From Alphaproteobacteria bacterium (GTDB taxonomy: Bacteria > Pseudomonadota > Alphaproteobacteria > Micropepsales > Micropepsaceae): a DNA stretch of 64,000 nt. Shown piece by piece: positions 1 through 64,000 of this stretch (positions are counted from its first letter, which is position 1; each line of letters opens with the position of its first letter). The notes under the pieces are model-generated. The model did no database searches. It had not been told where the DNA came from and worked only from the letters and a program-made list of their open reading frames with translations. Location: positions 62,001 through 126,000 of the forward strand of contig JADHVO010000004.1 of assembly GCA_016783965.1 (NCBI GenBank), written 5' to 3'. A program made the position numbers and the translations under genes.

Positions 1-2
1 GG

Positions 3-101
3 TCGTTCCGGACGGAGGAGTCACCCGAGTTCATTGTCGAGGCCGTGCGGAAGGCGAAGATGCATCCCCGGCACAATCACCTCAACAAGCTCCTTAAATA
101 G
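3..101 (+). CDS. C-terminal end of an unidentified gene (5' truncated by window edge)
   Basis: An open frame runs from the window edge to a TAG at 99-101, and its stop codon abuts the GTG start of the next gene. The visible tail is about 32 residues, charged and basic, ending in HLNKLLK. The zero spacing suggests co-translation with the PemK-like gene downstream, so this could be its antitoxin partner. That is inference from position only: too little sequence is present to assign a family. Confidence 0.4.
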   Translation, partial: SFRTEESPEFIVEAVRKAKMHPRHNHLNKLLK

Positions 102-521
102 GTGCCGCTCCCCGAGCCGGAGCCCGGCCTGGTTTTCCGCTACGACTTCCTTTGGCGGCGAGAAGCAGACGCTGGGCGCGACACAAGCAAAGAACGGCCG
201 GCCTGCATCGCTGTGGCGACCGATTCCGAGATGGCGCGTCGGCGCGTTGTGATCCTGCCCATAACACACAGCCGTCCCTCGAAAGCAACTTTCGGAATCG
301 AGCTGCCTGATACGGTGCGACGCGCACTTGGTCTGGACGACGAACCATGCTGGGTCATCGTGTCGGAATACAACATCGACAACTGGCCGAACGCTGGCAT
401 CGCGACACTGCCGGAGAGTACCAGCAAGTATACGTATGGCTACCTGCCGCCCCGCCTGTTCGAGACGATCAAGGCGGAATTCCTTAAGCGGTTCGATAGC
501 AAGCGCGCAGTGCGACGTTGA
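102..521 (+). CDS. PemK/MazF-like protein
   Basis: The 139-residue product has an N-terminal PxPGLVFRYDFLW segment, a conserved RPACIAVA strand, the stretch VVILPITHS, and GLDDEPCWVIVSE. This is the layout of alphaproteobacterial proteins usually annotated as PemK-like growth inhibitors, whose better-known relatives are mRNA interferases of the MazF/PemK fold. The GTG start follows the preceding stop codon directly, which supports an operon with the partial upstream frame. Catalytic activity cannot be judged from sequence alone. The remote similarity could also mean a non-toxic member of the fold. Confidence 0.55.
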   Translation: MPLPEPEPGLVFRYDFLWRREADAGRDTSKERPACIAVATDSEMARRRVVILPITHSRPSKATFGIELPDTVRRALGLDDEPCWVIVSEYNIDNWPNAGIATLPESTSKYTYGYLPPRLFETIKAEFLKRFDSKRAVRR

Positions 522-524
522 CCG

Positions 525-1358
525 TCACGACGCCACCTCGCGCGTTGCCGGGCGGCGGATGTTGATGTCGAAGGATGAGGCGGGGTAGCGGCCGCCGTAA
601 GCGCGGCATTCGGCGGCGTATTGCCAGTATTCGACGGTGACGTTGGCGACGCCGAGTTCGGGGATGTTGTTCTCCTGCCAGAACTGCGGCGGGCCACAGT
701 AGTTGCGCAGCGGATAGCGGTTGAACCACAGGACCGAGATGGGCAGACCGCGCGCGATCTCGCGGTTGACGAGGTCGCGGAGCTGCACGCTGTAGGCGCC
801 CGAGAGATAGATGCCGAATCGCGTGTACGGCGTGAGCACGCCGTAACGCTGAAGTGCGGGGATCAGCGCCTCGAGATAGGCCGCCGAGAGCGCAGTGTCC
901 TTCTCGACGTCGAGGAATATCTCAAGCCCGTCCGGCAGGCTTCCACCCATCGCCTTCAGATCGGCGATGCGGCTGGCGAGGCAGGAGGCGGCGGCGTTCG
1001 CTTCGGCCGCGCCGCGCGACAGCGTACTCTGGCCCGGCTGGAGGATCAGGAACGGCGCGACGTTGTTGCGCTGCATCACCGCGAGTTCGGCGGCGGTGAG
1101 GTCGTATTCCGGCTTGAAGTGGCAGAGGTAGCGGCCCCAGGCGACCGGCGACTTGCCGGTGAGCAGGCGGAACGACGAGAGCTGGTCGTCGCTGACCGGC
1201 ATCACGCTGTCGGCGAAGAGCTCCGCCTCGCCGTAGTTGATGCGGTAGTTCACGCCGGCCGGCGGGCCAGAGGGCGTGATCACCGTCGCGGGCGGCGCCT
1301 CGGTCGTGCAGGCGCCGAGCAGCAGAGCGAACGAAAGGATGAGGGCGGCGGCGCGCAC
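525..1358 (-). CDS. Lipoprotein with glycoside-hydrolase-like (DUF1906/Rv2525c-type) domain
   Basis: The 277-residue protein begins with a lipoprotein signal ending in LLLGAC, so Cys16 is the likely lipidated residue and the protein should be periplasmic and membrane-anchored. The rest resembles the TIM-barrel DUF1906 / GH25-like group: a LEIFLDVE strand with acidic residues, FGIYLSGAYS, and VEYWQYAAEC near the end followed by SFDIN. Such domains are suspected of acting on cell-wall glycans, but the substrate is unknown. It converges on the PemK-like gene with a 3-nt gap. Family placement is by motif only. Confidence 0.55.
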   Translation of the reverse strand: MRAAALILSFALLLGACTTEAPPATVITPSGPPAGVNYRINYGEAELFADSVMPVSDDQLSSFRLLTGKSPVAWGRYLCHFKPEYDLTAAELAVMQRNNVAPFLILQPGQSTLSRGAAEANAAASCLASRIADLKAMGGSLPDGLEIFLDVEKDTALSAAYLEALIPALQRYGVLTPYTRFGIYLSGAYSVQLRDLVNREIARGLPISVLWFNRYPLRNYCGPPQFWQENNIPELGVANVTVEYWQYAAECRAYGGRYPASSFDINIRRPATREVAS

Positions 1359-1524
1359 GTGGTCGTCTCCATCTTTGCCCCCGCGTCCAGAATAAGGGTG
1401 TCAGGTGGCTTTGCGAAAGAGCGGTTTGCAACAGAACGGCGACAGGCTTGCGGGGAGTTTTTTATTGACCCCCCTCCCCCCTTGCCCCAAAGAGAGGCCG
1501 CAACAATTACCGGGGGCGCTCAGC

Positions 1525-2697
1525 ATGAACGCACCTGTCTCCGTCTCCCAGCAGATCCCGCGCTTCGCCACCATGGAGAAGGCGATCGCCACGATGAAGC
1601 CTGGCGAGCCGGTGTACTGCATGTTCCCCGAGAAGTTCGGCGCGGCGGCGAAGCGGTTCCTGGACGGCTTCCCGGGCGATGCGCTGTTCGCGATCAAGGC
1701 GAACCCGGCGCCGCTGGTGGTGGACCAGGTCTGGGCGTCGGGCATCCGGCACTTCGACACCGCGTCGTGGGCGGAGATCGAGATCGTCAAGCAGCGCTAT
1801 CCGGACGCGCACTGCCACTTCATGAATCCGGTGCGCGCCAACGGCACGGCGAAGAAAGCGTTCGAGCAGTACGGCGTGACAGACTACGTGGTCGATTGCG
1901 ACTACGAGCTGGACAAGCTGATCGCCGAGACCAGGAACCCCAAGAAGCTGCGCATCTTCGTGCGCATCGCGACGCCGCTGGGCGGCGCGGTGCTGGAGCT
2001 GTCGAGCAAGTTCGGCACGACGCAGGCGGACGCCGCGCGGCTGCTGCAGCGGGTGAAAGAGGCGGGTGCGCAGCCCTGCATCTGCTTCCACGTGGGCTCG
2101 CAGTGCCTGTCGCCGTTCAGCTATGCGCAGGCGATCGAGATGGCGCGGCGCACCGCACAGATGGCGAAGGTCGAGCTGGCGGCGCTGGACATCGGCGGCG
2201 GCTTCCCGGGCCCTTACCAGGGCGACGACGTTCCGCCCTATCACTGGTATTTCGACACCATCAAGGAAGCGCTCGAGACGCTGCCCGATCCGAAGATCCC
2301 GCTTCTGTGCGAGCCGGGGCGTGCGCTGATCGCGGAGGGGCTGTCGCTGATCACGCAGGTGATCCTGCGCAAGGGCGACCGGCTTTACATCAATGACGGC
2401 ACCTACGGCTCGTTCGACGAGCTGACATTGCCGGGCTGGAGCGCGGATTATCCGAACAGGGTGTACACGCTGGACAACAAGGGCCGCGCGCTGCCCCTGC
2501 CGGGCGCGACCTTGCCGTTCCGGGTGTTCGGCCCGACCTGCGATACGCTGGACGTGCTGCCGCGGCCGATCATGCTGCCGGCGAATATCGGGCCGAACGA
2601 TTTCATCGTGTTCGACTACATGGGCGCGTATTCGGTGGCGGTGCGCACCACCTTCAACGGGTTCTATCCCGACACGTGGTGCATCATCGGAAATTAG
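1525..2697 (+). CDS. Ornithine/lysine decarboxylase, fold-type III PLP enzyme
   Basis: The 390-residue product should decarboxylate ornithine (or lysine) to putrescine (or cadaverine) in the cytoplasm. It has the PLP lysine in FAIKANP (Lys58), HVGSQ, the glycine-rich phosphate loop GGGFPG, EPGRA, and the second-subunit catalytic cysteine in GPTCDTLDVL (Cys339), followed by DYMGAYS. These are hallmarks of the eukaryotic-type ODC family, also common in Alphaproteobacteria. The start is the ATG at 1525 because homology begins a few residues later. The frame stays open upstream to 1405 but that part looks non-coding. Substrate preference cannot be read with certainty. Confidence 0.88.
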   Translation: MNAPVSVSQQIPRFATMEKAIATMKPGEPVYCMFPEKFGAAAKRFLDGFPGDALFAIKANPAPLVVDQVWASGIRHFDTASWAEIEIVKQRYPDAHCHFMNPVRANGTAKKAFEQYGVTDYVVDCDYELDKLIAETRNPKKLRIFVRIATPLGGAVLELSSKFGTTQADAARLLQRVKEAGAQPCICFHVGSQCLSPFSYAQAIEMARRTAQMAKVELAALDIGGGFPGPYQGDDVPPYHWYFDTIKEALETLPDPKIPLLCEPGRALIAEGLSLITQVILRKGDRLYINDGTYGSFDELTLPGWSADYPNRVYTLDNKGRALPLPGATLPFRVFGPTCDTLDVLPRPIMLPANIGPNDFIVFDYMGAYSVAVRTTFNGFYPDTWCIIGN

Positions 2698-2730
2698 GAG
2701 GCGTACACTTCATCGCGAGAGGTGACGGTC

Positions 2731-2943
2731 ATGAAGGCGGTACGGGCTTTTGCTCTGGGTATCGGCGTGGCGGGGATGTTGGCGGTGTTTGGCGCACAGG
2801 CCCATCCGGCGATTTGCCCGATGATCTACAAGCCGGTATGTGCAGTGCGGCACGGGCACATCAAGACATATGCAAACAGCTGTATCGCGCGGGCTGCACA
2901 TGCTCGCATCATCCATAACGGCGCGTGTCATCCGCGGGATTAG
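2731..2943 (+). CDS. Small secreted Kazal-like protein
   Basis: This 70-residue product has a signal peptide ending in GAQA and a mature domain of about 45 residues with four cysteines in a Kazal-like arrangement: ICPMIYKPVCA, then TYANSC, then a final NGAC. Kazal domains are serine-protease inhibitors; bacterial single-domain versions are periplasmic or secreted. Only four of the usual six cysteines are present, so two disulfides are expected and inhibition is unproven. The ATG at 2731 is preferred because GAGAGG lies upstream; an in-frame GTG at 2722 overlaps that site. It follows the decarboxylase by 33 nt. The next gene starts inside it. Confidence 0.62.
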   Translation: MKAVRAFALGIGVAGMLAVFGAQAHPAICPMIYKPVCAVRHGHIKTYANSCIARAAHARIIHNGACHPRD

Positions 2944-3475
2944 GCGGGGACTGATCTGCGCGCTCGCGATGTCCGCGACGCCGGTTTGCGCCGCGACTTA
3001 TACCGATGCGGCGCGCGGCTTCGCGATCGACTATCCGGACGGATGGACGGTCGATACGCGGTTCCAGGACAAGGGCTATCGCTTCTTCCAGGGCGAGAGC
3101 GAGGACCTGCATGAAGGCGTGGCGTTCTCGCCATCGACCGACCTCGCGCCGGGCACCGCGTTGCAAAGCGACCAGCTGAAACTGGTGGTCGAGCGGGCGC
3201 GGCCGGCGGACATGTGCCAGGCGAGTGCGTTCCTGGTCGATCCGCCGCCGGACTATTTCACCAAGACCGTGGTCGACAAGCCGGACGTCGTGCAGACCGT
3301 GGCGGAAGCCGGCGACCAGTATGTGATCGAGCACCTGGTCGTGATGGCATCGCGGAAGCCGTGCCTCGCCGTGCATTTCATCATTGTCGCGGCGCGGCAG
3401 GGTCGCGCGTTCGATCACGCGAAGCTCGTGGATTATCTGAACGCGATCGCGAAAACGATCCGTCCCGCGCCTTGA
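2900..3475 (+). CDS. Secreted hypothetical protein
   Basis: The product is about 191 residues. A hydrophobic N-terminus ends in SATPVCA, giving a predicted export signal. The mature part starts YTDAARGFAIDYPDGWTVD, the opening common to small periplasmic proteins of the PsbP-like/DUF1795 type (a fold, not a function). The start is uncertain: ATG 2900 lies 44 nt inside the Kazal-like gene and would couple the two, while an earlier ATG at 2870 would lengthen the N-terminus. It ends just before a palindromic repeat separating it from the convergent SH3 gene. Confidence 0.6.
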   Translation: MLASSITARVIRGIRRGLICALAMSATPVCAATYTDAARGFAIDYPDGWTVDTRFQDKGYRFFQGESEDLHEGVAFSPSTDLAPGTALQSDQLKLVVERARPADMCQASAFLVDPPPDYFTKTVVDKPDVVQTVAEAGDQYVIEHLVVMASRKPCLAVHFIIVAARQGRAFDHAKLVDYLNAIAKTIRPAP

Positions 3476-3480
3476 TTCCT

Positions 3481-3560
3481 GCCCCCTCCGCCCCTCGCAC
3501 CTGACGGTGCTACGCACCTCCCCCGCCAGCGCGCTTCGCGCGCGGAGGGAGGCGGGGCTG
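3481..3560 (+). repeat. REP-like palindromic intergenic repeat, copy A
   Basis: About 80 nt between two convergent genes, rich in C/G runs with a long imperfect hairpin around GCGCGCTTCGCGCGC. A closely matching copy lies at 20866-20946, also between convergent genes; both share the block CACCTGACGGTGCT and the hairpin core. Position and symmetry suggest a REP-type element that may also act as a bidirectional terminator. Confidence 0.75.
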
Positions 3561-3582
3561 GTAATTTGCGATCGCCTACGCG

Positions 3583-5952
3583 CTACTTCTTCAGAGAAGA
3601 TGTGAGGACCCAGCCGTCGATGTTGGCGGTCTTGACGTGGGTCCAGTCACCCTGGGTCTCAAGTGCGATCACGGGATCGCCTTTCTTGAGACGGGTGACG
3701 ACGTCGGCGCCGGCGCTGGCGCCGGCGTGGATATTGGCGGTGCGGGCGATGACGGCCGGCGCGCCCGTCGCGGCAGCGGGGGTTGCGGCGGCGGGCGCGG
3801 GCTTGGCCGCGGGCGCGGTCGCGTAACCGGCGGGGACCGTGCCGAACACCGAGGCCTGGAGCTGCGCGATGCCGTCCTGCATCTCGTACGGCAGGTACGG
3901 CACGACGAACGGGAAGCCGAAGGCGACGATCGCGACGGCGCCGAAGATGAAGGCGATGTCCCGCAGCATCTTCCTGTTGCGGCGTCCCGAGTCGTGGATC
4001 GTCATCTCGTGTTCGGGCTCGCGCGCGGGCTCGGGGAAGAACTTCGGCTTCGATTCGCGAACGCTGCGGCGCGACTCCAGCGATGCCCTGAGCTGCGCGG
4101 TCTCGACCTCGCGGTCGGACAGCGCCTTGCGCAGTTCCTCGATCTCGCGGCGCAGGCCATTGATGTGCGCATCGTCGAAGGACGCGGGCGGCGGCACGGA
4201 TTGCGCCTCGGCCAGCGCGGCTTCGGCGGCCTCGGCGCGCCTGGTGAGGCGGGCAACCGAGTCGGTGCGCCACTCGCCTTCCGCCTGCGCAAGGCGGGTG
4301 GATTCCTCGCTCTTCCATGCGGCCCTGGCGGATGCGAGGGCGGCGTCGATTTTGGCCTGCACGGCTTCTGGCGCGACACCCTTCGGGGCCGGCGGAGGCG
4401 GCAGTTCGGCACGGACCCTGGCTTCGGCGGCGGCGATGCGCAGGACCTCGCCGGCCTGCCATTCCGCCTTTGCGGCAGTAACGGCGGTTTCGACCTGGCA
4501 CGCGATGTCGGCCGCCGACGGACCGGCCGGCGCAGAGGCGAGCGCGTCGGTGCGGGCCTTTGCTTCTGCGGCGGCGATCTGGAACGCGGCTTCGGCCCGT
4601 GCGAGGCGGGCGGCGGCGTCGGCTTCCCATTTCTGGCGCGCGGACGAGAGCGCGGATTCGATCTGCCGGTCGACGGCGTCGGCGGGCACGCCTTTCGATG
4701 CGGCGTCGGCGAGGCGTGCCTCGAGGGCGGTGCGCTCGTCACGCAGGCTGCGCAGCTCCGCATCGCGGGACGCCTGCGCGTCACGGGCGGCATTCAGGGC
4801 GCGGTCGGAATCGGCGAGCTTCTGCTGGAGCGTGCGCAGCTCGGCATCGCGCGAGCCCTGCGCATCGCGGTTGCCGGCCAGCGCGCGTTCGGCGGTTTCG
4901 GCGCGCGCCGTAAGCCGCTTGAGCTCATCGGCGGATTTCGCCTGCCACTGCCGTTCGGCAGCGGCGAGATCGTCTTTTGCCCGCTGCTGCGCGGCCGTCG
5001 CGTCGCGGCGCATCAACCCGAAGTCGTCGTCGCGGCGCCTGAGCGTGGCTTCGAGGGTCGTGACCTGCTCGCGCAGGCGCTGCGCTTCGGCGGATGCGGC
5101 CTGGCCGGCGGCGACCGCGGTGCCAGCGTCACGCGCTTTCGCTTCGGCGGCGGCGAGGCGGTCCCTGAAGGTGCGCTCCGCATCGGCGATCTGTTGCGCG
5201 GCGCGGGCCTCGGCGTCGCGGATGGCGGCGACGGCTTTCGTCTGTGCGTCGGCAGCGGCGCCCTCAGCGGATTCGCGCCAGTGCGCCTCGGCGGCGGCGA
5301 AACGGGCGCGCTCATCGTCCTGCCAGAGCTTCTTCGCCTGCTCCTGCGCCAGCTGCGCGGCGGCTTCGAGGCGGCGCTGCAGGTCTCCGCTGTCCTGGCG
5401 CGGGGCACGGCGGAGCTCGCTCAGCTCCTTCTCGCGATCGACAAGGGCGTTGCGGGCGGACTGGAGCTCTTCTGTCAGGCGGCGCAGGTAATCAATATCG
5501 ACGGCTTCGCGCGTCAGGTCTTCGGCGACGGAGGCGTCGACCGGCAACTCGAGCATCGCGATGGTGCCGCCATCTCTGTCGAGCAGGCGCAGCGCCAGCG
5601 CCGGGCGGTCGAGCGCGCTGTCGGGGCCGACATATTCGACGCCGTCGACCTCATCGAGCAGGAGCGACCACGAACCGTTGCCGTTGTTGCGGCCGCGCGT
5701 GAGACGCGCGAGCTGCGGCACGCGTTCGATGCGCACCGTGTGGAGGCCCCTGCTGCGATGCGGCTGGATGAGCGGCAGGACGCGCAGCGGCACCGCCTTG
5801 ACATCCGGGGGCTGCGCGCGCGCGTCGACGCCCAGCGACTCGGCGAGCCGCTCCGCCGCAAGCCTCCGGGCAAATCCTTTGCTACGCGCCGCCACGGTGA
5901 GGGTCTCGGTATACAGGCGGCAGTGTGCGCGAAAACAAGTAAATCCTTTCAT
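3583..5952 (-). CDS. Large coiled-coil membrane protein with C-terminal SH3b domain
   Basis: The 789-residue protein has an N-terminal globular part (about residues 1-145), a very long Ala/Glu/Arg-rich coiled-coil region (about 150-640) with repeated AEAxAR and SRDAELR elements, one membrane segment (about 662-685), an Ala/Pro linker and a C-terminal bacterial SH3 domain (about 730-788) containing ANIHAGAS and GWVLTSSLKK. SH3b domains usually bind peptidoglycan or peptides, so the coiled coil is probably cytoplasmic and the SH3 domain periplasmic. That topology is inferred. Function is unknown; a structural or cell-envelope role is likely. The start ATG lacks a strong ribosome binding site, so the N-terminus may be shorter. 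Confidence 0.75.
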   Translation of the reverse strand: MKGFTCFRAHCRLYTETLTVAARSKGFARRLAAERLAESLGVDARAQPPDVKAVPLRVLPLIQPHRSRGLHTVRIERVPQLARLTRGRNNGNGSWSLLLDEVDGVEYVGPDSALDRPALALRLLDRDGGTIAMLELPVDASVAEDLTREAVDIDYLRRLTEELQSARNALVDREKELSELRRAPRQDSGDLQRRLEAAAQLAQEQAKKLWQDDERARFAAAEAHWRESAEGAAADAQTKAVAAIRDAEARAAQQIADAERTFRDRLAAAEAKARDAGTAVAAGQAASAEAQRLREQVTTLEATLRRRDDDFGLMRRDATAAQQRAKDDLAAAERQWQAKSADELKRLTARAETAERALAGNRDAQGSRDAELRTLQQKLADSDRALNAARDAQASRDAELRSLRDERTALEARLADAASKGVPADAVDRQIESALSSARQKWEADAAARLARAEAAFQIAAAEAKARTDALASAPAGPSAADIACQVETAVTAAKAEWQAGEVLRIAAAEARVRAELPPPPAPKGVAPEAVQAKIDAALASARAAWKSEESTRLAQAEGEWRTDSVARLTRRAEAAEAALAEAQSVPPPASFDDAHINGLRREIEELRKALSDREVETAQLRASLESRRSVRESKPKFFPEPAREPEHEMTIHDSGRRNRKMLRDIAFIFGAVAIVAFGFPFVVPYLPYEMQDGIAQLQASVFGTVPAGYATAPAAKPAPAAATPAAATGAPAVIARTANIHAGASAGADVVTRLKKGDPVIALETQGDWTHVKTANIDGWVLTSSLKK

Positions 5953-6075
5953 TCCAGACCACGGAAAAACCCAAGGGAAGCAAGGTTCCGCCGGTTTGCG
6001 ATTGTCAGGCCTGCCGGTAGGGCCAACGAATCCTTAACAGCTCGCTTCTAATGTGCGCACGGGGACGTGAGCCGC

Positions 6076-6732
6076 ATGCCGACACCCAAGGAACGCCTGA
6101 CGCATCTGCTGGAGCTTGCCGCGAGCGGCGCGGCCGAGCGCGGGGCGCTGGCCGGCGAGGTCGCGGACCTGCTTCTCGACTGGCCGGCGCAGTATCCGGC
6201 GGCGATGCGGGCAACGTTCGAGGCGCTGCTCGAGAAGATCATCCGCGAGATGGACGCGCGCGGCCGGATGGCACTGGCGGTGCGGTTCGAGGGACGCGAG
6301 GGGGCGCCGCTGGGCGTGCTGAACGCGCTCTTCCTGGAGGCGACGCCGGCGGCGAAGGAGTCGATCCTGGCACGGAACGACGCGGCGGGCTTCGTCGAGG
6401 CGGACCGTGCAGACTGCGCCGCGCTCCTGACGGCTTCGCGCACCACGACGAACTTTGCACCGGCGCTGGGCCGGCTGACCGGTGTGCCGGACAGCGTGGC
6501 CGAAGCCGCGATGGCCGATCCGCAAACGCTGGCGGTGCTCGCCAAGGGCGCCGGCGTCAACCGCGCCACCTTCTCCGCCGTCGCGATCCTGACCGGGCCC
6601 CCGTGCACGGTGCAGGAGAACTTCGCGATGCTGACGCTGTTCGACCAGGTGCCGGAGAACGGCGCGCGGCGGATGGTGCAGTACTGGCGCGGACGCTGCG
6701 GCGTACCGGCGCCGGTCGAACGCGCGGCCTGA
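6076..6732 (+). CDS. DUF2336-family protein
   Basis: The 218-residue, mainly helical product resembles the alphaproteobacterial DUF2336 family: a helical repeat region with TPKERLTHLLELA at the start, DRADCAALLTASRTTTNFAP in the middle and a C-terminal ENGARRMVQYWRGR. The biochemical role of DUF2336 is not established. The ATG at 6076 has GGGGAC about 10 nt upstream, better than the in-frame GTG at 6067. It is transcribed divergently from the SH3 protein gene, leaving a 123-nt shared control region. Confidence 0.6.
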   Translation: MPTPKERLTHLLELAASGAAERGALAGEVADLLLDWPAQYPAAMRATFEALLEKIIREMDARGRMALAVRFEGREGAPLGVLNALFLEATPAAKESILARNDAAGFVEADRADCAALLTASRTTTNFAPALGRLTGVPDSVAEAAMADPQTLAVLAKGAGVNRATFSAVAILTGPPCTVQENFAMLTLFDQVPENGARRMVQYWRGRCGVPAPVERAA

Positions 6733-6803
6733 AGGCTTACAGGATTCCAGACGGTCCGCTAGGCTGACGGCGATTAGCGCATCTGCATTCAGAGGGGATC
6801 GCC

Positions 6804-7724
6804 ATGTTTCGCCTTGCCTGCGCCGCGCTGGCCGCGTTGCTGCTCACTGCCCTGCCCGCATCGGCCGGGATCGTGCCGTTCGCCAGGACCTTCCAGAGTC
6901 GCGTGATCGATACCAACGGCACACAGCTGTATGTGCGCGTCGGCGGGAGCGGGCCGGCGGTGGTGCTGCTGCACGGCTTTGCCGACACCGGCGACATGTG
7001 GGGCGCGCTGGCCAACGTGCTGGCGAGGGACCATACGGTGATCGTTCCGGACCTGCGCGGCATGGGCCTCTCGGCGCATCCCGATACCGGCTACACCAAG
7101 AAGAACGAGGCGCTGGACATCGCTGGCGTGATGGATGCGCTGAAGGTGCAGAAGGCCGACCTCGTCACGCACGACATCGGCAACATGGTGGGCTATGCGC
7201 TGGCAGCGCAGTTTCCGGAGCGCATCACCAAGTGGGTGGCGATCGATGCGCCGTTGCCGGGGATCGATCCGATCTGGGCGGCGCAGCTGGTGAACCCCAA
7301 GACCTGGCACTTCAACTTCCACGGGCCGGACGAAGAGCGCCTTGTGGCGGGGCGCGAACGCATCTTCCTGGACCGCTTCTACAACGAGCTCGGCGCGCAT
7401 CCGGAACGGATCGACGAGGCGACGCGGGCGCACTACGCGACACTGTACGGCCAGCCGCATGCGATGCACGACGCGTTCGAGCAGTTCGCGGCGTTCCCGC
7501 AGGACGGGATCGACAACCGCGCAATGCTGGCGGCGGGCGGCAAGCTGAAGATGCCGGTGCTGGCGCTGGGAGCGGATAAATCCTACGGCCTGACGATGAA
7601 GCAGGACCTGGACTTCGTGGCCGAGAACGTGACGGGCGGCGTGGTGCCCGACAGCGGTCACTGGGTGATGGAAGAGAACCCGGATGCGGTGGTGAAGCTG
7701 GTGACGGGGTTCTTGGGGAAGTAA
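6804..7724 (+). CDS. Secreted alpha/beta hydrolase, epoxide-hydrolase/haloacid-dehalogenase-like
   Basis: The 306-residue product has a signal peptide ending in LPASA, so it is probably periplasmic. The alpha/beta hydrolase core shows the oxyanion motif HGF, the DLRGMGLSAHP strand, a nucleophile elbow HDIGNMVGY with aspartate (Asp124) rather than serine, and a catalytic histidine in SGHWVMEE (His286). An Asp nucleophile is typical of soluble epoxide hydrolases and haloalkane or fluoroacetate dehalogenases rather than esterases. The substrate is unknown. A GGGG stretch precedes the ATG. Confidence 0.78.
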   Translation: MFRLACAALAALLLTALPASAGIVPFARTFQSRVIDTNGTQLYVRVGGSGPAVVLLHGFADTGDMWGALANVLARDHTVIVPDLRGMGLSAHPDTGYTKKNEALDIAGVMDALKVQKADLVTHDIGNMVGYALAAQFPERITKWVAIDAPLPGIDPIWAAQLVNPKTWHFNFHGPDEERLVAGRERIFLDRFYNELGAHPERIDEATRAHYATLYGQPHAMHDAFEQFAAFPQDGIDNRAMLAAGGKLKMPVLALGADKSYGLTMKQDLDFVAENVTGGVVPDSGHWVMEENPDAVVKLVTGFLGK

Positions 7725-7729
7725 CCGCT

Positions 7730-8389
7730 GTGGCAGCAACCGTCGAAAACTATGTCTTGCCTAGTAGCTTATATCGGTACCGATCTCTCGAGGAATTTGA
7801 TCGCGAGATTGGCGCCATAGAGCAAGCGTACGTCTATTGCGCCTCGTTCGAAGAAATGAACGACCCCATGGAAGGGTTATTCAATTTCAGCGCCTTGGCC
7901 AAGAAGACCGGGCATGACGCGAAGTTGCGAGCTGAGATTCGACAGCATCGCAGCGATATTGGTCTCGCGTCATTTAGCGAGACGAATGACAACGAACTCA
8001 TGTGGGCGCACTACGCAAACCAATTTAAGGGCATATGCATCGAGTACTCGTTCTATCAGCTCCGAAAATCGCTACCGGATGACGTCGAATTCGTCCGCCT
8101 ATTTTACAATGAGAAAGTTCCAACCGTTGGGAAAAACAAGAAGGAGCCGATCGAGATTGCCAAGCGAATACTATCTTTCAAAAACTACCGCTGGCTGTAT
8201 GAAAGGGAATGGAGGATGTTTGCTCGCAGAGGGCGGGTGGAATATGCAGATCCAAAGGTCGTGAAGAAGGTTCACATCGGGTTTCGGGTGGAACCCGATG
8301 TCGAAAAGGCAATCAAAAAGCGGCTCAAAGCGATCGGAATCAAAACGCAAGGCATGTCGATCAAAGGCTACGGGATGAAGTTTGAGTAA
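7730..8389 (+). CDS. DUF2971 domain protein, compositionally foreign
   Basis: The 219-residue protein carries the DUF2971 signature: SSLYRYRSLEEF, FNDPMEG-like ASFEEMNDPMEG, SFSETNDNELMWAHYA and YEREWRMFARRG. DUF2971 proteins occur in scattered accessory loci, some linked to phage abortive infection; no activity is established for this one. The coding sequence is visibly richer in A/T and uses codons (TTT, AAA, ATA, AAT) rare in its neighbours, a sign of recent transfer. It begins with GTG only 5 nt after the hydrolase stop and converges on prfC with a 9-nt gap, so it seems inserted cleanly between core genes. Confidence 0.78.
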   Translation: MAATVENYVLPSSLYRYRSLEEFDREIGAIEQAYVYCASFEEMNDPMEGLFNFSALAKKTGHDAKLRAEIRQHRSDIGLASFSETNDNELMWAHYANQFKGICIEYSFYQLRKSLPDDVEFVRLFYNEKVPTVGKNKKEPIEIAKRILSFKNYRWLYEREWRMFARRGRVEYADPKVVKKVHIGFRVEPDVEKAIKKRLKAIGIKTQGMSIKGYGMKFE

Positions 8390-8398
8390 GCACCCAAA

Positions 8399-9943
8399 CT
8401 ACTCTTCTGCGTGCACGTCGGCGCGTTCGCGGGTTTTGGCGAATTTGATGTTGGGGTGGCGGTCGGCGACGTAGCCTAGCTCCCACTGGCTTTTCGCGAG
8501 GAACACCGGCGCGCCGTCGCGGTCGCTGGCCATGCCACCGCGGTTGGCGGCCATGAACTTCTCCATGTCGGCGTCGCTGCCGCTGATCCAGCGGGCGGTG
8601 TCGAAGGGCGCGGGCTCGAGATCGGCGTCGAGGCCGTATTCGGCTCTGAGGCGCGACTTCAAGACGTCGAGCTGGAGCGGGCCGACGACGCCGACGATCC
8701 AGTTGGCGCCGATCTGGGGCTTGAACACCTGCGTGACGCCCTCCTCCGCGAGGCTTTCCAGCGCACGGGTGAGGTGCTTCTGCTTCATCGGATCGCCGAG
8801 GCGCACGCGGCTGAGGATTTCGGGCGCGAAGTTCGGGATGCCGGTGAAGACGACGTCGCCGGACTCCGACAGCGTGTCGCCGACGCGCAGCACGCCGTGG
8901 TTCGGGATGCCGATGATGTCGCCGGGCCAGGCCTCGTCGACCGTCTCGCGCTCCTGCGCGAAGAACAGGATCGGGTTGTGGATGCCGATGGATTTGTGCG
9001 TGCCGGACTGCGTGAGCTTCATGCCGCGGCGGAATTTGCCCGAGGCGAGGCGCAGGAAGGCGACGCGGTCGCGGTGGTTGGGATCCATGTTGGCCTGGAC
9101 CTTGAACACGAAGCCGGTGACTTCGTTGTCCACGGGTTCGACGGTCTTCGATTTCGTGGCAGCGGGGCCGGGCGGCGGGGCGTTCTGCGCCAGCGCGGAG
9201 AGAAGCTCGCGCACGCCGAAATTCTTGAGCGCGGAGCCGAAGAAGACCGGCGACTGGTGGCCCTCCGTATAGGTGCCGTGATCGAAGCGCGGCAGGCCGG
9301 CGCGGGCGAGCTCGACGTCCTCGTCCAGCCTGGCGCGCTCCTCGGCGCTCAGCATGTCGAGGGTGTTGTCGTCGAACGCGTTGAACTTTTCCGAGTAGAG
9401 ATCGATGGTGCCGCGGAAGTTGAGGCCCATGCCGACGGGCCAGACCATCGGCGCACATTCGATCTGGAGCTGGTCGGCGAGCTCGTCCAGCAGTTCGAGC
9501 GGGTCGCGGGCCTCGCGGTCCATCTTGTTGACGAAGGTCATGATCGGGATGTCGCGCAGGCGGCAGACCTCGAACAGCTTGCGGGTCTGCGCCTCGATGC
9601 CCTTGGCGGCGTCGATGACCATGACGGCGGAGTCGGCGGCGGTGAGCGTGCGGTAGGTGTCTTCGGAGAAATCCTCGTGGCCCGGCGTGTCGAGCAGGTT
9701 GAAGACCGCGTTCTCGAACTCGAAGGTCATCACGGCGGAGGTGACGGAGATGCCGCGCTCCTGCTCGATCTTCATCCAATCGGACTTGGCGCGGCGTGCC
9801 TCGCCGCGCGCCTTGACCCGGCCGGCAGCGTGGATGGCGCCGCCGAGCAGCAGCAGGTGCTCGGTCAGCGTGGTCTTGCCGGCGTCGGGGTGCGAGATGA
9901 TCGCGAACGTACGGCGGCGTTTGGCTTCGTGGGCGAGGGTCAT
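8399..9943 (-). CDS. prfC: Peptide chain release factor 3
   Basis: This 514-residue GTPase recycles RF1/RF2 from the ribosome after termination. It has the P-loop SHPDAGKTTLTEHLL, the switch region EQERGISVTSAVMTFE, DTPGHEDFSEDTYRTL and NKMDREARDP, in the order and length expected of RF3 (usually about 520-530 residues). Domain II starts near residue 280 (NEVTGFVFKVQANMDP) and an RF3-type C-terminal domain follows. The ATG start with GAGGG upstream on the minus strand is clear. It stands next to a DUF433/DUF5615 module on the same strand. Confidence 0.95.
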   Translation of the reverse strand: MTLAHEAKRRRTFAIISHPDAGKTTLTEHLLLLGGAIHAAGRVKARGEARRAKSDWMKIEQERGISVTSAVMTFEFENAVFNLLDTPGHEDFSEDTYRTLTAADSAVMVIDAAKGIEAQTRKLFEVCRLRDIPIMTFVNKMDREARDPLELLDELADQLQIECAPMVWPVGMGLNFRGTIDLYSEKFNAFDDNTLDMLSAEERARLDEDVELARAGLPRFDHGTYTEGHQSPVFFGSALKNFGVRELLSALAQNAPPPGPAATKSKTVEPVDNEVTGFVFKVQANMDPNHRDRVAFLRLASGKFRRGMKLTQSGTHKSIGIHNPILFFAQERETVDEAWPGDIIGIPNHGVLRVGDTLSESGDVVFTGIPNFAPEILSRVRLGDPMKQKHLTRALESLAEEGVTQVFKPQIGANWIVGVVGPLQLDVLKSRLRAEYGLDADLEPAPFDTARWISGSDADMEKFMAANRGGMASDRDGAPVFLAKSQWELGYVADRHPNIKFAKTRERADVHAEE

Positions 9944-9977
9944 GGCGGGGCGGGGATAAAGGAAGACTGCCCGATTG

Positions 9978-10334
9978 TCACGATTGCAGAATCTGGGTGC
10001 GGATGCCGTCCTGCTCGATCACGGTAAAGCGGCGGTGGAGCTCGTCGCCTTCGGATAAAATTAGCCCCAAAAGTCTGGTCCATTTGAAAGGCCAACGCTG
10101 GGCGTTCATCCGCAGAAGAACAACGCCTGCCGATTTGAACCCGTCCCGGAACACTAGTTCGCCGAAGTCCTTGTCTTCCGTGAGCATAAGGCGATTTTCA
10201 GCGGCTGCGGCTTCCAGAATCTGACGATCGGGGACTTGCCGGGCGGCTTCTGCCGCATACGCCACGTCGTGTCCTGCACCGCGGAGTTCTCGAACTATCT
10301 CGCTATGAATATTCTCGTCGGCAAACCAGCGCAT
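9978..10334 (-). CDS. DUF5615 PIN-like protein (putative toxin)
   Basis: The 118-residue product starts MRWFADENIHSEIVRELR and has GHDVAYAAEAARQVPD, a LTEDKDFGELVF motif and GVVLLRM. This is the DUF5615 pattern, a PIN-like fold with acidic residues (DEN, EDKDFG) that could bind metal. It follows a DUF433 gene by 4 nt; DUF433-DUF5615 pairs are widely found and predicted to form toxin-antitoxin modules. Toxicity is inferred from pairing, not shown. Confidence 0.78.
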   Translation of the reverse strand: MRWFADENIHSEIVRELRGAGHDVAYAAEAARQVPDRQILEAAAAENRLMLTEDKDFGELVFRDGFKSAGVVLLRMNAQRWPFKWTRLLGLILSEGDELHRRFTVIEQDGIRTQILQS

Positions 10335-10338
10335 CCGG

Positions 10339-10554
10339 CTATTGCGCCGCGGTGCGCGCCATGTAGTCGTCTGCGAACGCGCGGGCCGCTGCGATGTCCT
10401 CCGCTTTCAGGCGAGGATGCGCCGCAAGTATCTCCATTTCGGTCATACCCTCGGCCAACTCATGCATGACGTGCTCGACCGTCAACCGCGTGCCCTTGAT
10501 CACGGGTTTGCCAAGCATCACGTCAGGATTGAACTCGATGCGTTCGTGTTTCAT
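10339..10554 (-). CDS. DUF433 protein (putative antitoxin)
   Basis: This 71-residue protein has the DUF433 signature NPDVMLGKPVIKGTRLTVEHV followed by a short helix-turn-helix-like region and AHPRLKAEDIAAARAFADDY. It lies directly upstream of the DUF5615 gene on the same strand (4-nt gap), the usual order for this predicted toxin-antitoxin pair. It probably binds DNA and its partner; this is family-level inference. A TATGAT hexamer lies upstream of its start. Confidence 0.8.
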   Translation of the reverse strand: MKHERIEFNPDVMLGKPVIKGTRLTVEHVMHELAEGMTEMEILAAHPRLKAEDIAAARAFADDYMARTAAQ

Positions 10555-10605
10555 GGACCGATCATATCACACCTATGTGCATGCGGCACCGCCCCCTCAC
10601 CCCGG

Positions 10606-10634
10606 CCCTCTCCCCCGCTTCGCGGGGGCGAGGG
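10606..10634. repeat. GC-rich hairpin in divergent intergenic region
   Basis: A 13-bp stem with one mismatch (CCCTCTCCCCCGC / GCGGGGGCGAGGG, loop TTC) followed on the plus strand by AGTTTCTTT. It lies between the DUF433 gene and the divergent secreted-protein gene, so it is more likely a dispersed palindrome than a true gene-end terminator. Confidence 0.5.
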
Positions 10635-10669
10635 AGTTTCTTTATAGTGTGATGCGCGATGGAGTGGGG

Positions 10670-11209
10670 ATGGCGATGCGGCTGATTGTGTTGGCGATGG
10701 TTCTGCTGGCTGCCCGCCCTGCCCTTGCGGGCATGCCGGCGGATTGTTCGAAGGGGCCTGTTCCGGACGGGGCGGTGCACGGGACCGTCAACGGGAAGCC
10801 CTTCGTGCCGCAGGAGGCGACGCTGGGCTTCACCAAGGACGGGATGGTGGTGAACGACGTGCACCTCGACCGCTATGTGCTGTCGATCCAGACAGACGGC
10901 ATCTTCAACGCGCTCTCGGTCGACATGATGGTGCCGGGCGGGAAGAAGCCGGACGGGCGCACCTTCCGCGTGCTGCCCGTCGACGACATCGACAAGCAGC
11001 CCGCGGCCGCGGAGGGCACGCCGGAGGTGCAGGGCTGGGACCTGGAGCAGGAGAACGCCGGCGTGAAGACCAGCTTCACGGAAGATACGGCATCGATCCA
11101 GGTGGTGTTCGGCATGCGCAAGGGCAACGTGATGCCGGGGAAAATCCACATGTGCGTGCCGGGCGTCAGCGCCGAGATCGTGGGAAGTTTCTCCGCGACG
11201 ATGCAGTGA
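10670..11209 (+). CDS. Secreted small protein, DCSKGP-family paralog A
   Basis: The 179-residue product has a signal peptide (MRLIVLAMVLLAARPALA) and a mature region opening with ADCSKGPVPDGAVHGTVNGKPF. It shares a scaffold with the products at 12544-13062 and 13114-13659: an N-terminal DCS(K/T)GP, a central PDGxTF, then VQGW, and a C-terminal VVFGxRxGNxMPxxIHxC(V/I)P. Two conserved cysteines probably form a disulfide. No known function comes to mind. The ATG at 10670 has GGAG 5 nt upstream; other in-frame ATGs at 10652 and 10676 are possible. Confidence 0.72.
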   Translation: MAMRLIVLAMVLLAARPALAGMPADCSKGPVPDGAVHGTVNGKPFVPQEATLGFTKDGMVVNDVHLDRYVLSIQTDGIFNALSVDMMVPGGKKPDGRTFRVLPVDDIDKQPAAAEGTPEVQGWDLEQENAGVKTSFTEDTASIQVVFGMRKGNVMPGKIHMCVPGVSAEIVGSFSATMQ

Positions 11210-11222
11210 TCGGCCCCTGCTC

Positions 11223-11897
11223 TCAGGGCAGCGGGGCCGTGAACTGGCCGATGTCCGACAGGCCGAGTGCGCGCTCGATGGCGGCGACGCGCGTGCGGAT
11301 GTGTTCGAAGCCGTCCTTGCCGACCTCCTGCTGCTCGATGTCCTCGAACTGGTCGCCCAGGTCGTCGAGTTCGGAAGCCGACAGAGCTTCCTTCCAGCCG
11401 GGGAACACAATCGTGTCCTCGCGCGCGGCGTGATGCTCGTACATCAGCTCGAAACGGTCGAGCGCGTCGGCGAGACGGGTGTCTCGCTTGCCGAGTTTCG
11501 TCGCGCTGTCGATGTAGGCGTTGATGGCACGGCCCCGCGCGTGCTGGGCCTTGAGGACATCGATGTAGGATGCGGCCTCACCACCGGCCTTCGCGACGGC
11601 GGGAAAGATGTGCGCCTCCTCCAGCTTCTGCTCGTGATAGCCCTCGCCGAACTGGCGGAAGATGGCACAGGCCTGGTTGAGGGCGGCGATATCAAATGTC
11701 TGCGCGGCACGGATGCGTTGGGCGCTGGCGCGATAGATGAGCAGCAGGCGACGCAGGATGCCGTGCTCGCGCATCAGATCCTCCACCGCGCCGACATCCT
11801 TGGCGTCGACATAGCCGGCGCAGGTGGCGAGCGGGACCGCCGCGGCGGCAACCGCGGAAACCGCGAGGATTCCGCGGCGATTGACGATCTGGTTCAT
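11223..11897 (-). CDS. Hemerythrin-like HHE-domain protein, exported
   Basis: The 224-residue protein has an N-terminal RRGILAVSAVAAAAVPLATCAG segment that looks like an export signal with a possible Tat motif and lipobox. The body is a hemerythrin/HHE four-helix bundle: LMREHGILRRLL, YHEQKLEEAHIFP, LKAQHARGRAI and MYEHHAAREDTIVFP supply the His/Glu ligands for a diiron or similar metal site. Roles in oxygen or redox sensing or iron handling are known for the fold, but none is specific here. It sits between members of the DCSKGP paralog family. Confidence 0.82.
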   Translation of the reverse strand: MNQIVNRRGILAVSAVAAAAVPLATCAGYVDAKDVGAVEDLMREHGILRRLLLIYRASAQRIRAAQTFDIAALNQACAIFRQFGEGYHEQKLEEAHIFPAVAKAGGEAASYIDVLKAQHARGRAINAYIDSATKLGKRDTRLADALDRFELMYEHHAAREDTIVFPGWKEALSASELDDLGDQFEDIEQQEVGKDGFEHIRTRVAAIERALGLSDIGQFTAPLP

Positions 11898-11946
11898 GGC
11901 AAGCCTCCCACGCCTGAAATGAACCAGACCACCAATCGTTTCTGCG

Positions 11947-12402
11947 TCACAGCACTTTCAGCATAAGGCAGGCCGGGTTCTCAGGGCTCCATAGCTCGGG
12001 AAATTCGTCGATGGCGACGAAGCCCATGGCCTCGTAGAAGGCGCGGGTCTTCGCGTAGCCGGGATCGGCGTCGCGCGACGACAGCGTCTTCACGGTGAGG
12101 AAACGGATGCCGTTCGCACGCGCGTGGGCGGCGGCCTGTTCCATCAGGGCGCGGCCGGTACCGTGGCGGTGCAGCGCAGGCTTCACGCCCATGACATGGA
12201 CCTCGAAGACATGCGGCGTGGGTTGGCCCAGCGCGATGAAGCCCAGCAGGCGGCCATCGTCATAAGCGGCCCACATGGGCATCGTTTCGACGCCGCGGAT
12301 GTAAGCCTCGTTGGAAGCGGGGATGCCGAACCATTTCGGCAATGCGGCAAGAACCTCGGCGCAGACGGCGCCCTTGGCGGTGGAGACTTCGACGATGTGC
12401 AT
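11947..12402 (-). CDS. GNAT-family N-acetyltransferase
   Basis: This 151-residue protein shows the GNAT core: RLLGFIALG (beta4), VFEVHVMGVKPALHRHGTGRALMEQAAAHAR with the acetyl-CoA pyrophosphate loop HRHGTGRA, then FLTVKTLS and YAKTRAFYEAMGF. It should transfer an acetyl group from acetyl-CoA to an unknown amine. It is transcribed away from the paralog at 12544, so 12403-12543 is a shared divergent control region with no further gene. Confidence 0.88.
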   Translation of the reverse strand: MHIVEVSTAKGAVCAEVLAALPKWFGIPASNEAYIRGVETMPMWAAYDDGRLLGFIALGQPTPHVFEVHVMGVKPALHRHGTGRALMEQAAAHARANGIRFLTVKTLSSRDADPGYAKTRAFYEAMGFVAIDEFPELWSPENPACLMLKVL

Positions 12403-12543
12403 GACAGGTTTCCGTTGAATCGAACGAAAGGGGCCGCGCGAACGCGGGTCTCAAGAGTGCGGATGGTGTGATCGCTGCCTGTCGAAGCGACATTAGCACG
12501 GTGCTAGCGTGACCGCGAAGGGGCTTTCGATTTGGAGAGCCAG

Positions 12544-13062
12544 ATGCGATTTCATTCGACGATCTTCGCCGCGTTTGTCCTTGGCAGCGCGCCGGCGTTC
12601 GCCGCGCCGGTGGATTGCAGCAAGGGGCCGATCCCCGCAGGACCGGCCAAAGGCACGCTGAACGGGGTGCCCTTCACGGCCGATCTCGTCAGGCTCGATC
12701 CCATCGAGCAGCGCACGCAGGGTCCCGCCACGTTCGACGTGTGGCACATCTACCTGAGCGACAAGGCGGGATCGAAGTTCGATTTCACCGTCATTACCGT
12801 GAAAGGTAAGCAGCCCGACGGGCATACCTTTGTTTCCGATGTCACCGGCAACGGACCGGAGGCCGGTCCCGGATCGCACGAGGTGCAAGGCTGGGAGATG
12901 ACGGCCAAGGGCAACGAGGTCGGGTTCTACGAGGTGAACGACGCCTCGTTGCAGGCCGCGTTCGGCCACCGGACCGGCAATGCGATGCCGGTTTCGCTCC
13001 ACTTCTGCGTGCCGTCCAAGAAGACCGATGTCGCCGGTGCCATCACAGTGCCTCTCAAATAG
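12544..13062 (+). CDS. Secreted small protein, DCSKGP-family paralog B
   Basis: The 172-residue product has a signal peptide ending in PAFA and a mature part beginning APVDCSKGPIPAGPAKGTLNG. It matches the paralog scaffold: the WHIYLSDKAGSKFDF strand, KQPDGHTF, EVQGWEM, and a terminal AFGHRTGNAMPVSLHFCVP. GGAG at 12534-12537 supports the ATG at 12544. Paralog C starts 51 nt after its stop and is closest to it in sequence, suggesting tandem duplication. No function is recognised. Confidence 0.72.
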   Translation: MRFHSTIFAAFVLGSAPAFAAPVDCSKGPIPAGPAKGTLNGVPFTADLVRLDPIEQRTQGPATFDVWHIYLSDKAGSKFDFTVITVKGKQPDGHTFVSDVTGNGPEAGPGSHEVQGWEMTAKGNEVGFYEVNDASLQAAFGHRTGNAMPVSLHFCVPSKKTDVAGAITVPLK

Positions 13063-13113
13063 GCGGGCCGTGTGCTAGCCTTTCCCAAAGACTCATAGGG
13101 GGAGCTAAGAGTC

Positions 13114-13659
13114 ATGCGGGCGGGAATTGCACTTGGCGTTGTAACGGCAGCATTGATGACGGCGGCGCCGGCGTTCGGCGCGGCGGCGGTGCGGGATTGC
13201 AGCACGGGGCCGATCTGGACCGGTGACGCTTCGGGCTTCATCGACAACACGCCGTACAAGATCGAAGGCGTGGCGCATGCGCCGGTGTCGAGCTATCCGC
13301 AGGGGCGCAACCGCTACGATCAGTATCACCTGTATCTGAGCAGCAAGGCGGGGCAGATGTTCGAGATCATCCTGGTCACAAAGAGCGGCGAGAGGCCCGA
13401 CGGGACCACGATGACGATGAGCCTGCACGGCAACGGCAGCGAGGCGGCGCCGGGTGCGCCCAACGTCCAGTTCTGGTCGCTTGAGGACAAGACGAAGAAA
13501 CTCAAGATCATGAACTACAGCGCGAGCGATGCGACGATGCAGGTCGTGTTCGGAAAGCGCAGCGGCGTGAACCTGCCGGTGCAGATCCATTTCTGCATCC
13601 CGTCCAAGCGCACGGAGATCGCCGGCCACTTCACGGTGAACCTGTCGAACCCGAGCTAG
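13114..13659 (+). CDS. Secreted small protein, DCSKGP-family paralog C
   Basis: The 181-residue product has a signal peptide ending in APAFG and a mature domain starting VRDCSTGPIWTG. It shares with paralog B the YDQYHLYLSSKAGQMFEI strand, RPDGTTMTM and a terminal VVFGKRSGVNLPVQIHFCIP. GGGGGAG before the ATG supports the start. Its end overlaps the convergent DUF1491 gene by 4 nt. Probably periplasmic or secreted; function unknown. Confidence 0.72.
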   Translation: MRAGIALGVVTAALMTAAPAFGAAAVRDCSTGPIWTGDASGFIDNTPYKIEGVAHAPVSSYPQGRNRYDQYHLYLSSKAGQMFEIILVTKSGERPDGTTMTMSLHGNGSEAAPGAPNVQFWSLEDKTKKLKIMNYSASDATMQVVFGKRSGVNLPVQIHFCIPSKRTEIAGHFTVNLSNPS

Positions 13660-13994
13660 ACGACCGGTTCGTCGACGAAGGCGCGGCCCTCGCGGTCCTC
13701 GATCTCGACGATCCAGACGTCGGGATCGAACTTCACCTGGCGATCGAAGAAGGCGCGCGTTTTCTCCTCGTCGGCGGAGTCGCCGAGCGGCTTGACCCAG
13801 ACGAGGTCGCCCTCGGCGCCGCGCCGCGCCTGGTCGAGCACGAGGCTGGTGCCGTCGAGGCGGTTGACGCGGAGAAACACCGCACCGGACTCCTCCGAAC
13901 CCTTGCGCACGACATAGGCCGGTGCGCCCGCGACTTCGGCGCGCCGGATGAGCGCGCGGACGAAGATGCCGGCCTTGAGGCGGGGAACGGTCAT
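13656..13994 (-). CDS. DUF1491 family protein
   Basis: The 112-residue protein starts MTVPRLKAGIFVRALIRRAE and ends with VDEPVV, with internal DGTSLVLDQARRGAEGD and DPDVWIVEIEDREGR. This is the alphaproteobacterial DUF1491 pattern, small conserved proteins without known function. It overlaps the convergent paralog C by 4 nt. Nothing recognisable lies between its start and the EF-G-like gene at 14223 (228 nt). Confidence 0.75.
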   Translation of the reverse strand: MTVPRLKAGIFVRALIRRAEVAGAPAYVVRKGSEESGAVFLRVNRLDGTSLVLDQARRGAEGDLVWVKPLGDSADEEKTRAFFDRQVKFDPDVWIVEIEDREGRAFVDEPVV

Positions 13995-14222
13995 GGCCGC
14001 ATTGTGTCACGCGCAGCGCGGACGCGCCAACGCGCGGTCACTTCAGCAGCGGCATGCGACCTCGCCGTCTTCACCGAGGACGCCGACGTTGAACTGATAC
14101 GGGAGGGATCGCGGCGCCAGCGTGGCCGCAAGCTCCCCCGGGGGTCACCAAGGGGTGCAAATCGGCCAGCGTACGATTATGCAGGCCTTAGGCATCGGGG
14201 TCGCCCGGGTTAGACTGGCGAG

Positions 14223-15125
14223 ATGCCGGATGCGCCCTACCCCCTGGTGGAAGTCGCGATTGAGCCCCAGAACGAGGTTGCGGCGGCGCAATTGCGCGAG
14301 GCGTTGCCGCAGCTTGCGGCAGCCGATCCGTCGTTCACCTTCGACCACGACCCGGAATGCGGGCAAACCGTGCTCAAGGGCGCGAGCGAGGCGCACCTCG
14401 AGCAGAAGGTGCTGATGCTCGAGCGAGTCTACGAGATCGCAGTGGAAATAGGTGCGCCGCAGATAGCCTATCGCGAGACATTGGTGCGGCCAGCAACCAT
14501 CAAATACATCCACAAGAAGCAGACAGGTGGTTCCGGCCAGTTCGCCGAGGTCACCATCGCGTTCGAGCCACTGCCGGCTGGAAGTGGTTTCAAATTCGAC
14601 AATGCCGTCGCGGGAGACGCGATCCCAGAAGCGCTCGTGCCCGCGGTGGAACGCGGACTGCGGGCTCAAAAGGAGTCCGGTCTGCTCGCCGGCTTTCCGG
14701 TGATCGACTTCAAGGCGACGCTCATCGACGGCAAGTACCACGAGATGGATTCGAACCCGCTTGCGTTCGACATCGCGGCGCGGGGAGCTTTCCGCGAGCT
14801 GGCGCAACTGGACGTCGTCGTTCCACTGGAACCGATCATGGCGCTGGAAGTGGCAACGCCTGAGGACTTCCTTGGCGGCGTGATCGGCGACCTGAACTCC
14901 CGGAGAGGAACCGTTGCAGGCACGGAGAGCGGCATAGACGGATTCGAAATCGTTACAGCCGAGGTGCCGCTCGTAAACCTGTTCGGCTATGGCCGGGCGC
15001 TGCTCGCGATGACGGGAGGGCGGGGGCGCTTCACCATGTCGTTCGCCCGCTATGCGCTTGCGCCATTGCCCGACTCCGATCCGGACCCGCGATTTCCTGG
15101 CGCGATGGGCATGCGGGTCGCCTGA
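14223..15125 (+). CDS. EF-G-like protein with domains III-V only (no GTPase domain)
   Basis: The 300-residue product aligns in order with the C-terminal half of elongation factor G. Domain III is residues about 1-80, opening PYPLVEVAIEPQNE and containing CGQTVLKGASEAHLE. Domain IV is about 85-205, with YIHKKQTGGSGQFAEV, AVERGLRAQKESGLLAGFPV and DGKYHEMDSN. Domain V is about 208-290, with PIMALEVATPEDFLGGVIGDLNSRRG and VPLVNLFGY. No P-loop, switch or NKxD motif exists upstream in any frame of the 228-nt gap. The frame is intact and begins at the domain II/III boundary, which argues against simple decay, but the ribosome binding site is weak. It might act on ribosomes without GTP, or be a well-preserved fragment. 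Confidence 0.82.
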   Translation: MPDAPYPLVEVAIEPQNEVAAAQLREALPQLAAADPSFTFDHDPECGQTVLKGASEAHLEQKVLMLERVYEIAVEIGAPQIAYRETLVRPATIKYIHKKQTGGSGQFAEVTIAFEPLPAGSGFKFDNAVAGDAIPEALVPAVERGLRAQKESGLLAGFPVIDFKATLIDGKYHEMDSNPLAFDIAARGAFRELAQLDVVVPLEPIMALEVATPEDFLGGVIGDLNSRRGTVAGTESGIDGFEIVTAEVPLVNLFGYGRALLAMTGGRGRFTMSFARYALAPLPDSDPDPRFPGAMGMRVA

Positions 15126-15137
15126 TCAGGCCGCGCC

Positions 15138-16595
15138 TCAGTCGTGGTGGTCGTCGTGCGGGTGGTCGTCGCCATGGTGATGGTGATCGTCGCCGCCGAC
15201 GCCGACACCAATGCCGATGGTAATGTTAGGACCGCCGCCCTCGTCCTTCGGAGGATGATAGTCCGACGGGCACGCCTTGAGGCCGTTGAGGCCTTCCAGC
15301 TCGTCGCGCAATGAAGCTTCTTCCACCTTGAGGTCGGCGAGAGCCTCACCCGAAGCGCTGCGTTCCTGCTCCGTCACGGTCGCAAGTTTGCCTTCATCGT
15401 CCTCGATCGCTTTGGCGACGTTGTCGCCATCATCGCAGGGCGGAAGGCCGGCTCTATCGCTCTTGTTCGGCGGCGGCGTCGCGCCGCCCGGACAGGGTGC
15501 GGCCAGCTTCTTCTTCAGTTCGCCGATCTTGTCTTCCAGCTCGGCTTGCTGGACTTCCAACGCGTGCTGCTTCGTTTCATCGTCGTCGAGCACCTTCTTC
15601 GCGGCCTTGGCCTTGTCGCTGTCGGCGCCGAATTTCGTCTCCATATCGGCGACATGATTGCGATCTTCGGTGATCACGCCGGAGACGCGCAAACGGTCTT
15701 CCTGGTTCTTCCTGAGCGCCGCCTCCGCCGCGTCGAGGTCCGCCTGGACCTGGGGATCGGCACAGGGCGGCTTGGCCCCTTCACCGCCGCCGGCAGGGGG
15801 CGTTTCGGTTGTCGCCGGGCAGGGATCCAGTGCTTCCAGCTCGGAGATCTGGATTTCCAGCTGCGATGCCTGGCCGTAGAGATCAATCCATTGCCCCTGA
15901 TCCTTCTTCACCGCGTCGCCATAGGTTTTGACGCGGTCGAGGTCGCCGTCGGCAACGGCCTTGTCGTACTTGGCCCGGTCGGATGCCATGACACCCTCAA
16001 GCACCTCCAGACGCTTTTCGATTCGCGCGAGATCCGCCCGTGCGGTCTCGATTTTCGCCGGCGTGTCCTTGTCGGCGCACCCGGTGCCGCGCCCCGCAAT
16101 GGCGATAGGCTGCTGCCCCGGACATGGATTGGGCATGGTGATCGCCTTCGAGCGGCGTTTCATCTCGGCCAGCAGCGCCCGGACATCGTGCCAGACTTGA
16201 CCAGATGCCTTGACGTTGCTCTTCATGTGCAAGGCGGCCGCGGCGTCATCCTTGGTGAAGGGATGCGGGCCGTAGTCGCTCATGTACGCGGCGGCCGCAT
16301 CGGCAAACGCGCTGAACGCTTCCGAGACAGCCTTGGCGGCCGCATCCTTTTGTTCCTTCGTGCCGCAGTCGCGAATCGCGCCCGCTATTGCGATTGCGAT
16401 GCGCAGCTTTTCGTAGAGCGGCTGAAGCCTGGCGTAGTCCTGCGCCTCGGGAGAGTCAGCGGCCTTTGACGGTCCGCCGAAGGGAGGCTGAAATTTATCG
16501 TCGGCCTTCGCCTGCGTCAGCGCGAATGCGCCGGACACAACAAGGATTACAAAAACCGCGCGGGCGAGTGAGAGCGTGCCAGTCATCGACACCAC
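15138..16595 (-). CDS. Secreted helical protein with Cys-Pro segments and His-rich tail
   Basis: The 485-residue product has a signal peptide ending in AKA, then alternating helical, Glu/Lys/Ala-rich stretches likely to form coiled coils (about residues 170-265, 280-370 and 400-450) separated by short Pro/Cys linkers of the type PCPG, PCPATTET, PPCADPQ and PPCDDG. The last 17 residues hold eight histidines among aspartates, a probable divalent-metal-binding tail, after a Gly/Val strand (ITIGIGVGVGG). No family is recognised. A periplasmic metal-binding or structural role is inference. An in-frame ATG at 16583 could also be the start. Confidence 0.65.
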   Translation of the reverse strand: MVSMTGTLSLARAVFVILVVSGAFALTQAKADDKFQPPFGGPSKAADSPEAQDYARLQPLYEKLRIAIAIAGAIRDCGTKEQKDAAAKAVSEAFSAFADAAAAYMSDYGPHPFTKDDAAAALHMKSNVKASGQVWHDVRALLAEMKRRSKAITMPNPCPGQQPIAIAGRGTGCADKDTPAKIETARADLARIEKRLEVLEGVMASDRAKYDKAVADGDLDRVKTYGDAVKKDQGQWIDLYGQASQLEIQISELEALDPCPATTETPPAGGGEGAKPPCADPQVQADLDAAEAALRKNQEDRLRVSGVITEDRNHVADMETKFGADSDKAKAAKKVLDDDETKQHALEVQQAELEDKIGELKKKLAAPCPGGATPPPNKSDRAGLPPCDDGDNVAKAIEDDEGKLATVTEQERSASGEALADLKVEEASLRDELEGLNGLKACPSDYHPPKDEGGGPNITIGIGVGVGGDDHHHHGDDHPHDDHHD

Positions 16596-16698
16596 CTTCC
16601 AACGGCACGAGTAGAAGTCCGGTCCGGGTCTTGCACAAGGCGGCGGCGTTCAAATCATCGTCGGATGAACAAAACGCGAATCCGCCGAGTTGCAGTGC

Positions 16699-18420
16699 TC
16701 AGGCCGCGCCCTTGAAGGGGATGATCTTGGCTTCGCGCAGGTGCAGCGCCTGGCCGTTCTCGTCCACAGCGGCGAAGGGGAGACGGATGCGCACCGTGGT
16801 GCCCTCGCCAAGCTCGGATTCGATGGTCGCCTCGCCGCCGTGCAGCGCCGACAGCGCCTTGACGAGCGCAAGGCCGAGGCCCGTGCCTTCCTTGGCGCGG
16901 ACGTGTTCGCCTTCGACCTGCTCGAACGGCTTGCCGAGGCGCTCGAGGTCTTTCGCGGAGATGCCGACGCCGGTGTCGGTGACGCTGATCTCGATGCCGC
17001 GCTCGTCGCGCCGCGCCCGGATGCCGACCCCGCCACCGCGCGGTGTGTACTTGATGGCGTTGGTGAGCAGGTTGATCAGCATCTGCTTGATCGCGCGCTT
17101 GTCGGCGAAGATGGTCGCGGCGCCCGGCAGGATGTCGAGGCGCAGGGCGATGCCGCCGCGTTCGGCCTGGATCTTCACGAAGCGCAGCGCGCTCTCGGCG
17201 GTGTCGTCGAGCGGGAAGCACTCCTCGAACAGGTCAAGCTTGCCGGCCTCGATCTTCGACATGTCGAGGACGGAATTGATGAGCTCCAGCAGGTGGCCGC
17301 CCGATTCGTGGATGAGGCGGGAGTATTCGAGGTACTTGGCGCTGCCGACCGGGCCGAACATCTCATGCGTCATCACCTCGGAGAAGCCGAGGATGGCGTT
17401 CAACGGCGTGCGCAGCTCGTGGCTCATATTGGCGAGGAAGGAGGACTTGGCGCGGTTAGCGCTTTCCGCCTGGTCGCGCGCCTCGATCAGCTCGCGCTCC
17501 TGCGCCTTGCGCTCGGTGATGTCGCGGGTGACGGCGACGATGTCGGTGCCCTGCCCGGTTGCCGACGGCGCGGGGCGGCAGCGGATCTCGGCCCAGACAT
17601 GCGAGCCGTCGCGGCGCTTGAGGCGAACCTCGGCGGATGCGGCGCGGCCGTAATAGGCGGATTCCATGAAGGCGGCCTGCATCGCCTTCAGGTCGTCGTG
17701 ATGGACCAAGGACGCGGGCGCGCGGCCGAGAAGTTCCTGTGGCGGCAGGTCGAGCAATGTGTAAGCGGCCGGGCTCGCAAAGCGAATGCGGCCGTCGGAG
17801 GAGTGGCGCGTGATCAGGTCCATCGCGTTGTCGGCGAGGAACCGGTACATCGCGGCGCCCTCGGCGGCGGCCATGTCGGCGGCGCGCTGGCGATCCTGCG
17901 CGGCAGCGGCAACCAGCGCGGCCTGCACCACCGCGGCGAGCACGGAGATGGTGTAGACCTCCCACGCCGGGACCGGCAGGCGCGAGGCCGGCAACAGGCC
18001 GAGCGCGCCGAACGCCGCGACGGCGGCGAGCGCCAGGGCGGCCGCGATGGCGGCGCGGATGACGGCGGGCCGGCCGCCGGAAAGCGCGGCCTCGGCCGGA
18101 ACGAGCGCGAACCACACCACCAGCGGCGACAGCACGCCGCCGGTGAGCGCGGCGAGGTATCCGATCATGGCGGCGAAGATCGCGAGCGCCGTGGTTTCGA
18201 GGATCGGCAGCGGAATGCGGGTGAAACCGAGCAGCGCCAGGAATGCCGGCGCCATCAGGCCGGCGATGGCCAGTCCTTCCGCGGCATCGGGACGGCCGAC
18301 GAAGGAGATGAAACCCAGGCCCAGGACCGCGCCCACGATCGCCTTCGACGCCTGCACGGAGACAAAGAGGCGCCGAAGCGCCTTTCCGTCCGTGTACGAA
18401 GTATCGTCGTTAACAGCCAT
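16699..18420 (-). CDS. DivJ-like membrane PAS histidine kinase
   Basis: The 573-residue sensor kinase has a membrane region of five or six hydrophobic segments (about residues 25-173), a PAS domain (about 187-300) ending in VTRDITERK, a HisKA domain with phospho-acceptor in MSHELRTPLNAILGFSE (about residue 330), and a HATPase with NLLTNAIKYTP, DTGVGIS and GTGLGLALVK. Architecture and length match the DivJ/PleC group that controls DivK and, through it, CtrA in Alphaproteobacteria; DivJ assignment is by architecture only. It is divergent from a second PAS kinase at 18610. Confidence 0.82.
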   Translation of the reverse strand: MAVNDDTSYTDGKALRRLFVSVQASKAIVGAVLGLGFISFVGRPDAAEGLAIAGLMAPAFLALLGFTRIPLPILETTALAIFAAMIGYLAALTGGVLSPLVVWFALVPAEAALSGGRPAVIRAAIAAALALAAVAAFGALGLLPASRLPVPAWEVYTISVLAAVVQAALVAAAAQDRQRAADMAAAEGAAMYRFLADNAMDLITRHSSDGRIRFASPAAYTLLDLPPQELLGRAPASLVHHDDLKAMQAAFMESAYYGRAASAEVRLKRRDGSHVWAEIRCRPAPSATGQGTDIVAVTRDITERKAQERELIEARDQAESANRAKSSFLANMSHELRTPLNAILGFSEVMTHEMFGPVGSAKYLEYSRLIHESGGHLLELINSVLDMSKIEAGKLDLFEECFPLDDTAESALRFVKIQAERGGIALRLDILPGAATIFADKRAIKQMLINLLTNAIKYTPRGGGVGIRARRDERGIEISVTDTGVGISAKDLERLGKPFEQVEGEHVRAKEGTGLGLALVKALSALHGGEATIESELGEGTTVRIRLPFAAVDENGQALHLREAKIIPFKGAA

Positions 18421-18609
18421 TAGGCTTTCGCCGACTCGGTACCATCACCCCGGCTCAAGCTTGGGTCATCACACTTAACGAAAGCTGAAGGTTCCGGAAC
18501 TTCGTTCGCCAAATCGAAACACCTGGGGCAGCCGAGATTTACGCTTCGTTAGGGATGTTGGCCCGATTCGGGCGGAGTCGGGTATTGCCTAACGGTTCGG
18601 CAACGCTGT
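18421..18609. promoter_or_regulatory. Divergent control region between two histidine kinase genes
   Basis: The 189-nt gap contains an inverted pair, TTAACGAAAGC at 18475-18485 and GCTTCGTTA at 18543-18551, which could bind a dimeric regulator. No clear sigma-70 promoter is evident. The TTAAC half-site resembles a CtrA half-site but lacks the second half at N7. Confidence 0.35.
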
Positions 18610-20250
18610 GTGTCGGATTGTTCCCGCAAAGGCTGGGGAACTGCGTTGGGGTTTGCGAACGCACAGAAAGTGCTCGCGCCGGATTTCGAGGCGCTGGACA
18701 GGGCTGCGCAATCGCCGGCGGTGCTGGATGCGCTCGACTGCCTGCGCATCGCGATCACAATGTACGACGCGCGTGGGCACATGGTCTATGCGAATCAGCA
18801 TTTCGGCTATCTGTTCCGCGGGCTGCCCGGGCGCGAGGCGCTCATGGGGATGTCCTATGGCGAGATCGTGCGGCTGGAGATCGAAAGCGGCGAGATCGGA
18901 CCGGCGATGCTGTTGCAGGGCGTCGACTCGTTCATCGCGGCGCGCTGCAAGCAGCTTTCGAACGGCGATTTCCGGCCTTTCGACATCACGCTGTCGGACG
19001 GGCGCATCGTGGAGATCAAGTCGCGGCGCACGCGCGACGGCGGATCGATCGTGCTGTGGGCCGACGTGACGGCGGCGCGGCAGGCGTTTGGGCGGCTGGA
19101 AGACGCGATCGAATTGTCGGCGGACGCGTTCGCGTTCTTCGATCTCGCCGACCGCATGGTCGTGTGCAACAAGGAGTTCGCGGCGCTGTATGGGCGCGGC
19201 GTCGAGCAGATGAAGGGCATCGCCTTCCGCGACATGATCACCGATGCCGTCGAGCGCGGGCGGGTGAAGGTCGAGCGCGGCGACAAGGCGGGCTGGATCG
19301 AGCGGCGCATGGACCTGCACAACGCGCCGGCGGGCGCGATGACGCTGGAGACGCCGTCGGGCGCAGCCTATCTGGTGCGCGACCGGCGCACGCGCGATGG
19401 CCGGGTGACGGTCCTGACCGACGTCACCGACGGACGGCGGGCCGAAGCCGCTTTCGCCGAGCAGACCCAGACGCTGGAGAAGACGAAGGCCGAGCTGGCG
19501 CAATCGGCGACCTATCTCGCCGACCTGACCAGGCGGCTGGACGTCGCGGCGGCGAGCGCCGACACGACCAAGACGACGCTGCTGCGCACGATGAGCCACG
19601 AGCTCAAGACGCCGCTGAACGCGATCATCGGATTCTCCGACCTGCTGAACCAGATGGCCGAACGCTTCACGCCGGAGCAGACGCGCGAATACGCGACGCT
19701 GATCCATGCCGGCGGGCAGAACCTGCTCAAGCTGATCAACCACATCCTGGATCTCACGAAACTCGCGGCCGGCAAGTTCGAGCCGAAACCGGTGCGCCTG
19801 GACGTCTCGGGCGCGCTGTGGGTGGCCAAGGACGCATTCGCCGAGCGCGCGACGGCAAAGAGCATCGAGATCGACGCCAATGGCTGCCCCGCGGGGTTGA
19901 TGGCCGACGTCGACGAGGCGGCGTTCGGGCAGATGATCACGCAGCTGATGACCAATGCGGTGACGTACACGCAGAACGGCGGACGCGTGACGTTGCGCGC
20001 CTGGGTGACGGACGGGCGCGTCTCGCTCTCGGTCGCAGACAACGGGCCGGGCGTGTTGCCGGAAGATCTGGGCCGTATCCTGCAACCGTTCGAGCAGGGC
20101 GGGCGCTCGACCACCGACCACGAACACGGCGCCGGCCTGGGTCTGACGCTGACCAAGGCGTTCGCCGAAGCGCATGGCGGGGCGCTCGCGATCGCCAGCG
20201 AGCCGGGCGAGGGCTTCACGGCGATCCTGGAACTTCCCGAAGCGCGCTAA
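18610..20250 (+). CDS. Soluble double-PAS histidine kinase
   Basis: The product of up to 546 residues has no membrane segment. Two PAS_7-like domains (about residues 40-150 and 158-275) are followed by a short coiled coil, HisKA with MSHELKTPLNAIIGFSDLL (acceptor His about 329) and a HATPase with MTNAVTYTQNG, DNGPGVLPEDLG and GAGLGLTLTKAFAE. All catalytic motifs are intact. The start is uncertain: GTG 18610 gives the full frame, but TTG 18646 has GGGGA upstream and loses nothing recognisable. Its divergence from the DivJ-like kinase suggests a shared regulatory circuit, which is inference. Confidence 0.82.
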   Translation: MSDCSRKGWGTALGFANAQKVLAPDFEALDRAAQSPAVLDALDCLRIAITMYDARGHMVYANQHFGYLFRGLPGREALMGMSYGEIVRLEIESGEIGPAMLLQGVDSFIAARCKQLSNGDFRPFDITLSDGRIVEIKSRRTRDGGSIVLWADVTAARQAFGRLEDAIELSADAFAFFDLADRMVVCNKEFAALYGRGVEQMKGIAFRDMITDAVERGRVKVERGDKAGWIERRMDLHNAPAGAMTLETPSGAAYLVRDRRTRDGRVTVLTDVTDGRRAEAAFAEQTQTLEKTKAELAQSATYLADLTRRLDVAAASADTTKTTLLRTMSHELKTPLNAIIGFSDLLNQMAERFTPEQTREYATLIHAGGQNLLKLINHILDLTKLAAGKFEPKPVRLDVSGALWVAKDAFAERATAKSIEIDANGCPAGLMADVDEAAFGQMITQLMTNAVTYTQNGGRVTLRAWVTDGRVSLSVADNGPGVLPEDLGRILQPFEQGGRSTTDHEHGAGLGLTLTKAFAEAHGGALAIASEPGEGFTAILELPEAR

Positions 20251-20564
20251 GCCGCGATTTTCAACGAATGTCGTGACGTACCAGAGGCTTGGCGAGCCTT
20301 CGGCAACATAATTGTTTTTCAAAATTTGCCGTGAGGGGGCCGGCACGCAATTCGTCTCAAATTTGAATTAGAGACGCGCAAAGTTTGGCGCGGTTTTTCG
20401 AAAATCTTGATTCGAGACAGCGCGAAATTCGAAAAGCCCTGTTTTCCGCGAAGTCCGGTATCTGCCGGATTAACCCATTTGCATCGAACTTTACCGATTG
20501 GTTTCAGCGCACGGCAAAGGGAACCAATCATCCTCTCACGCATAACGGCGTTTGAGGGTGTCTC
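20251..20564. other. Non-coding interval with palindrome
   Basis: The 314-nt gap is locally AT-rich and contains no convincing gene. It has an imperfect 22-nt palindrome at 20354-20375 with arms GTCTC / GAGAC plus inner AATT matches (9 of 11 pairs), a plausible operator or small hairpin. The following DUF5330-like gene probably uses a promoter here. Confidence 0.4.
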
Positions 20565-20861
20565 ATGTTGTTGCGCGCAGTCTTCTGGCTTGGACTGGTT
20601 GCCCTGATGGTACCGCACGAGCCGGATCTGGGATTTGGACGCCCAGGCCCCAGCGCTGTGGCGACGGCGGGCGCGCCGCCATCGACCATCGCGCGGCTCA
20701 TCCAGAACCCGTCGGTGCAGGACGCCTGCGCCAACCATGCCGTGGCATGCGCCGGAGGCCTGAGCATCCTGGACAGCTTCCAGGCGATGGCGGTGCGAAG
20801 CCTGGACGAGGTCCGGGCGGACATCGAGGCGCACAAGGCGAAACAGCTCGCTTCGCGTTAG
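20565..20861 (+). CDS. Small exported protein, DUF5330-like
   Basis: The 98-residue product starts MLLRAVFWLGLVALMVP, one hydrophobic segment that anchors or exports it, followed by a short linker and a helical region with two cysteines (QDACANHAVACAGGLSILD). Alphaproteobacteria encode many such proteins, annotated DUF5330, with unknown role at the envelope. The ATG follows GTCTC without a strong ribosome binding site. It is followed by REP-like copy B. Confidence 0.55.
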   Translation: MLLRAVFWLGLVALMVPHEPDLGFGRPGPSAVATAGAPPSTIARLIQNPSVQDACANHAVACAGGLSILDSFQAMAVRSLDEVRADIEAHKAKQLASR

Positions 20862-20865
20862 TTTT

Positions 20866-20946
20866 CCCCCTCCGCCCTTCGCACCTGACGGTGCTGTGGG
20901 CACCTCCCCCGCCAGCGCGCTTCGCGCGCGCGGGAGGAGGCGGGTC
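20866..20946 (-). repeat. REP-like palindromic intergenic repeat, copy B
   Basis: This 81-nt element nearly repeats 3481-3560 (shared CGCACCTGACGGTGCT and GCCAGCGCGCTTCGCGCGCG blocks, with a 3-nt difference between them). Like copy A it fills the gap between two convergent genes and can fold into a long GC hairpin. Confidence 0.75.
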
Positions 20947-21495
20947 TTAGACCAGTCGTTCAACCGAAGCGCCGTCGAGAAGGATGGCGTCGGGCAGTTT
21001 CAGGCTTTTCCAGAAGGCGAAGACGTCGGCGACCGCGCCGGTGCGGCCGAGATAGACCGACAGGATGGTGCCGTGCGTGACCACGGCGATGTCGTCGGCG
21101 CCCTTCTGCAACTGGCGTTCGATCGCGGCGGCGAAGCGGGCGCAGGCCGCGTCGGCGGACTCCTCGCCATAGACGATCTCCGAAGGGTTCTCAAACAGGC
21201 GGCGGATACCGGAGTCGATCTGCGCGCGGGTGAGAAAGCCGACGGTGCGGCGGCTGGTTTCGGCGAAGTCGTCGTCGATTTCGACCGGGAGCTTCAGGGC
21301 TTGTGCGATCGCGGTGGCCGTGCCGACCGCCTTGGGCTCGCCGCTGCTGGCGATCGCGCGGAAGTCAAAGCGCGTCAGCTGGGCGGCGAGCGCGGCCGCG
21401 GCCGCGACGCCTTCCGGCGACAGCGTCCAGTCGGCGGCCGGGACGCCTTCCTCGATCCGCGGCATCGCGTGGCGTATGAGAACCACCCGGGTCAT
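20947..21495 (-). CDS. Histidine phosphatase superfamily protein
   Basis: The 182-residue protein starts MTRVVLIRHAMP, the RHG-type catalytic motif (phospho-accepting His near residue 9), and has a C-terminal VVTHGTILSVYLG with the second catalytic histidine. It belongs to the phosphoglycerate-mutase-like histidine phosphatases; the substrate is unknown. The ATG at 21495 is chosen because the family begins there although the frame is open upstream. It is divergent from the MaoC gene at 21532 with only 36 nt between them. Confidence 0.85.
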   Translation of the reverse strand: MTRVVLIRHAMPRIEEGVPAADWTLSPEGVAAAAALAAQLTRFDFRAIASSGEPKAVGTATAIAQALKLPVEIDDDFAETSRRTVGFLTRAQIDSGIRRLFENPSEIVYGEESADAACARFAAAIERQLQKGADDIAVVTHGTILSVYLGRTGAVADVFAFWKSLKLPDAILLDGASVERLV

Positions 21496-21531
21496 GCTGT
21501 AGGCTAACAGGCTTCGCGGGCCGAGGAAGTC

Positions 21532-21996
21532 ATGACATTCGATCCAGCAGAACATCGCGTCGTGCCGTTGCGCGGATTCCATGAGCTGAAGGTGGGCGAG
21601 GTGTTCAACATCGCCTCGCGCACCATCGGGATGGAGAATTTCGCGGCGTTCCAGACCGTCAGCATGGACAACCATCCGATCCACTATGACGTCGAGTACT
21701 GCAAGAGGCTGGGTTATACGGGACCCCTGGCGCACGGGCTCCAGGTGCTTGCCTTCACCGCGGCCGGCGCCGGGCTGTTCCCGCATGTGATCGGCGAGAA
21801 GCTGATCGGGTTCATCGAGGTCAACGCGAAATTCCTCAAGGGCGTCTTCCCGGGCGACACGCTGTATCCGGCGCTGACCATCACCGAACTCACCCCGCAG
21901 AAAACCACCGGCATCGTGGCGATGCGGGCGACCGTGCATAACCAGAAGGGCGAGCTCGTGCTGGATGGCGTGCATCGGTATCTCACGCGGCTGTGA
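21532..21996 (+). CDS. MaoC-like dehydratase
   Basis: The 154-residue hot-dog-fold protein has the hydratase-2 motif SMDNHPIHYDVEYCKRLGYTGPLAHG with catalytic Asp and His, and a C-terminal strand VLDGVHRYL. It probably hydrates or dehydrates an acyl-CoA, for instance an enoyl-CoA to (R)-3-hydroxyacyl-CoA. The exact substrate is not predictable. A GAGGAAG precedes the ATG. A perfect 14-bp hairpin follows the stop. Confidence 0.85.
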   Translation: MTFDPAEHRVVPLRGFHELKVGEVFNIASRTIGMENFAAFQTVSMDNHPIHYDVEYCKRLGYTGPLAHGLQVLAFTAAGAGLFPHVIGEKLIGFIEVNAKFLKGVFPGDTLYPALTITELTPQKTTGIVAMRATVHNQKGELVLDGVHRYLTRL

Positions 21997-22003
21997 GAGA
22001 TGA

Positions 22004-22035
22004 CTTCCCTCTCCCCCTTTTGGGGGAGAGGGAAG
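22004..22035. terminator. Bidirectional hairpin terminator
   Basis: A perfect 14-bp stem (CTTCCCTCTCCCCC / GGGGGAGAGGGAAG) with a TTTT loop lies 8 nt after the MaoC stop and 18 nt from the end of the convergent DUF6456 gene. No long U-tract follows, so it may terminate weakly in either direction or belong to the dispersed palindromes. Confidence 0.6.
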
Positions 22036-22052
22036 GTCCTCTTGCTGAGCGG

Positions 22053-22850
22053 TCATGCACTCTCCTGTTCATTTTCCTGCGACCAGCTGCGGATGTGCGA
22101 CTGTGTCGTGACGCGCAGGCCGTAGTGGTCGGCGAGACGGTTCAGCGCGATGCCGAGCACGATGCGCGCGCTGCTGCGGGGCCAGCCGAAGGTGCGTTCG
22201 GCGTCCTCGAGGCCGCGCAGGTGGCAGACGATGTCGAACAGGAGATCGCTGAGGCCCGGCCCTACCGCGCGCATCGCCTTGTTGAAGCGCTGACGGGCGG
22301 CGACGATGGTGTCGGTGAACAGGAGCTCGGTGTTCACGCTGCGCTGGCCGCCCTGCACCGGGGCCGTCAGATCGACGCCCATGCGCGGCATGAGCTGCGC
22401 CAGGGTGAAGTCGCGGCGGAGCTTTTCGCCGGCGTCGAACTGCGTCGCGTCGATCTGGCCGCGGTGGCGCAGGCGCGTGAGGTGCGACTCGGCTTCGTCG
22501 ACCGTGACGGTGCGGTGGCGGCCATTGTCGTCGCGCACGCGCTTCTGTGTGCGGATCTGGTGTTGCGCCGCGAACGCGTTGTCGGGTTTCGCCATCTGCC
22601 GGTCGTACCAGCCGGCACCCGCGTCGCTCAGCACATAGCGGCCGCCCTTGGTCGTGGCGGCGATCCAGCCGCGCCGGAAGAACGCCTGCGCGAGGTCGTC
22701 GGACACCTTCTCCTTCAGGTATTTGCCGTCGGCGCCGTAGCTGAGCAGCAGGAAGCCGCCGAAGGGCTGGCGCGCGAGATGAGCACCGGTTTCACGCAGC
22801 GTGCGGAAGAGGCGCCGGGCCTCGCGATCGACTTCACCGCGGGCGATCAT
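22053..22850 (-). CDS. DUF6456 domain protein
   Basis: The 265-residue product has a winged-helix-like N-terminal half (DLAQAFFRRGWIAATTKGGRYVLSD) and a C-terminal part with RHRGQIDATQFDAGEKLRRDF, LTAPVQ and LSDLLFDIVCHLRGLEDAERTFGWPRSSARIVLGIALNRLADHYG, the alphaproteobacterial DUF6456 pattern. The function is unestablished; the layout suggests DNA binding. Its ATG overlaps the stop of the DnaA-domain-IV-like gene (TGATG on the minus strand), implying translational coupling and a joint role. Confidence 0.72.
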   Translation of the reverse strand: MIARGEVDREARRLFRTLRETGAHLARQPFGGFLLLSYGADGKYLKEKVSDDLAQAFFRRGWIAATTKGGRYVLSDAGAGWYDRQMAKPDNAFAAQHQIRTQKRVRDDNGRHRTVTVDEAESHLTRLRHRGQIDATQFDAGEKLRRDFTLAQLMPRMGVDLTAPVQGGQRSVNTELLFTDTIVAARQRFNKAMRAVGPGLSDLLFDIVCHLRGLEDAERTFGWPRSSARIVLGIALNRLADHYGLRVTTQSHIRSWSQENEQESA

Positions 22851-23188
22851 CAGGCGGCCTCCATCGCGTCGCGCAGGAGGGATTCCAGCCAGGAAATGGT
22901 CGTATCGATCTTTGCGTCTTCGCGCATCGCTTCGACCCTGCGCACGGCATGCAGCGTGGTCGACGGCCGGCGGCCGAATGCACGGCTGAGATCGGCAAGC
23001 GTCATCGCGAGGACGGTATGCGAGAGATAGATCGCGACCTGACGCGCCGCGACTGCCCTGGTCGAACCGCGCGTGACGCGGAGAAGCTCGCCGACCGGTA
23101 CGTCGTAGATCGACGCGACCAGGGTCAGGACCCGCGTGCGGATAGCCTCGGATGGCTTGCCGGGTTCGGCGGCGGTTTTCGCTTGCAT
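22850..23188 (-). CDS. Stand-alone DnaA domain IV-like DNA-binding protein
   Basis: The 112-residue protein matches the C-terminal DNA-binding domain of DnaA: VASIYDVPVGELLRVTRGS, AARQVAIYLSHTVLAMTLADLSRAFGRRPSTTLHAVRRVE. In DnaA the corresponding loop reads GRDHTTV; here it is GRRPSTTL, so the DnaA-box specificity residues differ. There is no AAA+ domain. ATG 23188 is chosen for the strong GGAGGG 5 nt upstream. The gene is coupled to the DUF6456 gene, and a 14-bp perfect palindrome lies in its promoter region. Likely a transcription or replication-linked regulator (inference). Confidence 0.75.
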   Translation of the reverse strand: MQAKTAAEPGKPSEAIRTRVLTLVASIYDVPVGELLRVTRGSTRAVAARQVAIYLSHTVLAMTLADLSRAFGRRPSTTLHAVRRVEAMREDAKIDTTISWLESLLRDAMEAA

Positions 23189-23252
23189 GGATACCCTCCG
23201 TTCTTGTTGTTGGAGGAAATATATCCTTGTTTTCACCATGTTCGATAAATTT

Positions 23253-23266
23253 TCCTACCGGTAGGA
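23253..23266. promoter_or_regulatory. Perfect 14-bp palindrome upstream of DnaA-IV-like gene
   Basis: TCCTACCGGTAGGA is a perfect palindrome about 65 nt upstream of the start at 23188. On the minus strand it abuts a TTGTCC that could be a -35 element. It is a candidate operator, perhaps for autoregulation. Confidence 0.45.
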
Positions 23267-23380
23267 CAAAGATCGAAGAAGTGGCTCCGCCGCGGGCAAT
23301 GAAATCAACTGCTTAGCCGGAGCGATTTTGTCAGCAATCGAACAGGCGCGACCCAGGCTTGTTCGATAGAGCAGCGGGCA

Positions 23381-23395
23381 GTGTCTCAGTTTGAA
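23381..23395 (+). repeat. 15-bp direct repeat, left copy
   Basis: GTGTCTCAGTTTGAA occurs here and again at 23814-23828, 433 nt apart, with an adjacent A also shared (AGTGTCTC... versus AGTGTCTC...). The two copies bound a segment that contains a nuclease-like remnant. Confidence 0.6.
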
Positions 23396-23608
23396 AATCC
23401 ACTCGTCACTTGATCAGGTTCCGCGCCCGAGCCCAAAGTTCCCGATCCTTGGAAAGGTGCTGGGGCGGATGGAACCCGAGACGGATCGGCCTAGCGAGCC
23501 GCCGGTCGAACAGAAAAGAGCGTGGGCGACCCCGGGGGTAATTAAATCGATGGTCGAACGAAATACAGACAGTGGTAGCGGTCCATTAAGCGACGGACAC
23601 ACAGCCAG

Positions 23609-23827
23609 TTGAGTTGCCAGAGTGCGTCATGCTGCCAGATTGGCAGTGGCGTTTGCGCCATAATACCGGGCTTTTGGCCCGTTCTCCGGGGTGGTCGCGC
23701 TCGCGAGAGAAGCCTGCATCGTAGGTTTGCAGAATATGCTGTCGGCTATGAATGGTTCAGGCCCGAGGGTCGCCTCCTAAAGTGGCTTCTCAAGGTGAAG
23801 CCGACGTTCGGTAGTGTCTCAGTTTGA
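23609..23827 (+). pseudogene. C-terminal remnant of a GIY-YIG/T5orf172-type nuclease
   Basis: The open frame (TTG start, 72 residues) contains CAIIPGFWPVLRGG followed by RERSLHRRFAEYAVGYEWFRP, the C-terminal signature of GIY-YIG / T5orf172 proteins (ERxLHxRFA...GEWFRP). The N-terminal GIY-YIG catalytic half is absent, and the preceding 200 nt hold no matching sequence in frame. Its stop codon lies inside the right direct repeat. Best read as a fragment left by an accessory gene or mobile element. A tiny functional protein is possible but unlikely. Confidence 0.55.
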
Positions 23828-23828
23828 A
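23814..23828 (+). repeat. 15-bp direct repeat, right copy
   Basis: Second copy of GTGTCTCAGTTTGAA. It overlaps the stop codon of the nuclease-like remnant and ends 58 nt before the pseudo-receiver gene. Confidence 0.6.
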
Positions 23829-23886
23829 TTCCAGCGAAAGCACGGGGCCTCCCCCTCACCGCAGCTAACGCGGGCGAGGCGCGCAG

Positions 23887-24444
23887 TTAGAGGAGCACCG
23901 CATCGTTGGACGCGGCGTCGGGAACGAGGATCCTTGTCTTCTTGGCGATGCGCTTGCGGCGGTCGTGGCCGTACCATGTGTTGCTGCGGTCGGTGCGGCG
24001 GTCGGGGCCGAAGAAGGTCGCTGCGGCTATGAAGTTTCGCGGCCTCTTGATCGAAACTTCCAGCTTGCGCGCGATGGTGGCGGCGCTGACCGGATGGGTC
24101 AGCACGTCGGTCACGCCGGCGTCGCGCGCCTGCTCCACATGACGCTGATGCGCATGGCTGTAGACGATGAAGAGCGGCGTCATGGGACCGAGGACGCCGG
24201 CGGCGCGGCGCGCCGCGACGTGGAACGGCATCCGCTCGAACCGCTCGGCGGCCGCGTCGCAGAAGATCGCCCCGTAGACCGAGGTGCGCAGCGCCTCGAC
24301 CGCGCGGCCGGGCTCCTGGATCGCGGTGATCAGGCGAATGCCGAGAAGGCCGAACGCGGTGCGCAGGATCTGCACGTTGGCGGCCTTGCCGCCGACGATC
24401 AGCACGCGCAGACTCTTGAGGTCTGTTTCGGTCACGCCCACCAC
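23887..24444 (-). CDS. Degenerate response-regulator receiver (pseudo-receiver)
   Basis: The 185-residue product has the CheY-like receiver layout: LRVLIVGGKAANVQILRTAF (beta1/alpha1), a LITAIQEPGRAVEAL helix, YGAIFCDAAAERF around the usual phospho-site, TPLFIVYSHAHQ and GVTDVLTHPVSAATI. The acidic pair normally at the end of beta1 is replaced by Gly-Gly, so phosphorylation is doubtful although an Asp sits in FCDAAA. The C-terminal tail FFGPDRRTDRSNTWYGHDRRKR resembles alphaproteobacterial PilZ-less receiver tails. It may signal by protein interaction alone. Confidence 0.7.
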   Translation of the reverse strand: MVGVTETDLKSLRVLIVGGKAANVQILRTAFGLLGIRLITAIQEPGRAVEALRTSVYGAIFCDAAAERFERMPFHVAARRAAGVLGPMTPLFIVYSHAHQRHVEQARDAGVTDVLTHPVSAATIARKLEVSIKRPRNFIAAATFFGPDRRTDRSNTWYGHDRRKRIAKKTRILVPDAASNDAVLL

Positions 24445-24543
24445 CCTTTGGCGAAAATCGTAGAATTGTGCAACTGAACGCGGCGTTAATCGGCGCGGCG
24501 CGCCACGTTGGGCAGCGGGCCGCGACCTGATACATTCGCCGCC

Positions 24544-24867
24544 ATGACAAACAGATGGTTAGCGCGGGTGGGGCTAGGTCTTTTCGCCATGCCGCTGCTG
24601 GCGGGATGCATCGCGCTGGGCAGCAAGGCGAACCGCGATCCGAACTTCCAGGCCGGCTATTCCGACGGCTGCGCCTCGGCCACGTCGAGCGGTGCGAACT
24701 ACCGGACCGGCAGCCAGATCCGGGACGACGCGCTGTACAAGACGAGCCAGGCCTATCGCTCCGGATGGGGCACGGGGTTCGCGAGCTGCAATCCGCGCCG
24801 CAGCCCGTCCGGCACCGACCCCAACATGGGCGGCATGCCCTCGCAGCGGCCGCCGGGCCAATTGTGA
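24544..24867 (+). CDS. Small lipoprotein
   Basis: The 107-residue product starts MTNRWLARVGLGLFAMPLLAGC, a lipoprotein signal with lipobox LAGC. The mature part has FQAGYSDGCASATSSGANYRTG and YKTSQAYRSGWGTGFASC, a Gly/Tyr-rich pattern seen in alphaproteobacterial envelope lipoproteins of unknown function. Its TGA overlaps the GTG start of the next gene (GTGA), so the two are co-translated. Confidence 0.72.
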   Translation: MTNRWLARVGLGLFAMPLLAGCIALGSKANRDPNFQAGYSDGCASATSSGANYRTGSQIRDDALYKTSQAYRSGWGTGFASCNPRRSPSGTDPNMGGMPSQRPPGQL

Positions 24868-25127
24868 ACGGCTGGTGGCGTCATCCGCGGTTGCGCGCGG
24901 GCCTGTTGATCCTGTTCGGCGTGCTGGTGTTTGCGTTCGGCTCGCTGTTCCTGGCCTATGGCCAGGCCGATCCGTGCCGTGCGCTGGCCGTGGAGCGGGC
25001 GCGCCGCTCAGCGGCCGGCACCATGGTCGAGCCGTGGACGCGGGCGGAGACGAGCCAGCTGTCGACCGCGGCGTGCGTGAGCGGCTTGCTCGACAGCTGG
25101 GGCGAACGGCTGACGCATTACGTTTAA
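24864..25127 (+). CDS. Small single-pass membrane protein
   Basis: The 87-residue product starts with GTG overlapping the upstream stop. It has one membrane helix (LLILFGVLVFAFGSLFLAYG) and a C-terminal region with two cysteines (DPCRALAVERARR, TAACVSGLLDSWG). No family is recognised. Coupling with the lipoprotein suggests a shared envelope role. Confidence 0.6.
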   Translation: MNGWWRHPRLRAGLLILFGVLVFAFGSLFLAYGQADPCRALAVERARRSAAGTMVEPWTRAETSQLSTAACVSGLLDSWGERLTHYV

Positions 25128-25239
25128 GTGGCGTTGGCGTGGCTTTGCCGCCCGCCAACCCAAAGCCACACGAACGCGAACGCGACGCTCCTCAAATCGA
25201 GTTCGTGGCGGTTTGAAGACGGTCACAGCCGAGCCACCG

Positions 25240-25254
25240 TTAATGCGCGGTTAA
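25240..25254 (+). promoter_or_regulatory. ctrA box: CtrA-type binding site TTAA-N7-TTAA
   Basis: TTAATGCGCGGTTAA followed by C matches the full CtrA consensus TTAA-N7-TTAAC. It lies 102 nt upstream of the 37-residue frame at 25356 and 113 nt after the membrane-protein gene. The match is direct; binding is inferred from the known alphaproteobacterial motif. Confidence 0.55.
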
Positions 25255-25355
25255 CCAAATCGGCGCGAAGTTGATGTTGACAACGATGCTTAACAGGCAA
25301 ACTGTCACATAGTCCGTGTACGTTGCACATTGCTCTTTGTAGGGAGCGCTTTGCG

Positions 25356-25469
25356 ATGATGGGATTGCTGGTCACGAACCGCGAGCAGATCGGCGAGCAG
25401 CAGATGCGCCTGCCGCTCCTGCCGGCCTTCGTCCGCCGCGCCTGGAGCGCGATTTTCCGTAAACACTAG
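25356..25469 (+). CDS. Putative 37-residue small protein
   Basis: A short frame starting with ATG-ATG and preceded by AGGGAGCG at a suitable distance encodes MMGLLVTNREQIGEQQMR followed by a hydrophobic/basic tail PAFVRRAWSAIFRKH. The tail could form a small amphipathic membrane-binding helix. It is alone between two genes and has a CtrA-type site upstream. No family is recognised; coding status rests on ribosome binding site and context. Confidence 0.45.
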   Translation: MMGLLVTNREQIGEQQMRLPLLPAFVRRAWSAIFRKH

Positions 25470-25486
25470 GCAGCCGCCAAGCCGAC

Positions 25487-26518
25487 CTAGTACCCGCCGG
25501 GGCCGTTGGTCTGGGCGTTCGGCAGCTCGACGACCAGGAACTTAATGTCCTGCTTCGGCGCGAAGTTCGTGAGCGTGGACTCGAACGTCGTGGCGCCGGT
25601 CTTCCTGAGGTCGCCGTTCCAGCACATCGACATCACGCTGGCCGGCCGCATCTTGTCGATCGTCAGGTGGAACCTGCCGATCGGGCCGCTCCAGTTGTTC
25701 GCCGTCCTGATGATGAAGTCGGTGCGGTAGGCGTTGAGCAGCGTGCCGTTGCCGAGGTTCTTGCCCGCGAGGCTCTTGATCAGCTTGAGAATCGCCGTCT
25801 TGGTGCCGGAATCCATGCAGTAGATCCTGGTGCTGTCGTAGTCCTTGTCCGGCGTGTTGATCTCGCTGTCGCTGAAGAAGGACTGGCCGGTCACCGGCGT
25901 GTAGCTGTGGTCGACGCCGACCGTCTTGCCCGCCGGGAAGTGCATCTTCCACCAGAACCTGGTGAGCGTCTTCCATTTGGCATGCACGACCTCGCCGGTC
26001 GAGGCGTCGCCCTCGATCAGGCCGGCCTTGCGGAGCTTGTCGGCCAGCGCCTTGGGCAGCTTCTGGAGCTTATCGTAGGCGCCGTCCTGGATGACGATGT
26101 TGAGGGGCAGACCCGCGGCCGTCACCTGGTCGGTTACGTCCCTGCCGTTGAGGACAGCGCGCTCTTCCGGCGTGGTGGCGACCGGCTTGCCGTCGACCAT
26201 GAGCCTGAAGTTCACGAAGTTGGGCGTCTTCTGCGTCGTGGTGCCGATGGGCGATTCCGCGAGCTCGTAATTGTCGACGTCGGGGAGCGGGAAGGCGACG
26301 ATGGTGTCGATGTCCTTGCCGCTGTCGTTGGTGAACGTGTAGTGGACCTTCACCTGCTTCGGCGAGATGTAGAGGTCTTCCGTCGCCATGCGGATGTCGG
26401 CGTTCCTGGTCAGCACGATGCCGCCGGCGTCGAGCGTCGCGGAGGAATCGTCGGCGAGCGCGGACGGCGTGAGCGCGAGCGCGGTCAGCGCGGTGGCGGC
26501 GAGAAGCAGGCGTTTCAT
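25487..26518 (-). CDS. DUF4424-family exported protein
   Basis: The 343-residue product has a signal peptide ending in PSALA, then DSSATLDAGGIVLTRNADIRMATEDLYIS and VHYTFTNDSGKDIDTIVAFPLPD, the DUF4424 opening. Later it shows VDHSYTPVTGQSFFS and YCMDSGTKTAI. It is probably periplasmic and beta-rich; the function of DUF4424 is unknown. ATG 26518 is chosen because the signal peptide starts there (GGGGATCGC upstream). The frame ends 17 nt from the 37-residue frame, convergently. Confidence 0.75.
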   Translation of the reverse strand: MKRLLLAATALTALALTPSALADDSSATLDAGGIVLTRNADIRMATEDLYISPKQVKVHYTFTNDSGKDIDTIVAFPLPDVDNYELAESPIGTTTQKTPNFVNFRLMVDGKPVATTPEERAVLNGRDVTDQVTAAGLPLNIVIQDGAYDKLQKLPKALADKLRKAGLIEGDASTGEVVHAKWKTLTRFWWKMHFPAGKTVGVDHSYTPVTGQSFFSDSEINTPDKDYDSTRIYCMDSGTKTAILKLIKSLAGKNLGNGTLLNAYRTDFIIRTANNWSGPIGRFHLTIDKMRPASVMSMCWNGDLRKTGATTFESTLTNFAPKQDIKFLVVELPNAQTNGPGGY

Positions 26519-26702
26519 GTGCGATCCCCTTCGTAACCAAGAATGCCGAACTGGATCGAAGCCCCCAATCCCGTTCGGTGCGCACGCTAACACGGCGCGC
26601 CGGGCCCTGCTCTAATTTGGGTTGGTGACGGGAATGCGGCGGGACCGGGCCAAACGGCGCCTCGGTCCCCCACCCGAAAAGTCGCGTGCCGCGATTTGTC
26701 GA

Positions 26703-26720
26703 CCCCCGCCTTCGCGGGGG
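26703..26720. repeat. Short GC hairpin in intergenic region
   Basis: A perfect 7-bp stem CCCCCGC / GCGGGGG with loop CTTC lies 30 nt beyond the end of the enoyl-CoA hydratase gene. Similar CTTC-loop hairpins at 10606 and 55836 suggest a dispersed palindrome family. The rest of 26519-26749 shows no gene. Confidence 0.45.
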
Positions 26721-26749
26721 CAGGCTCTCGCCACAGGGGAGGTGATTGA

Positions 26750-27655
26750 TCAGGAATACTTCCGTTCTTCCCACCACGGGAAATAGGGGGGCATGTCCTT
26801 CGACACGACCTGCGGGAAGTTGGCGGGGCGCTTTTCAAGGAAGGCGACAACGCCTTCCTTCACGTCGGCGCTGGCGCCGCGCGAGTAGATGCCGCGGGAG
26901 TCGACCTTGTGGGCCTCCATCGGGTGATCCATGCCGAGGCCGCGCCACATCATCTGGCGGATCAGCGCCACGGAAACCGGCGCGGTGTTATCGACGATCT
27001 CTTTCGCGATGGCGCGGGCGCGCGGCAGGAGCTGGTCGGGCGGCACGACCTCGTGCACGAAGCGGCCGGCGAGCGCTTCCTTCGCGTCGAACACGCGGCC
27101 GGAGAAGCACCAGACCAGCGCCTGCTGGATGCCGACGAGACGCGGGAGGAACCAGCTCGACGCGGCCTCCGGCACGATGCCGCGGCGAGAGAAGACGAAG
27201 CCGAAGCGCGCGGCCTCCGACGCGATGCGGATGTCCATGGCGCACTGCATGGTGGTGCCGATGCCGACGGACGCGCCGTTGACCGCGGCGATGACGGGCT
27301 TCAGGCACTCGAAGATCTCGAGCGTGAGGCGGCCGCCGCCGTCGCGCACGCGCTCGTCGGACCAGTTGAAGTTCTTGCTGTCGGCGGAGCCGGCGTTGCG
27401 TTCGGGACGGTCGGAGCGGGCGGTGGCGTCGAAGGTCGCGGCGCCCGCGGAAAGATCGGCGCCGGCGCAGAAGGCGCGGCCAGCGCCGGTGACGATCACC
27501 ACGCGCACGTCGTCATTGGTGTTGGCATGGCGGAACGCGTCGATCATCTCGGTCATCATCACGCCGGTGAAGGCATTCAGCTTGTCGGGGCGGTTCAGCG
27601 TGATGGTGAGGATGTGGTCGCTGATCTCGGTGATGATTTCCTTGTAGGCGGTCAT
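26750..27655 (-). CDS. Enoyl-CoA hydratase/isomerase family protein
   Basis: The 301-residue crotonase-fold protein has ILTITLNRPDKLNAFTG, the oxyanion-hole motif GAGRAFCAGADLSAG, KPVIAAVNGASVGIGTTM and a glutamate-bearing FSRRGIVPEAASSWFLPRLVG. It should hydrate enoyl-CoA or isomerise acyl-CoA in fatty or branched-chain acid breakdown. The ATG at 27655 matches the family start. A MerR regulator lies directly upstream on the same strand (111-nt gap), possibly its regulator. Confidence 0.9.
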   Translation of the reverse strand: MTAYKEIITEISDHILTITLNRPDKLNAFTGVMMTEMIDAFRHANTNDDVRVVIVTGAGRAFCAGADLSAGAATFDATARSDRPERNAGSADSKNFNWSDERVRDGGGRLTLEIFECLKPVIAAVNGASVGIGTTMQCAMDIRIASEAARFGFVFSRRGIVPEAASSWFLPRLVGIQQALVWCFSGRVFDAKEALAGRFVHEVVPPDQLLPRARAIAKEIVDNTAPVSVALIRQMMWRGLGMDHPMEAHKVDSRGIYSRGASADVKEGVVAFLEKRPANFPQVVSKDMPPYFPWWEERKYS

Positions 27656-27766
27656 GGCGAAGGTCCTTGGGGCTGTTGGCGGGATCATAGCGCAGGCACG
27701 GCTTGACGCACGGGCAGCAAAACGGGCGCGCCTTTCGACGCGCCCGTTCTTCAACGTGGGTGCAGA

Positions 27767-28219
27767 CTACTCCGCCGCGTGGCGGTGGGGGTGGTGCTGC
27801 TCGATGCGATGGGCCTCGACGGACGGCGCGGTCGGCACGCCTTCGGCCATCGCCTGGTCGATCGCAGCGATCGCGCGGTGCAGTTCGCCGAGCGATTCCT
27901 CGATGTCGACCTTCTGGCGCTCGAGCTTGTGGAGCTGCTCCTCGAACTTCTTGCGCGCATGCAGCGTCTGGGCGACGCCGCGGTCGTGGTGCTGATCGTA
28001 GAGATCGAGGATCTCGCGGATCTCGGCAAGGCTGAAGCCGACGCGGCGGCCGCGCAGGATCAGCGTGATGCGCGCCCGGTCGCGCCCCGAATAGATGCGG
28101 GTCTGGCCGCGCCGCTCTGGCGCGATCAGGCCTTCATCCTCGTAGAAGCGCAGCGTGCGCGCGGTGACCTCGAACTCCTTGGTGAGCTGACGAATCGTGA
28201 ATGTGCGGTTGTGGTGCAT
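27767..28219 (-). CDS. MerR-family regulator, LiuR-like
   Basis: The 150-residue protein has a MerR winged helix (FTIRQLTKEFEVTARTLRFYEDEGLIAPERRG...RIYS), no C-terminal metal-binding cysteines, a dimerising coiled coil (FEEQLHKLERQKVDIEESLGELH) and a His-rich tail. This matches the LiuR-type subgroup that controls acyl-CoA catabolism genes, consistent with the enoyl-CoA hydratase downstream. A palindrome at 28307-28322 upstream is a candidate operator. Confidence 0.82.
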   Translation of the reverse strand: MHHNRTFTIRQLTKEFEVTARTLRFYEDEGLIAPERRGQTRIYSGRDRARITLILRGRRVGFSLAEIREILDLYDQHHDRGVAQTLHARKKFEEQLHKLERQKVDIEESLGELHRAIAAIDQAMAEGVPTAPSVEAHRIEQHHPHRHAAE

Positions 28220-28306
28220 TACCCTATGTTCGGGGTCGCTCAGCCTTGATGGCTTCGTCGCCCCGCCTCCCTGACAATTTCTCAGTGGCGGGGATGTTGG
28301 GTGCCG

Positions 28307-28322
28307 TTTACGTGAACGTCAA
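28307..28322. promoter_or_regulatory. Candidate MerR/LiuR operator
   Basis: TTTACGTGAACGTCAA is a near-perfect inverted repeat (TTKACGT-N2-ACGTMAA) located 88 nt upstream of the merR-type gene. The symmetry and ACGT core resemble sites reported for LiuR-type regulators; I recall the general form, not an exact consensus. The remainder of 28220-28450 shows no gene. Confidence 0.5.
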
Positions 28323-28450
28323 GTGATGAGTCTGCGACGACGGCGCCGCAACAAAAGGATAGGCTGCGGTGCAGTTAGGGAAAGATATGAAAATGTGAAC
28401 GCAGCGGAACCCCCGTTCGCTTTCCGCCGTCCGCGGATTCGGGAGAAGCA

Positions 28451-29089
28451 TTACTCCGCGGCGGCGCGGACGGCGTGGGCTTCCCTCTCGAAGTTCTCGG
28501 CCGCGAACGTCCAGTTCACGAGCTTCCTGAGCGCCGCCTCGAGGTATTTCGGCCGTTCGTTCTGGTAGTCGAGATAGTAGGCGTGTTCCCATACATCGAG
28601 GGTGAGCAGGCAGTTGATGCGCTTCGCCATCGGATCGATCGCGTTCGCCGTCTTTTCGACACCGAGCTTGCCGCCCTGCGAGGTGAGCCACACCCAGCCG
28701 GAGCCGAACTGCTCCTTGCCGCTGGCTGCAAGCTTCTCGAGCAGCTTGTCGGGCGAGCCGAAGTCACGCTCGATCGCCTGCGCGAGCTTCTGCGGCGGCT
28801 TTCCGGATCTCGGCGTCAGCGAGCGCCAGTAGAAGTCGTGGTTCCAGACCTGCGCCGCGTTGTTGAAGATATTCTTCTCGTCGCTGCCGTCCTTCGCGTT
28901 GACCGTCGCCTGCACCACACGCTCAAGCGGCATGTCAGCATAGGCGGTGTCCTTCACGAGCGTGTTAAGCGTGTCGACATAGGTCCTGTGATGCTTGTGA
29001 TAGTGAAAGCCGATGGTGCGCGCGCTGATCGCCGGTTCGAGCACGGATTCGTCCCAGGGAAGCGGTGCGAGTTCGAACGGTCCGGACAT
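28451..29089 (-). CDS. sodB: Superoxide dismutase, Fe type
   Basis: The 212-residue enzyme disproportionates superoxide in the cytoplasm. Metal ligands are visible in order: His in FHYHKHHRTYVDTLN, His in NNAAQVWNHDFYW, and Asp and His in TLDVWEHAYYLDY. The Gln in NNAAQ replaces the Gly of Mn enzymes, favouring iron. GSGWVWL is also conserved. The length is slightly above the usual 193-200 through a C-terminal extension (EREAHAVRAAAE). Its promoter lies in 29090-29208, shared with the divergent VOC gene. Confidence 0.93.
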   Translation of the reverse strand: MSGPFELAPLPWDESVLEPAISARTIGFHYHKHHRTYVDTLNTLVKDTAYADMPLERVVQATVNAKDGSDEKNIFNNAAQVWNHDFYWRSLTPRSGKPPQKLAQAIERDFGSPDKLLEKLAASGKEQFGSGWVWLTSQGGKLGVEKTANAIDPMAKRINCLLTLDVWEHAYYLDYQNERPKYLEAALRKLVNWTFAAENFEREAHAVRAAAE

Positions 29090-29208
29090 GGATGGCCTTT
29101 GCTGTTCGTTGTTCTGTCGATTGCAAAAGGGAAATCCTTTAGCGTCGGCAGCGTTCCCGGGCCGCGATGAAATCGGGTAGAAATCACCTGAACCTGGAGG
29201 GAACGCAC

Positions 29209-29550
29209 ATGGAAACCCGTTTCACCTACGCGATCCGCTATGTTGCCGACATGGACAAGGCGATCGCCTTCTACCGCGACAAGCTCGGACTCAAGCTGAG
29301 TTTCCCGTCGCCGGGATGGAGCGAATTCGATACGGGCAGCGTTACGCTCGCGTTGCACATCGCGACCAAGGAGAAACCGGCCGGAACCACGGAGCTCGGA
29401 TTCCGGACGGAGGATGTGCAGCGCGAATACGCAGCGAAGAGCCTGAACTTTCCGGCGGCGCCGCGCGTGGAGCACGGCGTCACCATCGCAACCTTCACGG
29501 ATATGGACGGCGCGCCTTGCGCGCTGAACAGCCATCCGGAACAGCGTTGA
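29209..29550 (+). CDS. VOC-superfamily (glyoxalase-like) protein
   Basis: The 113-residue protein has the paired beta-alpha-beta-beta-beta motifs of the VOC fold: YAIRYVADMDKAIAFYRDKLGLKL and, in the second half, GVTIATFTDMDGAPCALNSH. Metal-binding positions are partly preserved. Substrate or role is unknown; small single-domain members are often dioxygenase-like or resistance proteins. GGAGG 8 nt before ATG 29209 fixes the start. Confidence 0.82.
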   Translation: METRFTYAIRYVADMDKAIAFYRDKLGLKLSFPSPGWSEFDTGSVTLALHIATKEKPAGTTELGFRTEDVQREYAAKSLNFPAAPRVEHGVTIATFTDMDGAPCALNSHPEQR

Positions 29551-29766
29551 TATGGTGCGGCGCGGCGCATTTTCAATTGCGCCGCGCACATAAACACGGC
29601 GTTCACGCTACTTTAATGTATCTGGCGCGCGTCTGTGCGCGCGACGACATTCAACGAAAATTCGTGAAGCGCGTGACCGGCGTTGTCACTCGACTTTCAT
29701 GCGTGGCCGATAGAGAACGGCTCATGAGCCGGGGGCATCGACAACACGGACGCTGCGGAGGATCCG

Positions 29767-30015
29767 ATGCCTGCATATGAAATCTGCTATCTGGAAGAAG
29801 ACGGCGCGCTGGCGTGCGCTTTCTCTGTGCAATTCGACAACGAAATGCGCGCCAAGATTCTGGCGCATGCCATGAAGCCCACCGATTGCCACCGGATGGA
29901 AGTCTGGCGCGGCCGCGAGCTCGTCTACGCACGCCCCGAGATCGACGAGGCCTTCGACCGCATCGCGCTGCTCGCGCACCGGCGCTGGCATATGCCGGCC
30001 CCGGCCCTCGGCTAG
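29767..30015 (+). CDS. Small conserved hypothetical protein
   Basis: The 82-residue soluble protein starts MPAYEICYLEEDGALACAF and contains EMRAKILAHAMKPTDCHRMEVWRGRELVYARP. The strand-helix-strand pattern resembles small alphaproteobacterial proteins of unknown function. GGAGG before the ATG supports expression. It overlaps the convergent AAC(3) gene by 4 nt. The 216-nt gap before it shows no gene. Confidence 0.55.
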   Translation: MPAYEICYLEEDGALACAFSVQFDNEMRAKILAHAMKPTDCHRMEVWRGRELVYARPEIDEAFDRIALLAHRRWHMPAPALG

Positions 30016-30860
30016 GCATCCGGCGGGCGGGTTCGTCCGGTGGGACGGCGGGCGACCTGCTCCATCATCGCAACGGCGAAGGCGATGAAGGCCGGCACGG
30101 CGAGCAGCGTGCTGTCGCTGTTGCCGACCTTGCCGCTTGCGCATGCCGGAGTGCCGGCGAAGCGCGCGATGAAAGCCTCTGTGATCTCTGCGAACTGGCG
30201 CGCGCTCCAGTTTTTGTGCGCGCCGTTCGACGAGTCGTACTCACGGCATTGGAGCCAAACGCGATTGCCGTTCTCCATCACCGGCACCGAGAAGGTGCGC
30301 ACGATCTTGTCGGGGAAATCGGCGATGCTCTCGGCATGGTGCAGCAGCGTGACCTCGTCGGGGTCCGAGCCAAGGAGCAGGAGCTTGCCGTTGGCCGTGA
30401 CGAGCTTCTCGAACGGCGTGCGCTTGCCGAAGGGCCAGTCGTTCGGGTGATCGGCGACGAACCAGCCGGCCCGGGCACCGCGTGCGCCGAGGCGCACCGC
30501 GACCGAATCCGACATCACCGTGCCGGGCCAGGAGCGGAAGAACTCGGCGAGCGTCCCGACGTCGCGGTTGGCGCGTGTCGCCTGTTTGTCGAAGGGCGGC
30601 AGGTGCTCGAGAATCTGCGCCTCTTCCTCGGGCGAAAGGATGTCACGGCCGACATCATCGAAGCCGTTCGGCGCGCCGATCAGCATGACCATGGTGCCGC
30701 CGGGACTGACGGCATCGACGATCGCCTGGTGGATTTCATCGGGACCGCCGAGCACCGGACCGACGGAACGCACCGAGGCATGCACCATGACGAGGTCGCC
30801 GGGCGCGAGGCCGAGGCGGCGCAGGTCGGTGATGAGCTGGGCGCGGGTGCGGGGGAGCAT
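30012..30860 (-). CDS. Aminoglycoside N(3)-acetyltransferase-family protein
   Basis: The 282-residue protein has the AAC(3)/antibiotic-NAT opening LRRLGLAPGDLVMVHASVRSVGPVLGG, VSPGGTMVMLIG, HPNDWPFGKRTPFEKLV and the catalytic-histidine segment VTLLHHAES. Family members acetylate the 3-amino group of aminoglycosides, but chromosomal homologs often have other substrates, so resistance should not be assumed. Its ATG is only 3 nt after the restored stop of the ParE-like gene, so it seems to be the last gene of the parD-parE operon. Confidence 0.85.
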   Translation of the reverse strand: MLPRTRAQLITDLRRLGLAPGDLVMVHASVRSVGPVLGGPDEIHQAIVDAVSPGGTMVMLIGAPNGFDDVGRDILSPEEEAQILEHLPPFDKQATRANRDVGTLAEFFRSWPGTVMSDSVAVRLGARGARAGWFVADHPNDWPFGKRTPFEKLVTANGKLLLLGSDPDEVTLLHHAESIADFPDKIVRTFSVPVMENGNRVWLQCREYDSSNGAHKNWSARQFAEITEAFIARFAGTPACASGKVGNSDSTLLAVPAFIAFAVAMMEQVARRPTGRTRPPDA

Positions 30861-30863
30861 CGG

Positions 30864-31161
30864 TTACGCCTTTCCTTCCATCACGGATGGAAGGTCGCGA
30901 GCGCCGTGAACAATACGGACGATCTCAATCTCGCGCTCCCCAACCTTGAAACAGGATCAGGTGGCTTCCAAAGACGGCACTCCGCAGAGGAGGGATCAAA
31001 TCATTCCGCAGCGGGTAGATGCGAGGAAACCTGCGCAGGCTGGCGATCTTGCGGTGCAAACCCGCGATATACTTCCGCGCGCTTTGAGGACTATCGACAG
31101 CGATGTAGTCGAAAATGTCCTGCAGATCGGCCAGAGCGGGCCGGGAAATGATGATCCGCAT
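30864..31161 (-). pseudogene. ParE-like toxin with a frameshift
   Basis: The frame starts at ATG 31161, directly after the ParD stop, and encodes a RelE/ParE toxin (ISRPALADLQDIFDYIAVDS, SARKYIAGLHRKI, SAVFGSHLILFQ). It then ends early at 30925-30927. Removing one G near 30945 restores the expected tail VGEREIEIVRIVHGARDLPS and a stop at 30864-30866, giving a normal-length protein of about 98 residues. The present frame lacks the conserved HGARD end, so the toxin is probably inactive, unless the extra base is a sequencing error or the shift is programmed. Confidence 0.82.
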
Positions 31162-31485
31162 TCAACGGTGCCGCTTTGCAGCCTTCTGCCTCTTTACTGC
31201 CGCTTGGTACCGAGCTTCCAATCGATCGAAAACCTCTTCCATAGGCATGCCTTCGCCTCGCTTGAGCGAGTCCAAGCCCTCCTGCGCCATACGGCGCAGA
31301 TCGTCCATGTTGCGGGCATACGGGTAGCCTGGCGGAAAGGGACGGCGCTTGTCGCGCCATTCACGCACCGCCTCGCGCAGGACTTCGCTGGTGCTGGCGT
31401 AGTCGCCGCTGTCGACGGCGTAGCGGATGTCGTCGACCATCTCTTTCGGGAGGGCGATGGAGATCTTCTGGACTTTGCTGGCCAT
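31162..31485 (-). CDS. ParD-like ribbon-helix-helix antitoxin
   Basis: The 107-residue protein has an N-terminal RHH DNA-binding domain (KISIALPKEMVDDIRYAVDSGDYASTSEVLREAVREW) and a longer acidic/basic C-terminal part that would bind ParE. It is about 20 residues longer than many ParD proteins. Its stop codon directly adjoins the ParE-like start. An inverted repeat at 31494-31522 upstream is a likely autoregulatory operator. Confidence 0.85.
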   Translation of the reverse strand: MASKVQKISIALPKEMVDDIRYAVDSGDYASTSEVLREAVREWRDKRRPFPPGYPYARNMDDLRRMAQEGLDSLKRGEGMPMEEVFDRLEARYQAAVKRQKAAKRHR

Positions 31486-31493
31486 GCTGTTCC

Positions 31494-31522
31494 GGTAGGA
31501 AGAATTGCTACTTTATCCTACC
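31494..31522. promoter_or_regulatory. Inverted repeat upstream of parD (candidate operator)
   Basis: GGTAGGA (31494-31500) and TCCTACC (31516-31522) form a 7-bp inverted repeat with a 15-nt AT-rich spacer, 9 nt upstream of the ParD start. RHH antitoxins bind such sites to repress their own operon. The rest of 31486-31683 shows no gene. Confidence 0.6.
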
Positions 31523-31683
31523 ACGACGGCCATATGCGAGCAATCTGCGCCATCAGGGTTGCGGGCAGAGCGTCCGCACAAGACCAGTCCGCCACCGGGC
31601 GCGACCGGTGTGGCGCGGCTTTTCATCGGCGGCAACGCTGGCGGCGGCAGGCCAGCGCGATCAAGGCTGCGCCGTGTTTCACG

Positions 31684-33069
31684 TCATGCCGCGATCAGCT
31701 TCTCCTTCGCCGCCCAGTCGAGCGATTTCGCAAGGGCGCGTTCGAGGCGGTCGAAGAGCTCGTTGATTTCCGCCTCGGTGATCACGAGCGGCGGGCAGAG
31801 CGCGACCCGGTCGCCGAGGAGCGCGCGGACGATCAGGCCCTCCTCCTGCGCGAAATTCATCAGTGTGGCGCCGGCCTGTCTGGCGGGTTCGAAATTCTGC
31901 TTCGTCTTCTTGTTTGCGACAAGCTCGATGGCGCCGATGAGGCCGATGCCCGCCGCCTCGCCGACCAGCGGATGCTCGGCGAGTTTCGCCAGGCGCTTCT
32001 GAAACAAGGGGGCCACATGGCGGACATGGCCAACGAGATCGCGGCGCTGGTAGATCTCGATGGTCTTGAGCGCGACGGCGGCCGCGACCGGATGGCCGGT
32101 GTAGGTGAAGCCGTGGCCGAAGGTGCCGATCTTGCCCGACTCCTGCTCGATCATGTCGCTGAGTTCTGGCGAGAGCAGCACGGCGCTGATCGGAAGATAG
32201 GCGGACGACAGCGCCTTGGCGATGGACATGCTGTCGGGCTCGAAGCCGTAGGTGGTCGCGCCGAACCAGTTGCCGGTGCGGCCGAAGCCGGTGATCACCT
32301 CGTCGGCGATCAGCGGGATGCCGTGCTTCTCCAGGACCTGGGTAACGGCGTCGAAGTAACCGTCGGGCGGAAGGATCACGCCGCCGGCGCCCATGACGGG
32401 CTCGACGATCATGGCCGCGATGGTGTCGGGGCCTTCCCTCTCGATCAGCGCGTTCAGGTTCGCGCCCATGCGCGCTGAGAATTGCTGCTCCGTCTCGCCT
32501 GGCTCGGCATTGCGATAGTAATGCGGGCAATCGGCGTAGCGCGCGAAGTCGAACGGCAGGTCGAAGCTGCGGTGGTTGTTGGCGAGGCCGGTGAGGCTGG
32601 CGCTCGCGAGCGTGACGCCGTGATAGGCCTTGGTGCGGGAGAGAATCTTCTTCCTCTTGGCCTCGCCGCGGGCGTTGGCGGCGTACCAGTGGAGCTTGAC
32701 CTGCGTGTCGTTGGCTTCGCTGCCGGAATTGGCGAAGAACACCTTGCCCACCGGGAACGGCGCAACCTCTTTCAGCTTTTCGGCGAGCGCGATGGCCGGT
32801 TCGTGGCTCTTGCCGCCGAACAGGTGGCCGAAGGAGAGCTTCTTCATCTGCGCGGCAGCGGTCTCGGCGAGTTCGTTCTCGCCCCAGCCGAGCGCCGTGC
32901 ACCACAGCCCGGCCATCGCCTCGATGTAGTCCTTGCCGTTCTCATCATAGACGCGCACGCCCTGCCCGCGCTCGATCACCATCGGACCGGTTTCGCGGAA
33001 CTTCACCAGGTTCGTGTAAGGGTGCAGAACGGCGTTAACATCGCGCATCTGGGCATTGCTGAGCGGCAT
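31684..33069 (-). CDS. Class III omega-aminotransferase
   Basis: The 461-residue PLP enzyme has NSGSEAND (residues 115-121), the DEVITGFGRTG motif with PLP-nitrogen Asp (about 256) and the Schiff-base lysine in SMSIAKALSS (Lys285). It resembles omega-amino acid or putrescine:pyruvate transaminases. Together with the window's ornithine/lysine decarboxylase it could act in polyamine catabolism, but the two genes are 29 kb apart and no operon link exists. It ends 92 nt before the divergent hydrolase gene. Confidence 0.92.
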   Translation of the reverse strand: MPLSNAQMRDVNAVLHPYTNLVKFRETGPMVIERGQGVRVYDENGKDYIEAMAGLWCTALGWGENELAETAAAQMKKLSFGHLFGGKSHEPAIALAEKLKEVAPFPVGKVFFANSGSEANDTQVKLHWYAANARGEAKRKKILSRTKAYHGVTLASASLTGLANNHRSFDLPFDFARYADCPHYYRNAEPGETEQQFSARMGANLNALIEREGPDTIAAMIVEPVMGAGGVILPPDGYFDAVTQVLEKHGIPLIADEVITGFGRTGNWFGATTYGFEPDSMSIAKALSSAYLPISAVLLSPELSDMIEQESGKIGTFGHGFTYTGHPVAAAVALKTIEIYQRRDLVGHVRHVAPLFQKRLAKLAEHPLVGEAAGIGLIGAIELVANKKTKQNFEPARQAGATLMNFAQEEGLIVRALLGDRVALCPPLVITEAEINELFDRLERALAKSLDWAAKEKLIAA

Positions 33070-33159
33070 GGCATTACCTAAGTTGGTTGTGACGGCATCC
33101 TAGCGTCCGACGCGGATCGCTGTCTTGGGCTGCCAGCCAAGCCTTTCGGGAACGGGTCG

Positions 33160-33957
33160 ATGAGAACCTTGCGCTGGGCGCTTGCCGGCGTCGCCGTGGT
33201 TGCCGTTGCGCTTTATGCCACTGTCCTGCTCCTGCTGTTCTCGCACCAGCGCGAGCTGCTGTTCATCCGCGGACGCCATGCGCTCGCGCGCGGCGAGGAG
33301 TACCAGGCGCGCGCGATCACCGAAGCGGACGGCACGCGGGTGACGGTCTGGCAGACGCCGGCGGCGCGCGCGGACGGGCCGGTGATCGCGTTCTTTTATG
33401 GCAATGCAGGAGCGGTGTCGGACTTCGCGGCGATCGGGGCGGCGTTCCATCGCCAGGGTTATGGCGTGCTTCTCGCGTCCTATCGCGGCTATCCAGGCAA
33501 CTCGGGAAGCCCCAGCGAGGACGGGATCATGGCGGATGCGCGGGCCATCCTCGGGGCGCTGCCCAAGGGGCACGGCAAGGTGATCCTGTGGGGCCAGAGC
33601 CTGGGGACCGGGGTGGCGGCACGCATGGCGGCGGAAGGCTATGGCGCGGCCTTGATCCTCCAGTCGCCCTACACGGCCGTGGTCGACGTGGCGGCGCGGC
33701 GGTTCTCGATGTTCCCGGTTCGCCTTTTGATGAAGGACCGCTTCGACACCGCGGCGCTGGTGTCCAGGATCGACGTGCCTGTGCTCATCATGAGCGGCAC
33801 GGCCGACGTGACGGTCCCGTTCGACATGGGCCAAACGCTGGCACGGCTGTTCGGCAGGCGCGCAACCTTTGTGCCGTTTCCGGGCGAGGGCCACGAGCTG
33901 CCGGAATGGGGCGTGGCGTCGGTCGCTAACAAATGGTTGCGCACGCGACCGCTGTGA
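33160..33957 (+). CDS. Membrane-anchored alpha/beta hydrolase (BEM46-like)
   Basis: The 265-residue protein has an N-terminal membrane anchor (WALAGVAVVAVALYATVLLLLF), then the alpha/beta hydrolase fold: FFYGNAGAVSDF, YRGYPGNSGSPSEDG, nucleophile elbow GQSLGTG (Ser147), a catalytic Asp in MSGTADVTVP and His in GEGHELPEWG. This is the BEM46/ABHD13-like family of membrane-attached serine hydrolases. The substrate is unknown. The product is likely periplasm-facing. Confidence 0.82.
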   Translation: MRTLRWALAGVAVVAVALYATVLLLLFSHQRELLFIRGRHALARGEEYQARAITEADGTRVTVWQTPAARADGPVIAFFYGNAGAVSDFAAIGAAFHRQGYGVLLASYRGYPGNSGSPSEDGIMADARAILGALPKGHGKVILWGQSLGTGVAARMAAEGYGAALILQSPYTAVVDVAARRFSMFPVRLLMKDRFDTAALVSRIDVPVLIMSGTADVTVPFDMGQTLARLFGRRATFVPFPGEGHELPEWGVASVANKWLRTRPL

Positions 33958-33973
33958 CCGGTTCCCGAACCGG
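33958..33973 (+). terminator. Short hairpin after hydrolase gene
   Basis: CCGGTTC / GAACCGG forms a 7-bp stem with a 2-nt loop directly after the TGA at 33957. There is no U-tract, so termination is only a possibility. Confidence 0.3.
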
Positions 33974-34080
33974 CCGGGCCCGACCGCGCATGGATCAAAA
34001 TAGTCCAGCCGGAGGGCTGCAGGCGAGGCCTCGGACCTGCTAGGCTGGCCGCAATCTGAACTGTCGCGACGGAGCCGCGC

Positions 34081-35145
34081 ATGAGCAGAGCACCCGACAT
34101 GGACAAGCTGAACGCGCTGGTGGGGAAACTCGTCGGCGATGTGGGCGCGGCCTTCACCGGCGCGCTTATCGTGCTGGGCGACCGGCTCGGTCTCTACAAG
34201 GCGATGGGGGACGGCACACCGTTCACGCCCAAAGAGCTCGCCAAGACGACGAAGCTGAAGGAGCGCTATGTGCGCGAGTGGCTGTCGGCGCAGGCGGCGG
34301 CCGGGTTCGTCGATTATGACGACGCAAGCGGGAAGTTCTCGCTCAGCCCGGAGCAGTCGATGGCGCTGGCGCAGGAAGGAAGCCCGGCATTCTTCGCGGG
34401 TGCGTTCCAGATCGCGCAGGCGATGTGGGTCGACGAGCCCAAGGTCGCTGAGGCCTTCAAGACCGGCAAGGGTGTGGGCTGGCACCAGCATTCGACCTGC
34501 CTGTTCCGCGGCACCGAGCGGTTCTTCCGTCCCGGCTACAACACCAACCTGATCGGATCATGGATCCCCGCGCTGGACGGGGTCGAGGAAAAGCTGAAGG
34601 AAGGCGCGGTGGTCGCCGATGTCGGCTGTGGGCATGGCGCGTCCACCATCCTGATGGCACAGGCCTATCCGAAGTCGAAATTCTTCGGCTTCGACTATCA
34701 CGGGCCGTCGATCGCGGCGGCGAAGGAGGCCGCGAAGAAGGCCGGCGTGGACAAGCGCATCACCTTCCAGAAGGCAACGGCCAAGGACTATCCCGAGAAG
34801 CAGTACGACCTGGTCGCGATGTTTGACTGCCTGCACGACATGGGCGACCCGGTGGGCGCGGCGAAGCATGTGAAGAAGGCGCTGGCGAAGGACGGCACGT
34901 TTCTGCTGGTCGAGCCGTTCGCGCATGACGCGCTGACCGACAATCTGAACCCGGTGGGGCGCCTGTACTACTCGGCGTCGACAATGCTGTGCACGCCCGC
35001 ATCGCTGTCGCAGGAGGTCGGCCTGGGCCTCGGCGCGCAGGCGGGCGAGGCGCGGCTGCGCGAGGTGGCGACGAAGGCGGGCTTCAAGCACTTCCGCCGC
35101 GCGACGGAAACGCCGTTCAACCTGGTGTTCGAGGCGCGGACATAA
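34081..35145 (+). CDS. SAM-dependent class I methyltransferase with winged-helix N-terminus
   Basis: The 354-residue protein combines an N-terminal winged-helix dimerisation domain (LGLYKAMGDGTPFTPKELAKTT) with a Rossmann methyltransferase core: SAM motif I VVADVGCGHGASTILMA (about residues 178-194), FFGFDYHGPSI and YDLVAMFDCLHDMGDP. This layout resembles O-methyltransferases acting on small molecules and uncharacterised bacterial enzymes of the same type. The substrate is unknown. It lies alone, 32 nt upstream of a PAS protein gene. Confidence 0.85.
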   Translation: MSRAPDMDKLNALVGKLVGDVGAAFTGALIVLGDRLGLYKAMGDGTPFTPKELAKTTKLKERYVREWLSAQAAAGFVDYDDASGKFSLSPEQSMALAQEGSPAFFAGAFQIAQAMWVDEPKVAEAFKTGKGVGWHQHSTCLFRGTERFFRPGYNTNLIGSWIPALDGVEEKLKEGAVVADVGCGHGASTILMAQAYPKSKFFGFDYHGPSIAAAKEAAKKAGVDKRITFQKATAKDYPEKQYDLVAMFDCLHDMGDPVGAAKHVKKALAKDGTFLLVEPFAHDALTDNLNPVGRLYYSASTMLCTPASLSQEVGLGLGAQAGEARLREVATKAGFKHFRRATETPFNLVFEART

Positions 35146-35177
35146 GGAAGACCGCGTACCCGTCCGGGGCTTAAACC

Positions 35178-35786
35178 TTGCTTTACGTGCCGGCGCATAG
35201 CGTGCTCGGACTACGCGAGGTGTTCCCATTGCAAGCCCGGTTCGATTTCGCCGCCGCCGGCGACGCGCTCAATGCGCTCGATCTCGGGCCGCTCAATCGC
35301 GAGCTTGCATCCCACTGGCTGTCGCTGTGGAAAAACGATGCGCCGCCGACGCGCGGCGCGATCAATCCGGCGCGGATGAAGGCGTTCCTCCCGGGACTTG
35401 CGATCATGGGGCTCTATCCCGACGACACGATCCGGTTCCGCATCGCGGGTACGGTTTTCAAATCGGCGTTCGGTTTCGATCCGACCGGCCACGACATGCT
35501 CGCGCTGACGGCACCGGAGCAGCGGGCGGACCGCCTGGCACGCTGCAGGCGCCTTGCGTTCGATACAGTGGCCGTAGGAATCCGGTTGAGCGCGCGGACG
35601 GGGGAGCCGGACATGATCGCGCAGGACCTGATGCTGCCGCTGAGCGGCGTGAACAAGGACGGTAGCCGGAGCTGGCTCTTCCACAATAGCTGGCGGCCGA
35701 ACGGCGGCGAGTGGCGCGGCGGGCTGACGTTGAGGGCGCTTGGCATGACCGAGACATTCGTGGCGCGGGTGCTGCGCCCGATCTAA
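35178..35786 (+). CDS. PAS_5-type protein
   Basis: The product of up to 202 residues resembles alphaproteobacterial single-domain PAS_5 proteins: LASHWLSLWKNDAPPTRGAINPARMKAFLPGLAIMGL, RFRIAGTVFKSAFGFDPTGHD and a C-terminal beta strand pair. There is no effector domain, so it may act as a sensor partner or structural PAS. The start is uncertain: TTG 35178 gives the longest form, and downstream GTG or TTG codons up to 35228 are also possible. Confidence 0.65.
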   Translation: MLYVPAHSVLGLREVFPLQARFDFAAAGDALNALDLGPLNRELASHWLSLWKNDAPPTRGAINPARMKAFLPGLAIMGLYPDDTIRFRIAGTVFKSAFGFDPTGHDMLALTAPEQRADRLARCRRLAFDTVAVGIRLSARTGEPDMIAQDLMLPLSGVNKDGSRSWLFHNSWRPNGGEWRGGLTLRALGMTETFVARVLRPI

Positions 35787-35827
35787 GGCGGCGCCATTGA
35801 CGGCCGGCAGATCGTGAGCGCCACCGT

Positions 35828-36679
35828 TCAGCTCGCGAAGAAGCCGCGCAACAGGGCTTCGGCGCGGTCGGGCTCGTCGCGGTAGATGCCGTGGCCGGCG
35901 TTCTCGAACACTTCGAGACGGCGGTTGGCGGGCGGCAGCGCGTCGAAGATCTCGCGGGCGCAGGAGACGGGCGTCACCGGATCGTAGCCGCCGGCAAGCA
36001 CCAGCGCCGGACATGTCACGCGCGACAACGCCGCGAGCGCGTCCATCGTCTTGATCTCGCCCAGCGAGAAGTGGCGCATCATGTCGATCCGCATGATGGC
36101 GCGGCGGCGGGCGGCCGCCTGATCGGCGGTGACGGCGCCGGGCGGATTGTAGAGCGGCATGCAGATGCGCATGTAGTCGGCGAAGTCGGCCTCGCCCATC
36201 CTGTTCCAGAAGCGGTCGGCGGCGTCGCGCGCTTCCTTGCCGCCGCGGGATTCGAAGATGTCGAGCGTTTCGTCGAAGCGCATGCGCGCGGCGGTTGAGG
36301 AGAAGACGACCTTCGACGGATGCTCAGGATGGCGCGTGGCATAGGCGATGGCGACCATGCCGCCGAAGGACTGGCCGAACACAACGGGCTTTTCAATGCC
36401 GAGCGCGTCGCAGAGGCCTTTCACGTCGTCACCCCACTGGTCGAGCTTCCAGGTGTCGGACGCGCCGCCGGAGCGGCCATTGCCGCGGTGGTCGATGTAG
36501 ACGACCTGATGGGTGTCGGCGAAGCGGTCGAAATACGGGCGCATCGTGGAGTGATCGAAGCCGGGGCCGCCGTGCATGACGATGAGCGCAGGCTTGCGGC
36601 GCATGGTCTCGCCGTCGACGGCAAGGCCGGAGCCGGCGGTATCGAAGAAGATGCGGGTGCCGTTGACGGTGACGAACAT
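35828..36679 (-). CDS. Prolyl-aminopeptidase-like alpha/beta hydrolase
   Basis: The 283-residue cytoplasmic protein has the oxyanion motif HGGPG (residues 36-40) characteristic of proline iminopeptidases, IDHRGNGRSGG, the nucleophile elbow GQSFGG (Ser104), Asp in AGGYDPVTP and His in NAGHGIYRDEP. It could release N-terminal proline from peptides. The POT-family transporter gene lies 10 nt upstream on the same strand, so imported di- and tripeptides are a sensible substrate (inference). Confidence 0.82.
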   Translation of the reverse strand: MFVTVNGTRIFFDTAGSGLAVDGETMRRKPALIVMHGGPGFDHSTMRPYFDRFADTHQVVYIDHRGNGRSGGASDTWKLDQWGDDVKGLCDALGIEKPVVFGQSFGGMVAIAYATRHPEHPSKVVFSSTAARMRFDETLDIFESRGGKEARDAADRFWNRMGEADFADYMRICMPLYNPPGAVTADQAAARRRAIMRIDMMRHFSLGEIKTMDALAALSRVTCPALVLAGGYDPVTPVSCAREIFDALPPANRRLEVFENAGHGIYRDEPDRAEALLRGFFAS

Positions 36680-36689
36680 GGCGGGTCCT

Positions 36690-38039
36690 CTAGTCGTGAA
36701 ACAGGCGGCCGAGCGGGCGGTTGACGATGAGTGCGAGCGTGCCGCCGATCGCGGCGATGGCTGCGTGCGTGGCCCAGAAATTCATCGGCGTCATGTGCTC
36801 ATAGAGGCTGCCAAGGCGGCCGATGATGGTGTTCGACAGGAAGAGCGTGAGGAAGACGCAGCCCATCATGGTCGCCTTCACCGCCGGCGGCGCGGCGCGG
36901 CTGACCAGCGCCAGCAGCGTCGGCCAGTAATAGAGGAACGCGACACCCAGGATGATGTCGTAGGTCACCGGGAAAACCGCGTTGACGCGCGGACCGAGGG
37001 CGCAACCGATCACAAGCAGCAGGTTCGCGAAGGCGGCAAGATAAGCGCCGGTGGCGATCTTGACGATCTCGTTCGGCTCTCCGCCGCGGCGCGCCTGCAC
37101 GCGCCAGAGCCAGACCAGCGGCGGCACGAAGACGATGCTGATGAACGAGTCGATGGAGTTGAACCAGGGCACCGGTACATGGAAGCCGAGCAGGTCCAGG
37201 TCGACATGGTCGTTGATCCAGATGAGGCCGATATTGGAGTTCTGGTAGTAGGCGATGGAGTGGAAGATGGAGAGCGCCATCACGCCGAACAGCGCGGCGA
37301 TGGTACGCCACTGCCTGGCATCGATCTTCGCGCGTGGCTGCGCCCTGTTGGCGGCGGGCGTCGATTCCGTCAGCGTGCGATAGCCGGCCATGTAGGTCGC
37401 GAGGCCGAGCATCATCAGGATGCCGGCGAAGCCGAAGCCTGCGTGCCAGCCGTAGAACTGCGCCAGGGCACCGCAAACGAGTGGACCGGCCGTGGCGCCG
37501 ACATTGATGCCCATGGAGAAGATGGAGAAGCCGCGGGTGCGGCCGGGCGCGTCGTCCTCAGCATAGAGCTGGCCGACCTGGGCGGAAATGTTGCCCTTGA
37601 GCAGGCCGCAGCCGGTGACGAGCAGCGCGAGCGCGAGCAGGAACGACGCGTCGAACGCCATCGCGATATGGCCGGCGCTCATCAGCACCGCGCCGATCAT
37701 CACGGCACGGCGGCGGCCGATGAAACGGTCGGCGACCCAGCCGCCGAGCACGGGCGTGGCGTAGACGGAGGCCGTGTAGAGGCCGTTGACCTGGGAAGCG
37801 AAGGCCAGCGTGCTCATCCTGCCGAACACGGCTTCGACCCCGGCGCGGAAGGCCGCGAAGCCGGTGACGTGCTCGACGTGGCCGGGCAGGAAAAGCTGCT
37901 GGGTCATGTAAAGCACCAGCAGCGCGGTCATGCCGTAGTATGAGAAGCGCTCCCAGATCTCGGTGAAGGCGAGATAGCCGAGGGCGGTCGGCTCGCCGAA
38001 GAACGTGCCTTTGCGCGGCGATACCGCGATGTCAGCCAT
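36690..38039 (-). CDS. POT/PTR-family proton-dependent oligopeptide transporter
   Basis: The 449-residue inner-membrane protein has the PTR signature EIWERFSYYGMTALLVLYM in the first helix (ExxERFxYY), GGWVADRFIGRRRAV after helix 2, and about 12-14 hydrophobic segments. It should import di- or tripeptides by proton symport. The prolyl-aminopeptidase-like gene follows 10 nt downstream, forming an import-and-hydrolysis operon. The divergent acyl-CoA ligase starts 192 nt away. Confidence 0.9.
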   Translation of the reverse strand: MADIAVSPRKGTFFGEPTALGYLAFTEIWERFSYYGMTALLVLYMTQQLFLPGHVEHVTGFAAFRAGVEAVFGRMSTLAFASQVNGLYTASVYATPVLGGWVADRFIGRRRAVMIGAVLMSAGHIAMAFDASFLLALALLVTGCGLLKGNISAQVGQLYAEDDAPGRTRGFSIFSMGINVGATAGPLVCGALAQFYGWHAGFGFAGILMMLGLATYMAGYRTLTESTPAANRAQPRAKIDARQWRTIAALFGVMALSIFHSIAYYQNSNIGLIWINDHVDLDLLGFHVPVPWFNSIDSFISIVFVPPLVWLWRVQARRGGEPNEIVKIATGAYLAAFANLLLVIGCALGPRVNAVFPVTYDIILGVAFLYYWPTLLALVSRAAPPAVKATMMGCVFLTLFLSNTIIGRLGSLYEHMTPMNFWATHAAIAAIGGTLALIVNRPLGRLFHD

Positions 38040-38231
38040 GAAAGACGCGCCCCGCGCTCGGCCTGCTCCGGCGACGTTAAATAGGGAGTCCGGGCGATGG
38101 CAAATTGCTGTCGCGGCGTCGTCGCGGCGGCCGAGCCACAGGCCAAGCGCGGTCCAAACGACAAAATGGGCCGCCGTTGCCGCCGCGCCTGCGCGTTCCT
38201 ATGATGCGGCTGGGAAAAAAGGGGATTTCCG

Positions 38232-39884
38232 ATGCTCGGTCTGATGCAGGACTGGCCGCTGCTGGTCCACAAGATCATCGACCATGCCGCCCAGAATCAC
38301 GGCGACCGCGAGGTGGTAACCCGCAGCGTCGAGGGGCCAATCCATCGCACCAACTACCGCGAGATCGCGGTCCGGGCGCGCAAGGTGGCCGAGGCACTGG
38401 ACCGGCTGGGGCTTAAAGAAGGCGACCGGATCGCGACGCTGGCGTGGAACACCTGGCGGCACCTCGAGACCTGGTACGGCATCACCGGCATGGGCGGCGT
38501 ATACCACACGCTGAACCCGCGGCTGTTTCCCGACCAGCTGATCTACATCGCCAATCACGCGGAAGACAAAGTCATCTTCTTCGACATCACCTTCGCGAGC
38601 CTGGTGGAGCAGATCGCGCCCAAGCTGCCGAAGGTCGAGCTCTACATCGCCATGACCGATGCGGCACACCTGGCCGAGATGACAAAGAAGAGCGGGGCGA
38701 ACATCCCGAACCTCGTCGCCTATGAGGAGTTCATCGCCGGATCGAGCGGCACGTATGAATGGAAGCAGCTCGACGAGAAGGCGGCGTGCGGGCTTTGCTA
38801 CACATCGGGCACGACGGGAAATCCGAAGGGCGTGCTCTACTCCCACCGCTCCAACATGCTGCATGCGATGATGTGCGCGCAGACCGACGCGCAGGCCGTG
38901 TGCAGCCGCGACTCCATCCTGCCGGTGGTGCCGATGTTCCATGCCAATGCGTGGGGCCTTGCGTTCTCGGCGCCGATGGTGGGCGCCAAGCTGGTGATGC
39001 CGGGGCCGAAGCTGGACGGTGCATCGGTGTGCGAGCTGCTGACGACCGAGAGGGTCACGATGACGGCAGCGGTGCCGACCGTGTGGCTGACGGCGCTCCA
39101 GTACATGGACCAGAACAACATCAGCCTGCCCCATCTGAACCGGGTGATGATCGGCGGCTCGGCCTGCCCGCGCTCGATGATCGAGACGTTCGAGAAGAAG
39201 TACAACGTGCAGGTGATCCATGCCTGGGGCATGACCGAGATGAGCCCGCTGGGCACCATCGGCACGCTCAAGCACCATGTGGCCGAGCTGCCGCACGACA
39301 AGCAGATGGACTACAAGGTCAAGCAGGGCCATCCGGTGTTCGGCGTCGAGATGAAGATCACCGACGACGACAACAACGAGCTGCCGCGCGACGGCAAGGC
39401 GTTCGGACGGCTGAAGGTGCGCGGCCCGGCGATCGTGAAGGGCTATTTCCGCGGCGAAGGCACGGACGCGTTCGACGACGACGGCTGGTTCGACACCGGC
39501 GACGTCGCGACGATCGACAGCGAAAGCTACATGACGATCACGGACCGATCGAAGGACGTGATCAAGTCGGGCGGAGAGTGGATCAGCTCCATCGAGATCG
39601 AGAACATCGCCGTCGGCCACCCGGCGGTGGCGGAAGCGGCGGTGATCGGCGTGCGGCATCCGAAATGGGACGAACGGCCGCTGCTGATCGTGGTGAAGAA
39701 GCCCGGCGCGGCGGTGACTCGCGAGGACATCCTGGAGTATCTGAAAGGCAAGATCGCGAAGTGGTGGATGCCGGACGACGTGCAGTTCGTCGCCGATATC
39801 CCGCACACCGCGACCGGCAAGATCCAGAAGACCACCCTGCGCGAACAGTTCCACGCCTATCGGCTGCCCACTGCGGCGGAGTAA
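38232..39884 (+). CDS. Medium/long-chain acyl-CoA ligase (AMP-forming)
   Basis: The 550-residue ANL-superfamily enzyme has the P-loop-like [19 protein letters not shown], the [11 protein letters not shown] motif, [11 protein letters not shown] and the C-terminal lysine in [11 protein letters not shown] (Lys about 535). It activates a fatty or aryl carboxylic acid with ATP and CoA via an acyl-AMP. Its similarity to FadD-type enzymes annotated long-chain-fatty-acid--CoA ligase is clear; chain length is not predictable. GGGATTTCCG precedes the ATG. A DUF1499 gene follows within 12 nt. Confidence 0.92.
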
Positions 39885-39895
39885 CCGTCCCCCAC

Positions 39896-40693
39896 ATGCG
39901 ATCGCAGTACATCGCGGCCATCGGCTCTCTGGTCTGTTTCGTCGTGGGCGCCGCGATCGTCGCCTTTGCCGTGCACGGCAAGATGGTGGAGCAGTTCGAC
40001 TATCCGGCGGCGCTGCGATGGGCGATGCCGGGCTTTGCGGTCGGCGGGATCGGCGCCGCGGCGGGCCTTCTGTGGATCGTTCGCGCGCTGCGGGACAACA
40101 ACTCCCATGGCTGGACGTTCGGAGCGCTCGGTCTTGCCGGATGCCTGGTGCTGGCGGGCGTGCCACTGAACCAGCTGCGGTTGTACCTGCTGTCGCCGCC
40201 GATCCACGACATCTCGACCGATCCGGAATATCCGCCGCCGTTCAAGGCGGTGTTGCCGCTGCGCGCGGCGGCCGGCGCGAAGAACCGGCCCGGGTATGAC
40301 GGCGCCCAGATCGTGACCTACCAGGGCAAGCGCATGACCGTCTCGGCGGCGCAGAAGAAGGCCTATCTCGACATCCGCCCGTGGTCGAACCTGTTCCCCA
40401 CCAGGGCGAACGAGCCGCCGACGGAAGGCACGCCGCGCAGCAAGGCGTTCTGGCACGCCTACTTCACGATGGAGAAGCTGGGCTGGAACATCGTGGCGTT
40501 CGACGAGAAGACCGGGATGGTCGAGGGCACGGTGTCGAGCTTCTGGTTCGGCCTGACCTCGGACGTGGCGGTGCGCGTCAGGCCCGCGGGACGCATCGGC
40601 GCGCTGGTCGACATTCGCGCCAAAAGCCGCGACGTCGAGAACGACATGGGCTTCAATGCCGCGATCATCCGCCAATACCGCGCGAGTCTTTGA
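39896..40693 (+). CDS. DUF1499 membrane protein
   Basis: The 265-residue protein has three N-terminal membrane helices (IAAIGSLVCFVVGAAIVAF, AMPGFAVGGIGAAAGLLWIV, FGALGLAGCLVLAGV) and a periplasmic DUF1499 domain beginning HDISTDPEYPPPF and ending SRDVENDMGFNAAIIRQY. The function is unknown. It starts 11 nt after the acyl-CoA ligase stop and overlaps the next gene (TGATG), so all three form an operon. Confidence 0.8.
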   Translation: MRSQYIAAIGSLVCFVVGAAIVAFAVHGKMVEQFDYPAALRWAMPGFAVGGIGAAAGLLWIVRALRDNNSHGWTFGALGLAGCLVLAGVPLNQLRLYLLSPPIHDISTDPEYPPPFKAVLPLRAAAGAKNRPGYDGAQIVTYQGKRMTVSAAQKKAYLDIRPWSNLFPTRANEPPTEGTPRSKAFWHAYFTMEKLGWNIVAFDEKTGMVEGTVSSFWFGLTSDVAVRVRPAGRIGALVDIRAKSRDVENDMGFNAAIIRQYRASL

Positions 40694-41334
40694 TGCAGGC
40701 GCTAAAAGCGGCGGTCGTTGCGCTTTCGCTGACTACCTCCGTCGCGAGCGCCTCTGCGGAAGACGTTCTCATCCGCTCGGATCTGCCACTGCCCATCGGG
40801 AGCGACCAGAAGGAGTACCCAATTCCCTGCAATACGGACAAGTCATTCGGAATGTGCAGCCGTTTTGCGTTGGGTGACTGGAAAACGCAGCCAGCCGAGT
40901 GCGGCGATCCAGACTGCGCATTTTGGACAAGGCTGGAAATCGCATCGGTGATTGACGGAGGCTATGCTTACGGTACGGCTAACACGCAGGCCGCACTTGG
41001 CGGAAACTTCGAGCCGGTCGCGATCATCAAGCTTGAACCGGACCGGTCATCGACCTTGTTCGCGATCCAGGTGGGCTATCGTGGCGGTAGCACATACATC
41101 CTTCTTTCAACGCCGCCACGTGATGGCCTTATCAAGAACGCGACAGTCCTCGAACCGCGCTGTATGGCTCTCCCGCATGTTGAGTCCCGCCAGCGCCACG
41201 AGCCTCTGTTCCTGCGGACGGACTACTGCGCCGTGAATTCAATGAAAGCCCTGGTCGCGATCGCACGCGACGCCATGAACCGCGCTCCAGCGGCAACAAT
41301 GACCTGGGTGGCAGACGCGCCGGAAAAGCCCTGA
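40693..41334 (+). CDS. Secreted cysteine-containing hypothetical protein
   Basis: The 213-residue product starts MQALKAAVVALSLTTSVASASA, a signal peptide, and has six cysteines in the mature part (IPCNTDKSFGMCSRFALGDW, ECGDPDCAFW, EPRCMA, DYCAVNS), so disulfides are likely. No family is recognised. The ATG overlaps the upstream TGA. Its codon use looks less GC-biased than its neighbours', a possible sign of transfer, though weak. Confidence 0.6.
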   Translation: MQALKAAVVALSLTTSVASASAEDVLIRSDLPLPIGSDQKEYPIPCNTDKSFGMCSRFALGDWKTQPAECGDPDCAFWTRLEIASVIDGGYAYGTANTQAALGGNFEPVAIIKLEPDRSSTLFAIQVGYRGGSTYILLSTPPRDGLIKNATVLEPRCMALPHVESRQRHEPLFLRTDYCAVNSMKALVAIARDAMNRAPAATMTWVADAPEKP

Positions 41335-41422
41335 GCCAGGTGACGTAGCTGCCGCCTTGGCGGTGGACGGGCGGCGATTCCGGGATCACACTTCGGCGCA
41401 ATAGATATAAGCGGAGGATGCC

Positions 41423-43255
41423 TTGGACCTTTCTCCTGAATTGCTGTCGGTGGCCGGGACCATCGATTTCGATCCCGACGCCCTGAAGACGAAGTATCTC
41501 AGCGAGCGCGACAAGCGGGTGCGCGAGGACGGCATCGGCCAGTACATCGAGGTGACGGCGGAGTTCTCGCACTATGTCGACGATCCCTATGTCGCGCCGG
41601 GGTTCACGCGCGCGCCGGTGTTCGACGACGTGGAGTTCGCGATCATCGGCGGCGGCTTCGGCGGGCTGATGATGGGCGCGCGGCTGCGCGAGGCCGGTTT
41701 CCGGAAGATCCGTGTGGTGGAGAGTGCGGGCGACTTCGGCGGGACCTGGTACTGGAACCGCTATCCGGGCGCGATGTGCGACGTGGAGTCGTACTGCTAT
41801 CTGCCGCTGCTGGAAGAACTCGGCTACATGCCGAAGCACAAATATTCTTTCGCGCCGGAAATCCTGGAGCATTCCAAGGCGATCGCGCGGCACTACAAGC
41901 TGTATGACGATGCGTTGTTGCAGACCTCGATCACTGCGATGGCGTGGGACGAGGGCAGGAAGCGCTGGGTGATCTCGACCAGCCGCGGCGACAGGTTCAC
42001 CGCGCAGTACGTCGCCATGGCGAACGGGCCGCTGAACCGGCCGAAGCTGCCGGGCATTCCCGGCATCAACGACTTCAAGGGCCACACCTTCCACACCAGC
42101 CGGTGGGATTACGCCTATACCGGCGGGGACTCATCGGGCGGGCTGGCGAAGCTCGGCGACAAGCGCGTGGGAATCATTGGCACCGGCGCGACGGCGGTGC
42201 AGTGCATTCCGCACCTGGGCGAGTGGGCGAAGGAACTGTTCGTGTTCCAGCGCACGCCCTCCTCCATCGACGTGCGCAACAACGGGCCGACCGATCCGGC
42301 GTGGGCGGCGTCGCTGACACCGGGCTGGCAGAAGCGGCGGATGGACAATTTCAACACGCTGGTCAGCGGCGGCGATGCCGAGGAGGACCTGGTGAAGGAC
42401 GGCTGGACGGACATCTTCCGCTCGGTCACCGGCACCGCGGTGAAGGAGGCCTCGCGCAAGATCGGGCGGCGGCTGACGGGCGCGGAGCGCGCGCAGCTGA
42501 TGGAGCTGGCCGACTATCGCAAGATGAACCAGATCCGTGCGCGCGTGGATGCGATCGTGAAGGACCCGGACGTCGCGGCGAAGCTGAAGCCCTGGTACCG
42601 CCAGTTCTGCAAGCGGCCGTGCTTCCACGACGAGTATCTGCAAACCTACAACCGGCCCAACGTCACGCTGGTCGACACCAATGGCCGCGGCGTGGAGCGG
42701 CTGACCGAGGACGGCGTGGTGGCGAACGGGCAGGAGTACAAGGTCGACTGCCTGATCTTCGCGACCGGGTTCGAGGTCGGCACGTCCTACACGCGGCGCG
42801 CGGGCTACGACATCGTGGGGCGCGGCGGCCAGACGCTGTCGGAACACTGGCGCGACGGCTTGCGCACGCTGCACGGCCTGACCACGCACGGTTTCCCGAA
42901 CTGTTTCTTCCTGGGATTCACGCAGGGCGCGATCACCATCAGCGTGCCGCAGGCGCTGCGCGAACAGGCCACGCATGTGACCCACTTGGTGACGGAAGCG
43001 AAGAAGCGCGGCGCCGAGGTGCTGGAACCCACGGCGGCGGGCGAAGAAAGCTATGTGCAGGAGGTGCGCAGCCTGGCGCGGCTGGGCACACGGTTCTATT
43101 CCGAGTGCACACCGGGCTACTACAACAGCGAGGGCGCCAAGGGGAACCGGTCGGGATTCTTCTCGGACATGTATGGCGCCGGTCCGCTGCGGTTTTTCGA
43201 GGTGCTGGACGAGTGGCGCGGCACCGGCAAGCTCGAAGGGCTGGAGTTGCGTTGA
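41423..43255 (+). CDS. Baeyer-Villiger monooxygenase (flavoprotein)
   Basis: The 610-residue enzyme has two nucleotide-binding motifs, IIGGGFGGLMMGARL for FAD and VGIIGTGATAVQC for NADPH, flanking the type I BVMO fingerprint FKGHTFHTSRW (residues 218-228; FxGxxxHxxxW). It should insert oxygen into a ketone to give an ester or lactone. An N-terminal extension of about 75 residues precedes the FAD motif, as in the cyclododecanone/phenylacetone group. A TTG start at 41423 is preferred because GGAGG lies 5 nt upstream. Confidence 0.9.
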   Translation: MDLSPELLSVAGTIDFDPDALKTKYLSERDKRVREDGIGQYIEVTAEFSHYVDDPYVAPGFTRAPVFDDVEFAIIGGGFGGLMMGARLREAGFRKIRVVESAGDFGGTWYWNRYPGAMCDVESYCYLPLLEELGYMPKHKYSFAPEILEHSKAIARHYKLYDDALLQTSITAMAWDEGRKRWVISTSRGDRFTAQYVAMANGPLNRPKLPGIPGINDFKGHTFHTSRWDYAYTGGDSSGGLAKLGDKRVGIIGTGATAVQCIPHLGEWAKELFVFQRTPSSIDVRNNGPTDPAWAASLTPGWQKRRMDNFNTLVSGGDAEEDLVKDGWTDIFRSVTGTAVKEASRKIGRRLTGAERAQLMELADYRKMNQIRARVDAIVKDPDVAAKLKPWYRQFCKRPCFHDEYLQTYNRPNVTLVDTNGRGVERLTEDGVVANGQEYKVDCLIFATGFEVGTSYTRRAGYDIVGRGGQTLSEHWRDGLRTLHGLTTHGFPNCFFLGFTQGAITISVPQALREQATHVTHLVTEAKKRGAEVLEPTAAGEESYVQEVRSLARLGTRFYSECTPGYYNSEGAKGNRSGFFSDMYGAGPLRFFEVLDEWRGTGKLEGLELR

Positions 43256-43318
43256 AGCCCGCCTGCAACGCGCCGGTTTTACAAACGTTGTCTTCTCAGG
43301 AACGCACCTGAGGCCGTC

Positions 43319-44041
43319 ATGTCCGCCGCGATGAAGGAGTGGAAGGTTCAGCCGCACGGCCCGCTGGTCAACGTCGCGGACAACATCATCACCGCCGAGG
43401 GCGAGGTGCACGTGCCGGCGGGCACGATTCACCGGCGCATGACCATCGTGCGGCTGCACGATGGGCGGCTGGTGGTCTGGAGCGCGGTGTCGCTGGACGA
43501 AGACCAGATGCGGAGCATCGAACGGTTCGGGCGGCCGGCCTACCTGATCGTGCCCAATCCCCATCACCGCATGGACGCCCGGGCGTGGAAGGACCGCTAT
43601 CCCGCCATGCGCGTGATCGCGCCGGAAGGCGCGCGCGACCACGTGGCGGAGGTCGTGCCGGTGGATGCAACGACCGCGACGTTCGAGGACCCGGACGTGA
43701 ACTTCGTCACCGTGCCGGGGACCAAGGGACAGGAAGCGGCGCTGGAGATCATGAATCCGAACGGCGTGACGCTGGTCCTGAACGACATCATCGCGAACAT
43801 CCGCGACGCGCACGGGTTCTCCGGCTGGATGCTGAAGCTGATGGGCTTCGCGGGCGACGAGCCGCATGTGCCGGTCACCATCCGGATGATCCTGATCGAG
43901 AACAAGAGGGCGCTGGCGCTTCAATTGCTGCGCTGGGCGGGCATTACGGCCCTGCGGCGGATCATCGTCAGCCATGGCGAGATCATCACTGACGACCCGC
44001 GCCGCGTGCTGCGCGAACTGGCCGTGCAGCTGGGGATTTAA
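43319..44041 (+). CDS. DUF4336-like metallo-hydrolase-fold protein
   Basis: The 240-residue protein matches the DUF4336 group of metallo-beta-lactamase-like folds: LVVWSAVSLDEDQMRSIERFGRPAYLIVPNPHHRMDARAWKDRYP and VTLVLNDIIANI. The classic HxHxDH zinc motif is absent; only PNPHHR and a late SHGEI histidine remain, so catalysis is doubtful or altered. It follows the monooxygenase by 63 nt on the same strand and may be co-transcribed. Confidence 0.68.
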   Translation: MSAAMKEWKVQPHGPLVNVADNIITAEGEVHVPAGTIHRRMTIVRLHDGRLVVWSAVSLDEDQMRSIERFGRPAYLIVPNPHHRMDARAWKDRYPAMRVIAPEGARDHVAEVVPVDATTATFEDPDVNFVTVPGTKGQEAALEIMNPNGVTLVLNDIIANIRDAHGFSGWMLKLMGFAGDEPHVPVTIRMILIENKRALALQLLRWAGITALRRIIVSHGEIITDDPRRVLRELAVQLGI

Positions 44042-44119
44042 CCGCATCCTACGGTCTTCATCGAAACGTGCGGCCGCCCGGCATGGATAGGTTCGGCCGT
44101 CTCGACGGAAGGCCGACCG

Positions 44120-44428
44120 ATGAAAGTGACCTGCTGCATCCGCTACACGCTCGATCCCTACAAGCGCGAGGCGTTCGAGGATTATGCGCGGCAATGGCTG
44201 AGCATCATCCCGGCCTGCGGCGGCGAGCTGCACGGCTACTGGATGCCGCATGAGGGGACGGACAACATCGCGCTGGCGATGATCTCGTTCGATAGCCTGG
44301 CGAGCTATGAGAAGTACCGGGCGCGGATCAAGGCGGACGAGCGCGGCATGGCCAATTTCCGCTTCGCACAGACCGGCAGGTTCATCCTGAGCGAGGAACG
44401 CACCTTCCTGCGCATGGTCGAGCCGTGA
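44120..44428 (+). CDS. NIPSNAP-family protein
   Basis: The 102-residue ferredoxin-like protein starts MKVTCCIRYTLDPYKREAFEDYARQW and has GGELHGYWMPHEGTDNIALAMISF and the SYEKYRARI helix, as in NIPSNAP proteins. These are dimeric alpha-beta barrel proteins with poorly defined roles. The ATG at 44120 follows GAAGG. Its stop codon abuts the stop of the convergent amidohydrolase. Confidence 0.8.
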   Translation: MKVTCCIRYTLDPYKREAFEDYARQWLSIIPACGGELHGYWMPHEGTDNIALAMISFDSLASYEKYRARIKADERGMANFRFAQTGRFILSEERTFLRMVEP

Positions 44429-45628
44429 TCAGCGACCGAAGATGCGGCCGTCGGCCATCACGAAGCGGGGCTGGCGCAAGGCTTCTAGATCGGCGAGCGG
44501 GTCGCCGTCGACAGCGATGAGGTCGGCGAGGAAGCCTTCTCGGATACGGCCGAGGTCGTTCGGACGGCGCAGGATGGCCGCGTTGATCGCGGTGGCGGCG
44601 GCGAGGGCTTCTGCGTTGCTCATGCCGAGCTTCCGCATGGCGATCAGTTCGTCGAGGTTCGTGCCGTGGGCGAAGACGCCGACGTCGCTGCCGCAGCCGA
44701 TCGTCACCTGCGCTTCGCGCGCCAGGCGGAACGCGTTGGCGGCTTCGGCCATGCGCGGGCTGGCGTCGCCGCCGGGCTTGTAGTCGCCGCGGTAAAGACT
44801 GATCGACTTCACCGCCATCAGTGTCGGCAGATAAGCAATCTTCTTCAGGTGCATCAGCGCGAAGGTGGCGGCGCTGCCGCCATAGCCATGCTCGATGGTG
44901 TCGACGCCGGCGAGGACGGAGCGGCGCATGCCTTCGTCGGACGTGGCATGGCTGGCGACGGGCCGGCCCAGGCTGTGGGCCATGTCGGCCGCGGCGCGCA
45001 TCTCGTCGATGGAGAAGGTCGGCACCGTCTCGCCGTTCGGGCCGGCGCGGTAGTCGGCGTAGAGCTTGATCCAGTCGGCGCCGTGCGCCGCCTGGTGCCG
45101 GACGGCGCGCACGATCTGGTCGATGCCACTGGCTTCTTCGGCGCCCTGCGGGAAACAGCAGTCGGGGCGGAAATTCCTGCGTGCCGGACCGTAGGAGCCG
45201 GTGGCGACGATGGCCGGGCCGGCAACGAACAGGCGCGGCCCGGGCGTCAGGCCCTCGGCGATGGCGCGCCTGAGCGCGACATCGGCATAGCCGGCACCTT
45301 CGGTGCCGAGATCGCGCAGCGTGGTGAAACCGGCGCCCAGCGTGTCGCGCGCGTGATTGACGGCGCGCACGGTGCGGTAGGCCTCGGCCTCCTTCAGCAC
45401 CTGATCGTCCCACGGCGTCTCGTTGTAAGGGTGCAGGAAGAGGTGGGAGTGGATGTCCATCAGGCCGGGCAGCAGCGTGGCGCCGGCGAGATTGATGTGT
45501 TCGTCCGCGGTGAGTTCAGTGCGCGGCGAGACTTTCGCGATGTGGTTGCCATCGACCAGCACGGAGAGACCGGCGCGCACGCCATCATCGGCGCTCCAGA
45601 TCCGCGCGGGATGAAGGGCAATGGTCAC
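44429..45628 (-). CDS. Amidohydrolase-family metal-dependent hydrolase
   Basis: The 399-residue TIM-barrel enzyme has the metal ligands of this family: HSHLFLH after PGLMDI, the lysine segment DWIKLYADY, SHATSDEG, TIEHGYGG and CGSDVGVF with the catalytic Asp. It resembles imidazolonepropionase-like or prolidase-type amidohydrolases (Xaa-Pro or drug-degrading types). The substrate is unknown. The GTG at 45628 overlaps the upstream MBL gene's stop, so the two are coupled. Confidence 0.85.
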   Translation of the reverse strand: MTIALHPARIWSADDGVRAGLSVLVDGNHIAKVSPRTELTADEHINLAGATLLPGLMDIHSHLFLHPYNETPWDDQVLKEAEAYRTVRAVNHARDTLGAGFTTLRDLGTEGAGYADVALRRAIAEGLTPGPRLFVAGPAIVATGSYGPARRNFRPDCCFPQGAEEASGIDQIVRAVRHQAAHGADWIKLYADYRAGPNGETVPTFSIDEMRAAADMAHSLGRPVASHATSDEGMRRSVLAGVDTIEHGYGGSAATFALMHLKKIAYLPTLMAVKSISLYRGDYKPGGDASPRMAEAANAFRLAREAQVTIGCGSDVGVFAHGTNLDELIAMRKLGMSNAEALAAATAINAAILRRPNDLGRIREGFLADLIAVDGDPLADLEALRQPRFVMADGRIFGR

Positions 45629-46506
45629 GCGGCGAGGCGGTAAGTGCCGCCGTCGTTGGTGATGCGGCCTTCGTGCTGGAGCTTGATCAGATGCGCGAGG
45701 ACCGAACGCGAGGCGGCGGGCCACAGGCCCTTGTCGATGGCGGCGTAAATGCGTTCGACCATCTTCGGGATGGTGACGAGACCGTCCCTGATGGCGTCGA
45801 GGACCTGCTGTTCGCGCTCCAGGCGATGTTCGCGATACGCGGCGAGGAACGGCTTGGGGTCGGTGACCGGTGCACCGTGGGTCGGGTACAGCGTCCGGTC
45901 GTTGCGCTTCTCGAGCTTCTCGACGCTGGCAATGTATTGCGCCATGTCGCCGTCAGGCGGCGTCACCACCGTGGTCGACCAGCCCATGACGTGGTCGCCG
46001 GTGAACAACGCCTGCTCTTCCTTCAGCGCAAAGCACATGTGGTTCGAGGTGTGGCCGGGCGTGTGCACGCATTCGAAAGTGAAGCCTTTTCCTTCGACGA
46101 CGTCGCCGTCCTTCACCCGCACGTCCGGCGTGAAATCCATATCGCCGCCGGCCTCGACTTTCGGGCCATCGTCCCGGCCGGAGCCGTGCGGGCCGAAGGC
46201 GTAGGTCTTCGCGCCCGACCAATCCTTCAGCGGCTTCGCCGCCGGAGAATGGTCGCTGTGGGTGTGCGTGACGAGAATGTGCGTGATCTTGCGGCCAGCC
46301 AGCGCGCGTTTCATCGCCGCGACGTGCTCGGGCATGTCGGGGCCGGGATCGATCACGGCGACCTCATCCCTGCCCACGATGTACACGCCGGTGCCGCGGA
46401 AGGTGAACGGGCCGGGATTGTTCGCGACGATGCGGCTGATCAACGGCGTGACGCGGATCTCCTCGCCGTAATGCGGCTCGAAGGTCCGGATGAAAGGAAT
46501 GGCCAT
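45625..46506 (-). CDS. MBL-fold hydrolase, LACTB2-like
   Basis: The 293-residue metallo-beta-lactamase-fold protein has the zinc motif THTHSDHSPA, PGHTSNHMCFAL and FTGDHVMG, plus a C-terminal winged-helix-like region (ERIYAAIDKGLWPAASRSVLAHLIKLQHEGRI). The layout matches LACTB2-like hydrolases or endoribonucleases. It lies between a small membrane protein gene (1-nt overlap) and the amidohydrolase gene (4-nt overlap), so three genes are translated in series. Confidence 0.85.
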   Translation of the reverse strand: MAIPFIRTFEPHYGEEIRVTPLISRIVANNPGPFTFRGTGVYIVGRDEVAVIDPGPDMPEHVAAMKRALAGRKITHILVTHTHSDHSPAAKPLKDWSGAKTYAFGPHGSGRDDGPKVEAGGDMDFTPDVRVKDGDVVEGKGFTFECVHTPGHTSNHMCFALKEEQALFTGDHVMGWSTTVVTPPDGDMAQYIASVEKLEKRNDRTLYPTHGAPVTDPKPFLAAYREHRLEREQQVLDAIRDGLVTIPKMVERIYAAIDKGLWPAASRSVLAHLIKLQHEGRITNDGGTYRLAA

Positions 46507-46910
46507 CAGCGCTTGCTTTCCAATTGCTCCAGCTCGCCCTGCGGGCGGGTCATGATCCGCTCCTTGCGCACGATCGCGTGCGGGCGCGAGCGGTGCAGTA
46601 TCTGGCCGATCTTCTTCGGTGCCCGATGGGCCATATGCTCGAGCATATAAGAAAGCCAGCGGGCGCGGTGGCGGACGCGCTGGATCAGCCGGCGCATCGT
46701 GCGGGAGTAATTGATCAGAAGGGCGAGACCGGCCGCGAGCGGGAGCACGCCGACGAGCGGGATCGGGACCGGCGCCGGGGTCAGGACGATGCCGACAATC
46801 GTCAGCACCCACCCCAGCGTGAGCATCAGAACTTTGCGCAACCTGTGACCGTCGGTTCGTTCTGGCCATACATGGGCGAGCACCACCGCTGGCGCAACAT
46901 GCCTGGTCAC
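46506..46910 (-). CDS. Small membrane protein, PGPGW-like
   Basis: The C-terminal part contains two hydrophobic helices (LTLGWVLTIVGIVLTPAPVPIPLVGVLPLAAGLALLI) joined by a Pro-rich turn and a basic tail (RTMRRLIQRVRHRARWLSYM), like small PGPGW-type transmembrane proteins. The start is uncertain: GTG 46910 gives 134 residues, but TTG 46841 or ATG 46826 fit better with the hydrophobic start. It is the first gene of a coupled run with the MBL and amidohydrolase genes. Confidence 0.6.
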   Translation of the reverse strand: MTRHVAPAVVLAHVWPERTDGHRLRKVLMLTLGWVLTIVGIVLTPAPVPIPLVGVLPLAAGLALLINYSRTMRRLIQRVRHRARWLSYMLEHMAHRAPKKIGQILHRSRPHAIVRKERIMTRPQGELEQLESKR

Positions 46911-47228
46911 AACCTTGCCGCGCCTTTCATGTGGCCATTGTCCAGACTGAAACTTGCGAAAGTCGCTGACTCAGCAAGTATAATTCACGAAATGCGATTA
47001 CATCTGGCTAAATGCAAGTAATTACTTTGTAAGCCATTGATATATTGTCAGTTCTATGTGCAGGTACGTGTATAATAAAATTGCTCATCATTCAATGAAT
47101 ATCAGGAGTTGTTGCAGAACTGCACTCGCGAGCGCCGCAATCATTGACGTACCGTAATTTTGACGGCGCGGAGCGTCACGTGGCGTCACCCGAATTTTTC
47201 GGGGCAAACGACGCACTGGGGAGCGCTC
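46911..47228 (+). promoter_or_regulatory. AT-rich upstream region of TonB receptor gene
   Basis: The 318-nt gap is strikingly AT-rich from about 46960 to 47110, unlike its surroundings. It contains two TATAAT hexamers (46979-46984 and 47071-47076) with weak -35 partners (TTGCGA at 46954, TTGTCA at 47045) at long spacing. No gene is visible. It probably holds the receptor's promoter and binding sites for its regulator. Confidence 0.45.
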
Positions 47229-50200
47229 ATGAATTTCCGTTCGGTACGCGCCGCCGCTTTGGCGGGCGCGGCAGCCTTCGCCACATCCTCGACGGCACCC
47301 GCCGCCACAGCCGACGCGAACACCGAAGTGGTGGTCGTAACGGGTTCGTTGATCACCGGCGCCGCCGAGCAGGCCGCACTTCCCGTGACCGTGCTAGGCG
47401 CAGACGATCTTAAGAAGCGCGGTTCACCGTCGATGGTGGACCTGATCAAACAACTTCCGTCGAGCGGTGCAGTTTTCGGCGATGCGAACCAATTCACTGC
47501 CGGCCGCACAGAAGGCGTGAGTTCCGTCAACCTGCGCAATCTCAGCGCATCACGCACGCTGGTGCTGTTCAACGGGCGGCGCATCGTGACGTCGGCCGCA
47601 AGCGCGCTGACACCGCTTGTTGACCTGAACATGTTTCCAGCGGCAGCGATCGGGCGCATCGAGGTGTTGAAAGACGGCGCCGCCGCGACGTATGGCTCCG
47701 AGGCGATCGGCGGCGTGGTGAACATCATCACGCGCGAGAACTTCGAAGGACTGGAGCTCAGCGCCGACTATCGCCAAATCAACGGCTCGGACGGCGACTA
47801 CAACGCCGGCGCCGCGTGGGGTTGGGGCGACGACAACGCAAACGTCTTCCTGGCCGCTGGGTACAACAAGCAATCCGTGCTGCCGGCGACAGCGCGCAAC
47901 TTCGCGACGCCGAAGTACACGACCCAGGCCGGCGCGCTCGCCGCGCTGTTCAAGAATCCAGGCGGCGGCTGGTCCGGCGCGGCATCGCCCGGCACGTACA
48001 TCAATGCGACCACCGGCGCGCCGCTGCGCGATCCAGCCTGCGCGAGCGACTGGGCCGGTGAAGCCGACACCAATATTGCCAACCCCGCCATCTTTCCGGC
48101 TGGCACCCAGGGCTCCGGCGGCGCGGCCGGACGCTGCTTCTGGCGCTTCGCCGACTTCGACGACCTCGAAGAAGACAACGACCGCTATCAAGGTTATGGC
48201 GAATTCAACGTGAAGTTCGGCGGCGGCTTACGGCTGCACGTCGAGGGCCTTTACGGCCGCACGGATGTTCACAATGTCCCGCAGTCGGTCAGCTATCTGC
48301 CGAACCAGTTCCCCGGCATTGGCGGCCCCTCGAAGACGATCGGCTTCAACGCGTTGACGGAGTCGTCACCGCTGTTCCCGAATGCCAACTACTACATTCC
48401 GGTGCAGAACCCGGGTCTGGCGGCACTGCGCACGCTGAACCCCTCGCTCGCCGCAGCGACAGCCAACGGCCTGTACGCAGGTTTCCTCATCTGGCGTCCG
48501 CTGGGTATCGGCGGCAACTCGTTCTTCGGTGGCAAAGGCCAATTGGGCCAGCGCACACAGGACACGTATCGTCTGTCTGCCTCGCTAGAGGGTGACTTGC
48601 ACTGGCTCGGCGACACGCATTGGCAGATCGCAGCCACGCAGTCCGGTGCGACCGCGGATCAGATCACGCCTGACATGCTGGTCGACCGTCTCCAGCTCGC
48701 GCTCCGCGGCTTCGGCAGCCGGCTCGGTTCCACGGATTGCAATCCCGCAACCGGAACGCCGGGCGTCGGCAACTGCTTCTATCTCAATCCCTTCTCGACA
48801 GGGGTGGCCAAGCAAGCGATCACCGGTGCGGTTAATCCGCAATTTGCCGCAGCCGTTGCCCTGGACCCGCGCGTCGTCAACGATCCCAACCTTATCGGCT
48901 GGATCTACGGGCCCGGTTCGCAAGAGACTCACGCACGAAACGCCGAGCTCGTGCTCGATGGTCTGCTGACGGGTACGTTCGGCAGTATGAAGCTCTGGTC
49001 AGCCGACGCGATCGGATGGGCCCTTGGCGCGCAATATCGCCGCGACTCCTATGAAGGGCGTTACAGCGCCTACACCGACAATACCATCACGCCATGCGTC
49101 GACACGATTCTGACCGGCACGACCACCTGCACCGTCCGCAACGGACCCTACGGCTTCTACGGCAACTACGCGCCGTATCATCTGACGGGCGAGACGAAGG
49201 CGGTCTTTGCCGAAATCAATCTTCCGATTACGGAAGACCTGCAAGGCAATATCGCGGCTCGCTACGAAAAGATCTATGGCGGCAAGGACACCTTCAATCC
49301 GAAAGGATCGCTGCGCTGGCAGGCGACGGACTGGCTGGCGCTGCGCGCGTCCGGCGGCTCAACCTTCCGCGCCCCGACCCTGGGAGCGTTGGTGCCGAAC
49401 CCGGTCACGATCCTTGCCTTCTCGCCCGCAGGTGGCGCCTATCTTGCCTTCGACACCTTCGGCAATGGCGGGTTCCCGGCCGGCACCGTCGGTCTGTCGC
49501 CGGAAAAGGCGAAGAACTTCAACGTGGGCGCGATCGTCACCCTCGACGCGTTCTCCGCCACGGTGGACTTCTGGCATTTCGACTTCGCCAATCCGCTGGG
49601 CACGGAATCGGGCAATGCGATCCTCGGCGCAATCTTCCCGAATGCGCCGGCATCGTTCGTGACTGGAAACCAATGCGCCAACCCGGCATATGCCGCCCTG
49701 ATCAATCGCGTCACGTTCAATAGTGCCGCGGCGACACAGGTCCTGCGCTGCCAGGCAACGACATCGGTCTCCAACATTGCCCGTGTTCACGTGAACACGA
49801 TCAATGGCGGTTCGCAGATGACGCAAGGCATCGACTTTTCGGCCCAGTATATCTGGGCGGACGCGATCGAATCCGGCGATGCCTTCACCTTCCAGACGCT
49901 CGGTACCTACAATCTGAACTACAAGGTGTCGCAGCAGGTCGTCGAAGGCGTCACGTTGATCCCAGCGTTCGAAGCAGCGGGCGAACTCAACGTCGGCAAC
50001 GGGGCGGTGGTCTCCCTGCCGCGGTTCAAGGGCAGCATCTTCGCCCAATACAACACCGGACCGCACAATCTGCGCCTGACAATGAACTACGTCGGCTCAA
50101 TGGCTGATTCCAACAGCCCGATCGCTAGCCGCCGGTCCATCTTCACCGTGCCGCAGGCGGGCTTCTCCTGCATACCAGCGGCACCCGTGACCCCAGCGTG

Positions 50201-50417
50201 TCTCAGCAGGTCAGGTGCGACGGTGGCGCCGTGGATCACGTTCGATCTGGCCTATCAGTACGATTGGGCCGAGCAGAACCTGCTGTTCAGCCTCACGATG
50301 AACAACGTGTTCGACAAGGATCCGCCGTTCGCGCGTACTGACTATTCGTATGATGCATTCACGGCGAATCCGTTGGGCCGCACCATCAAGTTCGGCATCA
50401 CGGCGAAGGTGAACTAA
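47229..50417 (+). CDS. TonB-dependent outer-membrane receptor
   Basis: The 1062-residue protein has a signal peptide (FRSVRAAALAGAAAFA), a TonB-box-like TEVVVVTGS, a plug domain (about residues 55-160; LKKRGSPSMVDLIKQLPSS, LRNLSASRTLVLFNGRR, IEVLKDGAAATYGSEAIGGVVNI) and a long beta-barrel with LRLTMNYVGS near the end, closing in GRTIKFGITAKVN. It transports an unknown ligand through the outer membrane with TonB energy; the barrel is of the large type seen for carbohydrates or peptides. No inner-membrane partner is adjacent. The AT-rich upstream region and a strong terminator mark it as a single transcription unit. Confidence 0.92.
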   Translation: MNFRSVRAAALAGAAAFATSSTAPAATADANTEVVVVTGSLITGAAEQAALPVTVLGADDLKKRGSPSMVDLIKQLPSSGAVFGDANQFTAGRTEGVSSVNLRNLSASRTLVLFNGRRIVTSAASALTPLVDLNMFPAAAIGRIEVLKDGAAATYGSEAIGGVVNIITRENFEGLELSADYRQINGSDGDYNAGAAWGWGDDNANVFLAAGYNKQSVLPATARNFATPKYTTQAGALAALFKNPGGGWSGAASPGTYINATTGAPLRDPACASDWAGEADTNIANPAIFPAGTQGSGGAAGRCFWRFADFDDLEEDNDRYQGYGEFNVKFGGGLRLHVEGLYGRTDVHNVPQSVSYLPNQFPGIGGPSKTIGFNALTESSPLFPNANYYIPVQNPGLAALRTLNPSLAAATANGLYAGFLIWRPLGIGGNSFFGGKGQLGQRTQDTYRLSASLEGDLHWLGDTHWQIAATQSGATADQITPDMLVDRLQLALRGFGSRLGSTDCNPATGTPGVGNCFYLNPFSTGVAKQAITGAVNPQFAAAVALDPRVVNDPNLIGWIYGPGSQETHARNAELVLDGLLTGTFGSMKLWSADAIGWALGAQYRRDSYEGRYSAYTDNTITPCVDTILTGTTTCTVRNGPYGFYGNYAPYHLTGETKAVFAEINLPITEDLQGNIAARYEKIYGGKDTFNPKGSLRWQATDWLALRASGGSTFRAPTLGALVPNPVTILAFSPAGGAYLAFDTFGNGGFPAGTVGLSPEKAKNFNVGAIVTLDAFSATVDFWHFDFANPLGTESGNAILGAIFPNAPASFVTGNQCANPAYAALINRVTFNSAAATQVLRCQATTSVSNIARVHVNTINGGSQMTQGIDFSAQYIWADAIESGDAFTFQTLGTYNLNYKVSQQVVEGVTLIPAFEAAGELNVGNGAVVSLPRFKGSIFAQYNTGPHNLRLTMNYVGSMADSNSPIASRRSIFTVPQAGFSCIPAAPVTPACLSRSGATVAPWITFDLAYQYDWAEQNLLFSLTMNNVFDKDPPFARTDYSYDAFTANPLGRTIKFGITAKVN

Positions 50418-50438
50418 GCCAAACACCGTAAGGGAAGC

Positions 50439-50475
50439 GAAGGGCCGGGAAGGAGACTTCCCGGCCCTTCTTTTT
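50439..50475 (+). terminator. Strong rho-independent terminator after TonB receptor
   Basis: A perfect 14-bp GC-rich stem (GAAGGGCCGGGAAG / CTTCCCGGCCCTTC) with a GAGA loop is followed by TTTTT. It lies 22 nt after the receptor stop. Confidence 0.92.
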
Positions 50476-50550
50476 GCTTACCCTGCGGCGTGTTTGCGCA
50501 GGTGCTGCCGCCCGCCTAACGTCCGCCCTCATTTTCCAGGGAGGCCTTGC

Positions 50551-51162
50551 ATGAAGCTCTACGATTCCGTCGGTCCGAACCCGCACGTCGTGCGCATGTT
50601 CATCGCGGAGAAGGGGATCTCCATCCCGAAGGAGACCGTGAACCTCATGGCCGGTGAAAACCGGCAGGAGGCACACCTGAAGCGCAACCCGCACGGCCAG
50701 ATGCCATGCCTGGAACTCGACAACGGCCAGTACCTCTCCGAGATCGTGCCGATCTGCGAATATCTGGAGGACAAGACCCCGAATCCACCGCTGATCGGCA
50801 AGACGGCCGAAGAAAGAGCCGAGACGCGCATGTGGACGCGGCGCATCGACCTCAACATCTGCGAGCCGATTGCGAACGGGTTCCGCTTCAGCCAGGGTCT
50901 GCCGTTGTTCCAGAACCGCATCGTCACCGTACCGGAGGCGGCGGACGGGTTGAAGCGCATCGCGCAGGACCGCATCCACTGGCTGGATGGCCAGATGGCA
51001 GGCAAGGAGTTCGTCGCCGGCAAGCGCTTCACGCTGGCCGATATCCTGCTCTTCTGCTTCCTCGCCTTCGGCGCCCAGGTCGGCCAGCCAATCAACCCGG
51101 ACTACAAGAACATTGTGGCGTGGTTCGACCGTGTGAAGGCGCGGCCGTCGGCGGCGGCCTGA
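50551..51162 (+). CDS. Glutathione S-transferase family protein
   Basis: The 203-residue protein has an N-terminal thioredoxin-like domain (MKLYDSVGPNPHVVRMFIAEKG, NPHGQMPCLELDNGQYLSEIVPICEYLE) and a helical C-terminal domain with FTLADILLFCFLAF. The active-site Ser/Tyr lies in the first strand region. It probably conjugates or reduces with glutathione; the substrate is unknown. GGGAGG precedes ATG 50551. Confidence 0.88.
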   Translation: MKLYDSVGPNPHVVRMFIAEKGISIPKETVNLMAGENRQEAHLKRNPHGQMPCLELDNGQYLSEIVPICEYLEDKTPNPPLIGKTAEERAETRMWTRRIDLNICEPIANGFRFSQGLPLFQNRIVTVPEAADGLKRIAQDRIHWLDGQMAGKEFVAGKRFTLADILLFCFLAFGAQVGQPINPDYKNIVAWFDRVKARPSAAA

Positions 51163-51292
51163 GCCCAGTTCCCGCAACCTGCGCGCGGCCCTGCTATCAG
51201 GGTCGTGCGCTGGTTGACGGTTCCGCAACAGCGTTAATCAACATTCGACATTCTCCAAGCCGCAACTCGCTCGAGATGATTAATCTCGGCGG

Positions 51293-51928
51293 ATGGAGCA
51301 TGCCTCTTCTACCCTTTCAAAGCGCGTCGGCCGCAACGTCTTCATGGCATGCGCGGGGTTGCAACTCGGGCCGTCCCTTCTGGTATGGGCGGTGCGCGGG
51401 ATCGCGGCGGCGGCGCAGTGCGCACCGGGCGCCGATTTGTGCCGCGGCATAGCGCTGGGCGCCGGGTTCCGCGATGTGCTGGTGCTCGCCTGGGCGGTCG
51501 GAACAAACACCTGGCTGCTGCTGGGTGTGGCTCTGGTCGCGGCAGTGGCGGCGATGTTCATGCGCAGGCCACTGCTGGGCGCCGGCACCGTTTTGTTTGG
51601 GCCGCTGCTGGCCCTGATCCTGCCGATGTTCGCGGTGTACTCGGCAGCCTATCCCGGCTGTGCCATCAGCGAAGCTTCCGTCGGCGACTGCGCGCTGTGG
51701 GGCGTGCAAATGGGCGACAGTGCGCACGCCGCAGCCGGGGTTCCCGGACTGATCTACGGGTTCGCGCCGCTCACCTTCGCGCTGGCGCTGGTGCTGGGGA
51801 TCCTGGGCTGGTTCATCGCCCGGGAGCGAAAGCCACGCGGACATGCTCACGCTTCCATGCGCAACGATGCGTCAGGCACATCCTTCCGCGTGCCGGACTA
51901 CCGGTTCAACGACCACGACCAGCCCTAG
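51293..51928 (+). CDS. Multi-pass membrane protein of unknown function
   Basis: The 211-residue protein has four to five hydrophobic helices (LQLGPSLLVWAVRGIAAA, WLLLGVALVAAVAAMFM, AGTVLFGPLLALILPMFAVYSAA, FALALVLGILGWFIA) with conserved-looking cysteines between them (AQCAPGADLCRG, YPGCAISEASVGDCALW). No family is recognised. It converges on the DUF4870-like pair with a 4-nt overlap. Confidence 0.6.
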   Translation: MEHASSTLSKRVGRNVFMACAGLQLGPSLLVWAVRGIAAAAQCAPGADLCRGIALGAGFRDVLVLAWAVGTNTWLLLGVALVAAVAAMFMRRPLLGAGTVLFGPLLALILPMFAVYSAAYPGCAISEASVGDCALWGVQMGDSAHAAAGVPGLIYGFAPLTFALALVLGILGWFIARERKPRGHAHASMRNDASGTSFRVPDYRFNDHDQP

Positions 51929-52350
51929 TAGGGACGGCCGTCGAGCGCGTGGATGAAGCCGCGCAGCGTGCGGTAGAGATAGAACACGAGGACGACGAGC
52001 GCGAAGAGGCCAAGCAGCGGCACCAGCGCAACCAGGCCGCCCACCAGCTCCGGCGGCGGATTGCCCTCGGTGTGGAACAGCGAGACCAGCAGACTGCCCG
52101 CGCCTTCCAGAACGACGCCGGCGAACACAGCCGCCGCGGCGGCGGCGATCCAGAACACCCAGAGCAGGTTGCGGCAATGGCTCTGCCACAGCGTGCCCCG
52201 TGCCTCCTGCCGCCGGGCATAGACCACGATGACGCCCGCAACCGCGGTGAGGCCGCCGCTGAAAAGCGCGGCCAGATAGAGGCCGTAGGCGATCAGCAGC
52301 GAGGCGCGCAGGCTTTCGTCGCGCGGCGTGGTGAGAGCGGCGTCAGACAT
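51925..52350 (-). CDS. DUF4870-like membrane protein, second of a tandem pair
   Basis: The 141-residue protein has three to four membrane helices (YLAALFSGGLTAVAGVIVVYA, LLWVFWIAAAAAAVFAGVVLE, VALVPLLGLFALVVLVFYLY) and ends FIHALDGRPY, similar to the C-terminus of the neighbouring 52343-52714 product (LIAAIDSKPYV). They share the (K/R)GT(I/L)W(E/Q)SH pattern. The two genes overlap by 8 nt. Function unknown. Confidence 0.7.
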   Translation of the reverse strand: MSDAALTTPRDESLRASLLIAYGLYLAALFSGGLTAVAGVIVVYARRQEARGTLWQSHCRNLLWVFWIAAAAAAVFAGVVLEGAGSLLVSLFHTEGNPPPELVGGLVALVPLLGLFALVVLVFYLYRTLRGFIHALDGRPY

Positions 52351-52714
52351 ACGGCTTGCTGTCGATGGCGGCGATCAGGCCCTTGATCGAGCGGTAGAGG
52401 AAATAGATGAACCCCGCAGCCATCACGAGGATGCCGAGGCCGAAAGCAAGCGTCAGCGGGATGCCAGCGACGAACAGAAGCAGCCACACCCAGAAGGCGT
52501 GGATCGCATTCTCGATATGGCTTTCCCAGATCGTGCCCTTGTATTCGGCGCGCCGGATGTAGGCCATGATCACGCCGACGAGGCCGGTGCAGCCACCGGT
52601 CAGCACGCCGCCGATATAAAGCCCGTAGATGATGAGCGTGTAGGTGCGGGCATCGATGTCGCTGGGCGAGGCGGTAGCGACAGGCGGGGCGGGATTTGGC
52701 GGCACGTCGGTCAT
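52343..52714 (-). CDS. DUF4870-like membrane protein, first of a tandem pair
   Basis: The 123-residue protein has three membrane helices (TYTLIIYGLYIGGVLTGG, AFWVWLLLFVAGIPLTLAFGL, ILVMAAGFIYFLYR) and the motif RRAEYKGTIWESH seen in DUF4870 proteins. ATG 52714 is chosen for the GGGAG 8 nt upstream; a longer N-terminus looks non-coding. It is a paralog of the overlapping downstream gene. Confidence 0.72.
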   Translation of the reverse strand: MTDVPPNPAPPVATASPSDIDARTYTLIIYGLYIGGVLTGGCTGLVGVIMAYIRRAEYKGTIWESHIENAIHAFWVWLLLFVAGIPLTLAFGLGILVMAAGFIYFLYRSIKGLIAAIDSKPYV

Positions 52715-52824
52715 GGGCTTTCTCCCTGAAAGCGCACGCATGATGTGGGGATAAGGCCCTGTCACGTCAAGATTTGCCGCCAGAAACCACTCGAATCATG
52801 CGACCGAGGGCTGGTTGGAGAGGG

Positions 52825-53487
52825 ATGAACCGCATGGCGCCGCGCCTGGAAGTGATCGTCGGGCCGATGTTTTCCGGCAAGACCGAGCTTCTGATCAGCC
52901 GCCTGCACCGCGTGCTGTATGCGAGGAAGCGCCTGCGCATCATCAAGCCGGCGCGCGACACCCGCACCCAGGGCTTCATCGCCAGCCGCGCAGTGAACCC
53001 GGACGGTACGACGGAGATCACCGACAAGCTGAGTGCGCAGATGGTGCGCGATGCGGACGAGTTCGCGAAGATCGCTTCGCACGACGACTATGACGTGCTG
53101 GCGGTGGACGAGGCGCAGTTCTTTCCCCTCGACGAGCCGATGCGGGATTCGCTCGGCTGGTTCGGGCGCGCGATCCGCGACCTGATCCGCGAGCGGCGCG
53201 AGAGCAATCTGCGCATCATTGTCGCCGGGCTCGACATGGACTTCGCGGAGAATCCGTTCGGACCGATCCCGGGGCTGCTGGCGATGGCGGACCAGGTCGA
53301 CAAGCTGACCGGCGTCTGCATGGTGTGCGGCAGCGACGCGGGGTATATCTCGCACCGGATCATTCCGGGCGAAGCGCAGCTCGTGGTCGGCGACGCGGGC
53401 GAATACCAGGTGCGCTGCCGCACCTGCTACGAGCCGCCGGGCATCCGCGGCAGTGTTCCCCTGAAGCAACCGCGCAAGCGCGCCTGA
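52825..53487 (+). CDS. tdk: Thymidine kinase
   Basis: The 220-residue enzyme phosphorylates thymidine for salvage. It has the P-loop GPMFSGKTELLI, the Walker B/catalytic DEAQFF, AGLDMDF and a zinc-binding pair CMVCG / CRTCYE. Length is typical for type II tetrameric thymidine kinases. The ATG at 52825 is close behind GGAGAGGG; ATG 52834 has better spacing and would remove three residues. Confidence 0.95.
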   Translation: MNRMAPRLEVIVGPMFSGKTELLISRLHRVLYARKRLRIIKPARDTRTQGFIASRAVNPDGTTEITDKLSAQMVRDADEFAKIASHDDYDVLAVDEAQFFPLDEPMRDSLGWFGRAIRDLIRERRESNLRIIVAGLDMDFAENPFGPIPGLLAMADQVDKLTGVCMVCGSDAGYISHRIIPGEAQLVVGDAGEYQVRCRTCYEPPGIRGSVPLKQPRKRA

Positions 53488-53520
53488 CCTGCGGCAGTCC
53501 CGAACGCGGTCATCGGAACC

Positions 53521-53548
53521 GCGCGCATCCTTCGAAACGGATGCGCGC
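53521..53548 (+). terminator. GC-rich hairpin after thymidine kinase gene
   Basis: A perfect 10-bp stem (GCGCGCATCC / GGATGCGCGC) with an 8-nt loop, followed within 10 nt by CCGTTTTCTT. It lies 33 nt beyond the thymidine kinase stop and fits a rho-independent terminator. Confidence 0.7.
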
Positions 53549-53635
53549 GCGGGCCGTTTTCTTCGATGGTGGATGGGGTTTGACAACTCGTTCCATCGCC
53601 GCTTCGGGATGGAACCGTTCGAAGGAGACTTTCCG

Positions 53636-53992
53636 ATGAGGACACTTCCGAGACTTCTGACGACTGCGGCGTTCGCGGTGGTGCTGGGCACCGGCGCGAG
53701 TGCGCTCAGCGGCAGCGCGGCGCAAGCGGCGATGACCCTGCGCAACGACTGCCTGGGCGACACCTGTGTGAAGACGACCTGCGATGACGACGGCGTCTGC
53801 ACCCGCACGACGACGAACTACAACACCGATCTGGGCACGGTCTCCCGCAGCCGCGTGTACCAGAGCTCGTTTCGCAACGTGAAACCGACGCGGTATGCGT
53901 GCGACGTGGATGGCGACAACTGCCACTACACCCGCAGCTACTACATCGATGAAGACGGCAACGCCGTCTACGATGCCGGCGTCTATCCGTAA
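53636..53992 (+). CDS. Secreted cysteine-rich protein
   Basis: The 118-residue product has a signal peptide ending in GSAAQA and a mature part with six cysteines (NDCLGDTCVKTTCDDDGVC, YACDVDGDNC), a repeated CDxDGxxC pattern also seen, in spaced form, in the product at 54551. It is probably a disulfide-rich envelope protein, perhaps metal-binding through the Asp-rich DDDG and DVDGD turns. Function unknown. AAGGAG before ATG 53636 sets the start. Confidence 0.65.
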   Translation: MRTLPRLLTTAAFAVVLGTGASALSGSAAQAAMTLRNDCLGDTCVKTTCDDDGVCTRTTTNYNTDLGTVSRSRVYQSSFRNVKPTRYACDVDGDNCHYTRSYYIDEDGNAVYDAGVYP

Positions 53993-54098
53993 CGACCGAT
54001 AAGGCCTGGCGCCGTCCGCTTGCCTCCGCGAGCGGGCGGCGTTGGCGTGTCCGGGGCGGAGGCTTATATTGCTGACGGGCCTTTCGAGAGAGACGCGC

Positions 54099-54377
54099 AT
54101 GTGCCGGAACATCAAGGTGCTGGCGAACTTCAAGCCGCCGGCGACGGACCAGGAGATCCAGGACGCGGCGCTGCAATTCGTGCGCAAGCTTTCCGGCACG
54201 ACGCGGCCGAGCAAGGCGAACGAGAAGGTGTTTAACCGCGCGGTGCACGACATCGCGCACATTGCGCAGCATTTGCTGGAAGACCTGGTGATCACCTCGC
54301 CGCCGCGCGACCGCGCGGTGGAGGCGGCGAAGGCCAAGGCGCGGAGCGCGAAGCGGTTCGGCACCGAGGCGGCCTGA
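54099..54377 (+). CDS. DUF2277 family protein
   Basis: The 92-residue protein matches DUF2277: MCRNIKVLANFKPPATDQEIQDAALQFVRKLSGTTRPSKANEKVF. The family start is MCRNIK, so ATG 54099 is right although the frame is open further upstream. The function is unknown. Confidence 0.85.
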   Translation: MCRNIKVLANFKPPATDQEIQDAALQFVRKLSGTTRPSKANEKVFNRAVHDIAHIAQHLLEDLVITSPPRDRAVEAAKAKARSAKRFGTEAA

Positions 54378-54550
54378 CCCTTTGCAAATGACGCCGTGCT
54401 GCACGATTCGGTGGCGCGGTCCCGGAACGGCACAACGCGACGCTGGTTAATGCTGGCAGCGGCGGGTCCGCCTGCTGCATCGGCTCCAACCAACGAAAGG
54501 CCGCGTGAAACGGGCTGGCGCAAGCGGCCGCGTGTGGCGCGCGAACATCG

Positions 54551-55048
54551 ATGATCTCCATGGGCAAGTTCCTCGCGGGCGGCGTGCTCGCCGTTGCGCT
54601 GGTGGCGGCGTCTTCGCCGGCGCCCGCGGGCGCGGACAGCGTCGCGACGCGGTGCGGTTACGACGGTTGCCGGGCGGTCCGCTGCAACTACACCGGCGAC
54701 CGCTGCTACCGCCTCGATGCGGCGTACAACGGGACTTACGGGAGCGGGCGGTACTACCGCAGCGCCTACTACGGCGGCGGTTACTACGATCGCGACGACT
54801 ATTATGACCGCGGCCGGTATGTATGCGATTCTGACGGAGACCGCTGCTATCGCTCGTATTACGGCGGCGGCTGGAATTACCGCGAGTATTATCGCCGCCA
54901 GGGCTATCACTGGAACAGCGGCTATCACGGCGATTACGACCGCGGAGAATATTATCGAAACCGCGACTATGACCGCGACTACTACCGCTATCGCAATTAT
55001 GACCACGATTACGATCGCGACTACGACCACGACTACGACAACGACTGA
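54551..55048 (+). CDS. Secreted Tyr/Asp/Arg-rich low-complexity protein
   Basis: The 165-residue product has a signal peptide ending in GADS, a Cys-containing middle (CGYDGCRAVRCNYTGDRCYRLD, YVCDSDGDRCYR) and a long Tyr-rich C-terminus with repeats of YYGGGYYDRDDYYDRG and a final RDYDRDYYRYRNYDHDYDRDYDHDYDND-type run of Tyr-Asp-Arg/His. The last 50 residues are mostly Y, D and R. The CDSDGDRC element resembles CDVDGDNC in the product at 53636. Likely extracellular or envelope-bound; metal or polymer binding is possible. No family is recognised. Confidence 0.6.
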   Translation: MISMGKFLAGGVLAVALVAASSPAPAGADSVATRCGYDGCRAVRCNYTGDRCYRLDAAYNGTYGSGRYYRSAYYGGGYYDRDDYYDRGRYVCDSDGDRCYRSYYGGGWNYREYYRRQGYHWNSGYHGDYDRGEYYRNRDYDRDYYRYRNYDHDYDRDYDHDYDND

Positions 55049-55167
55049 GCGCCATGTGACGGAAGGGCAGAGATCGCACGATCCCTGCCCTTCCCGCCGT
55101 GACGCTACAGCCGTTGAATGACTCCGGCGCAACGGCGGGTGCGCGGGGCGCCTGCCGTTCGCTCACT

Positions 55168-55290
55168 TCAGCACAGCGTGCCGAAAGCGCAGGCGCCGAG
55201 GCCGTAGGCAATGGCGACGGCGAAGCCGACCGCCAGCGCCAGCCAGAAACCCGCCGCCGCGAGGCGGCTGTCGTAGTGCAGCTCATCCAT
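55168..55290 (-). CDS. 40-residue single-pass membrane protein
   Basis: The short frame encodes MDELHYDSRLAAAGFWLAL followed by VGFAVAIAYGLGACAFGTLC, one clear membrane helix. GAAGGG lies 6 nt upstream of the ATG, and the start is 18 nt after the stop of the 107-residue gene on the same strand. This points to a real small protein translated from the same message. No family is recognised. Confidence 0.55.
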   Translation of the reverse strand: MDELHYDSRLAAAGFWLALAVGFAVAIAYGLGACAFGTLC

Positions 55291-55308
55291 GGCATGCCCT
55301 TCGGCCGG

Positions 55309-55632
55309 TTAGTGCCGCGGGCCGCTGGAGGAGCCGGAGTTGCGGCCGCCCATGATCGCGCCGATGAACGGCGCCGACAGGGCGTCGCGGTCCAGCCGCT
55401 CGCGTGCCTCCTGGATGGCGGCGAAGGTCACGGGGAACGGGGTTCCGGAGAGGTGGCGGAGCGTCGGCAGGTCGGGAACCGCCGACGCGTCGGAAGCCCA
55501 GGCGGCCAGGATGGCGCGCTGTTCCTCAGCAGTGAGATCGGGATGGTTGACCACTTCGTGCGGGAACCGGAGTCCCGCGGGGATCGAAACAGACTGCACG
55601 ACCACGCGGTCGTGCAAGGGAAGGTTGCGCAT
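55309..55632 (-). CDS. Conserved hypothetical protein
   Basis: The 107-residue soluble product starts MRNLPLHDRVVVQSVSIPAGLRFPHEVVNHPDLT and continues with AEEQRAILAAWASDASAVPDLPTLRHLSGTPFPVTFAAIQEARERLD. This arrangement occurs in small proteins of Rhizobiales and relatives, without known function. The start at 55632 has GGAGG 4 nt upstream. It lies directly upstream of a 40-residue membrane-protein gene. Confidence 0.6.
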   Translation of the reverse strand: MRNLPLHDRVVVQSVSIPAGLRFPHEVVNHPDLTAEEQRAILAAWASDASAVPDLPTLRHLSGTPFPVTFAAIQEARERLDRDALSAPFIGAIMGGRNSGSSSGPRH

Positions 55633-55710
55633 GGCGTCCTCCATTTTGCAAAACAACGTTGTCCGGCCTGCCCAAACAGCAGGCCGCGCCGGATGAACTA
55701 GGGCGGCGGG

Positions 55711-55853
55711 CCGGGATTTCAAGGGGCATCCCGGCTTCATGCCCGCGCACGCGGGAACCCAGTGCGCCCGCGCCTGCGGGCGCAGGAGAAGCAGCACCGG
55801 AGATAAGTCTTTGGCGCGGACGCGCGCCTGCCGGGTCCCCGCCTGTGCGGGGA
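55711..55853. repeat. Cluster of four GC-rich hairpins (REP-like)
   Basis: Four perfect stems are strung together: CCGGGAT/ATCCCGG (55711-55734), CCCGCG/CGCGGG (55742-55755), TGCGCCCGC/GCGGGCGCA (55763-55784) and TCCCCGC/GCGGGGA (55836-55853). They fill the gap between two minus-strand genes. The pattern suggests dispersed palindromic repeats rather than gene-specific control. Confidence 0.55.
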
Positions 55854-55858
55854 TGGAG

Positions 55859-56107
55859 TTAGGCCCGGACGATTTTCTTGCGCGGCTTCTTCGCGGGCTC
55901 GGCGGGGGCGCTGGCGGCGGCGGCGCGGTCGGCTTCTTCTTTGGCGAGGCGCAGCGCGCGGAGCTTGGCGGTCTTGGCGTCGTTGGCGGCGCTCTCGGCC
56001 TGGACCATCTGCTTGACGAGATTGGTACGCTGCTCGGCGATGTCGAAATGGCTCTGCGCCTTCTTGCGCGCGTCGTTGCGCGGCGGCGGGCTTAAGGGGT
56101 TGCTCAT
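55859..56107 (-). CDS. Small basic hypothetical protein
   Basis: The 82-residue product is highly charged and helical, starting MSNPLSPPPRNDARKKAQSHFD and ending KKPRKKIVRA, with EQRTNLVKQMVQAESAANDAKTAKLRALRLAKEEADRA between. A basic C-terminus suggests nucleic-acid or membrane-surface contact. It is downstream of cspA on the same strand (81-nt gap), so it may be read through from it. No family is recognised. Confidence 0.5.
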   Translation of the reverse strand: MSNPLSPPPRNDARKKAQSHFDIAEQRTNLVKQMVQAESAANDAKTAKLRALRLAKEEADRAAAASAPAEPAKKPRKKIVRA

Positions 56108-56188
56108 GAATTCTCCTTACACGGATGAAAAGCGGAAGGCCGGCGGCGTTCGCCACCGGCCCCCGTTTGTCTCAGACGCTTGCGCGCA

Positions 56189-56392
56189 TCAGACGGCCTT
56201 GAGATTGACCGCCTTGGAGCCGCGCTTGTCCGGCTGCTCCTCGAACGAGACCTTCTGGCCCTCGTTCAGCGAGCGCATGCCGGCGGCTTCGACGGCCGTG
56301 GCGTGCACGAACACGTCCTTGCCGCCGCCTTCCGGCGCGATGAAACCAAATCCCTTGGTGGCGTTGAAGAACTTTACGGTGCCGATGGGCAT
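56189..56392 (-). CDS. cspA: Cold-shock protein (CspA family)
   Basis: The 67-residue protein starts [20 protein letters not shown] and has [13 protein letters not shown], the RNP1/RNP2 motifs of the cold-shock fold, ending SKAVNLKAV. It binds single-stranded nucleic acids and acts as an RNA chaperone. The start is fixed by homology although the frame is open upstream. A consensus-like promoter at 56551-56579 implies an untranslated leader of about 150 nt, as for cold-inducible csp genes. Confidence 0.95.
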
Positions 56393-56550
56393 TGCATTTT
56401 CCTTAGGTCGTGCGTTCCGCGCGTGCGGACATCGCACGGGCGGCGTGGAAAACGGCTTTCAAGAAGTCTTCCGGCGGGTTCGGCGCGCTTGAGCGGGTCG
56501 GATCAACAGGAGCGCTTCGTCTGACGAAGACGTAAGAACCACGTGTGGGC

Positions 56551-56579
56551 AGTATAGTGCGCGCCGCGCCGAATTACAA
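56551..56579 (-). promoter_or_regulatory. Sigma-70-type promoter of cspA
   Basis: On the minus strand TTGTAA (56574-56579) and TATACT (56551-56556) are separated by exactly 17 nt. The transcription start would be near 56544, leaving a leader of about 150 nt before the cspA ATG at 56392. The leader includes the complementary pair CGTGCGATGTCCGCACG, which can form a stem near the start region. Confidence 0.7.
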
Positions 56580-56716
56580 CGCGGCGCGGAAACCCTCGGA
56601 TTTTGCGGAAGGTTCGTCCGTATACGGCAGAATTGGTGGGGCGGGCGCGGTACGGAATTTCTGTAATAAGGCCTAAGTTCGCCATACCTAGAAGGACCGG
56701 ACCGCTGCGCTAAGTG

Positions 56717-56744
56717 TTGACAGATGTTCCCAGATATGGAACAT
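56717..56744 (+). promoter_or_regulatory. HigBA promoter -35 and operator palindrome
   Basis: TTGACA at 56717-56722 is a good -35 element. It is followed by a perfect inverted repeat ATGTTCC-N7-GGAACAT (56724-56744) ending 7 nt before the HigB-like ATG. HigA antitoxins bind such palindromes to repress their operon. The -10 element is weak or hidden in the palindrome. Confidence 0.72.
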
Positions 56745-56751
56745 TCTCATC

Positions 56752-57048
56752 ATGCAGGTGATCGCCAAACGGACGCTGCGCCTGTTCTGGGAGCGTCATC
56801 CGCAGGCCGAGGGCCCGCTGCGCAGCTGGCATGCCGCCGTCAGCAAAGCGATGTGGAACGGGCCAACCGACGTGAAGCGCGCGTTCGGCGCCAATGTCGA
56901 TTTCGTCCGCGACAACAGGATCGTCTTCGACATCGGTGGCAACAAGTATCGCGTGGTGGTTCACGCGGCGTATCGCTTCAAGCGCGTGCTGGTGAAGTTC
57001 GTCGGCACTCACGCGGAATACGACAAGATCGACGCAGGAACGGTGTGA
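56752..57048 (+). CDS. higB: HigB-type toxin
   Basis: The 98-residue protein starts MQVIAKRTLRLFWERHPQAEGPLRSWHAAVSKAMW and has NRIVFDIGGNKYRVVVHAAYRFKRVLVKFVGTHAEYD, the conserved core of HigB-family RelE-like mRNA interferases (ribosome-dependent). The stop overlaps the ATG of the antitoxin gene (TGATG), the usual toxin-first order. A palindromic operator precedes it. Confidence 0.9.
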   Translation: MQVIAKRTLRLFWERHPQAEGPLRSWHAAVSKAMWNGPTDVKRAFGANVDFVRDNRIVFDIGGNKYRVVVHAAYRFKRVLVKFVGTHAEYDKIDAGTV

Positions 57049-57440
57049 TGAGCAAGAAGACAAAGACCCCGGTGCAGATCACGCCGATCCGAAACGAGCG
57101 CGATTACGGCCGGGCGCTGAAGGACATCGAAGTCTATTTCGAGAACGAGCCGCGGCGTGGGTCGGCGGAAGCCGACCGCTTCGATGTGCTGGCGGCGCTG
57201 ATCGAAGCTTACGAGGCGAAGCGGTGGCCGATCGATCCGCCGGACGCGGTGGAAGCCATCCGCTTCCGCATGGAGCAGTCGGGCCTGGGACAGTCCGACC
57301 TGGCGCGGCTTCTCGGCTCGCGCTCGCGCGCCTCGGAGATCATGCGGCGGAAGCGTCCGCTGACGCTGGAACAGGCGTGGAAGCTCCACCACGAATGGCA
57401 TATCCCCGCGGAAGCCCTGCTGCGGCAGAAGGCGGCGTGA
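57048..57440 (+). CDS. higA: HigA-type antitoxin, XRE family
   Basis: The 130-residue protein has an N-terminal acidic region (RNERDYGRALKDIEVYFENEP) for toxin binding and a C-terminal helix-turn-helix (FRMEQSGLGQSDLARLLGSRSRASEIMRRKRPLTLEQAWKLHHEW). This is the HigA arrangement. It neutralises HigB and represses the operon at the upstream palindrome. Confidence 0.92.
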   Translation: MSKKTKTPVQITPIRNERDYGRALKDIEVYFENEPRRGSAEADRFDVLAALIEAYEAKRWPIDPPDAVEAIRFRMEQSGLGQSDLARLLGSRSRASEIMRRKRPLTLEQAWKLHHEWHIPAEALLRQKAA

Positions 57441-57456
57441 GGCAGAGCCGGTTTCT

Positions 57457-57475
57457 ACTCTGACCCCAAACTTCC
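57457..57475 (+). repeat. 19-bp direct repeat, left copy
   Basis: ACTCTGACCCCAAACTTCC occurs here and again, identically, at 58763-58781. The two copies are 1306 nt apart and enclose a REP-like stretch, a toxin/HTH pair and one secreted-protein gene. Confidence 0.75.
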
Positions 57476-57489
57476 GGGCCATTCCCAAT

Positions 57490-57603
57490 CGTCATGGGCG
57501 GCCTTGAGCCCACCCCAGAGTCTTCGGCGCGCGCCGGTGGGTGGCCGGGTCCCGCCTTCGCTCTGCGAGCTACGGCGAGGCGAGCAAGCCCGGCCATGAC
57601 GAC
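57490..57603. repeat. Inverted REP-like element
   Basis: The stretch has a left arm near TCATGGGCGGCCTTGAGCCC and a right arm near GCAAGCCCGGCCATGACGA with an internal CGGTGGGTGGCCGGGTCCCGCC. The pattern (CATGGCCGGGCTTG... reading inwards) recalls the common alphaproteobacterial palindromic intergenic repeats. It lies just inside the left 19-bp repeat. Confidence 0.55.
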
Positions 57604-57608
57604 CAGGT

Positions 57609-57884
57609 TCAGCCCGCCTTCAGCTTGATCTCGATCCGGCTGCCCGTCGCCTTGGCATATTTGCGCAGCGAGGCCAGCGAGGGCGAACGACCGCTCTCCA
57701 GCCGCGCCACCGCGGACTGCGAGGTTCCCATGCGCCGCGCGATCTGTGCCTGGGTCAGCTTGGCGCGGGTGCGGGCGGCGATCAGTGCCTCCGCCAGCGC
57801 GAACTCTTCCTCAAGGGCGTCATAGGCCTTCTTGAAGACCGGGTCCTTCATCTTCTTTCGGGCCCATGCTTCGACACTTTTCAT
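57609..57884 (-). CDS. XRE-type HTH antitoxin of a toxin-first module
   Basis: The 91-residue protein starts MKSVEAWARKKMKDPVFKKAYDALEEEF and carries an HTH (LTQAQIARRMGTSQSAVARLESGRSPSLASLRKYAKATG). It overlaps the upstream toxin gene by 4 nt (ATGA) on the minus strand. The arrangement Gp49-like toxin followed by XRE antitoxin is a known HigBA-like module. The start at 57884 has GGAG upstream. Confidence 0.9.
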   Translation of the reverse strand: MKSVEAWARKKMKDPVFKKAYDALEEEFALAEALIAARTRAKLTQAQIARRMGTSQSAVARLESGRSPSLASLRKYAKATGSRIEIKLKAG

Positions 57885-58207
57885 TCTTTCAACTCCTTCA
57901 AGCGCATCAGCGCCATTTCCAGCTCTCTTGGTGGCGTTTTCTGCGTCTTTTTCACAAACGTCCGCAACACGACAACGCGCTGTCCACTCGCCGCGACATA
58001 GATCGAACGAGCGATCCCATCCTGGCCTGTCATGCGCATCTCCCAAAGTTTGCCCGTGAGGTGCTTCACATATGGTTCGTGCACAGCCAGTAAGCCACGG
58101 CTCTCGATCATCCGGCTGATGCGCAGGAAGCGAGTCTGCATGTCCACCGGCAGAGCATCGACTTCCGCTTGCGCCAGCGCATTTACGAAGCCGACCGTCC
58201 AGCTCAT
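57881..58207 (-). CDS. Gp49-like/RelE-type toxin
   Basis: The 108-residue protein has VDALPVDMQTRFLRISRMIESRG, VKHLTGKLWEMRMTGQDGIARSIYVAASGQRVVVLRTFVKKTQKTPPRELEMAL, the PF05973 (phage-derived Gp49-like) toxin pattern. Such toxins belong to the RelE superfamily of mRNA interferases. The start codon overlaps a large palindrome and a -10 element, suggesting a leaderless transcript. It is coupled to the HTH antitoxin gene. Confidence 0.9.
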   Translation of the reverse strand: MSWTVGFVNALAQAEVDALPVDMQTRFLRISRMIESRGLLAVHEPYVKHLTGKLWEMRMTGQDGIARSIYVAASGQRVVVLRTFVKKTQKTPPRELEMALMRLKELKE

Positions 58208-58242
58208 TTTTGATATATATCAGAAATGAGATATCCGGTCAA
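58203..58242 (-). promoter_or_regulatory. Leaderless promoter and 28-bp operator of the Gp49/HTH module
   Basis: Minus strand: TTGACC (58237-58242), 17 nt, TATATA (58214-58219). The transcription start predicted 7 nt downstream falls on the A of the toxin ATG (58207), so no 5' leader. A palindrome of 28 nt (58203-58230; inner TGATATATATCA, one mismatched pair) covers the -10 element and the start codon, a likely site for autorepression. Confidence 0.68.
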
Positions 58243-58270
58243 CGAACGTGATCCGCGCCGCGGGTGGTTG

Positions 58271-58708
58271 CTAGCGGGCGCGCTGGGCGCGCAGCGCGCC
58301 GCTCCAGGTGCCGCCGTTGGAGCTGATGCCGCCGAGCACGCTGCCGTCGTCGGAGAGGACGAGGCGATAGTGATCCTGGCCGAGGATGTTCTTCGGATTG
58401 TCGGTGCGGACGCCGTCGAGGATCAGCTCGCCGCCATCGACATGGCCCACGACGTATTCGATACCGGCAGGACCTTCCTGCCCCTGCTCGTTCGGCTGAC
58501 CGGCGGTGACCAGCGTCCAGTGGATCTCGCCGTTGACGTGGCCGTGGCCGTCATCCTCCAGCGTGAAGTCGGGCTTCCAGGTATCGTGCGTCGCGCCGCC
58601 CTGCCACAGGCCGCTCCAGTGCCCGTCGAAATCCCGCGCCGGCCGCGCCGCCGCCGGCGGCGCCAGCGCCAGAAGAATGACCATCGTGCCAATGACAATA
58701 CCGCGCAT
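58271..58708 (-). CDS. Secreted hypothetical protein
   Basis: The 145-residue product has a signal peptide ending in PPAAA and a mature beta-rich domain: FDGHWSGLWQGGATHDTWKPDFTLEDDGHGHVNGEIHW, HVDGGELILDGV and GGTWSGALRAQRAR. The GHWSGxWxG opening occurs in small lipocalin-like or sugar-binding periplasmic proteins, but no family is certain. Its first codons and promoter-proximal sequence are partly duplicated at 58782-58826. Confidence 0.6.
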   Translation of the reverse strand: MRGIVIGTMVILLALAPPAAARPARDFDGHWSGLWQGGATHDTWKPDFTLEDDGHGHVNGEIHWTLVTAGQPNEQGQEGPAGIEYVVGHVDGGELILDGVRTDNPKNILGQDHYRLVLSDDGSVLGGISSNGGTWSGALRAQRAR

Positions 58709-58736
58709 GTGAGCCCCCCATTGCTTGGCGGGGAGA
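58692..58736. repeat. Source block of a local duplication (5' end of secreted-protein gene)
   Basis: This 45-nt block, containing the start codon region of the gene at 58271-58708, recurs at 58782-58826 with a few substitutions and one deletion. Common parts include ATGACAAT, CCGCGCAT, GAGCCCCC and TGGCGGGGAGA. Confidence 0.75.
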
Positions 58737-58762
58737 GTTTAATCCACCGCGACCCAAATTCC

Positions 58763-58781
58763 ACTCTGACCCCAAACTTCC
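58763..58781 (+). repeat. 19-bp direct repeat, right copy
   Basis: Identical to 57457-57475 (ACTCTGACCCCAAACTTCC). It immediately precedes the second copy of the duplicated 45-nt block at 58782, so the duplication junction falls exactly at the repeat end. Confidence 0.75.
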
Positions 58782-58826
58782 ATGACAATGCCGCGCATAT
58801 GAGCCCCCTCGTTGCTGGCGGGGAGA
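58782..58826. repeat. Second copy of the local duplication
   Basis: A degenerate second copy of 58692-58736, with no gene attached: the duplicated start codon region leads only into the SsuD-like remnant. It suggests an insertion or recombination event at the 19-bp repeat. Confidence 0.75.
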
Positions 58827-59467
58827 CTACCCGCCACTTGCGCCGATACCTCCCGGCCAAGCTTCAACTGTGCTTGCGTGGCCGCAGTAAACTTCGCTCG
58901 AGTTGCCGGTAGATGGATGCGCTGAGTAAGGCGGGGGCCTAACAGTAGTACAACGCAATGGTCATCACTCGACCTGACACTTCGCACTCCGTCCATGGTG
59001 TCCGGCCACATCAAATAAACATCCGCAGCTGCGGCGGCCGCCTCGCGCGCATCCTCCGACAGTCCGCCGAAGTAGAACGGTGGACAGCGACCCGACTGTG
59101 TGCGGACCCGCGGCGGGTCGAGCATCATGCGGTAGTGTTCGCCCCGCATATCGATTGCCTCGCCGCTTAGAAGCGCGCGCAGAATTGTCATCACTTCAAC
59201 CGTCCGACCATAGCGCGGCGCGCTTGCCAGGGTCTCGCCGGGAAGTTCACTCGAGATGATGTTGATGGTCAGTCTTCCGTTCAGCATCCGGTCAACGGTT
59301 GCAAGCTGCCGCGCCAGTTGCGGTGGCCACATCTCGCCGCAACGAACGGCGACCAGAAGGCGCATTCGGCGCAGCATCGAAGCGATACCGGCTGCAAATG
59401 CGATGGAGTCGATCCCGAGCGCGTAACCTGAAGGAAGCAGTACGTTGTCGTAGCCTAAGCTCCGCAC

Positions 59468-59845
59468 TATCGCCGAGGAATTCTAGTCGCCAGCCGGCTC
59501 GCCGCGCATCCGCGCCTCGCCCCGCTCGTGCCTCAACTCGAACCTGCTGGCGAAACACGATGCCGATGCCGTTCCGGAGATGGGGCCGCTGTTTCTTCGG
59601 CACCGGTGCTTCCGAGAGACTATTGCAAGCATGGCTAGACCTGCGGCTATGAGGTCTTGGTTCCATACGCGTGCAACATCGTGTTGACCGCTGCGCCTAT
59701 CCCAATCGAGTGTCATGACAGCGCCGCTTTATTCTAACCGCCGGTTCTAGCGTAGCGGCGGGCGCAAGTAATGTCTTGTTACTGTGCTTGCTGGAATAGC
59801 TGGTATTCCCCTTTTGTACAGGCGAATCCGCGATTACAGGTGTCG
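59468..59845. other. Degenerate interval without a clear gene
   Basis: This 378-nt stretch upstream of the SsuD-like remnant has a less GC-biased composition and several short frames but nothing I recognise. A minus-strand frame from 59716 has an unremarkable 77-residue product. It probably belongs to the decayed patch. Confidence 0.4.
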
Positions 59846-62332
<2,487 letters not shown>

Positions 62333-62421
62333 GGCGCTAATATAGGCCGCGGGGCCGGATTTTGCAGCCCGCGCGCTGCCAGCCTGCTGCCAAGCTTGGC
62401 AGGAACCTTGCGGAGACCGGC

Positions 62422-62730
62422 ATGACAAACGAGTGCCTTTCGATCGAGATCGCGCGGGAGAAGCACGGCGAGGATTCGCGGTCGGTGCGGCTGTCGATCG
62501 AAGCGAGCGGCGCGGTGCTGGTGGACGCGCAGGACCTGGGGCGGCTGGTCGAGGCAACGTTCGGGGACGGCGACTACGAGTTCTGGGTGCGGGTGAAGCC
62601 GGACGCGCTGGCGCGGCTGGCGTTCGAGCTGCTGAAGGACAAGTACGGCGGACGAGCCGACGCGGTGGACGACCTGCGCCGGTATTGCGAGGCGCGGGGC
62701 GTCGCGCATGATTTCGAGACCTGGGCATAA
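62422..62730 (+). CDS. Conserved small hypothetical protein
   Basis: The 102-residue acidic product starts [30 protein letters not shown] and ends [26 protein letters not shown], with [25 protein letters not shown] between. It is a compact alpha-beta protein with no family I recognise. It is divergent from uvrB (89-nt gap) and is followed by a short terminator-like hairpin. Confidence 0.6.
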
Positions 62731-62790
62731 CCCAAAACGGGCATTCCGCAGAAGTCGGCTGTTTTGGGCCGGTTCTACGTAGTTTTGCTG

Positions 62791-62810
62791 CCCCCGCTCC
62801 GGGGTCTTTT
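62791..62810 (+). terminator. Short terminator-like hairpin
   Basis: CCCCG / CGGGG with a CTC loop is followed by TCTTTT. The stem is only 5 bp, so efficiency is doubtful. It lies between the small hypothetical gene and the kinase gene. Confidence 0.4.
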
Positions 62811-62865
62811 CAGGGGTTGGCAAGCTTCTTTGGCGAAACTTCCGGCGCCCGGCAGAAAGCAGCGC

Positions 62866-64000
62866 ATGCCTTCCGAGACTGCCCCATCCCCCTCGTCCGC
62901 AACCCCAGACGTCACACGTGCCTACCGGCGCCGCGGCTGGGCGATTGCGGCCGTGTTCGTGGCGGTGGAACTCGCGATCGTGGCGGCGAGCCTGGTCGAG
63001 CCCGGGCCATTGTCGGTCTCGATCATGTCACTTCTGGGCTTGCTGACCTGCGGGCTCGGCTTCGCGATGGCGCGGCGGATGCTCGAGCGCGGGCTGAAGG
63101 CGGAAGCCGACTCGTTCGCCAACCAGGCACGCATCAGCGACTTCGCAGAGCTCGCGTCCGACTGGTTCTGCGAGCTCGATCGCGACCTGGTGGTGACCTA
63201 TGTCTCGCGGCACCATTCGGAGGCGACGCCCAACATCCTGGTCGGCCAGCGCTGGTCGCCGGGGACGGGCTTACCCGGATTCTCGCCGCCGGACCGGTCG
63301 CTGGCGGATGCAGCGCTGGACCACCTGCCGTTCCGCGACCTGCCGATGCGCGAGAACGAGCCGGGAGGCCAGGTCAACCACTGGTCGTTGTCGGGCAAGC
63401 CACAATTCGCGGCGGACGGTTCGTTCGCCGGCTATCGCGTCAGCGCGCGCAACATCACGCCGGTCATCGAGGCGTTGCAGCAGCTGGCGCGGGCGCGCGA
63501 CGAGGCCGAGCGCGCCAACCGCGCCAAGTCCGCGTTCCTCGCCAACATGAGTCACGAGCTGCGCACGCCGCTGAACGCGATCCTGGGATTCTCCGAGCTG
63601 ATCGGGATGCAGGTGGCGGCCGGCAAGGGCGATTTGCGGCACGGAAGCTATGCGCACGACATCCAGACGTCGGGGCGGCACCTGCTGGCGATCATCAACG
63701 ACCTGCTCGAGCATTCGCGCGTGGAGGCGGGCGAGATGTCGCTCACCATCGCGCCGTTCGACGTGGCGGAGGCGATCGAGTCGGTGCGGACGCTGTGCCA
63801 GCCCCGCGCCGATGCGCTGGACGTGGTGCTGCGCACGGAGGTGCCGGATGGGCTGCCGCAACTCAGGGGCGACGCGCTGCGCTTCAAACAGGTGCTGATC
63901 AATATCGTCACCAACGCGATCAAGTTCTCCCCCGAGGGCGAGGTGACCGTCTCGGCGCACCCGGACGGCGCGATGCTGCGCGTCGAGGTGCTGGACAACG
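62866..64000 (+). CDS. Membrane histidine kinase, 3' truncated by window edge
   Basis: The frame runs open from ATG 62866 to the end of the window (378 complete codons seen). Two membrane helices (about residues 29-50 and 54-75) are followed by a PAS-like region (about 90-200), HisKA with ANMSHELRTPLNAILGFSEL (acceptor His about 229) and the first part of a HATPase with NIVTNAIKFSPEG. All visible catalytic motifs are intact. The HATPase G boxes lie beyond the window. It is the third HisKA kinase in the window and is similar in its HisKA segment to that at 16699-18420. Confidence 0.88.
   Translation, partial: MPSETAPSPSSATPDVTRAYRRRGWAIAAVFVAVELAIVAASLVEPGPLSVSIMSLLGLLTCGLGFAMARRMLERGLKAEADSFANQARISDFAELASDWFCELDRDLVVTYVSRHHSEATPNILVGQRWSPGTGLPGFSPPDRSLADAALDHLPFRDLPMRENEPGGQVNHWSLSGKPQFAADGSFAGYRVSARNITPVIEALQQLARARDEAERANRAKSAFLANMSHELRTPLNAILGFSELIGMQVAAGKGDLRHGSYAHDIQTSGRHLLAIINDLLEHSRVEAGEMSLTIAPFDVAEAIESVRTLCQPRADALDVVLRTEVPDGLPQLRGDALRFKQVLINIVTNAIKFSPEGEVTVSAHPDGAMLRVEVLDN

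Follow-up and report, generated by a model that had tools for sequence, protein, structure and literature searches.

The window, the 64,000-nucleotide stretch of DNA analysed here, contains between positions 14223 and 15125 an open reading frame that corresponds to domains III, IV and V of elongation factor G (EF-G). It raises the question whether the encoded protein is maintained without the GTPase (G) domain, completes a split EF-G or is the decaying remnant of a complete paralog. All three readings had been offered in an initial sequence-only reading of the locus, which leaned towards a maintained protein that could, as one option, occupy the ribosomal A site.

Architecture of the stand-alone gene

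The gene (14223..15125, forward strand) runs from ATG to TGA and encodes 300 amino acids, as delineated by its open frame, its translation, Pfam and the match to the EF-G of its own genome; the translation is free of internal stops. Domain III (residues 5–77, 14235..14453; PF14492, EFG_III, 4.7e-16), domain IV (residues 79–194, 14457..14804; PF03764, EFG_IV, 7.4e-39) and domain V (residues 202–281, 14826..15065; PF00679, EFG_C, 7.5e-22) follow one another on the forward strand, each with a Pfam match above the curated cut-off, and the same scan detects neither GTP_EFTU nor domain II in the protein. An in-frame TAG four codons before the ATG (14211..14213, forward strand) limits the stop-to-stop frame to 303 aa, which forces the start to the boundary between domains II and III and leaves no room for an N-terminal extension. 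The intact 300-residue frame beginning at this boundary, as claimed from the letters alone, is thus confirmed by the open frame, by Pfam and by the alignment with T. thermophilus EF-G, which starts at residue 403. The conserved blocks named in the same reading are likewise all present in the translation, namely HLE (residues 58–60), the GxGQF loop as GGSGQF (102–107), ESGLLAG (151–157) and GDLNSRRG (222–229).

When the full-length EF-G of the same genome was searched against positions 10000–16000 of the window by tblastn, domains III–V were recovered (EF-G residues 410–685, 59% identity, E 2e-100) together with a second, chance match (E 9.1). The reported absence of a G-domain remnant upstream therefore holds, with no trace of the G domain or of domain II detectable in this interval. 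Upstream of 14223 neither an obvious ribosome-binding site nor, in a scan for the sigma-70 consensus only, a promoter-like site was found. With 287.9 bits against a cut-off of 659.4 (TIGR00484), the protein reaches less than half of the score curated for EF-G, and 313 against 583 for NF009381; its bits stay far under the curated cut-offs of all EF-G, EF-G2 and Tet models listed. An AF2 model calculated from four sequences adopts the EF-G III–V fold with a mean pLDDT of 82.5, and nearly all of the 50 chains listed by Foldseek are EF-Gs (TM by query length 0.65–0.89). The model adds nothing on function.

Residues 284–300 (15072..15122, forward strand) form a separate tail of non-EF-G sequence, which the initial reading had overlooked. 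It is delimited by the alignments, by comparison with full-length EF-G tails and by pLDDT values below 50, and it carries the motif DPxFPGAxxxR (residues 288–298, 15084-15116, forward strand). Full-length EF-Gs end in a VPQxIADEVKAKYA-type sequence instead, and DPxFPGAxxxR occurs in none of those among the matches listed. In S. aureus EF-G, the matching C-terminal helix is assigned to domain IV and touches domain V (PMC3352095). This helix, which packs on domains IV and V, is missing from the window protein and is replaced by the motif. The tail is predicted to be disordered in a model whose input held no other tail-bearing sequence, and a conserved disordered end of this kind may resemble a linear binding motif. 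Searches for the tail as a known module gave only partial matches in its own genome (E 0.29 or worse), and a profile of distal domain V plus tail matched 53 PDB sequences, all EF-Gs and related factors, in the domain V part only (positions up to 35 of 51).

Distribution of the family

Among 69 genomes of the genus, searched with all matches at E up to 0.001 taken in, stand-alone copies are present in three (that of the window, G071 and G003), all as intact open frames. From stop to stop the G071 copy comprises 316 aa and the G003 copy 338 aa, with 54% and 55% identity to the window protein, respectively. A fourth copy with an open frame of 326 was found in G357, a member of another family, so that the stop-to-stop frames span 303–338 aa. 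All four start at or just before domain III, lack the G domain and end in DPxFPGAxxxR, which is followed at once by V, or in G357 after one extra residue. For the G071, G003 and G357 copies the start was set at the ATG nearest domain III, with GTG/TTG starts existing upstream; the G003 and G357 assemblies are fragmented (about 270 and 510 contigs). Two further candidates were discarded: a 311-aa frame in G008 belongs to a gene of EF-G2 type that runs off its contig, and a match in G186 running beyond an EF-G stop was judged on reading to be due to chance. Since draft assemblies often lose fusA itself (10 of the 69 genomes gave no match whatever), absence of the stand-alone gene is soft. The genome G070 encodes a 703-aa EF-G (L067, G070:C227) with only 43% identity to the window protein; this EF-G groups with those of distant lineages and is either a transferred paralog or a sign of a mis-binned contig.

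Beyond the genus, a whole-protein search of 289 genomes of the class gave no further stand-alone frame among the matches listed. A profile of the last 51 residues was run against 385 class genomes; among the matches listed, only the window protein and the G357 copy extend into the tail, the others, nearly all full-length EF-Gs, ending at profile position 33–38. A second class search (384 genomes) returned G357 only, down to 1e-16, and a search of 76 genomes of the order gave no match down to 1e-15. Within the order of G357 the gene is found in one of four genomes, G357 itself. In 398 genomes of the phylum, 33 had a match to the tail-type profile down to 1e-13, and the tail was reached by that of the window alone. 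These draws overlap and sample part of the class and phylum, and a tail-based profile could miss stand-alone copies without a tail; with four copies seen, the family looks rare.

A phage or plasmid origin was rejected. The window protein matches 44 of 50,697 records in the 'phages' set, none of them reaching 60% identity; in the 12 listed the match extends no further than query residue 277, and three of these records carry annotations as whole-gene elongation factor G of bacterial origin or as fusA2 variants. The matches listed are taken for bacterial fusA in phage-labelled records. In the 'plasmids' set 278 records match the whole protein, all below 60%, and the 15 listed end at residue 277. 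A 51-aa query of distal domain V and tail found nothing there; it also missed the ordinary EF-Gs and carries little weight. Pattern searches gave four matches without any relative in viral_contigs, and 53 matches with three relatives, all full-length distant EF-Gs, in genome_contigs.

The locus and its neighbours

The gene lies between a DUF1491 gene (13656..13994, reverse strand) and a PAS histidine kinase gene (HK1; 16699..18420, reverse strand), both identified by Pfam and synteny and used as context only. The G071 copy occupies the same locus, between DUF1491 and the PAS histidine kinase with a second kinase next to it. It is the only stand-alone copy in 21 genus loci around DUF1491; the other 20 have no match, and no full-length paralog was seen at any of them. 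Between the window and G071 the HK1 proteins are 83% and the stand-alone proteins 54% identical, which, together with the shared locus, suggests that the gene has been kept since their common ancestor. In a tree of HK1 from 20 loci and the window, the window stands beside the pair G071 and G073 (trio 85/64, pair 100/97). The simplest reading of these relationships would be presence in the ancestor of all three followed by clean loss in G073. Ten gene-less loci, including that of G073, hold no convincing remnant, the best match (E 0.048) lying inside the span of the second kinase. The patchy distribution and the absence from G073, the sister of G071 by HK1, show the stand-alone gene to be dispensable.

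The two remaining copies lie elsewhere, that of G003 (L033 6286-7182) near an MFS transporter and that of G357 flanked by a thioredoxin-like gene on one side and a sensor kinase/response regulator pair on the other, as named from the translations. A functional link with DUF1491 and the two kinases was rejected, as these are old members of the locus and the neighbours in G003 and G357 differ. The same applies to the RF3-like gene prfC (8402-10018, reverse strand), about 4 kb from the window gene: it is also found near DUF1491 in the gene-less genomes G044, G058, G064 and G068, so its place is old in the genus and its closeness to the window gene probably coincidence. Two tandem genes (12532-13062 and 13114-13659, forward strand; 176 and 181 aa, no Pfam match) both hit the same weak relatives, which lie next to DUF1491 at five further loci of the genus. 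GC3 of the stand-alone gene is 0.76, compared with 0.88-0.90 in the DUF1491 and kinase genes. A 485-aa open frame with a His/Asp-rich C-terminus (15138-16595, reverse strand; no Pfam match) is without match in the 21 genus loci, has the same GC3 of 0.76 and is possibly a later insertion beside the stand-alone gene.

Conservation of domain IV and conversion by fusA

Identity between the window protein and the EF-G of its own genome amounts to 34 of 73 residues in domain III, 88 of 116 in domain IV and 40 of 80 in domain V. Retention of the positions shared by at least 95% of 68 canonical EF-G rows, some of them near-identical, follows the same pattern. In the window protein 23 of 39 are kept in domain III, 39 of 44 in domain IV and 28 of 40 in domain V; the corresponding numbers are 26, 43 and 29 for the G003 copy and 20, 34 and 27 for the G071 copy. 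All three copies of the genus thus retain domain IV against faster change of III and V. The rule is not universal, judging from the G357 copy, which keeps domain V (34 of 40) better than IV (28 of 44; III, 16 of 39). Within domain IV, His173 (His573 in T. thermophilus by alignment) and the loop residues Gly102 and Gly105 are kept in all four copies. Three of the four lack Gly103 of this loop, and three lack Arg261 of domain V, the equivalent of which (T. thermophilus 660) is a contact to the sarcin-ricin loop. In the G071 copy (L060 8251-9147), which has diverged furthest among those of the genus, the domain IV loop is changed from QTGG to AEGQ.

A second point overlooked by the initial reading is recombination of the family with fusA. 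Over codons 75–224, the G003 copy differs from the EF-G of its own genome at only 0.7, 2.7 and 24.7% of first, second and third codon positions. In the codons preceding this tract the values are 23, 16 and 47%, and in those following it 34, 28 and 63%. The canonical EF-Gs of G003 and G081 differ over the same tract by 13, 5 and 49%. Codons 75–224 are read here as a tract converted by the resident fusA, in which synonymous changes have accumulated since. An assembly collapse was rejected for this tract, copy and fusA being too different.

The pattern bears on whether the protein still works at the ribosome. A maintained protein with a non-ribosomal task, in which domains III–V serve as a decoy or adaptor for an EF-G-directed factor such as a modifying enzyme, an inhibitor or a chaperone, or as an RNA or protein scaffold with the tail as effector, has a real, if minor, chance of being correct. 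It would accommodate the loss of the GTPase, the new conserved tail modelled as disordered and the fast change of III and V, and it is physically possible, as FusB binds EF-G III–V with an affinity comparable to that for whole EF-G (PMC4725979, PMC3352095). However, retention of His173, Gly102 and Gly105 in all four copies and the overwriting of domain IV by fusA in G003 both point to a surface that touches the ribosome, and the varied gene neighbourhoods indicate no FusB-like partner.

The trees bear on the history of the family. Columns of domain III and distal domain V place the four copies on one side of a branch in a 30-row tree (92/82), on long branches and hence not decisively. In a wider flank tree of 75 rows the three genus copies group (90/80) and G357 is unplaced; attraction of the long branches may contribute to the one-family signal of the 30-row tree. 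Domain IV columns reject a single clade (p-AU 0.038 for three copies, 0.008 for four) and join the G003 copy to the EF-G of G003 (100/99). In the tree of the whole of III–V the G003 copy stands apart from the other two genus copies, as expected if one segment was overwritten. Independent truncations of fusA in each lineage, with the tail acquired by convergence or from a common source gene, are rather unlikely and, as a statement on history, would be compatible with any function. They would explain the domain IV placement of the G003 copy with its own EF-G, the position of the G357 copy outside the genus copies in the same columns and its closest similarity to an EF-G of its own family (49%). 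Against this, flank columns and tail unite the copies, and in G003 only codons 75–224 are near the own EF-G, which has the look of conversion into an existing gene. The true history may be a mix of transfer and conversion.

Selection on the stand-alone copies

The G003 tract and the EF-G of that genome are separated by 37 synonymous and 5 non-synonymous changes, giving an unsaturated dN/dS of 0.036 (bootstrap 0.009-0.076) for domain IV and the first part of V in this one copy. Under drift of the stand-alone copy, roughly half of the differences would be unselected and dN/dS would tend towards 0.5; the low value is therefore the cleanest evidence of function. Between the window and G071, dN/dS is 0.26 (bootstrap 95% range 0.16-0.40) over domain IV and early V and 0.37 (0.23-0.56) outside this span, values that are indicative only, since dS exceeds 1.2 and is near saturation; synonymous sites are saturated in most pairs. 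The III and V flanks of the G071 copy, compared with its own EF-G, reach 0.91 (0.64-1.32), a sign of fast evolution by either relaxation or positive change. Stop codons are absent from all four copies, whereas 63 of 2000 neutrally simulated frames stayed open at about 64% identity and 9 of 2000 at 30%.

The initial reading had named a dN/dS near one, or a full-length paralog at the locus in close relatives, as the mark of a decaying fragment. The former is seen in the G071 flanks and contradicted by the window–G071 comparison and the G003 tract; the latter was not encountered at the 21 genus loci. That the window protein is maintained is well supported. Decay of a duplicated fusA fragment whose frame is still open by chance would fit the fast evolution with the high dN/dS of the G071 flanks, the patchy presence with apparent loss in G073 and the lower GC3. 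Yet four frames are intact, the copies have a new tail in common that is unseen on EF-G, window and G071 show dN/dS below 1 in both parts, and the converted G003 tract lies far from the value expected if one partner had decayed. Decay is accordingly disfavoured and quite improbable.

Search for a split partner

The host genome, assembled in 15 contigs, encodes a complete canonical EF-G (open frame 697), with 59% identical domains III–V, and an EF-G2-like protein (open frame 683). A scan with the GTP_EFTU family gave 12 matches, which by score, size and position are probably EF-G, the common translational GTPases with RF3 among them, EF-Tu-like pieces, EF-G2 and weak matches to other GTPases. 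The EF-Tu-like pieces are two short open frames of 162 and 134 aa, the second starting at the first bases of its contig, and on the same grounds are putative EF-Tu genes. None of the 12 matches is a lone G domain of the EF-G type, an assembly gap being possible. The suggestion that the window protein complements a split EF-G by pairing with a separate protein of G domain and domain II is thus unsupported; it agrees with the cut at the II/III boundary and is highly improbable in view of the missing partner, the complete EF-G in the same genome and the prfC gene nearby, which lies near DUF1491 in gene-less relatives too.

Proposed mode of action

There is about an even chance that the window protein is a maintained GTPase-less derivative of the EF-G of its own lineage that acts at the ribosome through domain IV. 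The architecture, the four-copy family, the tail, the better retention of domain IV in the three genus copies, the conversion tract and the selection on it are observed; from these we infer ribosome binding, the role of the tail and the physiological state as follows. A copy of EF-G domains III–V would have become a separate gene, lost the C-terminal helix and gained a short conserved tail. Domain IV would still dock at the decoding side of the A site and mimic the anticodon arm of a tRNA, and the surfaces of III and V that face the G domain in EF-G would be free to change because that domain is absent. The protein would bind the ribosome independently of GTP, probably weakly or only under certain conditions. 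The tail could act as a linear motif that recruits the protein to a partner or holds it there, and could supply the affinity lost along with the G domain. It would most likely occupy or clear the A site of ribosomes in a particular condition (stalled, starved or hibernating), and processive translocation would be unlikely. Occupancy of the A site without GTP hydrolysis, as suggested from the sequence at the outset, would fit the conservation pattern.

Stable ribosome binding of EF-G requires the G domain, and free III–V may consequently bind too weakly. Domains III–V are described as mimicking the aminoacyl-tRNA of the EF-Tu ternary complex (PMC3150367), by which a natural III–V protein would be a free tRNA mimic. 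The energy of translocation is argued to come largely from EF-G binding and less from hydrolysis (PMC12775393). More tentatively, and doubtful in its full extent, the family could represent a new class of GTPase-free A-site ligand for stalled or hibernating ribosomes, in which occasional conversion by fusA keeps domain IV compatible with the host ribosome and the tail brings in a partner, perhaps EF-Tu or a stress factor.

Relation to known systems

The protein has 59% sequence identity, the fold and the domain IV loop residues in common with domains III–V of its own EF-G. It differs from this EF-G in the lack of G domain, domain II and C-terminal helix, in the new tail and in the divergence of III and V. 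Tet(M)-type proteins and EF-G2 relatives have paralogous domains in common with it and retain the G domain. The S. aureus construct EF-GC3 (PDB 2mzw) has the same three domains with nearly the same cut point; this is an engineered laboratory construct used with FusB, whereas the window protein is the product of a natural gene, and S. aureus III–V form a stable fragment folded as in the whole protein (PMC4725979).

Bacteroides EF-G2 retains every domain, unlike the window protein with its missing G domain; the two would share an EF-G-type action that needs no GTP hydrolysis, which for the window protein is proposed here. This paralog was reported to translocate without GTPase activity (Han 2023, as cited in PMC12775393). 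Balon, a hibernation factor, is a translation-factor homologue that enters the A site during stress without codon reading or GTP hydrolysis; it belongs to the unrelated aeRF1 family, is found with EF-Tu-GDP and has a demonstrated function (PMC10901736), whereas a role of the window protein as hibernation or A-site occupancy factor is only proposed.

A natural EF-G without G domain was not found in the literature searched, which lay mostly outside subscription journals and is weak evidence of absence. One earlier survey demanded at least two thirds of the family length and an intact GTPase domain (PMC1780047) and another a GTP_EFTU match (PMC4342817); stand-alone III–V proteins would have dropped out of either. 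According to the former, conversion seems not to act between copies of EF-G (PMC1780047), a view at odds with the G003 tract, where fusA converted a paralog. Activity of domains III–V on the ribosome without a GTPase would bear on the old question of the role of GTP, and a natural protein that lacks the G domain and retains domain IV would allow this question to be asked with a selected rather than an engineered molecule.
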